Shown here one piece after another: positions 1 through 43,919 of a stretch of DNA of 43,919 bases (position 1 is its first letter; the number at the start of each line of letters is the position of its first letter). The notes under the pieces are model-generated. The model was not told the DNA's origin. It saw only the letters and a program-made list of their open reading frames with translations, and ran no database searches. Source of the DNA: Sulfobacillus benefaciens (GTDB lineage: Bacteria; Bacillota; Sulfobacillia; Sulfobacillales; Sulfobacillaceae); assembly GCA_003023725.1 (NCBI GenBank), contig PXYT01000028.1, positions 1 to 43,919 on the forward strand. Reading direction: 5' to 3'. The translations under genes were made by a program, and so were the position numbers.

Positions 1-99
1 CCGCTCCTTTGTTAGAGTTGCCCAACGAAGCATAGCAAGACGCAGAGCCGTTGTCCAGCATAACCGTCCTATTCGTACGTTAAAATTTCAGGCCTCCTT
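1..99. repeat. 99-base terminal inverted repeat, left copy
   Basis: These 99 bases are the exact reverse complement of 43821-43919; identity stops at base 100. A perfect match of exactly 99, an odd number often used as an assembly k-mer, at both extreme ends suggests the contig was cut at a repeat shared by both flanks. It could also be the edge of a multicopy insertion sequence present in opposite orientations. The stretch is open in one frame and encodes an arginine-rich peptide (see the next entry). Confidence 0.9.
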
Positions 100-121
100 G
101 GTGTCTTGGCTTGCTCATTGA
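2..121 (+). CDS. Partial ORF, possible transposase C-terminus
   Basis: The frame starting at base 2 is open to a TGA at 119-121 and has no start inside the window, so it would be the 3' end of a gene lying outside. The roughly 39 residues are very basic, with an RRRAVVQHNRPIR stretch, a composition often seen at transposase C-termini. Most of it lies inside the repeated 99 bases, as expected if that repeat is a mobile element. No family was recognised with confidence, and an open frame of this length can occur by chance. Confidence 0.25.
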   Translation, partial: RSFVRVAQRSIARRRAVVQHNRPIRTLKFQASLVSWLAH

Positions 122-322
122 TGCAACAGGTTTCTGGTAGTCTTTGACGTGAGGTGCTGCAAACGGAAACCGGTCATCCGACTTGCCCAGCGACCTCCCG
201 CCCCTTATCATGGTTCACACGAGGGAGGCCGTTTGAAAAACTAACACCCCGTATACGCAGCAACATCTCCGCAGGAACAAGTTCTATTCGATCACCTATG
301 CCATTAACCGTCTAACAAGTAC

Positions 323-990
323 TTAATAAATGCCCTGTGCGTCCCGGGGCAATGTCCTCACATGTTTAAGGTATTCTGTCATGTTCTCATCATCATTCGA
401 TGGATACGACAACGAAAACTCCTTCGCAACCTGTTTAGCCAAAATTCGAAACAGTTCGCATGTCGCAACAATAGAATTCCAAAAATTGTCGTAATGGCTG
501 TCCGAATAAGGTTCTCTCGTACATGGTCCAATAGCGTTCGGGCAGATAGTGCTTGAAGTACTTCCCCATCTTTCCAGTGGATACCTCAAAGCCTTGCTTT
601 ATTCCAATCCACCACCGCACCATGTCATCCAAGTTCCGACGGATAATGTCCTCGAACATCCCCTTCGCATAGGGGAGTTCATCACGCCAAATGCCCTTGG
701 CGACATTCTGGGCAGGCCCCGCCAAAAATTATGGGTACAACTCACGAACGCCAGGCTCGGTTGGAGGCTGGATGTGATAGTCAGTGTCGATCGGGGATGG
801 GATGGGCGGCAAACAATTGTCTTTATCTAACAGAGGAAGGGTCAGTTAGTCATTTCCATACTTCTCCAACATGGATTGCTCTGTTTGAACATGAAGATCA
901 ATACGAATCCCAAACCTCTGCGATAGGGATCAATGTAATGAAATTGTCATATTTCGGCATAAATCACTCACCGTGTGGGGAAGCATTTCA
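323..990 (-). pseudogene. Decayed aminoglycoside 6-adenylyltransferase (ANT(6)/AadE-like)
   Basis: Read on the minus strand, fragments line up in order with the ANT(6) streptomycin adenylyltransferase family. First comes an IRIDL segment near 905, like the family's GNRIDLTLIP strand. Then come LLDKD near 820, DYHIQPP near 780, VAKGIWRDELPYAKG near 690 and WWIGIKQGF near 630. Last is a C-terminal piece with FWNSIV and LFRILAKQVAKEF (about 500-400). The reading frame is broken by stops near 953, 858 and 733 and by a frameshift near 515, and the N-terminal nucleotidyltransferase motif is not recognisable. In the intact family the enzyme transfers AMP to the 6-hydroxyl of streptomycin. Here it is clearly non-functional, and it lies beside a repeat-bounded contig end, which fits acquisition by transfer followed by decay. 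Confidence 0.75.
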
Positions 991-1500
991 ACACGCAATG
1001 CCGGGTAAAGCCTTGGGCTTGTTGGCCACATCCACGTAGTGTCTCAACGGCTCCTCCAGCTCAACTACCAAACGCCCCAGGTCAAGGAGCAACCAGATGG
1101 GTGTTGGTGGGGCCATCCGAATTCTACCGATAGCCGCCCGGTACCGGGAAAGGCCTCACTTCTCGTAACCGCAATATTCATTGCACCATCTCACCCATAA
1201 ACACCATATTGTGCTCTCATGTGGCACTGTAGTGATCGCAAGAAGATTTGCCCTTAAGGCCTCTTAACCCTCGTATCCGCAAAAAAGCCATGCAAGCATT
1301 TTCCACCAGCGCTATAGTCGTCGTTCCAATGAGGGTCGTGGGCAAGCGTCCGCATCACGCATTTCGTCTCATTCGTCGAAATCCAAAAAACCAGCGCCCG
1401 TTTGTTGACTGAGGGGGAATACTACGGGCCCTTTGAATGTACCGGCCATTGGAGCCTGTAAGGAGAGACGTCAGGGCAATGGGAAGACTGTAAACTATCC
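991..1500. other. About 500 bases without a recognisable gene
   Basis: This stretch lies between the ANT(6) pseudogene and the end of cbiD. On the minus strand two short open stretches (about 1130-990 and 1410-1260) read like protein, with WLLLDLGRLVVELEEPLRHY and VFWISTNETKCVMRTLAHD. Neither has a convincing start, and no family was recognised. They may be more remnants of decayed genes. No clear terminator was found after cbiD. Confidence 0.4.
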
Positions 1501-2646
1501 TCAGATACTTTGGGCCATTATCTGACCGGCGGCATCGATCAAATACACCGCCACTTCCACGTCCTGTCGCAACTTTGATTGAAGATGCCACCGTGCCGCC
1601 TCAACCAAACCAACTAGAAAAGACGGGAAGTGACGAGCCCGCTGTATAGCCGCGGCAGCCGTGGAAAATTGCCGCATGTCGTGAAGAATCGAAGAAGGAA
1701 CGCCACTTTTCATGGCTAAATCGATTAGAGCCTCCTTATCCACCGTGGACTCTCGGGCATGAAGATCCATGGCTCCTTGCGCAACTTTAGTCAGTTTTCC
1801 GGGCATGGACGCGAAGACAACGCGTCTGACTTTGGGACGAATGTTGACGACATGCAGCGCATGACCCAAAAACCGTGCCACTTCTACCACAGATTCAGGA
1901 GGAGACGATAAAAAATAGGCATCAGCCCACTGTTTCGTCCGCGATCCGGTGACTAAGACCACTTGGGAGCTGCTTTCACAAGCAACCTTTGTGGCTAAAA
2001 CCACGGACGCCTTCCACGCCGACAGCGAATAGGGGCGAACCAGTCCTGTAGTGCCCAGAATTGATATACCCCCCATGATACCCAGTCGAGGATTGTCGGT
2101 TCTTTGAGCAATATCCTCGCCATCCTTAACGCTCACCAAAATTTTTAATCCCGGATATGATGACTGAAAGGCGGAGCCCAGGACATTTTCTGTCAGTTGC
2201 CGAACTTCTTGGGTGATCATTCTTTTCGGAACCCGGTTAATAGCCGCTTCCCCTATGGACAGTCCCAAACCCGGGCGAGTGACCCGTCCCACCCCCTGTC
2301 CGCCATCCAGAACAAGACCCGGGCTGGACAAGGCGCTCACCGTTACGGTAATGAGTGCCCCGTGCGTTGCATCAGGATCGTCTCCTCCGTCTTTCTGGAT
2401 TGTGCAACTTGCCTCAGCCCGGTGTTTTGAGATCGATGTTCCGTATACGGGAAGATGGGCTCTTTTTCCAATGGGAAGAGTGACCGTAATTTCTTCTAAA
2501 GATGGCTTGTTCTCCGCGAGCAGCAACAAAGCCCCGTGAGTGGCGGCCTGGGCACAGGTTCCGGTGGTAAATCCTTGCCGCAACCGCTGCACCCTGCCGT
2601 CTATCATCACCTCTTCATATATGGCTCCCTGATAGAGTTCCTCCAA
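1501..2646 (-). CDS. cbiD: Cobalt-precorrin-5B C1-methyltransferase CbiD
   Basis: CbiD methylates C1 of cobalt-precorrin-5B with S-adenosylmethionine in the anaerobic (early cobalt insertion) cobalamin route. The N-terminus carries the family's glycine/threonine signature GFTTGTCAQAATHGALLLL, and the middle has the expected IGEAAINRVP and LGIMGGISILGTTG segments. Length (381 residues) is normal. The start is uncertain: TTG at 2646 has GGGGG about ten bases upstream, while an internal ATG at 2607 gives a more typical short N-terminus. It is the last gene of the long minus-strand cobalamin operon, about 50 bases after the cbiH-cbiJ fusion. CbiD has no counterpart in the oxygen-dependent route (CobF does the C1 methylation there), so its presence marks the anaerobic pathway. 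Confidence 0.93.
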   Translation of the reverse strand: MEELYQGAIYEEVMIDGRVQRLRQGFTTGTCAQAATHGALLLLAENKPSLEEITVTLPIGKRAHLPVYGTSISKHRAEASCTIQKDGGDDPDATHGALITVTVSALSSPGLVLDGGQGVGRVTRPGLGLSIGEAAINRVPKRMITQEVRQLTENVLGSAFQSSYPGLKILVSVKDGEDIAQRTDNPRLGIMGGISILGTTGLVRPYSLSAWKASVVLATKVACESSSQVVLVTGSRTKQWADAYFLSSPPESVVEVARFLGHALHVVNIRPKVRRVVFASMPGKLTKVAQGAMDLHARESTVDKEALIDLAMKSGVPSSILHDMRQFSTAAAAIQRARHFPSFLVGLVEAARWHLQSKLRQDVEVAVYLIDAAGQIMAQSI

Positions 2647-2696
2647 AAATGACTGGCCCCCTTATTGGCTGCCATCCATCACTATAGTGGGTCCGA

Positions 2697-4238
2697 TCAA
2701 CGGGGACGGCTATCGCACAAACGTTTCTCGAGGTCATCGAGCGAGTAGACAGTGTCCGCGTCTGATGCATTGTTGTCTCCATTCCCGGACGCCGACCTAT
2801 CCACAATAACAACCGGAATTTTTCGTTCTAGGGCTGGTTCGATTTTTTCAAGCAGATCATAACTTCCCACCTTCACTATGACAAGCCGCGGAGAATAGCG
2901 GTCATACAAAGCCCCGTTGAGATCCCGGGAATAGGGTCCTAACATAGCCACAATGTGGCGGGAGGAGAATCCCAGAGCTTCCGCTTGCCTAAGCGATTCT
3001 GACGTCGGAAGAATCCGAATTACTGGAATCACACCTTCGGTATTAAGCAACCGGAGAGCGTAAACAGAAAGAAATTTTGTTCCAATCATCAGCATCACTG
3101 GACCAGAGGCCGCCGAAGCCAAAACCGCAGCTTCCTCGTGGGTACTGACCACAGTAATCAATGCACTCCGGGGCACAATTTGAGGCCGCTGATACCGGAC
3201 ATAACGCAGGCCCATGTCTTTGCTGACCCCTCTAGCCGTTTGCTGCATTTGACGTGAATCGGGATGTGTCATATCCACGATATCACTCACATGGTAACGA
3301 GTCACGAAGTCTTTCAGACTCTGAACATCCCAATCACCCCAATGAGTTTCAATGCTTTCACCAAAGGTGTCGACGCCGAACTTTCGATACGATAAAGTGA
3401 CAGGAAACTGCCGGGCTGCTAGACGTTGTGCCATGAGGCGACCTTCGATGGTTCCTCCCAAAATCAGAATTCGCCCTAAAGACCCCCGAGCATCCGGATA
3501 ATATCCCCGAGGCGTGACAAAACGTCCCTTCCAGTTCATGCTTTGAGAATTTCCCACGATAACGATGGAAAACATGTCCACACGATGGTCCAGAAAGTGC
3601 GCAAGATCCGACATGATCACGGATTCTTCCGTCCGGTAGGCATTACGGACCACAGCCACGGGAGTTCCCGGATCCCGGTAGCGAAGAAAGATATCCCGGG
3701 CCTTCTCTATCTGATGTTGCCGTTTCGCGCTCCGCGGATTGTAAAGCCCCAACACGAAATCTCCCTGGGCGGCATGATGAAGTCGGCGTATGATATTAGG
3801 CCATGGGGTGAGCAAATCGCTCAAACTAATCACGGCAAAATCATGCATTATCGGTGCCCCGACACGGGCTGCGGCGGCTTGAATGGCGGAAATCCCAGGA
3901 ATCACCTCAATAGGAGGGACAATGGACCAAGGATTTTCCCGAAGCCATTCGAAAACCACCCCGGCCATGCCATAAACCCCCGCATCCCCGCTCGACACGA
4001 CGGCAACGTCCCGGCCTTGACGCGAATATTGAACGGCAAGTGCGGCCCGTTCGGTTTCTTGCGAAAGCGCTCGTCCCTCAATCCGTTGCCGTTTGTCGTC
4101 CAATAACGGACGCAAGAGCTTTAAATAACCATCATAGCCGATAACCACGCGAACCTGCTGCAAAATGCGCCGGGCAAAAGGTGTCAGTAACTCCGGATCT
4201 CCTGGTCCAATCCCCACAATATAAAGCGTTCCTGTCAT
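2697..4238 (-). CDS. cbiHJ: Fused precorrin-3B C17-methyltransferase / precorrin-6A reductase (CbiH-CbiJ)
   Basis: Residues 1 to about 245 are a tetrapyrrole methylase of the CbiH/CobJ type: the N-terminal YIVGIGPGDPELLTPFA loop, GDAGVYGMAG, EVIPGISAIQAAAARVGAP and LGLYNPRSAKR are all present. This half contracts the ring by methylating C17. After a short linker, residues about 260-513 are a CbiJ/CobK reductase, beginning with the dinucleotide-binding strand ILILGGTIEGRLMAQRLA and containing DMTHPDS. That half reduces precorrin-6A with NAD(P)H. The start is an ATG preceded by AAGGAG. Joining the two enzymes in one chain could couple non-adjacent steps, or may simply reflect fused operon neighbours. 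CobJ/CbiH fusions to other cob enzymes are known in several lineages. Family assignments are secure; any channelling is inference. Confidence 0.92.
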   Translation of the reverse strand: MTGTLYIVGIGPGDPELLTPFARRILQQVRVVIGYDGYLKLLRPLLDDKRQRIEGRALSQETERAALAVQYSRQGRDVAVVSSGDAGVYGMAGVVFEWLRENPWSIVPPIEVIPGISAIQAAAARVGAPIMHDFAVISLSDLLTPWPNIIRRLHHAAQGDFVLGLYNPRSAKRQHQIEKARDIFLRYRDPGTPVAVVRNAYRTEESVIMSDLAHFLDHRVDMFSIVIVGNSQSMNWKGRFVTPRGYYPDARGSLGRILILGGTIEGRLMAQRLAARQFPVTLSYRKFGVDTFGESIETHWGDWDVQSLKDFVTRYHVSDIVDMTHPDSRQMQQTARGVSKDMGLRYVRYQRPQIVPRSALITVVSTHEEAAVLASAASGPVMLMIGTKFLSVYALRLLNTEGVIPVIRILPTSESLRQAEALGFSSRHIVAMLGPYSRDLNGALYDRYSPRLVIVKVGSYDLLEKIEPALERKIPVVIVDRSASGNGDNNASDADTVYSLDDLEKRLCDSRPR

Positions 4239-4279
4239 CGTCTACTCCTTGCCGTTTATGTTTGGGAATGGGTTGTGCG

Positions 4280-5140
4280 TCAATTGTCCAGGTGATGCGC
4301 ATGATGTCCATCCTCATGATGATGCGAAGAAAGATAGCGGTGGGCAGCCCGGGTTCGCATCCATTCCACGTCATAAGCAGTGTGTTTCCCAAAAAGTGCC
4401 TCATTCGTGCGCTGCACAACCAACTCCACAATTTCGTCCTCAAGACCGAAGTACTGCGTCACATGCACCGTCAGATTCTTATGCCGCCGGGCAAAGCTGG
4501 CGGAAATATCCTCGATTTTTTTGAACAAGGCGCCCGTGAACAAGAAATAGGGAACGACGATAAGGCGTTGAACTCCTAAACGATACATTCGTTCCAGACC
4601 TTCCGGCAAGTCTGGTCGAGTAATGCCGATAAAGGCATTCTCGACCAAAGAATACTGGCTTCCTTCCCAAAACATGCGGGACATTTGATAAAAATGAGCG
4701 TTTGCCACGGGATCCGAGCTACCTCTTCCCACTAGCAAAATGCCCGTTCCGTCATTCGGAATGTAAGGCTGCACCCGCCGCATCAGAACGGTCATGATAT
4801 CGGGATGGAACCCTAAATGATCGCCGTACTGAATATCCACTCCCGCATTCATTTTGTTCGCTTCAGCCAGCTCGTGGGGAATGTCGTGCACCTTATGACC
4901 AGCATCCAACAACATCACCGGAACAGCCAGGATCTTTCGCATTCCCTGATGCGCCAACCTAGTCAAGGTTTCGCCAATTCTTGGGTAGGCAAATTCCAAA
5001 AACGCCCCGTATACGGGTACAGGCAATAATGGCCGCAGACGCTGGGAAACCCGCCGAACCATTTGGTTGAATTGCTCTGCCCCTTCTTCGTCGCGACTTC
5101 CATGTCCAATCAGCAAAATTCCATCGACCAGTGCCGACAT
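4280..5140 (-). CDS. cbiX: Sirohydrochlorin cobaltochelatase CbiX (long form)
   Basis: CbiX inserts cobalt into sirohydrochlorin, the committing step of anaerobic B12 synthesis. The N-terminal domain has the active-site histidines expected for class II chelatases: H13 in LIGHGSRDEEG and H82 in DAGHKVHDIPHE. The second half repeats the fold (GILLVGRGSSDPVANAHFY) without those histidines, as in two-domain CbiX proteins. The C-terminus ends in a histidine-rich tail, HHHEDGHHAHHLD, likely a metal store or delivery site as in other CbiX proteins. The ATG start follows AGAGGAATTCAA. The gene lies between cbiG and the cbiH-cbiJ fusion, inside an operon that also encodes the unrelated CobN + ChlID chelatase. 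Confidence 0.93.
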   Translation of the reverse strand: MSALVDGILLIGHGSRDEEGAEQFNQMVRRVSQRLRPLLPVPVYGAFLEFAYPRIGETLTRLAHQGMRKILAVPVMLLDAGHKVHDIPHELAEANKMNAGVDIQYGDHLGFHPDIMTVLMRRVQPYIPNDGTGILLVGRGSSDPVANAHFYQMSRMFWEGSQYSLVENAFIGITRPDLPEGLERMYRLGVQRLIVVPYFLFTGALFKKIEDISASFARRHKNLTVHVTQYFGLEDEIVELVVQRTNEALFGKHTAYDVEWMRTRAAHRYLSSHHHEDGHHAHHLDN

Positions 5141-5227
5141 TTGAATTCCTCTTTTCTCAAATTTCTCCTCGCAATTGCGGGATTTTGCGCATGTTCCCCT
5201 TAAAATATCACCCTCTGCGTGCTCGGC

Positions 5228-6355
5228 TTATCTACTGTCATTCTCGGGTTCCCAACTCCGCGAGGCGGCAGTCTTAAGCGCGACAGCCACAGTCACTCGA
5301 TCCGACTTGCACTTTGATACCAATAGCGACCCTCCGTCCGCTCCCAAAATAGCCGCGGGTTCGGAAACCGCATAGGCTCCCGTGGCTTCGAGCACCGAGG
5401 GGTTGAAGTGGCGGTGGTTTAACGGCACCCGGTTCAATTCCTCGGGCGAAACAAACTGAAGCTTCCAGCCGTGGCGTTGAGCCCATTCTTCCAGTGCCCC
5501 ATCGCCGCGTTTTCTGTCAATGGTGACTATCGTATCCACACTATGAGACGATAGATGGTTCGTATTCAACGTTTCCGACACCATCTCTTCCAGATCTTCC
5601 ACGGTGGTATTGCGGCTAAATCCGACACCAATAGACAAAACTTTGGGACGATACACTAAAATAGGGGCCTGTTCCACCTGACGGGGAACAGACACTCGGC
5701 GATGCGTAATCCACAACCATCCCCGAATTTCCTGAAAAACCGGAGCCGGCACGTATTCCCATCCGTCATATATCCGGCTAAAGGAATCACGGTATCGCCA
5801 ACAGGGCGACCCACTTTCCTGCACAACCCCTACCGGGTCCTTTTCCAGCATCATTCGCGACAGATGGGACAAAGTCGCCCAATCTTCCAAATGCCAGTTT
5901 CCCTCGCGGCCAATTAAGTCCAAAGCCGGCACTTCCAAACTTTCCGAGCCGGTCGTAATGACCGGCATTGCTTGCAATATCCGCGCAATGTCCCGCGTAA
6001 TTTCATTGCCATCTTGGGCATGGCAGGAGAGCAAACACACAGCATAGTGTCCGCCATCATCGACGACGGTGACACTGGGATCACGGTGCTTGTCCCGGAT
6101 GACCGGAGCGATCAGCCGGGTCGCCAAACTTACGGACATAACGAATATCCAATGATCATAGTCGTGAAAAACCTCACGCACCCACTGGCTCAAAGGTTTT
6201 GCGTAGTAACGGACCTCTTCGTCCGCGAGTAAACCCGAGTCATGAAAGCGTTTCGGCAACCACACTGTCATCGTCCTGTAACGATGCAGCAAACGAACCT
6301 GGTCCCACCCCGGACGGGTTATCACAACGGCAGCCCACTTCTCTCGCTTCTCCAT
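5228..6355 (-). CDS. cbiG: Cobalt-precorrin-5A hydrolase CbiG
   Basis: CbiG opens the delta-lactone ring of cobalt-precorrin-5A and releases acetaldehyde, a step used only in the anaerobic pathway. The N-terminal region contains the CbiG_N-like segment around WIFVMSVSLATRLIAPVIRDK, followed by DPSVTVVDDGGHYAVCLLS. The C-terminal third is a clear CbiG_C domain, with VLSIGVGFSRNTT, then PLNHRHFNPSVLEATG and AVSEPAAILGA. The ATG at 6355 overlaps the TGA of cbiF (TGATG), so translation is coupled; a GTG one codon earlier is also possible. At about 375 residues it is a normal single CbiG, not fused to CbiH as in some Firmicutes. Confidence 0.92.
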   Translation of the reverse strand: MEKREKWAAVVITRPGWDQVRLLHRYRTMTVWLPKRFHDSGLLADEEVRYYAKPLSQWVREVFHDYDHWIFVMSVSLATRLIAPVIRDKHRDPSVTVVDDGGHYAVCLLSCHAQDGNEITRDIARILQAMPVITTGSESLEVPALDLIGREGNWHLEDWATLSHLSRMMLEKDPVGVVQESGSPCWRYRDSFSRIYDGWEYVPAPVFQEIRGWLWITHRRVSVPRQVEQAPILVYRPKVLSIGVGFSRNTTVEDLEEMVSETLNTNHLSSHSVDTIVTIDRKRGDGALEEWAQRHGWKLQFVSPEELNRVPLNHRHFNPSVLEATGAYAVSEPAAILGADGGSLLVSKCKSDRVTVAVALKTAASRSWEPENDSR

Positions 6356-7158
6356 CACTCTCTAGTCTCAACATTCCCGACAGACCGCCGAAACAAGTGT
6401 GAAAATTCCGGATCGTATAACCGTGATCGGGTAGCAGCAAAATTGCCCAGCGCCGCTTCTCCTGCCAAAATCAAGGCATGGCGGTGAATGCCGTGAAGGC
6501 GTAAATCCTCCGCCAATCCCTTAACCGTGCTCTGGATGATCTGTTCATCGGGCCAACCGACTTTATAGGCCACAATCAGAGGATCGGATTCCCGGTACCC
6601 GGCTTCCAAGAGTTCCCGGCTTACTTTATTGGCGAGGGCGGCACTCAGGAATATGGCTAAAGTCGCGGGATGGCGGGCCAATGCCGAAAGTGATGCTCCT
6701 TGGGGCAAGTGACTAGATCGCCCCTCAACCCGGGTCAAAATCACAGTTTGTGACACCCCGGGTATGGTCAATTCGCGCTGGATGCGACTAGCGGCAGCAT
6801 TGACCGAACTGACTCCAGGTATGATTTCAAAAGGTATATGGTGAGTTTGAAGTGCATGCATTTGTTCCGTAATAGCCCCGTAAAAGGCCGGATCGCCGGA
6901 ATGAAGACGAGCTACCACATGATTGCTGCGAGCTGCTGCAACCATTATCGAAACAATTTCGTCAAGATGGTGGTCACTGCTCGTCCATACCTTTGTTTCG
7001 GCCGAGCAATAATCCAAGACGCGGGTACTTACCAAGGAATCCGCATAAACCACGGTGTCCGCAGCTTCAAGAACATGCATTCCCCGTACCGTTAACAACT
7101 CGGGATCTCCGGGTCCGGCTCCGATGATATAGACCCATCCGCGTTGAATTTCGCGCAT
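6355..7158 (-). CDS. cbiF: Cobalt-precorrin-4 C11-methyltransferase CbiF
   Basis: This SAM-dependent methylase adds the C11 methyl group of the corrin ring. Visible family motifs are YIIGAGPGDPELLTVRG at the N-terminus, VVYADSLVS, RLHSGDPAFYGAI, FEIIPGVSSVNAAASR and AYKVGWPDEQII. The motifs and the 267-residue length fit CbiF/CobM better than the other tetrapyrrole methylases in the operon. The ATG start is preceded by an imperfect GAGAGGGG site. The stop overlaps the start of cbiG and the upstream neighbour is cbiL. Confidence 0.93.
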   Translation of the reverse strand: MREIQRGWVYIIGAGPGDPELLTVRGMHVLEAADTVVYADSLVSTRVLDYCSAETKVWTSSDHHLDEIVSIMVAAARSNHVVARLHSGDPAFYGAITEQMHALQTHHIPFEIIPGVSSVNAAASRIQRELTIPGVSQTVILTRVEGRSSHLPQGASLSALARHPATLAIFLSAALANKVSRELLEAGYRESDPLIVAYKVGWPDEQIIQSTVKGLAEDLRLHGIHRHALILAGEAALGNFAATRSRLYDPEFSHLFRRSVGNVETRE

Positions 7159-7204
7159 AGTATTTTCCCCTCTCCTGGTCCGATGCCCCCGGGCCTCAAA
7201 CCCG

Positions 7205-7927
7205 TCAGTCCGGACATCTTTGTCTCACTACCAACAAGGACATATACGGCGGCACCCGCTCCTTCATTTCGTGCAGATCGCCTCGAATTTCTTCTTGGGT
7301 GGTCCCAATACCAGCCAAATAGACCGTATCGGGCAAAAGTCCGCGGGAATCCAATAGTTCATAGACACGATCAAAAACTCGGGAAAATTTGAGAATAACC
7401 ACTGTATCACAGACATCCAGTGCCTGGCTCAACTGATTCAGCCCGTTTACAGCGGGAATAACAGCAACAGACTGTCCCGAACGGGCCAGGCTTACCCCTA
7501 ACCGAGCCGCCGCCGCACTTACCGAAGAAATGCCCGGAACAATTTCGACGGCAATTTCGGGACATTTCGCCAAAACAGCGTCTGCCAGATAAGAAAATGT
7601 CGAGTACAGGGATGGATCGCCCTCGGTTACGAACACAACATCCAAACCCTGCGTCAAATGCGACAACACCTGATCTCGGGCATCATTCCAGGCTCGGGCC
7701 AACACGTTCTCGTCCTGAGTCATGGGAAATGCCAGACGCAATAAATATTTGTCGGGCGTCAGATAGGCCTCAACAATTTCTTCGGCGCGTCCCACTGCTC
7801 TCGCAATCCCGCGGGGTAAAGCGATGACCCGCGACCGTTTTAAAATCCGGTCCGCTTGAAGTGTCAGCCACTCCGGGTTTCCGGCACCCGCCCCCAGTCC
7901 GAATAAGGTCCCATAAATTCGCGTCAT
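7205..7927 (-). CDS. cbiL: Cobalt-precorrin-2 C20-methyltransferase CbiL
   Basis: CbiL methylates C20 of (cobalt-)precorrin-2, the first methylation after the sirohydrochlorin stage. The 240-residue protein has the methylase fold: GTLFGLGAGAGNPEWLTLQA at the N-terminus, DVVFVTEGDPSLYSTFSYL, EIVPGISSVSAAAARLGV and TVVILKFSRVFDRVYELLD. The TEGDPSLYSTF segment is characteristic of the C20 enzyme. One small oddity is the GAGAGNPE loop, in place of the more usual GVGPGDPE. The ATG start lies four bases after the cbiET stop, within the dense operon. Confidence 0.93.
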   Translation of the reverse strand: MTRIYGTLFGLGAGAGNPEWLTLQADRILKRSRVIALPRGIARAVGRAEEIVEAYLTPDKYLLRLAFPMTQDENVLARAWNDARDQVLSHLTQGLDVVFVTEGDPSLYSTFSYLADAVLAKCPEIAVEIVPGISSVSAAAARLGVSLARSGQSVAVIPAVNGLNQLSQALDVCDTVVILKFSRVFDRVYELLDSRGLLPDTVYLAGIGTTQEEIRGDLHEMKERVPPYMSLLVVRQRCPD

Positions 7928-7930
7928 CTC

Positions 7931-9154
7931 TTACTCCTCATTTCCCGGTTTTTGCACGGTCGCCACGAATACCGGATTGTCAGGTCGAAAACGCGGTACC
8001 GGCATTTTCCAGTCCATTACGGACGTCTGAATCAGCTGTACGTTCCATGAACACCCACTAGGTAGCAACTTGCCAATGTCTGCCGCCCGATCGAGTCGAA
8101 CCAAATTGAGCACCATCACGCCACCTGGCTTCAACCGCCCGAGAACTCTCTCCACGATCTCCTGGAAACGCCCGCCTGAACCCCCTATAAACACGGAGTC
8201 AGGATCGGGCAAGACGGTGAAAATTTCGGGGGCCTCCCCCAGTATGGGCGTGACGGCGGTCTGATGATGCCGAATATTGACACACAAAATATCAAAGTCT
8301 CGCTCATTGCGTTCGATTGCAAAGATTTGCCCGCCGATACCGATGACCCGGCTGGCATCGATCGCCACGGAACCAGTACCCGCCCCGACGTCCCATAAAA
8401 CACTGTCGGGGCGAAGACCCAGTTGTGCGATAGCCACAGCCCGCACCGGTTTCTTGGTAATCATCCCTGGTTGTCCAGGACGGCGATCAAAATCCCCGTC
8501 ATCGATACCAAAATGCCCTTGGCCCGCCCGGTGATTTAAGATAACCACCACAGCATATCCACCCTTCTGCCAGTGTTGAACATGAATGGCCTGCGCTTGG
8601 GAAATTTCTTCGCGTTCCATGTCCAAGTTTTCACAGACGAACATCCTTACCTCTCCGAGTCCATGAGCAACAAGAATCTGTGCAATTTTTCCGGCATGAT
8701 GGCGAGGGTCGGTCAGCACGGCAACTTTAGCATGGCGCAAAACCCAAGGAACCACATTCTCCACCGGACGCCCGTGAACGGAGCCAAAATAGGCATCATG
8801 CCAAGACATTTTGATCTTGGCAAACGCTCTCTGAATTGAAGATACCTGAGGAATAACATATACCGAGTCTGGCCCCAAAGTGCGGTACAGAAATTCGGCA
8901 ATTCCGAAAAAATTGGGATCCCCTGTAGCGAGGACCACACGTCGTTCCAGGGAATGACGTTTCAAGTGCTCGGCCATGGGATGTAGAGGCGAGTGGATGG
9001 GATATTTGCCCGGACCGTCCGGAATTTGATTCAAGACATCCTCGCGACCATAGACAATATCTGCCCTTCGCAAAAGAGCCTTTGCGGAATCCGAGAGATG
9101 CAGGGTTCCTTGCCCGGATAATCCTAAAACATAAACGGGATTGCCTTCTAACAT
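7931..9154 (-). CDS. cbiET: Fused C5/C15 methyltransferase-decarboxylase CbiE-CbiT (CobL-type)
   Basis: This one chain performs the methylations at C5 and C15 and the decarboxylation of the C12 acetate. Residues 1 to about 205 are the CbiE tetrapyrrole methylase, with YVLGLSGQGTLHLSD, VVLATGDPNFFGIAEFL and IPQVSSIQRAFAKI. Residues about 235-400 are a Rossmann-type CbiT methyltransferase with the SAM loop WDVGAGTGSVAIDAS, acidic IFAIERNE and the PDPDSVFIGGSGG segment. CbiE and CbiT are separate in Salmonella but joined in CobL of the aerobic route, so the fused form is well known. The ATG start overlaps the end of cbiC by a few bases. Confidence 0.94.
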   Translation of the reverse strand: MLEGNPVYVLGLSGQGTLHLSDSAKALLRRADIVYGREDVLNQIPDGPGKYPIHSPLHPMAEHLKRHSLERRVVLATGDPNFFGIAEFLYRTLGPDSVYVIPQVSSIQRAFAKIKMSWHDAYFGSVHGRPVENVVPWVLRHAKVAVLTDPRHHAGKIAQILVAHGLGEVRMFVCENLDMEREEISQAQAIHVQHWQKGGYAVVVILNHRAGQGHFGIDDGDFDRRPGQPGMITKKPVRAVAIAQLGLRPDSVLWDVGAGTGSVAIDASRVIGIGGQIFAIERNERDFDILCVNIRHHQTAVTPILGEAPEIFTVLPDPDSVFIGGSGGRFQEIVERVLGRLKPGGVMVLNLVRLDRAADIGKLLPSGCSWNVQLIQTSVMDWKMPVPRFRPDNPVFVATVQKPGNEE

Positions 9155-9777
9155 GCCTGCCCGCTACCCAATAGCAACAGCGCATTAACAATCGCTGCTC
9201 CCACCGCACTTCCTCCTTTTTCCGACAAATTAGTGATATAGGGAATGAGAGATTGCTGCTCCAGGCGCTCTTTGGACTCCTTGGCCATAACGAAGCCGAC
9301 TGGAACACCAATGATCACATGAGGTCGCCAACCCTCTTCCACCAGTTGAAGGGTTTCCAGAAGAGCTGTAGGGGCGTTAGCTATGACAACAATGACATGA
9401 TTTCCATGGATGTGAGCTGCTCGCCGGATACCCCACGCAGATCGGGTCATTTTCAAATGACGAGCCATAGCGTGAGCATCGGGGTCGTCGACATAACACC
9501 AGGCCTCTAGTTCTGCCTGTTTCCTCAATCCACGGCTTAACCCCGCAAGAACCATCTCGACATCTGTCACAACCGGTGCTTTTAGCCGGATGGCCGAGAT
9601 GGCCCGACTCATCGCCTGCTCATGAATTCTCACCGTATTCCGGTATTCCCAGTCGGCTGTGGCATGAATGATACGTTCAACAACATAACGTTCTTCCTGA
9701 GAAAACGGGATGTTGGGACCCTGCCGGATCCGACGAAAACTCTCCTGGTAAATTTCCTCGGGTTGCATTCTTTTCAT
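9148..9777 (-). CDS. cbiC: Precorrin-8X / cobalt-precorrin-8 methylmutase CbiC
   Basis: CbiC moves the methyl group from C11 to C12 to give (hydrogeno)cobyrinate. The 209-residue protein shows the family order: an N-terminal EIYQESFRRIRQ helix, RIIHATADWEYRNTVRI carrying the catalytic histidine in HATAD, VVTDVEMVLAGLSR, the VVIANAPTALLETLQLV strand and the closing GVPVGFVMAKESKE and GGSAVGAAIVNALL. The ATG overlaps the stop of the ChlI/ChlD-like gene (ATGA), and its own stop lies inside cbiET. This is the last ring-modifying enzyme encoded here; the amidation and lower-loop genes (cbiA, cbiP, cobU, cobS, cobT) are not in the window. Confidence 0.94.
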   Translation of the reverse strand: MKRMQPEEIYQESFRRIRQGPNIPFSQEERYVVERIIHATADWEYRNTVRIHEQAMSRAISAIRLKAPVVTDVEMVLAGLSRGLRKQAELEAWCYVDDPDAHAMARHLKMTRSAWGIRRAAHIHGNHVIVVIANAPTALLETLQLVEEGWRPHVIIGVPVGFVMAKESKERLEQQSLIPYITNLSEKGGSAVGAAIVNALLLLGSGQAC

Positions 9778-11765
9778 CCCACAACCTCCCGTCCATCCAG
9801 CCTTTCATAGGGCGCTCCCAGCAGTCCGGCAATTTTGTAGGCCCAAAATAAAGGAACACGGCTGGTGTCGGCATCAATCACTCTAAGACTCACCGGGCTC
9901 AAGCGAATTTGACTGAGGCACTGCTGAGCCCTCGAGACATGTGTATCCCACTCGGTGGTCAGTCCGGGAAGTTTCCCGTCCGTCATCAAATAGAGTTGAA
10001 AAAACCAGGGTATCTGGCGTCGCCACATTTTCAATGTATTCGCCGTCTGCCACAACCCATCCCACAGAGGCGTGTCCCCCTGAGCCGGCAAGTCCTCTAA
10101 AATGGAACGGAGACGGCCCACTTTGTTGCTCGGATAAAGTAGCGTCTTGACTTCGCGGTGTCCAAATGTCAACAGTGCAAAATGGACTCGTTTCCGATAT
10201 GCTGCTTGAGCAATCTTCAGGATTCGGTGTTTCACCGACCCAAGACGTTTGAGACTTCCCATCGATGCACTGGTATCAACGACAAACACAATCACAACCG
10301 GGCTTCCGTGTTTGGACTGCCGGAAGGTCAGATCCTCGTGACGCCAACCGACAGGAGACCCGACAGTTAAGTGTTGCCGCCTGACTCCAGCCAGTAATGT
10401 GCCGGGCCAGTCGATAAGGGCATCATCCCGGGAAGCAGGCAATCTTCTGTTTCGCCCGCGCAGATGGGAAGCGGGAGGCTGCCCTAACCGGCGTGACATA
10501 TGCCTCATCCGCGAATGGGTTATCTGGATTCTGTTCCATTCCCCTGTCCATGGGCCGGCAATTCGGCTCAACCTATCCGGTTGGTCGCGGTTAACCGGAA
10601 TCACGCGGTGGCCTTCCCCATTTCCTTGACCTCCGTTCCCAGACGGGTGAGTCGAGGACGAATCCGTATCAGAATTTGGTTTCTGGGCAGAATGCGCTGA
10701 CGGCCTCTGCGGGGATGACGGACTTCCATCGCGACGGGACGAATCCGGTCCTCCCCCCAAACGGGATTGACTATCATCATGAGTTTCCGAGCGCTTTGGA
10801 GGAACGGGGGGTTCCGGGCGACGACGATGCAAAAGAACCAGGGGCGCGATGGTGTCTACGTCCTCTGCCTTCACGGTGCCTCGACCGCAAAGAGCGGCAT
10901 ATGCCCGGGATGCTTCGGCCATGACAATATCGGCCCGCAATCCCTCCACATGCGCATCCACTGCAGTCTGTGCAATGTAGTGCAGAATATCCGTCCGGAT
11001 TTCAACACTTAGAAGGCGTTCTCGAGCCTCCACAAGCCTCCTGCGCCAGCTTTGCACAGTCTTCTCCCACTCTTGCAGAAACCGTCCGGGCCCGCGTTCG
11101 AATTCTAAACGCCTCTGGGTAATCATAACCCGTTCTTCAATATTCTGAGGTGTGACGATTTGCACCGACAGGCCAAAGCGGTCAAGCAACTGCGGGCGAA
11201 TTTCACCCTCGTCCGGATTCATCGTTCCCACCAAAACAAATCGTGCGGGGTAAGACAAAGAAAACCCGTCCCGTTCCACGAACGCTCGACCCGAACTGGC
11301 GGCATCCAGCAACAAGTCAATTAACTGATCATCAAGCAGATTGACCTCGTCCATGTAAAGAATTCCACGGTGAGCCTTGGCCAACAATCCGGGTACAAAG
11401 CGACTGTGCGACGATTTAAGCGCCTCTTCCAAATCGAGGTGGCCCAAAATCCGGTCTTCGGTCGCTCCCAACGGCAATTCAACAAAAGGTGCCGGAGCGG
11501 ATACCACGGGTGACGACTCATTGCCGCACACCGGACAAAAGGGAATCGGGTAATCTGGGTCGCAATGATAAGGGCACCCTTCGCGAATGGATATTTCGGG
11601 CAAAATATGAGAGAAGGATCGAACGGTTGTCGACTTCGCATTACCCCGTTCTCCTTGAATCAAAACTCCCCCAACCGCCGGAGAAATGGCCGTGAGGGCC
11701 AGAGCCAGCTTTAATTGCTCCTGTCCGACGATCGCGTCGAGCGGCATGACGTATTCAGTCATCAT
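9774..11765 (-). CDS. ChlI/ChlD-type chelatase AAA+/VWA subunit (partner of CobN)
   Basis: This 663-residue protein joins the two small subunits of a magnesium/cobalt-chelatase motor. Residues about 10-330 are an AAA+ ATPase with Walker A GERGNAKST (about 38-46), the cysteine cluster CPYHCDP/CPVCG, Walker B LYMDEVNLLDDQ and a sensor at VGTMNPDEGEIRPQLLDRFG. A proline/serine-rich linker (about 325-400) follows. The C-terminal 200 residues form a VWA domain with an intact MIDAS, VFVVDTSASMGS, and the later TPLWDG. Such ChlID fusions accompany CobN in many bacteria and archaea and are thought to power metal insertion, replacing CobS/CobT. The ATG overlaps the last bases of cobN by 11, so the two are almost certainly coupled. 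Confidence 0.9.
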   Translation of the reverse strand: MMTEYVMPLDAIVGQEQLKLALALTAISPAVGGVLIQGERGNAKSTTVRSFSHILPEISIREGCPYHCDPDYPIPFCPVCGNESSPVVSAPAPFVELPLGATEDRILGHLDLEEALKSSHSRFVPGLLAKAHRGILYMDEVNLLDDQLIDLLLDAASSGRAFVERDGFSLSYPARFVLVGTMNPDEGEIRPQLLDRFGLSVQIVTPQNIEERVMITQRRLEFERGPGRFLQEWEKTVQSWRRRLVEARERLLSVEIRTDILHYIAQTAVDAHVEGLRADIVMAEASRAYAALCGRGTVKAEDVDTIAPLVLLHRRRPEPPVPPKRSETHDDSQSRLGGGPDSSRRDGSPSSPQRPSAHSAQKPNSDTDSSSTHPSGNGGQGNGEGHRVIPVNRDQPDRLSRIAGPWTGEWNRIQITHSRMRHMSRRLGQPPASHLRGRNRRLPASRDDALIDWPGTLLAGVRRQHLTVGSPVGWRHEDLTFRQSKHGSPVVIVFVVDTSASMGSLKRLGSVKHRILKIAQAAYRKRVHFALLTFGHREVKTLLYPSNKVGRLRSILEDLPAQGDTPLWDGLWQTANTLKMWRRQIPWFFQLYLMTDGKLPGLTTEWDTHVSRAQQCLSQIRLSPVSLRVIDADTSRVPLFWAYKIAGLLGAPYERLDGREVVG

Positions 11766-14700
11766 CGTCTCCCCATTCTTCTAATGTCGTTTCCGTTTCC
11801 ATTAGAGCATCGAGCACCTCACTATAGATCTTTTCATCTGGATGTTCCCACATACCGCGCTGGCGAGCTTCAACCAGTCGTTCCGCAATATCTTTTAGAG
11901 CCCATGGATTCGATTGTTGAAAGAATCTGCGCACCTCCTCATTTACTACGTAGGCCCGAGCCACCTCATCGTACATCCAGTCCTCCATCAAATTCGCGGT
12001 GGCATCGTAGCCAAACAGGAAGTCCATAGTGTTCGCCATTTCCAGTGCCCCTTTGTAATGGTGGCGCATCGCGGCCCGAATCCATTTCGGATTAACGACA
12101 CGGCTGCGAAAGACCCGATAAGCCTCATCTTGAAATGAGCGCACTCGCGATCGTTCCGGATTGGAAGAATCTCCGAAATACATATCAGGCAAGGCTCCGG
12201 TTAGGGACCGGATTGTGGCAGCCATGCCCCCGTGATCCTGCAAGTAATCGTCACTGTCAAAAATGTCATGCTCCCGGTTGTCCTGATTCTTGGTGGCAAT
12301 TTGCACTCCCTGGAGCCGTTGCTGAAATTCTTGGTAAGCCGGAGTTCCGTAGTCTGTGTCACTATACGCATAACTCGACCACGTCAAATACAGCCGCGCC
12401 AAATCCTGGGAATCTTTCCAGTCGCCCGAATTCAAGGCCGGGAGAATCCCGGACCCGTAACTACCGGGTTTGCTTCCAAAAACTCGCCACAAACTGGCAT
12501 GACGCGCTGTCTCAGGAGCTTGTCCCTCACTAATCCGTTTTTGAGTGTCCTCCAGCCACGCAGATCGCACAGGATTGAGATCCAGTGGTTCATGAGCTGT
12601 TGCTGCCATTTCCACTGCCTGATGGATGAGATCAATGATGTTCCGAAACGCGTCCCGGAAAAATCCCGAAATCCGGACAGTGACATCGACCCGTGGGCGA
12701 CCCAATTCTTCAAGCGGAATCAGTTCCAATCCCCGAGTCCGTCCATTCGCCGTCTCCCAAATGGGACGAACACCTAAAAGAGCCAGAATTTCGGCGACGT
12801 CATCACCCCCGGTTCGCATTGCCGCGGTACCCCAAACGACAATCCCGACAGATTTGGGCATGCGGTGGTGCGACTCCTGGTATTGCTTGATCAGTTCCCG
12901 GGCCAAATCTTGCCCCACTTTCCAGGCAGGAGGGGAGGGAATACCGCGAGGATCCACTGAATAGAAGTTACGGCCTGTCGGCAAGACATCAATCATGCCA
13001 CGTGTCGGGGCTCCACTAGGCCCGGGAGGCACGAATCCTCCGTCCAACCCATGCAAGAGTGCATCGGTTTCACAGCTTAAGTCACGAAGATAGGGCACAA
13101 TCCGACTTCCAACTTCGCGGATTACGGCCCGGGTCTCAGGAAGTGTCTCCGCCCTCTCCCCGGTCAAGACACTTTGCGCCAACAGTTCTTTGGCTAGCCC
13201 TTCCACTGCCCTTTTAACGTCTCCTTGGATAAGATCGCCTTTGTGAGACTGAGACAGGTATGGGGCCAGGAGATCGGGAATCGTTCCCTCGTACAATACT
13301 CCTAAATCATTTTGCAGATCCTCCCATTTGAGGCCCAAATCACTGCACAGGGCCTCGGGCATCGATTTCACGCTTTGAGAAAGAGGAAGCCTTGACATAG
13401 CGTAGAGCAATTCTCCCCAACTCTCCCCACTTTCAGGACCTTGTCCTAAAATGTGCAGCCCATCACGTATTTGCCTAGCCTCCAGTTCACACAAGTACCC
13501 GTCGATATCCAGAAGGTATTGCGGAAACTCATGAGGTCGTTGGTCTCGACTGAGATCACGGTTCAAATGAATTGATTCGGCCAAATTCCAAATATCGTCT
13601 TGAATAATGGGCAGTTTGGAGGGATCCAATGTTTCAGCCTGATAATATTGGTCTAGAAGTTGTTGCATCCTGACCAGTTCATCATAGAGGCCGGCAACAG
13701 TAACAGGCGGAACCATGTGATCGATCAGAACGGCATGACTCCGCCTTTTGGCCTGAGTGCCTTCGCCAGGATCGTCCACAATAAACGGGTAGAAATTGGG
13801 CAAGCTATCCAAAACGATATCGGGATAACATTCTCCTGAGAGGCCAATCCCTTTTCCCGGCAGCCATTCCAAAGTACCGTGCTTCCCCAGGTGAACAACA
13901 GCATGAGCTTGAAATCGCTGCCGAATCCAAGCGTAATACGCCACGTAATGATGAGAAGGCGGTAATTCCGGGCTGTGATAAATGCCCACCTCATCCTCTC
14001 CGTTTCCCCTGGGAGGTTGAATGCCGATGAAGAGATTGCCCATGACACACCCGGGCACAATCATCTCTTGGCCTGCTACCCATGTGTTGCCAGGCGCCTG
14101 GCCCCAGTGTTTTTCCATCTGCCCACGGATTCCGGCGTGTTGCCGACTATAATTTTCAAGATAGCTGGCGACAGGGAGGCGCTCCATCCCGTCGAACTGT
14201 TCGGCCGTCAAATATTCTTCGTCGTGTGTTCCGGATGCTATGAGCTTCTTCATCAATTCGTCGCCGGTTTCGGGCAAATCTTCCACAGGGCCTACATTAT
14301 AGCCCTCGTCCGCCAAAATCCGAATCAATCGCAACAACGAAACTGGGGTATCGAGGCCTACTGCATTGCCGATACGGGAATTTTTGGATGGATAATTGGT
14401 TAACACGAAAGCAAGACGGCGATCAGCCGGTGGAGTCCTTCTTAGCCGGACGGATTCGCGGACCAAACTGCACAGTCGGTTAATACGGTCGGGAACGGGA
14501 ACATATTGACGGATGGCAATGGAATTGCGCACCGAAGGTAATTCCTGGCGAAATGACACCGGCACCGTGATAATCCGGCCGTCAAACTCGGGAATAGCGA
14601 CATTCATGGCCGTTTCCAAAGGAGCCAGCCCCAAGGGGCTGTCGCGCCACTTTTTTTCCGTCCCCAATGAAATAAGAGCTTGAAACACGGGTACGTCCCA

Positions 14701-15495
14701 TTTGATCAAGAGATTGGGATCTCCCCGAGACTCTCTCGGAATAGAACCGGACACAGTTTGTTGAAGACCTGCAGTGGCAAAACTCATGGTAATGATCACC
14801 GCATCCGCGCCCTGAATCCAGCTGTCTATACTGGTATCGGTCTTTAGTGACTGAGAAAAGATCGGCAGGGGACAAAGTAAGCGCCTTAACAGTCCATCAA
14901 TAATGGCATCCACAAAAGACAAATTACCGGCAAGCCAATGAGCCCGATAAAAGAGGATAGCCACCGTCGGCCAGTCCTTGTAGTCCTGGGTCAGCGTCCG
15001 CCACGTGTCAAGACTGAGCGCCTCTTGGTGAGACGGCCAGTAGATTCCGGACCATGGCTCCTCACGAGGCGGTTCAAACCCCATTTCGGTGTCAAGAAAA
15101 TGGTCCGACAAATAACGCAAAAGGTGATAAAAATTCCGTTCACCGCCCAGTGCCGCATATCGCATGGCTTCCGCGGCCACCAGAAAATCTGCGGTGGTAG
15201 CGCCCTGAAGCTCTTCGCTCGGTTCCATGTCCCCAGGCCATGCCATAAACGGAATTTTCCGATTCTGACACAGAGCCGTGATACGGTCGAAGAGCTCGGC
15301 GCAGGCCTTGCGGCCACCTAAAAGCCGCATGACCACAATCCTGCCCTTCTCGGCTATCTGATCGACGATCTCATCATTGTTCACCGGTTCCGTAACATTA
15401 ATTCCTATCACCTTCCCCTGCCAGGAAGGATCCCTTTCGGCAGCCCGGGACAAGCTTAATAGATCGGTTTCAGCGGTGGTTAAGTAGAAAATCAT
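11755..15495 (-). CDS. cobN: Cobaltochelatase large subunit CobN
   Basis: This is a 1246-residue member of the CobN/BchH/ChlH family, the tetrapyrrole-binding subunit of ATP-dependent class I chelatases. In the middle it has the family signature HLGKHGTLEWLPGKGIGLS; other conserved blocks are LAFVLTNYPSKNSRIGNAVG, GIVVWGTAAMRTGGDDVAEILALLG and VDVTVRISGFFRDAFRN. Length is typical. In the aerobic pathway CobN adds cobalt late, to hydrogenobyrinate a,c-diamide. Here it lies in an operon with CbiD, CbiG and CbiX, markers of early cobalt insertion, so its substrate is not obvious from context. The start is the ATG at 15495, about 95 bases after the cobA-hemD stop. The end overlaps the ChlI/ChlD gene. 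Confidence 0.95.
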   Translation of the reverse strand: MIFYLTTAETDLLSLSRAAERDPSWQGKVIGINVTEPVNNDEIVDQIAEKGRIVVMRLLGGRKACAELFDRITALCQNRKIPFMAWPGDMEPSEELQGATTADFLVAAEAMRYAALGGERNFYHLLRYLSDHFLDTEMGFEPPREEPWSGIYWPSHQEALSLDTWRTLTQDYKDWPTVAILFYRAHWLAGNLSFVDAIIDGLLRRLLCPLPIFSQSLKTDTSIDSWIQGADAVIITMSFATAGLQQTVSGSIPRESRGDPNLLIKWDVPVFQALISLGTEKKWRDSPLGLAPLETAMNVAIPEFDGRIITVPVSFRQELPSVRNSIAIRQYVPVPDRINRLCSLVRESVRLRRTPPADRRLAFVLTNYPSKNSRIGNAVGLDTPVSLLRLIRILADEGYNVGPVEDLPETGDELMKKLIASGTHDEEYLTAEQFDGMERLPVASYLENYSRQHAGIRGQMEKHWGQAPGNTWVAGQEMIVPGCVMGNLFIGIQPPRGNGEDEVGIYHSPELPPSHHYVAYYAWIRQRFQAHAVVHLGKHGTLEWLPGKGIGLSGECYPDIVLDSLPNFYPFIVDDPGEGTQAKRRSHAVLIDHMVPPVTVAGLYDELVRMQQLLDQYYQAETLDPSKLPIIQDDIWNLAESIHLNRDLSRDQRPHEFPQYLLDIDGYLCELEARQIRDGLHILGQGPESGESWGELLYAMSRLPLSQSVKSMPEALCSDLGLKWEDLQNDLGVLYEGTIPDLLAPYLSQSHKGDLIQGDVKRAVEGLAKELLAQSVLTGERAETLPETRAVIREVGSRIVPYLRDLSCETDALLHGLDGGFVPPGPSGAPTRGMIDVLPTGRNFYSVDPRGIPSPPAWKVGQDLARELIKQYQESHHRMPKSVGIVVWGTAAMRTGGDDVAEILALLGVRPIWETANGRTRGLELIPLEELGRPRVDVTVRISGFFRDAFRNIIDLIHQAVEMAATAHEPLDLNPVRSAWLEDTQKRISEGQAPETARHASLWRVFGSKPGSYGSGILPALNSGDWKDSQDLARLYLTWSSYAYSDTDYGTPAYQEFQQRLQGVQIATKNQDNREHDIFDSDDYLQDHGGMAATIRSLTGALPDMYFGDSSNPERSRVRSFQDEAYRVFRSRVVNPKWIRAAMRHHYKGALEMANTMDFLFGYDATANLMEDWMYDEVARAYVVNEEVRRFFQQSNPWALKDIAERLVEARQRGMWEHPDEKIYSEVLDALMETETTLEEWGDDDD

Positions 15496-15589
15496 GGCAT
15501 AGTCATCCTCGCAATCCTCTTCGCTTTTTTGATACGCTGTTCCCCAGGCTGGTTTTCGCGACCATTTAATAGAAAAACAGAAGAGATGC

Positions 15590-16903
15590 TTACCCGTGCG
15601 AAACTATGACCCGCTCAGCCGTAAGCCGATTCTCGGCGTACCATTTTTCTCCGGCAGGGGACACCAACACCGCCGTGTCAAAGTTCCGGGACAGATGGTA
15701 TGTCCACAGCGCATCCATGTTTCTAATCATGGCCGGAACCGTCCAGTGGTTGACATGCTTCCTGGCTGATGATGGCAAGCTCTGAAATTGTTCGAATGTC
15801 ACATACAGGTGCTGTTTCCCATCATCCAGATCTTTTTGAGCCTGCTCAACTGTCGACGCCACCTGAACCCGGCTAAATCCTTTCGCGGCCACTTTGCTGA
15901 CCTCCGGGGCTGGAACGCATAAGTGGGGCAAATCCCGCAAATCACGACCCATATCAGTCCATCCCTTCACAAGGGCATTGACGAGGGCCGATTCTTCGAT
16001 AAAAACCGTGTCATGAGAAGACATTGCGGCAAGCCTGTCGTTGTCGGCCAGCGCAGAGAGGTAAATCGACCAATTGAACACCTCCTGGCCCTGTTCCCGA
16101 AATTTCTCCAGCATTCCCCACTCCACCGGATACCCGCTCACAACGATAACCCTCTGGCCATGCGCGGGTTTGGATTCCCACCACGACAACTCTTCGGATA
16201 GTCTTACGTTCTCCCCAAACACCAAAACGCAAGGTGATTCAATAGCGTGAGTCTCCATGGCTTCCGGAAGACTCTGCAAGGTTGCCCGCACTGTCCTCTG
16301 CTGCCCCCAGGTCGCCCACTCAATGGCACACGCAGCAAGGTCGGACGGAAAACCGGCATCGAGGGCAGCGGATACGACCTCCCTCACATGTTCCAAACCC
16401 ATTAATACCACCCAGGAGTGCCTTTCCTGCCAGGAATAGGAAAATTTCCCCTGAAATCCCCCCACGGTGCTGACCCCTTGAATGAGTCCACGGTGCGTCG
16501 CCGGAATACCGGCATAGGCCAAGGAGGCCATGGATGAACTCAGCCCCGGTATGATTTCGAACGGAATCCGATACGCTCGCAAGACCTCCGCTTCCTCTCC
16601 CCCACGGCCAAATAGCAAAGGATCTCCGCCCTTGAGCCGTACCACTGTTTGTCCCCGTTGGGCCCGTTCAACCAAAAGTTGATTAATTGAGTCTTGGCTG
16701 ACCGATGCTTTGGCATGTTCTTTTCCGGCATAGATACGCTCCGCATACGAAGGCGTCAAATCCAAAATATTGGGATGAATTAATCGGTCGTATACGACGG
16801 CGTCCGCTGCAGCGAGCGCCTGGACAGCATAGTTCGTAAGAAGTCTAGGGTCTCCCGGCCCCGCGCCCACCAAATATACCGTCCCCGTGAGCCTATTACC
16901 CAC
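15590..16903 (-). CDS. cobA-hemD: Uroporphyrinogen-III C-methyltransferase fused to a HemD-like domain
   Basis: Residues 1 to about 245 are a canonical SUMT (CobA), making precorrin-2 from uroporphyrinogen III: VYLVGAGPGDPRLLTNYA, VVYDRLIHPNIL, TVVRLKGGDPLLFGRGGEEA, FEIIPGLSSSMASLAYAGIP and THRGL are all present. The remaining 190 residues begin GQRVIVVSGYPVEWGMLEKF and look like a divergent uroporphyrinogen-III synthase (HemD). HemD domains diverge strongly in sequence, so this half is assigned by position and fold pattern. CobA-HemD fusions are known in Firmicutes and let one protein make and methylate uroporphyrinogen III. The start is GTG with GGAGGAG just upstream. The gene follows sirC by about 20 bases. 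Confidence 0.9.
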   Translation of the reverse strand: MGNRLTGTVYLVGAGPGDPRLLTNYAVQALAAADAVVYDRLIHPNILDLTPSYAERIYAGKEHAKASVSQDSINQLLVERAQRGQTVVRLKGGDPLLFGRGGEEAEVLRAYRIPFEIIPGLSSSMASLAYAGIPATHRGLIQGVSTVGGFQGKFSYSWQERHSWVVLMGLEHVREVVSAALDAGFPSDLAACAIEWATWGQQRTVRATLQSLPEAMETHAIESPCVLVFGENVRLSEELSWWESKPAHGQRVIVVSGYPVEWGMLEKFREQGQEVFNWSIYLSALADNDRLAAMSSHDTVFIEESALVNALVKGWTDMGRDLRDLPHLCVPAPEVSKVAAKGFSRVQVASTVEQAQKDLDDGKQHLYVTFEQFQSLPSSARKHVNHWTVPAMIRNMDALWTYHLSRNFDTAVLVSPAGEKWYAENRLTAERVIVSHG

Positions 16904-16924
16904 ATAACTCCTCCTCGTTCAGAG

Positions 16925-17575
16925 TTATCCTTGCCACTTCTCCAGCGCCAGTCGGAGGTGTTTGTCCCACTCACTATCAGTCCAGTTTTGGTCATGAATA
17001 CCTGCTAACCAGGTTCGAAACGGAAAGGTTTTGATTCGTTTCCACAACACCGGACGATCCGCAGGAGAATAGCGGCGCAGCACATCCTGCCTGAAACGGT
17101 GCAGAGCGGAAATTAAACGCGGCCACCGGGGATCTATCGATGACACCATATCCCGCAAGATGACAGGAGCCAAAAGCGGGGCTTGAGCCAGGGTTGAAAC
17201 CCCGAGAACCAATGACTCCCGTCTAACATGGGCCATCATTTGAATATTTCTTGGACCGTCAAGAGATATATTACCGGCCAGAATTCCAAGGTCAATGGCA
17301 TCTTGGACAACCTGACGGTTAAGTTTTTCATCGTCTGTACAGGCCATGACCAGTTGTACGTCGTGCAAATCATTCCGGCGATATTCCCTAGGAATCCATT
17401 GCACCCGCTTCGTGTCCACGTAAGGTTTTATCCCTTCATTCAGACGAGGGCTGACAATACGGATCGTCGCTCCGTTCTCCACAAAATTCTCCAGCTTATT
17501 CCGGGCCTGCCGTCCTGCTCCGACAAATAATACGCGCAAGTTTCCTAAATCCAATAATATCGGCACATAAGCCAT
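16925..17575 (-). CDS. sirC: Precorrin-2 dehydrogenase (SirC/Met8-type)
   Basis: SirC oxidises precorrin-2 to sirohydrochlorin with NAD+, supplying the substrate of CbiX. The N-terminal Rossmann fold is clear: YVPILLDLGNLRVLFVGAGR, with Q-A-R-N-K-L after the glycine loop, then IRIVSPRL and LVMACTDDEKLNRQVVQDA. A following GNISLDGPRNIQMMAHVRRE corresponds to the usual substrate-binding segment. The ATG at 17575 is chosen because GGAGATATTGAG precedes it and the family begins at this point; 35 upstream codons in frame lie across the terminator and are unlikely to be translated. It is the first gene of the cobalamin operon, directly after the riboswitch and terminator. Confidence 0.9.
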   Translation of the reverse strand: MAYVPILLDLGNLRVLFVGAGRQARNKLENFVENGATIRIVSPRLNEGIKPYVDTKRVQWIPREYRRNDLHDVQLVMACTDDEKLNRQVVQDAIDLGILAGNISLDGPRNIQMMAHVRRESLVLGVSTLAQAPLLAPVILRDMVSSIDPRWPRLISALHRFRQDVLRRYSPADRPVLWKRIKTFPFRTWLAGIHDQNWTDSEWDKHLRLALEKWQG

Positions 17576-17590
17576 CTCAATATCTCCAAT

Positions 17591-17615
17591 AAAAAATCCC
17601 CTCATAAACGAGAGG
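17591..17615 (-). terminator. Intrinsic terminator between riboswitch and sirC
   Basis: On the minus strand CCTCTC, a six-base loop and GAGGGG form a 6-bp stem with one G-T pair, followed by A then six T. It lies after the cobalamin riboswitch and ends 16 bases before the sirC start. That is the classic position for a B12-controlled attenuator that switches off the operon when cobalamin is plentiful. Confidence 0.8.
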
Positions 17616-17675
17616 ACGGAATTCCAGAATAGCTGGACCTCCATCTCCCGTTTCCGCGAACAGAAAGATATGATC

Positions 17676-17815
17676 CTCAAAGGCAGGTCTCCTGACTTTT
17701 TCGTAACCGGAGTGTTGATATCCTGGCAACGAAATCACAGTGGCGGGACCGCTCAGGATTTTCACCTGATTCCCTATTCTCTTGCCGCAGGCAAGCACCT
17801 TTGTGGCTAAATTAA
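17676..17815 (-). promoter_or_regulatory. Cobalamin (B12) riboswitch
   Basis: The minus strand contains the conserved pieces in the right order. They are AAAGGTGCTTGCC at the 5' side, then GGGAATCAGGTGAAAATCC, then GCGGTCCCGCCACTGTGA (the B12 box region), and finally GTCAGGAGACCTGCC closing the 3' side. This is the AdoCbl-sensing element that commonly controls B12 synthesis and transport genes in bacteria. With the terminator downstream it should reduce transcription of the whole sirC-cbiD operon when cobalamin is present. Confidence 0.96.
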
Positions 17816-17999
17816 ATGTTGATACCGTTTCGCCTATCATATCATGCTTTGGACAACCGGAGTACGTTCCGAGAAAAATTACAACCACATAGGCAATCAT
17901 ATAACAAAGGGATAATGCAGAATAATCCATGGCACAAACCCGAATCGGGTGTTGCCGGGAAACCCGCCAGATATCTTGGCAATCTTTCTTTAAATTACA

Positions 18000-18422
18000 T
18001 CAGTCTTCCTGCTCCATCTCCTCTGGCTCATGGCGACTGAGCCGCATATTGACCCACTGACGAGTTGATATGAGACCTAAGTACGCCCCCATTAACCCTA
18101 AGAACAACGTTGCCAACAAGTAGGCAAGCGACAGTGCCGGGGTCACGGACCATAATCTGTGAGCTCCCAGCATAAACGTCGAAAAGGTAGTAAAGCCCCC
18201 GAGAAAACCCACACCCCAAAAAAGTCGCCAATGATCTTCAAGGATTCCCAGTTCGGCACTCAACGCCATGACAATGCCAATCAGAAAACTCCCCGATACA
18301 TTAATGACGAAAAAGTTCAGAGGAAAACGGTGATACTGGCCCAAGAGGGACAATGCATCGCGAGCCAAGGCGCCAAGGCCTCCTCCAATCCCGACCCACA
18401 ACCAGTTTTGCTGCGTCATCAC
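18000..18422 (-). CDS. crcB: Fluoride channel subunit CrcB/Fluc (second of pair)
   Basis: A roughly 140-residue protein with four hydrophobic segments and CrcB hallmarks: GGGLGALARDAL at the N-terminus, FVINVSGSFLIGIVM with the pore asparagine, and GFLGGFTTFSTFMLGAH. Fluc channels export toxic fluoride as dual-topology dimers. The start is GTG at 18422, or ATG one codon later, immediately after the stop of the first crcB. The C-terminus is longer and more charged than in the partner. Gram-positive bacteria often carry two such genes that form a heterodimer, which fits this tight arrangement. Confidence 0.92.
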   Translation of the reverse strand: MMTQQNWLWVGIGGGLGALARDALSLLGQYHRFPLNFFVINVSGSFLIGIVMALSAELGILEDHWRLFWGVGFLGGFTTFSTFMLGAHRLWSVTPALSLAYLLATLFLGLMGAYLGLISTRQWVNMRLSRHEPEEMEQED

Positions 18423-18779
18423 TCACAACCTTCCCAACAAGAGGCCCACTTCAACCCCCGTAAGCCCCAATCCCATGTTCAGCACAATATTGAGAAATGC
18501 CCATGACATCAATTTCTCTTCCAGCAGTCTCCAGGTTTCGTAACTAAATGTCGAAAAAGTAGTAAAAGCAGCTACAAATCCAATATCCAAAAACTTATAT
18601 AATCCTCCTCCCGGGGACAGACGAGCGGCAATAACGCCAATCGCCATGCACCCTAGAGTGTTAATGAAAAGTGTTCCGAAAGGAAATCCTCCACTTGTGC
18701 GCTGCCCAATCCACCGACCCACTTGAAAGCGCGCAACAGATCCTAAAAACCCTCCGATAAAAATAATCAGGTCGTTCAA
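18423..18779 (-). CDS. crcB: Fluoride channel subunit CrcB/Fluc (first of pair)
   Basis: This is a 118-residue, four-helix CrcB protein with GGFLGSVARFQVGRW, GTLFINTLGCMAIGV (pore asparagine) and GFVAAFTTFSTFSYE. The start is TTG at 18779 with AAAGGAG nine bases upstream; no ATG fits the family N-terminus. The second subunit begins directly after its stop. The fluoride (crcB) riboswitch consensus was looked for in the roughly 200 bases upstream and not found, so control is unknown. Confidence 0.92.
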   Translation of the reverse strand: MNDLIIFIGGFLGSVARFQVGRWIGQRTSGGFPFGTLFINTLGCMAIGVIAARLSPGGGLYKFLDIGFVAAFTTFSTFSYETWRLLEEKLMSWAFLNIVLNMGLGLTGVEVGLLLGRL

Positions 18780-18873
18780 CGCACGTCGCTCCTTTCTTCA
18801 CTTTCTTTATATCATAAGAGAAATCCAGGAGCCATTGGCCACTTTCCAGGCCGTATCTAACACATACTGACTC

Positions 18874-18902
18874 TTGCACTATAGTATATATTGTTGTATG
18901 AT
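18874..18902 (+). promoter_or_regulatory. Sigma-A-type promoter for the aldolase operon
   Basis: TTGCAC at 18874-18879 and TATGAT at 18897-18902 are separated by exactly 17 bases, a strong vegetative-type promoter by sequence. It points toward the class II aldolase gene and implies a leader of about 155 bases. That leader contains the small hairpin GATTC-GTAA-GAATC near 18930-18945 and a G-rich stretch near 18980. No known riboswitch class was recognised in it. Confidence 0.6.
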
Positions 18903-19066
18903 GATTTTGCTCGGTGAAAACGCGGTGATCCGATTCGTAAGAATCACGGTACGAGCTCGGAAAGTTCCGTTCAAGGGGGGGAACCGAACTTATAATTTTG
19001 TTCCGAAATGTGCAATCCAAGAAAGGGACAGAAGACATAGTTCAAAAATTCAAAGGAGGTTCTCCG

Positions 19067-19738
19067 ATGCGAACGACAAGTCCAAACGAAGCCAGGGAAG
19101 AACTGGTGAAAACGGCCCACTATTTAGCATCCCACGCACTGCTCTTTCGGGGTAATCATGCCAATTTATCAGCCAGAATTAGCGAAGACAGAATTGTTAT
19201 GACCCGGGGTGGGAATATCGCCAATCTCACCGTCGACGACTTTGCCTTGCTTACGGTACACGGCCAAATTCTTGAGGGAAATATGGACCCGGTTATGGCA
19301 GAGATAGTTGATATGCATGTTGCCGTTTACCAGGTTCGCCCTTCGTGCGGTGCAGTTATTCATACTCACGCACCCCACGTTACCGCATTCTCCGTTGCCC
19401 AAAAATCCATTCCTCTGGTCTATGAGCCGTTACTTCGCTTTGGCCTCACGGAACCGGTACCGGTAATACCATGGGCTCCACGCGGTTCAAAAGCCTCGGT
19501 CGAACAAATTCGAGATATCGCACAACACCATCCCGGGCTTCCAGCCGTACTTATGGCCAATCATGGCATTTTGGTCTTTGGCGATGGTCCCATGGAGACG
19601 GCCGCACTGCTGGGCACACTCGAAGAAGCCGCAGAACTTTATATCCTGGCTCAATCCCTGGGAGGAGCCAAGTTATTGCCCGAACGAGCCGTTCAAGACG
19701 TCATGGAACGCATGCAGACTTTCGGTAGCAAACATTAA
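19067..19738 (+). CDS. Class II aldolase / epimerase family protein
   Basis: This roughly 223-residue protein belongs to the zinc-dependent class II aldolase (FucA/AraD) family, which cleaves or epimerises sugar phosphates and related compounds. The phosphate-binding GNHANLSARI, the TRGG loop, the metal ligands in VIHTHAPHVTAFS and the third histidine in LMANHGILVFG are intact. The start is ATG at 19067 with AAAGGAGG upstream; an earlier in-frame start has no ribosome site. Its exact substrate cannot be told from sequence. It is followed by a carboxymuconolactone-decarboxylase-family gene, perhaps part of the same small catabolic unit. Confidence 0.85.
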   Translation: MRTTSPNEAREELVKTAHYLASHALLFRGNHANLSARISEDRIVMTRGGNIANLTVDDFALLTVHGQILEGNMDPVMAEIVDMHVAVYQVRPSCGAVIHTHAPHVTAFSVAQKSIPLVYEPLLRFGLTEPVPVIPWAPRGSKASVEQIRDIAQHHPGLPAVLMANHGILVFGDGPMETAALLGTLEEAAELYILAQSLGGAKLLPERAVQDVMERMQTFGSKH

Positions 19739-19786
19739 GAGACGAACATGATCAAGGTGGTAAAACCAGACTCTCGAGGAGGAATA

Positions 19787-20167
19787 ATGGTGAATCAGGA
19801 AAAGAAACAGCGTATTTTAGAACAATTGAGTCAGGAAGAAGTTAAATTAGGACGTCCTATGAAGCTCAGGCGTTATCTGGCCGAAATTAACCCGAACATC
19901 GTGGAAGCTCAAGCCGCAGTCGGGAAGCTATACCGTGAGGATAGCCCTCTCGACGCGAAAACCATTGCGATTGTCAACCTGGCAGCGGCCTTGGTCACGC
20001 GAGTTCCCATGTGCGTGCGCAACAATATGCAGGCAGCCCTGAAGGCCGGGCTAACCCATGAGGAAATCGGCGCGATAATGGCTCATGCCCAGTTCATTGC
20101 AGGAACAGCCGTGTTCTCCGCTTCTTTGGAAGGACTTGAGTCCATTTTGCAGGAACAGAAAGCTTAA
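19787..20167 (+). CDS. Carboxymuconolactone decarboxylase / AhpD-family protein
   Basis: About 126 residues with the CMD fold: KTIAIVNLAAALVTRVPMC, then MQAALKAGLTHEEIGAIMAHAQFIAGTA. AhpD-type redox members carry a CxxC pair; here only one cysteine stands in the motif (PMCVRNN), so a disulfide relay like AhpD is unlikely and a decarboxylase- or binding-type role fits better. The ATG at 19787 follows GAGGAGGAATA. It sits about 50 bases after the aldolase gene and before a strong hairpin and a PadR-type regulator, so the three may form a unit. Confidence 0.8.
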   Translation: MVNQEKKQRILEQLSQEEVKLGRPMKLRRYLAEINPNIVEAQAAVGKLYREDSPLDAKTIAIVNLAAALVTRVPMCVRNNMQAALKAGLTHEEIGAIMAHAQFIAGTAVFSASLEGLESILQEQKA

Positions 20168-20179
20168 TTCGCAAAATTG

Positions 20180-20212
20180 GAGGAGGGGGTCCATAGACCC
20201 CCTCCTCTTTCT
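20180..20212 (+). terminator. Strong hairpin, likely terminator after the CMD gene
   Basis: GAGGAGGGGGTC (20180-20191) and GACCCCCTCCTC (20196-20207) form a perfect 12-bp stem around CATA, followed by TTTCTC. It should end transcription from the aldolase operon at least partly. Its 3' arm is also complementary to the AGGAGGG ribosome site of the PadR gene just downstream, so an effect on translation is conceivable (inference). Confidence 0.75.
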
Positions 20213-20227
20213 CAGGAGGGTGGGACC

Positions 20228-20626
20228 ATGTCCAATTTCAAACGTTACCAAACCGGAAAGCATTTAGAGGCTTTTGTTCTTCTTCTTCTCAATGAACATC
20301 CTGATCATGGAGGCCACCTCCTGTTACGGTTATCCGAGATCTTGCCAAAAGAATGGGTCGTCGACAGCGGCCGGATTTACCGCTTATTAAGAGAACTAGA
20401 GGAATCCGGATGTCTCACTTCATCGTGGATACAACATGATGACGCGGCTCCGGTTCGTCAATACCAAATCACCCCGCAAGGTTCGGGCCAGTTAGACAAC
20501 TGGGCTCAGGAGCTTGCCATCAAACAAGCGTCCCTGGCGCAATTCTTAGCCAAATACCGTGAAATCACGGACTCCTCTTCAAGGGCCAATTCACCCAGCG
20601 CCTTAAAGCCCCCCAAGACGGGGTAA
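20228..20626 (+). CDS. PadR-family transcriptional regulator
   Basis: This 132-residue winged-helix protein is of the PadR type: an N-terminal FVLLLLNEHPDHGGHLLLRL helix pair, DSGRIYRLLRELEESGCLTS (recognition helix and turn) and the wing VRQYQITPQGSGQLDNW. PadR proteins usually repress genes in response to small molecules. The ATG at 20228 has CAGGAGGG about eight bases upstream. The 3' end runs 62 bases into the end of the convergent gene at 20565-21530, an unusual tail-to-tail overlap. The target is not evident; the upstream aldolase/CMD genes are the nearest candidates. Confidence 0.85.
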   Translation: MSNFKRYQTGKHLEAFVLLLLNEHPDHGGHLLLRLSEILPKEWVVDSGRIYRLLRELEESGCLTSSWIQHDDAAPVRQYQITPQGSGQLDNWAQELAIKQASLAQFLAKYREITDSSSRANSPSALKPPKTG

Positions 20627-21530
20627 TGGGTACCTGCTGGGCCGTGGGTGTCAATAAAGGCAAGCCCAAGCGTCCAGCCAGAGGTGCCGCCGAGTCTCCC
20701 ACAAGCCGCAAATCGCACCGGGGATTGAACTCTTGGATTAAGGCCAATCCTTTGTGAAGAGTTTCATCATTCCCTTCTTCTTGGACATAAATGACGCCGG
20801 TGGGCAAAGACGCAATGACGAGAGCGGCTAGGGGGCGGCGGATGTTGAGACCCAGGTCCCACGCCATCCAGTTGGCGTGGCGAGTCAACGCCTTTTTGAC
20901 ATCGTCGGTGTCGGGCTCATACAAAACGGGCATCCATGGCATAGGAGCCGGAATCACCCATCCCCAGGATGCCGTGCCAAGGGCCAGTCTGGCAAAAGGA
21001 TAGTTGGCGTCACGAAAACCCTGGCCCCACAATCGGGTCACTAGTGCCTGTTCCCAGTCGAAATCGGCAAGGATTCCCTCTTTATACTGAGTTTGCATGT
21101 TGCTTATTAACGAGCGCCAAACGAGTTGTCGGCGGCTGGTTCCCGACGTAGACCACATGAACCAGCGCGACGGCATCACGGTTGGGGTTAGCGTATGGGA
21201 GGACTTGAGCCACTCGCGCAGCTCCTCTGGACCTAATTCCTTATGCCATATCTCGGCATTCTTGCCGAGAACGCGGCTCCACCGGTCCCCTTCAGTGGTC
21301 CAAAAAACCCATCCGTGTCCCATACGCCGTTGAACCACTTCGACTATTTTTTCCGTGGGGACATAACGCACCACCCGTTCCCCCAACAGAATTTTGTGAG
21401 CTCTGTCAGCCAGATGTTCCACTTCTTCCCAAGCATGCACAATGCTCACGGATTCATATTCCGGGTGATGGGTCACTTCATCCCGGATGAAGTTTTCAAC
21501 CCCCTTATGTTCAACGGCTACCACAATCAT
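20565..21530 (-). CDS. CpaE/MinD-like protein with degenerate P-loop
   Basis: I recognise no exact family. The 321-residue chain is laid out like a CpaE-type protein: an N-terminal receiver-like region (MIVVAVEHKGVENFI to about residue 95), then a MinD/CpaE-like half. Where CpaE has its Walker A lysine loop this protein reads MWSTSGTSRRQLVWRSL, without GGxGKT. The later ILADFDWEQALVTRLW and AALVIASLPTGVIYVQEE resemble the LLVDLDL and adenine-side strands of that fold. Nucleotide hydrolysis is therefore unlikely. The start is ATG at 21530, overlapping the stop of the SAF-domain gene (ATGA), so the two are coupled. SAF plus CpaE-like proteins recall CpaB/CpaE of Tad pili. The assignment is an inference from pattern, not a match. 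Confidence 0.5.
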   Translation of the reverse strand: MIVVAVEHKGVENFIRDEVTHHPEYESVSIVHAWEEVEHLADRAHKILLGERVVRYVPTEKIVEVVQRRMGHGWVFWTTEGDRWSRVLGKNAEIWHKELGPEELREWLKSSHTLTPTVMPSRWFMWSTSGTSRRQLVWRSLISNMQTQYKEGILADFDWEQALVTRLWGQGFRDANYPFARLALGTASWGWVIPAPMPWMPVLYEPDTDDVKKALTRHANWMAWDLGLNIRRPLAALVIASLPTGVIYVQEEGNDETLHKGLALIQEFNPRCDLRLVGDSAAPLAGRLGLPLLTPTAQQVPITPSWGALRRWVNWPLKRSP

Positions 21531-22063
21531 GAGCGAATCCCCACAACCGACACCGTGCCGTGAATACTCAGTTTCTCGAAAGTGACAGCCTCGTTCCACG
21601 GCATCGCGACAACGAGAGGCACTCCGCCCGACCCCGTGAGACCGGAGGGGGAGGGAGCAGAGACCACGGTTACCGGACTCGATGCCCAAAGATGCCCTGA
21701 CGATGAGATCACCAAAACATGGATTTCTTGGCCGACATGGGCGACAGCTGTCGATACGGGTATAGCAACCAGAACGCCCTTGACTTGGGTTTGGTGCACC
21801 GTTAATAACCCGGACAAAACCATTTGACCCTGCCTCAGACCAATCCGGAGATATCCTGGGTGCCAGTCTTTGGTCTGAGAGGATCCCAAAGGAACCCAGT
21901 TAATATCGCCTTTTCCCACATACCTTCCGGCAGCCATGGATTTCTTGATCACCGGGACCATAGGAGTCGGCCGCATCAGCGGCACCAGACTTAACACGGC
22001 ATAAACGATACCCGCCACCAGCATGCCCCAAATGGCGGAAGAGCGCAATTTCAATGATTTCAC
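21527..22063 (-). CDS. SAF-domain (CpaB/RcpC-like) membrane-anchored protein
   Basis: 178 residues. One N-terminal membrane helix (IWGMLVAGIVYAVLSLVP) is followed by a SAF/beta-clip domain: VPVIKKSMAAGRYVGKGDIN, then GYLRIGLRQGQMVLSGLL and VLVAIPVSTAVAHVGQEI. CpaB/RcpC proteins with this architecture act in Tad pilus assembly, and small SAF proteins also occur in integrative-conjugative elements of Firmicutes. It should face the outside or cell wall. It follows the VirB4-like ATPase by about 70 bases and overlaps the CpaE-like gene, so it seems part of the secretion-like operon. Confidence 0.7.
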   Translation of the reverse strand: MKSLKLRSSAIWGMLVAGIVYAVLSLVPLMRPTPMVPVIKKSMAAGRYVGKGDINWVPLGSSQTKDWHPGYLRIGLRQGQMVLSGLLTVHQTQVKGVLVAIPVSTAVAHVGQEIHVLVISSSGHLWASSPVTVVSAPSPSGLTGSGGVPLVVAMPWNEAVTFEKLSIHGTVSVVGIRS

Positions 22064-22132
22064 CCTGGTTTTCCTTCCTCTCTTGGTTCATAGAACATAA
22101 ATTGGGTTAGTCTCCACGGCTCTGCGGATGGC

Positions 22133-23818
22133 CTAGGACCGGCTAGTGGCAGCGCCCTGATGCAAAAGCCTGTCTTCTTCAGGAGAAGCCACAACCCGCA
22201 GGGGCACGTGTTCATCTCCAACCATCAGCAGCCCTTCCCCAACCCCAGCCTGAGCAATTTGGCCAACTTCCCCATCATGCAGACGTAAATACTCCCGGAC
22301 TTGCTTAATACTTTCAGGGTGTTGTTTGAGAAGCATCACAATCGGTGCGTTCCTCAAACACACTTCCGCAGCCTGTGAGCGGACAAAGTCATTCATATCC
22401 TGGGTCACCAACGACAGGGCGGTTCCCCACTTGCGTGCTCGCCTAAATAGCGATTCCAGATATTTGGCCGACTCGTTGTCGGTCAGAAGATGCCATGCCT
22501 CATCAAAAATGATGAGCCTGCGCGATCCTCGCGATGTCTCACGAGTCAACCATTCACTAAGCGCGAGATAGGCTGCGTTCTTCATAGCCGTTGTCAAACG
22601 GCTCAAATCAAAAACTTGAAAATGGAGATTTGTAGGAATAGAGACGGTGTTTCCGATTAGCGTGCGCCATCTGACAATCACCATCGTTAATTGCTCAGCC
22701 AATTCAGGGTCTCGGGTTCGAACCTCGTCCAAAATATCTACGAGGTCAAGAATTTTGGGATTAACTTGCCATCCCCCCTTCTCATTGCGATTCCAAAAAT
22801 CCCATAAGACAGGAGGCAGAACCATTTTCAACCGGTGTTCAGAATCCGGTATCAACCGCGACAGAAAGCGAATCAAGAAATCGCTGTCTTGTTCCCAGTC
22901 CTCAGTATCAACGGTCAGCTTAAGCGGGTCATAGGGAAACGAGCCACCAGGCTGACCCACCGACCAAATATGAGCTCCGACATTTTCGAGAACTTTATAC
23001 TCTCCTTCGGGATCAACAATATACACCGGCAGCTCATAATAACGCGAACGCAACGCTTCCAATTTTGCGGCATAACTTTTCCCTGCCCCGGACCAGGCAA
23101 TCGTAATTGAGTGCGGAGACGGCATAACAAAACGGTTAACAAGAACCAAAGATCGGTTTTGCGGATTGATGCCCCATAAAATCCCCTTGGGATGGACAAT
23201 CTCCTCGGATACCAAGGGGAATAACGTGGCCCAGGTATCGCTTTCCATTTCCCGAACCGCGCCGGGTGCGTCTCCCATCGGCAATGTCCACTTGAGCCCC
23301 TGAATGTGGCGAAAATGTAGTGGTCTCATGGTCACTAGCAGACTTTCACAAACGTTTTGCAACATCTGGGTGGCGTCATTTAGCTCCTCCAAGGTCGGTG
23401 CCCATAGCGTCATGTGTAAACTGGTCTCTAATATTCTCGCATCTCCCCTGGTTAATTTCTGACGTATGCGTTCCGCGTCTTCGATAGCCGTTTCCACTGC
23501 GGGGTCCGCCAATCGTCCCTGTGCCTTGATGGCGCTGTCAAGTCCCCGGTTCCACAAAAGATGTCGCTTCATGGACCGCAGAACAACCTGAGGGGGAAGA
23601 GGTCCTTGATAAAAAGCGATGGTCAATGGGTAAGGAAACCGCAACAAGGAATCGAACCAGCCTGGATATACTTGGCGGGGATAACCAATGACCATGAAGG
23701 AACGGGTCCAACGGTTGCCAACTTGAAGTTGTCTGGGCTGAACGTTAATATAATCGGGCCAGATTACATCGATACTGCCGATGATCCGACGTCGTTTGAG
23801 TCTTTGCTTTATGCCCAA
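22133..23818 (-). CDS. virB4: VirB4/TraC-like type IV secretion ATPase, C-terminal part
   Basis: 561 residues. A middle P-loop ATPase domain shows Walker A AWSGAGKSYAAKLEAL, then VYIVDPEGEYKVLENVGAHI, Walker B RLIIFDEAWHLL, and the arginine-rich RRARKWGTALSLVTQDMNDF with a LRNAPIVMLLKQ strand. These are the signatures of VirB4 and its TraC/CD1110 relatives, which drive substrate and pilin handling in type IV secretion. The protein lacks the usual VirB4 N-terminal region; that is encoded by the preceding gene in another frame, overlapping by ten bases. The start is TTG at 23818, perhaps reached by re-initiation. A sequencing or natural frameshift splitting one gene cannot be excluded. Confidence 0.85.
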   Translation of the reverse strand: MGIKQRLKRRRIIGSIDVIWPDYINVQPRQLQVGNRWTRSFMVIGYPRQVYPGWFDSLLRFPYPLTIAFYQGPLPPQVVLRSMKRHLLWNRGLDSAIKAQGRLADPAVETAIEDAERIRQKLTRGDARILETSLHMTLWAPTLEELNDATQMLQNVCESLLVTMRPLHFRHIQGLKWTLPMGDAPGAVREMESDTWATLFPLVSEEIVHPKGILWGINPQNRSLVLVNRFVMPSPHSITIAWSGAGKSYAAKLEALRSRYYELPVYIVDPEGEYKVLENVGAHIWSVGQPGGSFPYDPLKLTVDTEDWEQDSDFLIRFLSRLIPDSEHRLKMVLPPVLWDFWNRNEKGGWQVNPKILDLVDILDEVRTRDPELAEQLTMVIVRWRTLIGNTVSIPTNLHFQVFDLSRLTTAMKNAAYLALSEWLTRETSRGSRRLIIFDEAWHLLTDNESAKYLESLFRRARKWGTALSLVTQDMNDFVRSQAAEVCLRNAPIVMLLKQHPESIKQVREYLRLHDGEVGQIAQAGVGEGLLMVGDEHVPLRVVASPEEDRLLHQGAATSRS

Positions 23819-24408
23819 TCCATTTTTCCCCCCGGCATGGCACGCGGATCTTGCCCGAAACTCGCCTGCAAAAACTTCAACGTTGTGGGCTGGTCCAGAG
23901 TGCGAATTTGAATTCCCAACCCTCTTAATCCCTGACTCAGAATCTCACGCCGGCGCATGAGCTCCTGTTCCGCCTCATCCCAAACAAATTCTCCCGCCGT
24001 CCGCCCCGTTGTTCTTAACCCCAAGGCTTGCCAATACATCACAATGTAAAACCGACGCTTTACCAGCCGATTGACGCTGACGGTATCTCGCAAAAATTGA
24101 ATGTAATCCCCAAGCGATGGCCGCAAGTGTGCCTCAATCGATTCCTCATGACTCTTGAGGTCCGCAAGATATTCGTCGACGCGCAAGAAATCCGACCGGA
24201 CAAACAACTGCACGGGGAAATTCAATCCGTTGAGAAAGTTTGCATAGCTCTTGATTAACTGTTCTTGTTCTTCTGGCGACCGTAATGCGAAATTTATTGG
24301 CTGTGCCTCCACAATCGCCACATAACGGTCTTTATGAACGAGACAGATTCCCGGGCCAATTGCCTGAATGGGAAATAGTTTATTCATATAGACGTCCACC
24401 AGACTCAT
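23809..24408 (-). CDS. VirB4 N-terminal-like domain protein
   Basis: 199 residues resembling the N-terminal region of VirB4/TraC proteins. It has FPIQAIGPGICLVHKDRYVAI and AQPINFALRSPEEQEQLI, then SYANFLNGLNFPVQLFVRSD, a coiled stretch ESIEAHLRPSLGDYIQFLRD and RRFYIVMYWQ. The last residues, LRTLDQPTTLKFLQASFG, match the point where full-length VirB4 continues into its ATPase half. The stop lies just inside the next ORF, so the two together make one VirB4 of about 750 residues. Whether they work as two subunits or as a product of frameshifting is unknown. The PrgI gene precedes it by 13 bases. Confidence 0.75.
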   Translation of the reverse strand: MSLVDVYMNKLFPIQAIGPGICLVHKDRYVAIVEAQPINFALRSPEEQEQLIKSYANFLNGLNFPVQLFVRSDFLRVDEYLADLKSHEESIEAHLRPSLGDYIQFLRDTVSVNRLVKRRFYIVMYWQALGLRTTGRTAGEFVWDEAEQELMRRREILSQGLRGLGIQIRTLDQPTTLKFLQASFGQDPRAMPGGKMDWA

Positions 24409-24421
24409 CTCCTGCTAATCT

Positions 24422-24724
24422 TTATGGTAAATAACGTTTGGGCCGGAACACAAAAACCGCAATAATTCCCACCCACTCAGGTAAGCTTTTGGATTCAACA
24501 CGGATCCCCGCGAGAGCGAATCCCCCGCCTAATATCACCGCACATAACCCATAGACCACAGGCAGTGGCCATTGTCGCTGACGCCAGATAATCATATCGA
24601 GAGCGATCCCCACAGCTGGCCATATCAAATCCTGGATCCGCATCCCCCCTAAAATCGGGGGATCGGTTTGAAGAGGAACGGCTACTACCTTATATGTGTC
24701 GTTGGACGTCGTCGTCTGTCTCAC
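24422..24724 (-). CDS. PrgI-family type IV secretion protein
   Basis: A 100-residue protein with the PrgI layout: a short cytoplasmic N-terminus with VVAVPLQTDPPILGGMRIQDL, two adjacent membrane helices (LIWPAVGIALDMI and VVYGLCAVILGGGFALAGI) and a C-terminal FVFRPKRYLP tail. PrgI proteins are small VirB3-like partners of VirB4 in Gram-positive type IV secretion systems and almost always sit directly before the VirB4 gene, as here. The start is GTG at 24724. Confidence 0.8.
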   Translation of the reverse strand: MRQTTTSNDTYKVVAVPLQTDPPILGGMRIQDLIWPAVGIALDMIIWRQRQWPLPVVYGLCAVILGGGFALAGIRVESKSLPEWVGIIAVFVFRPKRYLP

Positions 24725-25067
24725 CTCGTCATCACGGGATTGGCGGTCCTAAATGTCATTCATTTGCACGAGAATACATGGGCCTTCAGCTCGGAAAGGG
24801 ATAGTGCAGCAGGCTGCCTGCCCCATTCTCACTCCTCCTCCCGTGCTATATATCTCGGTGAACGAACCGCCCATAGCCGTCTGATCACTGAATCCGGGAA
24901 GAAAAGCGATGAGATATGTATGGGAGAAATTCTTGCACCGAGTAAATGTTTATGCCCCTGGTACCGATCACCACTGGGCCTACACAGCTCTCGTTGTTCC
25001 CGTCTTTAATGACACACTGGCTTTCACCAAAGTCCCCCTCCCGAAACCAAAGTGTCTTTTTGCAACG

Positions 25068-25385
25068 TTAGGTCCCCCCGAGCCAAGCCGTATTTGTTCG
25101 GAAAAAGACACGGGTGTGCGCCACGTCCGGTGGCATGGGTGGTTGCCCTTGTTCAGGACATCCATCTGCGCGACGCACGTTGCGTCCAGGCAAGGAGCTT
25201 GGGGAACCCTGCCATTGGTGGCATTTAGTCTTGGTAAGGACACCGCGTCGTGCAAAGGTGGCTTTGGCCTGCGCCAAGATTTTACCGGTCCAATCGCCGC
25301 CTTTGGCTTTGTAATACGGATGTCCAATTTCCAGCGGCACACCTTCGGCTTCACAGGAGGCACACCAGCGCTTCCCGTTATCCAA
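25068..25385 (-). CDS. Possible cysteine-containing small protein or remnant
   Basis: This frame reads like protein. It has DNGKRWCASCEAEGVPLEI, GHPYYKAKGGDWTGKILAQA and later TKTKCHQWQGSP, so a CxxC pair and further cysteine and histidine residues could bind zinc. The only in-frame starts are TTG codons without a ribosome site nearby, and the frame can be extended upstream to a stop near 25415. It may be the tail of a frameshifted gene whose upstream part is the 25468-25629 ORF. Function unknown. Confidence 0.3.
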   Translation of the reverse strand: MDNGKRWCASCEAEGVPLEIGHPYYKAKGGDWTGKILAQAKATFARRGVLTKTKCHQWQGSPSSLPGRNVRRADGCPEQGQPPMPPDVAHTRVFFRTNTAWLGGT

Positions 25386-25467
25386 CAGCCAATCACGCTC
25401 GTCATAACCCGGACCCTCCTCCTATTATTTGACGCTGCCAATTTCCGCGTTTTGTAACTGCTGCCCA

Positions 25468-25629
25468 TCAAAACGCCCCGGTTCCCAAGATAGGTTGGTC
25501 ACAAGAATCCAGCGTATCATGCGCTGCAGTCAAGTCCTGGTCGTATCCACCGATCTTGTAACGATCTTTGGCAAACGGACCGGGTTGGTTACCGCTGTCT
25601 CTAGCCAATCCATCATGAAAAGTCTTCAC
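25468..25629 (-). CDS. Small ORF, 53 residues, unknown
   Basis: The frame starts with GTG at 25629 and encodes a glycine- and aspartate-rich peptide with FAKDRYKIGGYDQDLTAAHD. It has protein-like composition but no clear ribosome site. It ends in a stop shortly before the next protein-like frames begin, so it may be the front half of a broken gene. It lies about 90 bases after the VirB6-like gene on the same strand. Confidence 0.3.
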   Translation of the reverse strand: MKTFHDGLARDSGNQPGPFAKDRYKIGGYDQDLTAAHDTLDSCDQPILGTGAF

Positions 25630-25718
25630 ATTATGTTGAGTGGATGACCCAAACTCCGCTCTTTAGGGCGAGGTGGTTGACGATTACTCGCGTCTTATCC
25701 TGGATTGACCAGTCTATT

Positions 25719-26522
25719 CTAAGGGCCGACGGTGCCGACAATGCGGCGCATCTGTCCTGGCAACTTAACCACATAATAAAGCAGCCCAATTTCCTCGAGT
25801 TGACCCATGACATTGCCAGAAGACTGGTCTCCAAGCATATGGATAAAAAGGTAAAACACCATAGCCTGAATGCTTTGAATGAATATGGCAACTAAAAGCT
25901 CCTTGAGAAGACGCAACAAGGAGGGCGATCTCTGACCTTGGGCCATCCAAAATAGCGCGAACCAGGGAATCAGCGCTAAAAGAACGACAATTTCGACATC
26001 TCGCACCACATAATACACACCGAGAATTGCAACCAATACCACGACAGCCACAGTGAGAACAATGGCCGTGATTGGATCCGTCAATAGAGCCATGTGCGAT
26101 GCAAAGTGAAAGGTAATCGCCGAACGAGCTAGCAAAGCAGCAACAACCTCGTTGTTGAAGAGCAGTAACCCATTGACCAGCGGCAAAGAAAATAACGCCC
26201 AAATAACCTGGGTTAGAGTGCGATGCAGCACGTGCACCGGCGAGAATCCCCACCCCTGTCCCCCGTTCAGTTCCGGCCACTGGGCCTGAATTACAGCGAT
26301 GACAAAAAATACCGTCGTCGTGGCGATAGCCAAATTCCGGCTGAAATCAAAGAGCGGATAAACTACGGCCGGGAGTTTAAAAGGATAAAAGACCGTATGC
26401 CTTAACACCTCTCGACTAAAGCCAATCAGTGCTTGATTCAGCCCTTTGCTCAACCATGACAGCACACTGTGCAACGGATTCAATCCAGGAGTTTTGAGAT
26501 GCAAAGCGCTAGCTCGCAGCAT
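25719..26522 (-). CDS. VirB6/TrbL-like polytopic membrane protein
   Basis: 267 residues with about six to seven hydrophobic helices, for example FSRNLAIATTTVFFVIAVIQ, VIWALFSLPLVNGLLLF, AIVLTVAVVVLVAILGVYYV and VVLLALIPWFALFWMAQ. The order - a basic N-terminus, central paired helices, a charged loop after the fourth or fifth helix and a late YLFIHMLG helix - is that of TrbL/VirB6-type channel proteins of type IV secretion systems. Sequence conservation in this family is low, so the call rests on topology and on its place between the VirB2-like and PrgI/VirB4 genes. It overlaps the end of the VirB2-like gene by 14 bases. Confidence 0.65.
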   Translation of the reverse strand: MLRASALHLKTPGLNPLHSVLSWLSKGLNQALIGFSREVLRHTVFYPFKLPAVVYPLFDFSRNLAIATTTVFFVIAVIQAQWPELNGGQGWGFSPVHVLHRTLTQVIWALFSLPLVNGLLLFNNEVVAALLARSAITFHFASHMALLTDPITAIVLTVAVVVLVAILGVYYVVRDVEIVVLLALIPWFALFWMAQGQRSPSLLRLLKELLVAIFIQSIQAMVFYLFIHMLGDQSSGNVMGQLEEIGLLYYVVKLPGQMRRIVGTVGP

Positions 26523-26742
26523 ACTGAAGAACCTGACGAATCACATCAACCAACAAGATCAAAACCAACCCGGTCGCTGCGCGGATCATAAGTTCCTTCG
26601 CCGCCTGAACACTACGGGGACTTTGTGCAATCATAAACCGAATCCCCCCGTAAACCATGATCAGCGAAAATAATCCTCCGGCAATGTCAACGAGCAGTGC
26701 TGTCAGTTTGGTTATTAAAGATAAGACATGCGCTGTGGGCAT
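26509..26742 (-). CDS. VirB2/TrbC-like small membrane subunit
   Basis: 77 residues with two hydrophobic stretches (VLSLITKLTALLVDIAGGLF, and GLVLILLVDVIRQVLQY). Between them is YGGIRFMIAQSPRSVQAAKE, a short polar loop as in VirB2/TrbC pilins and their Gram-positive two-helix relatives. No signal-peptide cleavage is obvious. The ATG follows GGAGG at a spacing of about 12. It is the first gene of the minus-strand secretion-like cluster. Confidence 0.6.
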   Translation of the reverse strand: MPTAHVLSLITKLTALLVDIAGGLFSLIMVYGGIRFMIAQSPRSVQAAKELMIRAATGLVLILLVDVIRQVLQYAAS

Positions 26743-26992
26743 CTAGAATATTGGCCTCCTTCTCCTTCAATGTACTCAGACACGAGTATCATGAGTTGCT
26801 GATTCGCCCCTGGGCCTCTTGCTTCAGGCTGGATCCTGGGATCCTCTTTTGCGGGGAGGACACCCGATGGCCTTGCCATGACCTGTCGCCTCATTGAAAT
26901 CGTGATTGCCATATTTCAATTTCAGTCCTGGACCCGGGACTATCATATCGGAGAAGGTTGCCAGTTTTCCTGTCGAAATTATTAGGGCACTA
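26743..26992. other. Upstream region of the secretion-like operon
   Basis: About 250 bases between the VirB2-like start and the thioesterase terminator. A 65-codon minus ORF (26715-26912) overlaps the VirB2-like start but lacks a good ribosome site. No promoter of good consensus was recognised on the minus strand. Confidence 0.4.
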
Positions 26993-27032
26993 GGGGAAAG
27001 GGACCGTGCTCAATGCAACGGTCCCTTTCCCC
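26993..27032. terminator. 15-bp hairpin at the end of the thioesterase gene
   Basis: The arms 26993-27007 (GGGGAAAGGGACCGT) and 27018-27032 (its exact complement) form a perfect 15-bp stem with a ten-base loop, 18 bases past the thioesterase stop. There is no T-run on either side, so it may act as a terminator with help or as an RNA 3'-end stabiliser, and it may separate the thioesterase from the secretion cluster. Confidence 0.65.
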
Positions 27033-27049
27033 ATGCGAATTATCTTGTG

Positions 27050-27523
27050 CTATATCCGCTGACGGTGCTCCAACCTTATTTTGCGGCGCTGTTCCGCCTG
27101 ATGAAATCGTTCAATTTCTTCTTCGGTTTCTAAAATCAGACGAGGAACCTCAATGGGTTTGCCATTGTCGTTCAACGCCACAAAGGTGAGGTACGCCGTA
27201 CTGGTTTTTTTCACGTCTGGATCGCGTAAATCCTCGCGGTAGACGTCCACGCCGATTTCCATCGACGTACGTCCTACCCAATTGACTTGGGCAATCAATT
27301 TCACGACCTGCCCGACCCTAACCGGATGCAAAAATTCCAACGAGTCCATTGATGCCGTCACGGCAACATGTCCGGCATGCCGGGCGGCCGTTATTGCTGC
27401 AGCCAGATCGATCCAATGCATGAGGCGCCCGCCCAAAATATTGCCCAGCTGGTTCGAATCGCCAGGAACCACCAGTTCAGTCATTTCTGTTCGAGAAAAT
27501 GCCGGCGTGCGTCCATTCTCCAC
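27050..27523 (-). CDS. Acyl-CoA thioesterase, hotdog fold
   Basis: About 157 residues of the YciA/BFIT-type acyl-CoA thioesterase family: TELVVPGDSNQLGNILGG, then MHWIDLAAAITAARHAGHV (hotdog helix with the conserved aspartate), VTASMDSLEFLHPVRVGQVV and GRTSMEIGVDVYRED. It hydrolyses acyl-CoA, usually to recover CoA or adjust pools; the substrate is not visible. The GTG at 27523 is preferred because AAGGGAAGAG lies just upstream; the longer ORF would begin inside the upstream region. It is divergent from the permease gene, with about 95 bases between starts. Confidence 0.85.
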   Translation of the reverse strand: MENGRTPAFSRTEMTELVVPGDSNQLGNILGGRLMHWIDLAAAITAARHAGHVAVTASMDSLEFLHPVRVGQVVKLIAQVNWVGRTSMEIGVDVYREDLRDPDVKKTSTAYLTFVALNDNGKPIEVPRLILETEEEIERFHQAEQRRKIRLEHRQRI

Positions 27524-27617
27524 GTTGTTCTCTTCCCTTTCCACGTGATTTTTCGTGGGTATAAGTGTGTCCCCAATCCAACATCCTAACATTAACGCCA
27601 TCCGGGAGGGAAATTAT

Positions 27618-29045
27618 GTGAGTATTAAGTCCAGTTGGTCTCGTGTTCATCGCTCATCCGCAACACATCACGGATTTCAAAAAGATCTGGGGACCTTCAG
27701 CCTGACCCTCTTAACCCTAGGAGGAATTATGGGGTCGGGGTTGTTTATGGCCAGTGGCCTCGTCATAAAACGTGCTGGTCCCAGTGCTCTGATTTTGTAC
27801 GCCATCGGCGCATGCGCTATGTACCTGGAAATCTCTGCGCTGGGAGAAATGTCTATCGCGTCTCCGACGCCCGGCTCCTTCCTCAATTACACCCGTATGG
27901 TTTTGGGCCCGGGGTGGACTTTTGTAGCCGGATGGATTTTTTGGTTCTCCAGTGTGCTAACGATGTCGAGCGAGGTGACAGCAGCCAGTCTTTTTTCCGG
28001 GCTGTGGTTTCCGGAAATACCTCTGTGGATTTGGTCACTGGCTTATTCTCTTTTTATTATTTCCGTCAATTTCGTCAGTGTACGCGGGTTTGGCACTGTG
28101 GAAGACATCATGGCTGGCGTTAAAACCATTGCTGTGCTGCTATTTCTCGTCTTGGGAACCTTAGCTGTTACCCACGCCCTGCCCATGACTCCGCCCTCAG
28201 TCGCTTCATTAGGATTCCGTACATTTTTGACTCATGGGGGATGGCTTCCTCAGGGTTGGCTTGGTACCTTGCCTGCTTTCCTACTAGTCTTATTTGCTTA
28301 TGCCGGGACGGGTGTCATTGGGCTGGCCGCAGCGGAAACCAAAAATCCCAAGAAAACCATTGCTCCCAGCATCCGGTGGACCACGGGGCTGATTAGCGTG
28401 ATGTACATTGGATCCATAATTCTGATTTTGAATTTGGTCCCGTGGAACCACATGTCCTCGTCCGTCTCTCCGTTCGTTCTGGCCGTTAGGGCGAGTGTCT
28501 TGCCATATGGTGCCTCGATTATGAACTTAGTCTTGCTCTTTGCCGTGCTGTCGACAATGAATGCTGCCTTGTATTCCAACGTTCGGGTTCTCTATGGATT
28601 AGCCCGGGCAAACCAAGCTCCCAGGGCCCTCGGGAAACTCAACGCTAAGGGAATCCCCGGCAACGCCATATGGATGAGCGCCGGATTGCTGGCATTAACC
28701 ATCATTCTCGCCTTCGTCCTGCCTCACAAGGCCTATGGGTATTTAGTGACAGCCACCGGTTTTCAAGCGATGTTTATTTGGCTGATGGTCCTCTTGACTC
28801 AAATCTATTACCGCCCGTACCTCGAGCACTATCACCCCGACCGCTTAACCTACCGATTGTGGGGATTCCCTTTTACAAGCTATCTGGTCATGGCCATCGT
28901 CATCATGGGACTCTTAGCATCTCCCTTGACCCAATCCGAATTTGTAGGAGCTATCGTCGGCTTTGCCGGGATTGTCTTCGCGTGGCTGGCATGGCTATTC
29001 GTGCGTCGTCGTCCGGCAAGTGCCACGCCCCCTGGGTCGGGCTAA
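27618..29045 (+). CDS. APC-family amino-acid permease
   Basis: About 475 residues with roughly twelve hydrophobic segments. The family signature appears near the N-terminus as LTLGGIMGSGLFMASGLVI, followed by GACAMYLEISALGEMSIASP, the family's helix 3 region GPGWTFVAGWIFWFSSVL, and later FAYAGTGVIGLAAAETKNPK. These place it in the amino acid/polyamine/organocation superfamily, close to GABA/aromatic amino-acid permeases by general look. The start is GTG at 27618 with GGGAGGG upstream. It has a normal length and no neighbours that reveal the substrate. Confidence 0.88.
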   Translation: MSIKSSWSRVHRSSATHHGFQKDLGTFSLTLLTLGGIMGSGLFMASGLVIKRAGPSALILYAIGACAMYLEISALGEMSIASPTPGSFLNYTRMVLGPGWTFVAGWIFWFSSVLTMSSEVTAASLFSGLWFPEIPLWIWSLAYSLFIISVNFVSVRGFGTVEDIMAGVKTIAVLLFLVLGTLAVTHALPMTPPSVASLGFRTFLTHGGWLPQGWLGTLPAFLLVLFAYAGTGVIGLAAAETKNPKKTIAPSIRWTTGLISVMYIGSIILILNLVPWNHMSSSVSPFVLAVRASVLPYGASIMNLVLLFAVLSTMNAALYSNVRVLYGLARANQAPRALGKLNAKGIPGNAIWMSAGLLALTIILAFVLPHKAYGYLVTATGFQAMFIWLMVLLTQIYYRPYLEHYHPDRLTYRLWGFPFTSYLVMAIVIMGLLASPLTQSEFVGAIVGFAGIVFAWLAWLFVRRRPASATPPGSG

Positions 29046-29443
29046 TAATCTTCTCGGGATACATGTCCATCTCGTTAAAAGTCATACAATTGTCGTAAAG
29101 TGCCAGGGACAAGGCTAGCTGTGTTTCGGACTGTTCTCGTGCCCGGACGGTTAAGAAATGCCAGAATCGGCCTTATAGCGTGTCAACTTAGTTTGGCCTG
29201 TTTGTTGCGGAATACTAAAGCTCGATCTTCTTTCCGCCCATTGTTGATTCCTCCGTTCTCAAATGCAGTGCGAACAATCATAACTTGAGTTTCGCACCCC
29301 AACTGTGTATTTCGGGTTTTTTGGCCAGTGCCGCGAATGCTTGCTAGTCCGCATAAAGAAGAAACAGTGTCATCACAGCGCTACCTTCTTCTTTTTTGGC
29401 TTATTTCTTCTGGAGCAGACGATTATTTTTTAGCAGTCGTTTG
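29046..29443. other. Intergenic stretch, about 400 bases
   Basis: This lies between the permease stop and the end of the convergent rRNA methyltransferase. A 62-codon plus ORF (29100-29288) has no ribosome site and is not believed. A weak hairpin is formed by GTGCGAA (near 29268) and TTTCGCAC (near 29290), followed by a T-run after GTATTTCGGG. It might serve as the permease terminator, but the pairing is imperfect. Otherwise nothing is seen. Confidence 0.4.
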
Positions 29444-30802
29444 TTACGGAGCTACATCTTTTCGAACGAACAACGAAACAGATTCCACGTGATCCGTTCG
29501 CGGAAACATGTCAATTGGAGTTATGCTTTTTACATCATATTCAGCATGGAGAATTTCGGCATCTCGGGCAAGCGTATCCGGATTGCAACTAACATAAATA
29601 ATTCGATGAGGTGCCCATTGCATAAGAGTATTCAACACGCCGGTATCCACGCCTTTGCGAGGAGGGTCCATCACAACAACCTGGGGTCGGGGCAATAGGC
29701 CCTGGGTCACAGCGTCTTCCACGGTCGCGGAGATAATATGCGTATTCGTAATACGGTTAAGCGCCAGGTTTTGCGTGGCATCCCTCGTCGCTTGGCGATT
29801 GGCCTCAATAGCATAAACCGAATCTGCGAAGGGACTGATTAAGGACGCCAGCGTTCCAACGCCGGCATAAAGATCCCAAACACTATGGGCATGTTCCGGC
29901 AAATACCCTAAGGCTGTCCGGTACAGGGTTCCGACTTGTTCCGGATTAACCTGAAAGAATGATTCGAAAGACACATGGAACGACATGCCCAAGATCCTGT
30001 CAGTAATAATGGGAGATCCTGCCAGCAATTCCGTCTTGTCTCCAAGTATCCGGTTAGTCCTGGACGTATTCACATTGACTCCCACCCCCCGAATCTTGGG
30101 ATGGTGCTGTAAGAGATCCTGAGCCGCTTGGGTCAATCGTGGGTCTTTTGACGTCACCACGAACAGAACCAACATATCTGAAGACCACTTGGAGGTACGA
30201 AACAGCGTGTGGCGTAAAGTCCCTTGTCCGGTTCCTTCATCGTAAACGGACAGACCATAATGTTTCACCAGCTCGGGCAAATCCTGTAGCATTTGACTAA
30301 TCGAGGGATCCTGGATGAGACACCCTGTAAGTTCCACGAGTTGATGGCTGCGAGATTGATATAAACCCAAAATCGGCCGATTACGTTGATGACCCCACGG
30401 AAACTGCCCTTTGTTTCGATAATGAGACATGGATGGCGCCCCAATAATTGAATGCACAGGTGCATTAGTGAATTTGCCAATGCGCCTAAGGGACTCTCTC
30501 ACTCGATTTTCTTTATACCGCAGTTCAGCCTCGTAGTCCCAGTGCTGAAAGGCACACCCGCCACACTGTTCAAAGTCGGGACAAGCAGAGTCAATCCGTT
30601 CCGGGCTTGGCACTATCACCTTTTCAAGCGTCCCTCGCGCATACCGGGATTTAACTTCATCGATGCGAGCCTGAACCGTTTCACCTGGCAAAGTCTTGTC
30701 GACAAAAAATATTCGACCATCCGGTAAATAAGCTACGCCTTGGCCATTTTGCCCCATCCGCTCGATTTTTACCTCGATTGCAAGGGCGTCCCTTTGATTC
30801 AT
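29444..30802 (-). CDS. rlmD: 23S rRNA (uracil-5-)-methyltransferase, TrmA/RlmD family
   Basis: About 452 residues. An N-terminal TRAM domain (IERMGQNGQGVAYLPDGRIFF) is followed by the iron-sulfur cysteines CPDFEQCGGCAFQHWDY. The SAM loop is YAGVGTLASLI, and the catalytic part has MDPPRKGVDTG and the nucleophile cysteine in YVSCNPDTLARDA. These make it a 5-methyluridine methyltransferase of 23S rRNA (RlmD/RlmCD type); the exact uridine cannot be told. The ATG at 30802 overlaps the stop of the small upstream ORF (TGATG), so they are coupled. Confidence 0.9.
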   Translation of the reverse strand: MNQRDALAIEVKIERMGQNGQGVAYLPDGRIFFVDKTLPGETVQARIDEVKSRYARGTLEKVIVPSPERIDSACPDFEQCGGCAFQHWDYEAELRYKENRVRESLRRIGKFTNAPVHSIIGAPSMSHYRNKGQFPWGHQRNRPILGLYQSRSHQLVELTGCLIQDPSISQMLQDLPELVKHYGLSVYDEGTGQGTLRHTLFRTSKWSSDMLVLFVVTSKDPRLTQAAQDLLQHHPKIRGVGVNVNTSRTNRILGDKTELLAGSPIITDRILGMSFHVSFESFFQVNPEQVGTLYRTALGYLPEHAHSVWDLYAGVGTLASLISPFADSVYAIEANRQATRDATQNLALNRITNTHIISATVEDAVTQGLLPRPQVVVMDPPRKGVDTGVLNTLMQWAPHRIIYVSCNPDTLARDAEILHAEYDVKSITPIDMFPRTDHVESVSLFVRKDVAP

Positions 30803-31113
30803 CAATTTCGCGGCGCAGGGACTCCGTCCTTCAGGGTCAAAAGGAGCGCCGCTTTCCCCCCTTCACTCACACACCCTTTTGTCACTTGCCAGCCGTCCCC
30901 TCTTTGTCTAACACCTGCCAACATAATTGTTTGCCTGTCAGCCCATCTGTCCTCACCGTATAGCGTACCCCCATTGGGAAGTCGCCAAAAAAATACTGCC
31001 CTGGTCATAAATTCTTCAGGATCGTGCCGAGCAATCGGGTATAGACCGATTAAAAATCCATTCCGGCCAAAAAACCTGGGCCATGTTTCACAAGGCTTCC
31101 TTGTGAAACACAA
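30802..31113 (-). CDS. Small protein or remnant coupled to the rRNA methyltransferase gene
   Basis: Up to 103 residues, not recognised. Its body reads like protein: NGFLIGLYPIARHDPEEF, MTRAVFFWRLPNGGTLYGED and QTIMLAGVRQRGDGWQV. The start is unclear. The frame can begin with TTG at 31113, inside a perfect palindrome, or with an internal ATG at about 31008. In the same frame upstream a GTG with a good AAAGGAG site begins a nine-codon stretch that ends in TAG before this ORF, so a longer gene may have been broken. Its stop overlaps the methyltransferase start, which argues for real translation. Confidence 0.45.
   Translation of the reverse strand: MCFTRKPCETWPRFFGRNGFLIGLYPIARHDPEEFMTRAVFFWRLPNGGTLYGEDRWADRQTIMLAGVRQRGDGWQVTKGCVSEGGKAALLLTLKDGVPAPRN
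31084..31110. repeat. Perfect 12-bp palindrome with 3-base centre
   Basis: TGTTTCACAAGG, CTT and CCTTGTGAAACA form a perfect inverted repeat. There is no T-run on either side, so it looks more like an operator or a small inserted repeat than a terminator. It lies at the beginning of the 30802-31113 ORF and between gatB and the rRNA methyltransferase gene. Confidence 0.85.
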
Positions 31114-31230
31114 CTAACACAGGCTAGCTCGGTCCCACACTGCACTCTCCTTTTGTTCCTATGGCGAGGGAGGATCCCTCACCAAGATGCAGAGATTTCT
31201 CTAAGCTCTAAACGAGCGAATCAAGGCTTT

Positions 31231-31272
31231 CTCAGCCACCCTTGCTCAGCCACCCTTGCTCAGCCACCATTA
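31231..31272. repeat. Three tandem 14-base repeats downstream of gatB
   Basis: CTCAGCCACCCTTG occurs twice in tandem (31231-31244, 31245-31258), followed by a third copy with changes at the end (CTCAGCCACCATTA, 31259-31272). It lies just after the gatB stop. Likely a slippage product; no function seen. Confidence 0.85.
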
Positions 31273-31295
31273 GTTCGGCTGATTCAGTGCCAGGT

Positions 31296-32765
31296 TTAAG
31301 TTTTTTCACCAACGGCTCGAATAACCTCTTTCAAAGTCGTATTAACCACATCGGGCTTTGCCTGTCCTTTGGTTTTTTTCATAACCTGACCCACAAGAAA
31401 TCCTAAAGCCTTGTCCTTTCCGGAAAGGTAGTCCTCGACGACTGGCATGTGAAGAGCTACAACTTCCTCAACGACTTTTTTGATGGCCTCCCCGTCCGTA
31501 ATCTGGCTCATGCCCAAGTTCTTAACCACGGCCTCCGCAGGTTTTCCGGTTTCATACATCTTATCCACGACTTCTTTGGCCATTCGCCCAGATAAGGTCC
31601 CCCGCTTGATCAGATTCAGTAATTCAACCAGCCCTTCCGGGGAAATCGGAGAGGTGGCAAAGGTGTCGCCATGAGCATTGAGCAGTCGGGACAAATCCGA
31701 CAACATCCAGTTCGTCACCAGTCTTGCGTCGTCAAACAGAGTTGTAGCCTGACGCCAAAACGTTAATGCTCCTTGGTCCGACAAAATCACTTCAATGTCT
31801 TTGGGCTGCACCCCCGCCTCCCGTAATTCTTCACGAAGTGCCATGGTTGAAGGGGGCAGACTGCCAGCCACTTCCTGAACAAACGCGTCTGTGAGGACGA
31901 GCGGAGGCAAATCGGGCTCCGGAAAATAACGGTAATCATTGGCTTCTTCCTTACTCCGCTGCGAATAAGTTCGACCGCTTTGGTCGTCGAAACCCCGCGT
32001 CTCCTTGATGATGCGTTCCCCTGCTTCTAAGAGTTCCGCCTGCCGTGCCACTTCGTACTCGATTCCTCGCTGCACGTTCCGAATCGAATTCACATTCTTG
32101 ATTTCAACACGGGGTAGTTCTTCCAAAGAACCCACATACTCCGCCGGACGCAATGATACGTTGGCATCACAACGCATCGACCCTTCTTCCATTCGAAGAT
32201 CGGAAATGTCCAAATAGCTCAAGATGTTCCGCAACTCCGTTAGGTAGAGCCGGGCCTCATCTGCCGAGCGCATGTCGGGTTCGGAAACAATTTCAATTAA
32301 TGGTACGCCAGCACGATTCAGATCAACCAGTGATCCCTTGGCGTCACCAAGACGCTGCCCCAAATGGTTGAGTTTACCGGCATCTTCTTCCAGATGAATC
32401 CGCCTCACGCCCACGGTTTTCATGACTTCACCACCGTTTACAATAGCCACGTGACCGTACTCGGCTAACGGTTGATCGTACTGCGAAATTTGATAGGCTT
32501 TGGGTAAGTCCGGATAAAAATACTGTTTCCTATCAAATTTCGAATAAGAATGGATGGTGCACTGAAGCGCTAAGGCGGCCTTGGCCGCATACACCACGGC
32601 CTGACGGTTTAAGACCGGCAACACTCCGGGCATTCCCAGACAAACGGGACAGGTATGGGTGTTGGGATCAGCACCAAACTCAGTGGAACAACCACAGAAC
32701 AACTTCGATCGAGTCTTGAGTTCGACGTGAACCTCTAAACCGATAATCACCTCAAAGTGTTTCAT
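31296..32765 (-). CDS. gatB: Aspartyl/glutamyl-tRNA amidotransferase subunit B
   Basis: About 489 residues. GatB holds the kinase/transamidase site that converts Glu-tRNA(Gln) or Asp-tRNA(Asn) to the amide form. The N-terminus is typical (FEVIIGLEVHVELKTRSKLF), with the zinc-binding cysteines in FCGCSTEF and HTCPVCLGMPG. Then follow KFDRKQYFYPDLPKAYQISQ and the ATP-site EDAGKLNH, and the C-terminal helical and tail domains close with VVNTTLKEVI. The ATG at 32765 overlaps the gatA stop (ATGA), so it belongs to the gatCAB operon. Confidence 0.97.
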   Translation of the reverse strand: MKHFEVIIGLEVHVELKTRSKLFCGCSTEFGADPNTHTCPVCLGMPGVLPVLNRQAVVYAAKAALALQCTIHSYSKFDRKQYFYPDLPKAYQISQYDQPLAEYGHVAIVNGGEVMKTVGVRRIHLEEDAGKLNHLGQRLGDAKGSLVDLNRAGVPLIEIVSEPDMRSADEARLYLTELRNILSYLDISDLRMEEGSMRCDANVSLRPAEYVGSLEELPRVEIKNVNSIRNVQRGIEYEVARQAELLEAGERIIKETRGFDDQSGRTYSQRSKEEANDYRYFPEPDLPPLVLTDAFVQEVAGSLPPSTMALREELREAGVQPKDIEVILSDQGALTFWRQATTLFDDARLVTNWMLSDLSRLLNAHGDTFATSPISPEGLVELLNLIKRGTLSGRMAKEVVDKMYETGKPAEAVVKNLGMSQITDGEAIKKVVEEVVALHMPVVEDYLSGKDKALGFLVGQVMKKTKGQAKPDVVNTTLKEVIRAVGEKT

Positions 32766-34222
32766 AAGTCGCCTCCCACAGACGGCCATGGCTGTGCCGG
32801 CCACAAGTGTTCAAAAGCCTGAGCTATCTCCAAAAGCCGTGTTTCTTGCAACGCCGCCCCAAGCCACTGAATACCCACAGGGACGCCGCCAATCAACCCC
32901 GCTGGCGTGGAAATGCCGGGAATTCCCGCTAAATTAGCTGTCACCGTATAGACATCGGACAGATACATCTGCAACGGGTCCTGGCTTTTTTCTCCAAACT
33001 GGAACGCAATATCGGGTGTTGTCGGAGCCAAAATCACATCAACCTGACCGAAAGCCAACTCAAAATCCCGGCGAATAAGGGTCCGCACCTTTTGTGCCTT
33101 CAAGTAATAAGCATCATAATAGCCAGCTGATAAGGCATGGGTTCCCAGCAAAATACGCCGGGTTACTTCAGATCCGAATCCTTCTGCCCGAGTTCTTTCG
33201 TACATTGGTAGCAATTCATTGCTCTCAGCACGAAACCCGTAACGGACTCCATCAAACCGCGACAAGTTACTTGATGCTTCCGCAGGCGCAACGAGGTAGT
33301 ATGTGGCAATCGCGTAACGGGTGTGAGGCAGAGACAACTCGACCAATTGAGCTCCTTGTTCCTGGAGAAGTGCTAGCACCTCGTGATAACGCGCTTGAAC
33401 ACGAGGGGCAATTCCCTCACCGTCATATTCCTTGGGCACACCGATACGTACGTCACGCCAGTCCGGTAAAGACGGTCGACCAGATTCAACGGTTTGCGGG
33501 AGAGACGTCGCATCCAGAGGATCGTGTCCCGCAATCACCTCGTACAACAACCGGGCATCCTCGACATTCCGGGTTAACGGACCAATTTGGTCGAGACTTG
33601 AAGCAAAGGCAATTAATCCGTACCTTGAAACCCGACCATAAGTAGGTTTTAGTCCTGTCACGCCACAATAACTTGCAGGCTGCCGGATCGATCCGCCGGT
33701 ATCAGATCCCAGCGCGGCTGGCACCATTCGTGCAGCCACCGCTGCCGCCGATCCCCCGCTGGAGCCGCCGGGGACACGGTTTGTGTCCCACGGGTTACGA
33801 GTAATGTGATACGCCGAGTGTTCCGTGGATGATCCCATGGCAAACTCATCAAGATTCGTTTTGCCGACGATAATAGCTCCGGCTGCCTCTAAACGGTCGA
33901 CCACTGTAGCATTGTAGGGCGACATGAATCCTTTCAGAATTTTCGACCCTGCTGTGGTGGGCATTGATATGGTCGTCATATTGTCTTTCACCGCAATCGG
34001 AACCCCAGCCAATGGCAAGTGTTGCAATTCTTCCGCCGACAATTGGTCGATAACTTTTGCGCGCCTGCGGGCATACTCGGGATCCAAATGTAAAAACGCC
34101 TGAATAATCGGCTCGGTCTTGTCTATGCGGTCAAAAATCGCAGCAACGGCTTCCCCCGCGGACAATTCTTTGGCCCGGATGCGATCCGCCAGTTCCCTTA
34201 CTCCAAATTCATGAATGGCCAC
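32762..34222 (-). CDS. gatA: Aspartyl/glutamyl-tRNA amidotransferase subunit A
   Basis: 486 residues. GatA is the glutaminase that supplies ammonia to GatB. The Ser-cis-Ser-Lys catalytic set is intact: K79 in [11 protein letters not shown]154 in [10 protein letters not shown] and S178 in [11 protein letters not shown], all at the positions known for the family. The start is GTG at 34222, directly after the gatC stop, with GGAGG about ten bases upstream. The end overlaps gatB. Confidence 0.97.
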
Positions 34223-34522
34223 TTAACGGTCGCCTCCGTCCATAATCCGAGGTACCCCAAACATATTGTCACGGCGATCCGGCGCATTTTTTAGTGCCTC
34301 TTCCACTGGCAAGGACGTTCGCACCTGATCATCCCGTAAAGGCATCGTCAACGGGATAACATGCATCGTGGGGTCAATGTCATCGGTATTCAATTCATTA
34401 AGCTGGGTCATGTATTCCAAAACGGCATCCAAATGCACAGTCATTCGGGCAGCATCCTCCGACTCAAGTCGAATCCGTGCAAGACGAGCCACATGTTTAA
34501 CCTGTTCTTGCGATAACGACAC
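34223..34522 (-). CDS. gatC: Aspartyl/glutamyl-tRNA amidotransferase subunit C
   Basis: About 99 residues. GatC is the small belt subunit that stabilises GatA-GatB. The family pattern VKHVARLARIRLESEDAARM, then YMTQLNELNTDDIDPT and the closing MPLRDDQV is present. A GTG at 34522 after GAGGGGTGTAAA is the likely start; an ATG five codons earlier overlaps that ribosome site. First gene of the gatCAB operon. Confidence 0.94.
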   Translation of the reverse strand: MSLSQEQVKHVARLARIRLESEDAARMTVHLDAVLEYMTQLNELNTDDIDPTMHVIPLTMPLRDDQVRTSLPVEEALKNAPDRRDNMFGVPRIMDGGDR

Positions 34523-34546
34523 TTTACACCCCTCCATAACCTAACA

Positions 34547-34576
34547 ATTATAACATGCATCTCATCGCTTTTTGAA
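34547..34576 (-). promoter_or_regulatory. Probable promoter of gatCAB
   Basis: On the minus strand TATAAT (34552-34547) is preceded by TTCAAA (34576-34571) at a spacing of 18. The -10 box is perfect and the -35 weak. It lies about 25 bases upstream of gatC. Confidence 0.55.
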
Positions 34577-34819
34577 ATCGAGAACCAGCCATTCCGGCAC
34601 TCCTCTTGAGTTCCAGCCCTGTTGTGATGCCCGTTGTCACCCCGTGTCTCCCCGGTTAATTGTCCCGGGGAACCATTTTCGGTAAAGTGGAAGGCAGAAA
34701 GAATTATGAACCATGTTCGTATAAACCATGGCATGCGAGGGCACAACTAGCAGCAAATTATACAAAAACCGGTTTTTGGTTTTGTTTCGGCAAGATTCGG
34801 GGAGACAAGGTGGATAATC

Positions 34820-35200
34820 GTGACAGGAATTCAGAAACAAAGATATGGGCTTATCGCCTTAGTCGTGGTGTTAGCCATATTAACCGTATATCCGCAAAAA
34901 ACTCGAGAATACCACATTACACAAAAGGGCCCTATCACCCATATTGGTCAAGGATTTGACGGAGGATTCGTAGAGATTCAGGTCGGTTCGACTATATTTG
35001 ATAATCCGGTAATCAATGCTCCGTCAAGTGCCGGGGTGTCACTCCCTCCTCATCTTAAGGTCGGAGAATATGTCGAGGCAGCCGGGGAGTGGACGGCAAC
35101 AGGGCCTTGGTGGCAGTTTCAGCGTCCCGCTCCTCCTAAAGTCGTCAAATTAACCCGCTTTAGCCTCGTACGTCCCGCCAAATCGTCACACAAGGCATGA
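34820..35200 (+). CDS. Membrane-anchored hypothetical protein
   Basis: 126 residues. An N-terminal hydrophobic helix (YGLIALVVVLAILTVYP) could be a membrane anchor or uncleaved signal. The rest is a small soluble domain rich in beta strands, with GPITHIGQGFDGGFVEIQVG and YVEAAGEWTATGPWWQF, perhaps OB-like. I do not recognise a family. The GTG at 34820 is preceded by GGGGAGACAAGGTGG. It stands alone between gatCAB and the peptide-transporter genes, and its stop lies inside a strong terminator hairpin. Confidence 0.6.
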   Translation: MTGIQKQRYGLIALVVVLAILTVYPQKTREYHITQKGPITHIGQGFDGGFVEIQVGSTIFDNPVINAPSSAGVSLPPHLKVGEYVEAAGEWTATGPWWQFQRPAPPKVVKLTRFSLVRPAKSSHKA

Positions 35201-35232
35201 CGAAAAGGATGGCAAATCCGTCCTTTTCGTCA
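35198..35232. terminator. Bidirectional hairpin between convergent genes
   Basis: TGACGAAAAGGA (35198-35209) and TCCTTTTCGTCA (35221-35232) pair perfectly over 12 bp. It sits between the ends of the plus-strand membrane protein and the minus-strand oligopeptide ATPase, and the arms carry A and T runs, so it can terminate both. Confidence 0.8.
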
Positions 35233-35240
35233 CCTCCCCC

Positions 35241-36233
35241 TTATCGATAGTGACACGCAACCCAGTGGTCTGGGCCTGATTCCTTGAGGATAGGCCGATC
35301 CACTTTACATTTTTCCTGGGCTATCGGGCACCGGGTATGGAAACGGCATCCCGACGGCGGGTTAACCGGACTGGGCACGTCTCCTTGAAGAATGATCCGT
35401 TCCCGCTTAATATCCGGGTTGGGTATGGGAATCGCCGAAAACAGTGCCTCGGTGTAAGGATGTAACGGCTTGTGATAGATCTCTTCGGAGCTTGCGATCT
35501 CTACCATAGCTCCCAAATACATTACACCCACGCGGTCGGAAATATGACGAATAACATTCAAACCATGGGCAATAAACAAATACGTCAAACCGAATTCGTG
35601 CTGCAAATCCTCCATTAAGTTAAGAATCTGGGACTGAATCGACACATCAAGAGCCGAGACCGGTTCATCCGCCACAATTATTTTTGGATTGAGGGCGATG
35701 GCTCGGGCAATCCCGATGCGTTGACGCTGCCCTCCGGAAAACTCGTGCGGATAGCGCCGAACATGATACGATGCCAATCCTACAACCTCGAGTAATTGTC
35801 GTACACGGGCTTCCCGCTCTTTCCTGTTGCCAACGCGATGAATCACTAACGGCTCTTCGATGATTTGGCCGACCGACATTCTCGGATTCAGGGATCCAAA
35901 GGGGTCCTGAAAAATAATTTGCATTTCCCTGCGTAAGGCTCGCATCTCTCTTTTACTCAGCTTCGTGATATCCTGGCCTTCAAACTTTATGGTTCCCGAC
36001 GTTGGTTCGATCAATCGCAGCACAGCTCGGCCAGTGGTGGTTTTGCCACATCCGGACTCACCGACCAGCCCTAAGGTTTCACCCCGGCGAAGGTCAAAGC
36101 TTACACCGTCAACCGCCTTAACCTGGCCCACCACGCGTGAAAACAATCCCCCCGTAATGGGAAAATATTTTGTCAGGTCCCGCACTTCCATCAAAACGCC
36201 ATGTGCTTTTTGATCCTGCAGCACGGCACTCAT
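35241..36233 (-). CDS. oppF: Oligopeptide/dipeptide ABC transporter ATPase (OppF/DppF type)
   Basis: 330 residues. It has Walker [19 protein letters not shown]-loop [13 protein letters not shown], signature [16 protein letters not shown] and Walker [17 protein letters not shown]-terminal oligopeptide-transporter tail carries [15 protein letters not shown]. It energises uptake of peptides (or nickel, in related systems). The permease and binding-protein genes are not adjacent in this window. The ATG overlaps the end of the oppD-like gene. Confidence 0.92.
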
Positions 36234-37240
36234 GAGGCCGCCTCCTTACCACTCGGTTGTTTCTGTGGATCCACGTGAAGCCAGCAACTGACTTTACGTC
36301 CTTCGGAAACCTCTGTTAACATGGGAGTTTTCTCCCGGCAAATATCCATGACCTTAGGGCAGCGGGGAGCAAAGGTGCACCCCTTAGGAAGATTGAGGGG
36401 ATTAGGCACCGTTCCCTCAATAACATGCAACTTTTCCGCCGCAGGCTGATCCAGGCGGGGAATAGAGTCCAATAACCCTTGCGTATAGGGATGCAAAGGT
36501 TCCCGAAACAGATCCCCTGTGGAACTCTCTTCAACAATTTTTCCCGCATACATCACGGCTACGCGATCAGCCATTTCGGCAACAACGCCCAAATCGTGAG
36601 TAATCAACATAATAGAGGTGTGAAACTCCCGTTTCAATTTCCGCATTAAATCCAGTATCTGAGCTTGAATGGTCACATCAAGTGCCGTAGTCGGTTCGTC
36701 GGCAATCAGCAATTGCGGGTTGCAGGACATTGCCATCGCAATCATCACACGTTGACGCATTCCCCCGGACATTTGATGGGGATATTCGCGGACACGCTTC
36801 TCGGGAGATGGAATGCCTACCTCCCTCAACATGTCCACTGCACGTTTCCATGCTTCTTTTTTATTGACTTTTTGATGGAGAACCACAGCTTCCGCTATTT
36901 GATCTCCTATTGTGTAAACCGGATTGAGAGACGTCATAGGTTCTTGAAAAATCATCGCAATGTCGTTGCCTCGGATTTTTCGCATTTCCTCGGAAGACTT
37001 GGTTAATAAGTTCTCACCACGGAACAGGATCTCGCCTCCCACAATCTTCCCGGGTGGACTCGGAATCAACTGCATAATAGAGAGAGATGTCACGCTCTTG
37101 CCGCACCCTGATTCTCCCACGATTCCAAGTGTTTCTTCCGAATTAATGTAAAAACTGACTTGATCAACGGATTTCACGACTCCGTCTTCGGTGAAAAAGT
37201 GGGTGCTCAAATTCCGGACATCCAGGACTCTCTCAGGCAC
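36230..37240 (-). CDS. oppD: Oligopeptide/dipeptide ABC transporter ATPase (OppD/DppD type)
   Basis: About 336 residues. It has Walker [37 protein letters not shown], signature [17 protein letters not shown], Walker [17 protein letters not shown] and the C-terminal [15 protein letters not shown] tail. It pairs with the OppF-like ATPase to power a peptide importer. GTG at 37240 has AAGGAG six bases upstream and gives the normal N-terminus; the longer frame begins at 37297. A promoter lies at 37324-37352. Confidence 0.92.
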
Positions 37241-37323
37241 ACCATTCGCTCCTTCCTCGCTTGCGTCGACATGATAAAAAACAAATAATGACGCCATAAT
37301 CCGACAATTGACTAATCTTATTT

Positions 37324-37352
37324 ATTATACGGCCTTATTGCAGACGCCGCAA
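37324..37352 (-). promoter_or_regulatory. Probable promoter of the oppDF pair
   Basis: On the minus strand TTGCGG (37352-37347) and TATAAT (37329-37324) are spaced by 17 bases. It lies between ligA and oppD and reads toward oppD. Confidence 0.6.
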
Positions 37353-37406
37353 TGACCAAAATCTCGTGTCCCCAGTGATTGCCGAGGGGCGCATCCTCCG
37401 CCCTGC

Positions 37407-41587
<4,181 letters not shown>

Positions 41588-41617
41588 GATAGCCTCCCGT
41601 GATATCCTCAATCTCCA

Positions 41618-41626
41618 TTATACCAC
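41618..41626 (-). promoter_or_regulatory. Extended -10 promoter of pcrA-ligA
   Basis: On the minus strand TGGTATAAT forms an extended -10 element (TGn plus perfect TATAAT) about 30 bases upstream of the pcrA start; no good -35 is present, as extended -10 promoters do not need one. Confidence 0.6.
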
Positions 41627-41655
41627 GGGACCGTTGCCAGCTCTTGAAAACCTCC

Positions 41656-41679
41656 CGGCAGGGTTTAATACCCCTGCCG
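41656..41679 (-). terminator. Hairpin downstream of the 102-residue ORF
   Basis: On the minus strand CGGCAGGG and CCCTGCCG form an 8-bp stem with an eight-base loop, followed by GGAGGTTTTC. It lies about 125 bases after the stop at 41803 and just before the pcrA promoter. The short T-run makes it a moderate terminator candidate. Together with the spacer it occupies the 41612-41802 gap. Confidence 0.5.
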
Positions 41680-41802
41680 CGTTTTCGGACAGCAGACCGT
41701 CTCGGAATCCGATGAGCTTAAACTCTCATGCCTGGGCAACGCCGTGATTGAGTACCCCGTCCCGAATCCATCACGTGTGGGGCCTGATTTCATGCCACAT
41801 CC

Positions 41803-42111
41803 TCAATGGACTCCTTCGGTTAAGCGAAACGCAGGTTTCAAATCAGGCTCACAAGTCACAAAATGCACATGGACCGTGCGAGGGCTGACATCGGTGTATA
41901 AGACGAAGTGACCGCGTGAAGACGGATCCGTGCCTTGGACCGAATCTTGCTGAAGTAACGATTTTGCAAGTTGTACCAATTCTGCTTCGGCCACTTCGGG
42001 ATTGGGCATTTGGTACCACAAAGCCAATACCCGATCGTCAATCCAATTAAAGCCCTTGGTTTGGTCCTGCCAAAAAAATCCTGATTCTATCAGTACTCTC
42101 GATAAATTCAC
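41803..42111 (-). CDS. Hypothetical protein, 102 residues
   Basis: Not recognised. The sequence is soluble and mixed alpha/beta, with WQDQTKGFNWIDDRVLALWY and VSPRTVHVHFVTCEPDLKP; it has one cysteine and no membrane segment. The start is GTG at 42111 with AAGGGGG at a good distance. It lies 50 bases after the YerC gene on the same strand, so the two are probably co-transcribed. Confidence 0.6.
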   Translation of the reverse strand: MNLSRVLIESGFFWQDQTKGFNWIDDRVLALWYQMPNPEVAEAELVQLAKSLLQQDSVQGTDPSSRGHFVLYTDVSPRTVHVHFVTCEPDLKPAFRLTEGVH

Positions 42112-42161
42112 TACGGTACCCCCTTGCTGCGTTAGCGCGCTAAAGCATGAAATCCAAAAAA

Positions 42162-42458
42162 TTACTCCGGATTCGAATCCATTTTATCCAGTACCGCCCG
42201 ATAGCCGTCGGCGCCGAAGGCCAAAGCCCTCTTGACACGAGAAATGGTTGCCGATGACGCGCCCGTAATGCGGGCAATATCATCGTAAGTCTGGCCTTGG
42301 TCCAACATTTGCGCTACCCACAGACGTTGAGCAATAGAGTGAAGTTCCTGAACGGTCAGAATATCTTCGAAAAAAGCCAGACACTCATCTCTTGTTTCCA
42401 ACGAAAGAAAAGCTCGACACAACAATTCAGTTTCCGGTGTTCTCAATTTCAAGTTCAT
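42162..42458 (-). CDS. yerC: TrpR-like regulator, YerC/YecD family
   Basis: 98 residues with the TrpR-type helix-turn-helix: ILTVQELHSIAQRLWVAQML, QTYDDIARITGASSATISRV and KRALAFGADGYRAVLD. In Bacillus yerC lies beside pcrA and ligA, as here. The family is widely conserved; its ligand and targets are poorly known. The ATG at 42458 follows GAGGTGAG. Confidence 0.9.
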   Translation of the reverse strand: MNLKLRTPETELLCRAFLSLETRDECLAFFEDILTVQELHSIAQRLWVAQMLDQGQTYDDIARITGASSATISRVKRALAFGADGYRAVLDKMDSNPE

Positions 42459-42494
42459 AACTCACCTCATAACGCAAATGAGAATAAGATGTTG

Positions 42495-42522
42495 ATTACA
42501 CTATACTCCTTCAACCGTTCAA
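42495..42522 (-). promoter_or_regulatory. Probable promoter of yerC
   Basis: On the minus strand TTGAAC (42522-42517) and TGTAAT (42500-42495) are 16 bases apart, about 35 bases upstream of the yerC ATG. Both hexamers are close to consensus. Confidence 0.45.
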
Positions 42523-42591
42523 CCACAAAGAATCCTTTCTCCCCTAAAATGTTGTCCACTCACGTCATCCATATTCTTCGAGGTGAGTGGT

Positions 42592-42858
42592 ATGACGTCT
42601 TTTCTGGGCGGCGCCCAATTGCGGGGACACACCCCCCCGCAGGATCCCATAAACTCTGTCGCCGTCGCCCTCAACGGCGGTCTCTCAAGGCATGAGTCGT
42701 TTGAGGGACATACTCTAGACGCACGTGGGTTTCATGGTGCACCGCTTTTTATACACTTTCTGCTGGTTCTTGGACCTTATTTCGGCGAGGTATCCGTCAT
42801 CCCCCTCCTTGTTTGTCATATTTTTTGCTCCTCTTCACGGTTGTTTAATAATGGTTGA
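42592..42858 (+). CDS. Candidate small protein with hydrophobic C-terminus
   Basis: An 88-codon frame begins with ATG four bases after GAGGTGAG, a near-ideal ribosome site. The first 50 residues are polar, and the rest is hydrophobic with APLFIHFLLVLGPYFGEV and VIPLLVCHIFCSSS, possibly one or two membrane segments. No family was recognised and there are no clear neighbours, so it may be chance. A 35-codon cysteine-containing frame (42851-42958, with CRIYPDCCTCP) overlaps its end without a ribosome site. The rest of the 42459-43081 interval holds the yerC and peroxiredoxin promoters. Confidence 0.3.
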   Translation: MTSFLGGAQLRGHTPPQDPINSVAVALNGGLSRHESFEGHTLDARGFHGAPLFIHFLLVLGPYFGEVSVIPLLVCHIFCSSSRLFNNG

Positions 42859-43007
42859 AACCGTTGAATGGAAAATCGGCTGCCGAATTTATCCCGACTG
42901 TTGCACCTGCCCTACTTTCTCGATGCTCTGGCCTAGTTACCGATTTTTCGCGGGATGATTCATGAGCTCATGGGAATTGCTACCCCCCCGAAATATTGTC
43001 TACCCCC

Positions 43008-43042
43008 TTGAATCATTTGATTTTCAATGGGACAATGAAAAT
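43008..43042 (+). promoter_or_regulatory. Promoter and overlapping palindrome upstream of the peroxiredoxin
   Basis: TTGAAT (43008-43013) and GACAAT (43031-43036) are 17 bases apart and read toward the peroxiredoxin. A 23-base imperfect palindrome with arms ATTTTCA (43020-43026) and TGAAAAT (43036-43042) spans the -10 box. Its position suggests a repressor operator; it does not match the PerR or Fur consensus closely. Confidence 0.45.
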
Positions 43043-43081
43043 GAAAATCACTATGATCTCATTTACCAAAGGAGCGGTGTC

Positions 43082-43531
43082 ATGCAGTTAGGAGAAATGG
43101 CCCCTGAAATCCGGGTTCAGGCAACCAATGGATCCACCTTTTCGTCCCGTGAACAAACTGCAAACGGTCCCCTCATCGTAGCTTTCTTCCCATTGGCCTT
43201 TACCCCCGGCTGAATTCAAGAACTGTCCACTTGGAGAGGGGACTTCACAAAGATTCAAGAGGCCGGGGCATCGCTTATTGCCTTGAGCACTGACCAGACA
43301 TTTGCTCAGCGTGTGTTTAAGGAATCGCTGGGAGGATTACCCTATGAGCTCGGATCGGATTGGATGCGAACGGTTTCCCAGGCTTATGGCGTTTATGACG
43401 CCAAGGGAGGATTTGCCCAGCGTTCCGTCTTTGTCCTCGACCGCGAACATCGGCTGATCTTCCAAAACACGGCGTTCAAAGCGGGAAACCGCGAACATTA
43501 TGACGAAGTGCTAAGCGCCTTAACCCGGTAA
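43082..43531 (+). CDS. Peroxiredoxin with in-frame TGA at the catalytic position (probable selenoprotein)
   Basis: A 149-residue thioredoxin-fold peroxiredoxin of the AhpE/AhpC-TSA type, which reduces hydrogen peroxide or organic hydroperoxides. The N-terminal half reads MQLGEMAPEIRVQATNG and LIVAFFPLAFTPG. Codon 44 is then TGA (43211-43213), and the same frame continues as IQELSTWRGDFTKIQEAGAS through SVFVLDREHRL to TAA at 43531. The peroxiredoxin motif PxxxTxxC reads P37-LAF-T41-PG-TGA44, so the TGA replaces exactly the peroxidatic cysteine; the conserved arginine is R114. There is no cysteine anywhere else in the protein. Together with a hairpin 11 bases downstream, this fits selenocysteine insertion, as known for PrxU of Eubacterium acidaminophilum. 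The ATG at 43082 has AAAGGAGCGG upstream. The alternative is a pseudogene with one nonsense change at the active site. Confidence 0.82.
43225..43243 (+). promoter_or_regulatory. SECIS-like hairpin after the in-frame TGA
   Basis: Eleven bases after the TGA, GTCCACTT (43225-43232) can pair with GAGGGGAC (43236-43243) around a GGA loop: four pairs, one A/G mismatch, then three more including a T-G. Bacterial SECIS elements are short hairpins within the coding region just after the UGA, with G in the first two loop positions about 16-37 bases from the UGA; here the loop begins 20 bases after it. The stem is short and was folded by eye. Confidence 0.5.
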
Positions 43532-43820
43532 AACCATTCAGGTAATGCCGGGACGTCCCATACAACATTGCATCCTCGCAATAGACTCTAGAACAGTTCA
43601 TGGTCCTCTTGTGTAAATGCACTGTCCTCAGTTATCAGTGTAAGAGGAACCTGCCAAAAGGTCACGGACGGCTACGCCTCACTCCCCGTCCGTGATTGTT
43701 GTCGTCATCGGGTCCACTTCCCATTCTCATCAAACGCTTCTAGGGAGCGAAAACTTCTACGGCTATTATCCCGTGTGGGAAAAGATACGCCTCACCCAGA
43801 ACAAACCCTTTCGAATGGCT
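43532..43820. other. Right-end spacer after the peroxiredoxin
   Basis: No confident gene. A plus frame (about 43700-43831) reads SENFYGYYPVWEKIRLTQNK without a convincing start and ends inside the terminal repeat; it may be a fragment belonging to the repeat's host element. The only clear feature is the terminator hairpin at 43662-43702. Confidence 0.4.
43662..43702 (+). terminator. Terminator after the peroxiredoxin
   Basis: TCACGGACGG (43662-43671) and CCGTCCGTGA (43686-43695) form a perfect 10-bp stem with a 14-base loop, followed by TTGTTGT. It lies about 130 bases after the TAA at 43531, as expected if the whole frame across the TGA is one transcription unit. Confidence 0.7.
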
Positions 43821-43919
43821 AAGGAGGCCTGAAATTTTAACGTACGAATAGGACGGTTATGCTGGACAACGGCTCTGCGTCTTGCTATGCTTCGTTGGGC
43901 AACTCTAACAAAGGAGCGG
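43821..43919. repeat. 99-base terminal inverted repeat, right copy
   Basis: Exact reverse complement of bases 1-99. The sequences inward of the two copies differ at once (G versus A at the first base), so the identity is limited to 99 bases. See the left copy for interpretation. Confidence 0.9.

Follow-up and report, generated by a model that had tools for sequence, protein, structure and literature searches.

A short TGA-containing peroxiredoxin gene of Sulfobacillus benefaciens as a predicted one-selenocysteine enzyme

Described selenocysteine peroxiredoxins and the Sulfobacillus gene

Selenocysteine (Sec)-containing peroxiredoxins with a TxxU motif were first reported from Eubacterium acidaminophilum (Soehling 2001, as cited in PMC13188914), with 12 sequences known in 2006 (PMC1794560) and 78 organisms in 2016 (PMC5029168), and they are included among the families covered by a 2026 review (PMC13188914). 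As for Sulfobacillus, Sec formate dehydrogenases were noted in 2014 in all genomes of the genus studied (PMC4378227), and a Sec-containing PrxU of S. thermotolerans is mentioned in a proteomic study from 2020 (PMC7409299). The latter seems to correspond to a protein of 178 amino acids (BXT84_15685) and, judging by that length, is apparently another locus. Hence, the use of Sec in a Sulfobacillus-type host, which a preliminary description of the DNA considered here had regarded as notable, is already on record in these two studies.

The window analyzed here, i.e., the whole 43,919-nucleotide stretch of S. benefaciens DNA that constitutes contig 77 of a 4.56 Mb genome assembly (155 contigs, 98% complete), carries on its forward strand a peroxiredoxin gene (43082–43531) of 149 codons plus a TAA, with one in-frame TGA. 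Translation of the frame places the ATG at 43082, the TAA at 43529–43531 and the TGA at codon 44 (43211–43213, forward strand), and with the TGA taken as a residue the product (MQLGEMAPEI...FFPLAFTPGUIQELSTWRGD...ALTR) has 149 residues. The TGA lies exactly on the C of PxxxTxxC, yielding P37-L-A-F-T41-P-G-U44 with Sec44 as the peroxidatic residue of a PxxxTxxU motif, and the frame has no Cys codon. Thus, both the placement of a single TGA at the peroxidatic cysteine of a complete peroxiredoxin frame and the absence of any other cysteine, as first described, were recovered exactly on re-translation. With C placed at codon 44, the full frame matches the Pfam AhpC-TSA (7e-23) and Redoxin models, the PF00578 score of 81 bits against the 26 needed establishing the presence of an AhpC/TSA domain. 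Taken with the evidence below, the gene almost certainly encodes a one-Sec peroxiredoxin in which UGA44 is decoded as selenocysteine under the direction of a hairpin, and which would operate by a selenolate cycle with an outside thiol. Selenoprotein genes of this type are liable to be split or discarded by standard gene callers.

The predicted structural model (pLDDT 97) has a complete peroxiredoxin fold, for which AhpE (Z 23.8), Bcp4 (23.6) and eukaryotic Prx1 (23.6) are tied as fold matches, the best solved relatives by sequence being the Bcp4/AhpE group. The 1-Cys AhpE of Mycobacterium tuberculosis (PDB 1xxu, 4xih) is alike in size and in its single peroxidatic residue, and superimposes on the predicted model with an rmsd of 1.7 over 146 aligned positions; R114 of the window protein is probably the counterpart of AhpE R116, whereas the two proteins differ in the presence of Sec instead of Cys and share 26% identity. 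Bcp4 of Sulfolobus solfataricus (PDB 3hjp) is the top match by both sequence and Foldseek, but is not a selenoprotein and is only ~30% identical. With the TxxU peroxiredoxin of E. acidaminophilum the window gene has in common the AhpC/TSA fold family, the PxxxTxxU motif and a bacterial SECIS directly downstream. In contrast, the PrxU model of NCBI (NF040737, peroxi_PrxU) spans 233 positions, against a window protein of 149 amino acids with no other Cys, and scores 47.2 bits against a cut-off of 270. By these sequence comparisons, the gene is a short one-residue Bcp/AhpE-like TxxU peroxiredoxin rather than a member of NCBI's PrxU family, so that the earlier PrxU label captured a family resemblance but not the actual membership.

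Upstream of the gene, a ribosome-binding site, AGGAG, was read by eye at 43070–43074 (forward strand), 7 nt 5' of the ATG, and a weak promoter-like site, GGGACA-17-TATGAT, occupies 43029–43057 on the same strand with a match of 9/12. Three such promoter-like matches occur in the region as against 1.0 ± 1.1 expected, and two genomes from the same genus show conservation of the segment from approximately 43004 to 43082. A terminator scan of the peroxiredoxin region returned no downstream terminator; a G+C-rich inverted repeat with a loop of ~14 nt is visible by eye near 43660–43700. Of the signals previously thought to frame the unit, therefore, the ribosome site stands, the promoter is a weak match and the terminator was not recovered by the scan. 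The upstream gene order common to three same-genus copies comprises a helicase of the UvrD type and an NAD-dependent DNA ligase, both encoded on the opposite strand; hence, the peroxiredoxin gene appears to stand alone. Also upstream on the other strand, the window encodes a small protein of the Trp-repressor family (PF01371; 42162–42458, minus strand), and farther away it contains a cobalamin riboswitch (17665–17817, minus strand; 93.7 bits).

Conservation of the TGA across relatives

A search of 150 related genomes recovered 21 further homologues from the same family and order, which are 43–90% identical to the window protein. Each of the 22/22 copies from the order (the window included) has a single TGA, always at the corresponding codon, a pattern that excludes chance, and no Cys version was seen within the order at the search threshold across those 150 genomes. 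Inspection of these close relatives for further disruptions, which had been proposed as a potential refutation, found none in the homologues of the order. In the alignment of the 22 homologues, P37, T41, U44 and R114 are invariant and there is no conserved Cys; the window protein itself lacks a resolving cysteine, as do the AhpE-type enzymes. Comparisons with two same-genus copies gave dN/dS values of 0.050 and 0.046 for the region 3' of the TGA, and of 0.075 and 0.108 for the region 5' of it; the value of ~0.05 after the TGA reflects strong purifying selection, and therefore implies that the downstream codons are translated and selected.

These observations bear directly on the possibility that the gene is a pseudogene or the product of a sequencing error, with the TGA being a disabled or misread TGC/TGT. 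The fragmented state of the assembly, with its 155 contigs, would be in keeping with such an artifact; however, the identical TGA recurs across the order, in 22 different assemblies, as well as in isolates of Bacillaceae, the frame contains no other lesion, and the low dN/dS after the TGA is contrary to decay. Hence, we consider this explanation to have a negligible probability.

Beyond the order, the TGA form is found in a phyletically wide range of named genomes: in addition to S. benefaciens and S. harzensis DSM 109850, these include Alkalicoccus, Neobacillus, Bacillus, Methylomirabilota, Acidobacteria and others. Sec-containing peroxiredoxins do exist, as stated in the preliminary description, but their confinement there to a few anaerobic Firmicutes understates this spread. 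In Gemmatimonadota and a few other lineages a C is aligned to U44, and the proposed comparison over codon 44 thus bore out the expectation of a match between the U and the Cys of homologues in other phyla. The Sec and Cys labels show strong clustering in a 52-sequence tree, where the relatives of the window gene form an all-Sec Bacillota clade (support 100/98) that also includes one record labeled Actinomycetes.

The tRNA-Sec was detected in 13/14 of the probed genomes with the TGA form, in one of these 13 (63% complete) with a score just under the family cut-off; Bacillaceae and their relatives that possess both the TGA peroxiredoxin and tRNA-Sec include Alkalicoccus, Alkalihalobacillus, Neobacillus and Bacillus sp. 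(L068–L070, L072–L074, L077). As tRNA-Sec also occurs in two Cys-form genomes, its presence does not separate the two forms. Likewise, little can be learned from correlating SelA with the gene across the order, given that 36/42 genomes possess SelA. In the one exception among the 14 genomes with the TGA form (G036, 97% complete; gene L045), searches found neither SelA nor tRNA-Sec; as SelA is present in its sister genome (G037), this is likely to be an assembly gap, the alternative being a recent loss of the trait.

Decoding machinery, the downstream hairpin and Trp51

In the S. benefaciens genome itself, profile searches recovered selA (556 bits, above the cut-off), selB (358 bits) and selD (358 bits), the last with its own TGA in the motif TSKSGUGC, along with a tRNA-Sec with the anticodon UCA (68.9 bits), on which ARAGORN agrees. 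All four genes whose presence had been proposed as a check, selA, selB, selC and selD, are accordingly encoded in the genome. Further, two genes for the formate dehydrogenase alpha subunit, fdhA, carry a TGA in CNRTUHAPS (L135, contig C81; L136, contig C46), while a third copy (L134) has none. A second Sec peroxiredoxin, of the Prx6-like type, contains a TGA in HPADFTPVU (L004; 1261–1905, minus strand of contig C92). In relatives, the Prx6-like gene is a mosaic: 8 close copies, along with several additional ones, carry the TGA, and others from the same family lack the stop, which may allow Sec/Cys exchange to be traced. Altogether, a TGA occupies a recognized Sec site in at least five genes of the genome (the window peroxiredoxin, selD, two fdhA and the Prx6-like gene), a lower bound as it stems from targeted searches only.

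That homologues have Cys at the aligned position might be taken to favor the UGA being read as some other residue, for instance, as Cys by a variant tRNA or as Trp by a changed code. Against this, selA, selB and selD are present, the UCA tRNA is an ordinary tRNA-Sec, and the TGA-containing genes encode the classical selenoproteins SelD, FdhA and Prx. Moreover, UGA is the stop of 10/24 large open reading frames in the window, which argues against its global reassignment. This makes such a reading highly improbable.

The reading of the UGA as Sec is further supported by a SECIS-like hairpin, GTCC-A-CTT / GGAG loop / AGGGGAC, at 43225–43243 on the forward strand. Its 7-bp stem, which contains one bulge, starts 11 nt downstream of the UGA, and its loop lies at 19 nt with GG in first place. 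The published bacterial SECIS model (PMC13188914) specifies a loop of 3–9 nt with a G in the first two places, a stem of 4–16 bp and a loop 16–37 nt from the UGA, and the window hairpin conforms to it in every respect. Pairing was counted clade by clade, a pooled count of two clades being blurred by their differing registers: in the clade of the window gene, 49/49 cells are paired, with one pair changed on both sides from G-C to A-U, and one sequence of the Bacillaceae group has two further compensated pairs. In the three other clades the hairpin occurs in slightly different registers, with the GG at the same loop place in all four clades. This conservation is in part a matter of shared descent, since the compared sequences are related. 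Relative to synonymous recodings, the mean z is −1.3 for the Sec genes versus −0.2 at the matching place of Cys homologues (p 0.002); the window hairpin alone has a z of −1.4 that is not significant (p 0.10), as is often the case for single sequences, and in four sequences of the f2 group the hairpin is no better than random.

The GG with which the SECIS loop starts belongs to the TGG codon of Trp51 (43232–43234, forward strand). Trp51 is present in 27/27 named sequences of the Sec clade and in 0/42 Cys homologues, which mostly have Phe. This invariance in the Sec clade, together with the absence from the compared Cys homologues, constitutes a modest new point, and suggests that the protein pays for the RNA signal through the link of Trp51 to the loop GG. 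A broader proposal, that we offer tentatively and hold to be somewhat doubtful as a whole, is that in the Bacillota clade the Trp51 TGG might supply the loop GG for SelB, with Trp51 being retained to serve the RNA and not the enzyme, and that acid-loving bacteria exposed to oxygen might use the enzyme as a one-Sec peroxidase dependent on an outside thiol.

Release factor 2 is a competitor at bacterial Sec codons, and UGA44 could conceivably double as a regulatory stop, such that a shortage of selenium would yield a truncated product and the full enzyme would be made only under plentiful supply. In line with this, the genome has no Cys copy of the window gene, even though it has Cys peroxiredoxins of other types (L002, L003). 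Nevertheless, nothing points to a function of its own for a 43-residue product, and the conservation spans the whole frame; hence, a regulatory role of this kind appears unlikely. The preferred explanation, in which UGA44 specifies Sec, draws jointly upon the sel genes, the TGA conservation, dN/dS, the hairpin and the Cys alignment, and the central proposal of the preliminary description is upheld to that extent.

Predicted catalytic cycle and biological implications

In the proposed mechanism, selenocysteine would be inserted at UGA44 by SelB and the Sec-tRNA(UCA), with the adjacent downstream hairpin as the directing signal. The Sec44 selenolate, held in place by P37, T41 and R114, would then attack H2O2 or organic peroxides and be converted to a selenenic acid. 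As the protein has no other Cys, the selenenic acid must be reduced back by an outside thiol, presumably a low-molecular-weight or thioredoxin-type one. We infer from the above lines of evidence that Sec insertion and peroxide reduction actually take place. A search for viral relatives of the peroxiredoxin found none.

Sulfobacillaceae and their relatives are known from acid, sulfide-mineral habitats, and the presence of at least two Sec peroxiredoxins in this genome would fit a selenium-based peroxide defence, besides being a further indication that the use of selenocysteine extends beyond anaerobes. The cultured S. harzensis DSM 109850 has the same gene, which makes the prediction directly testable.
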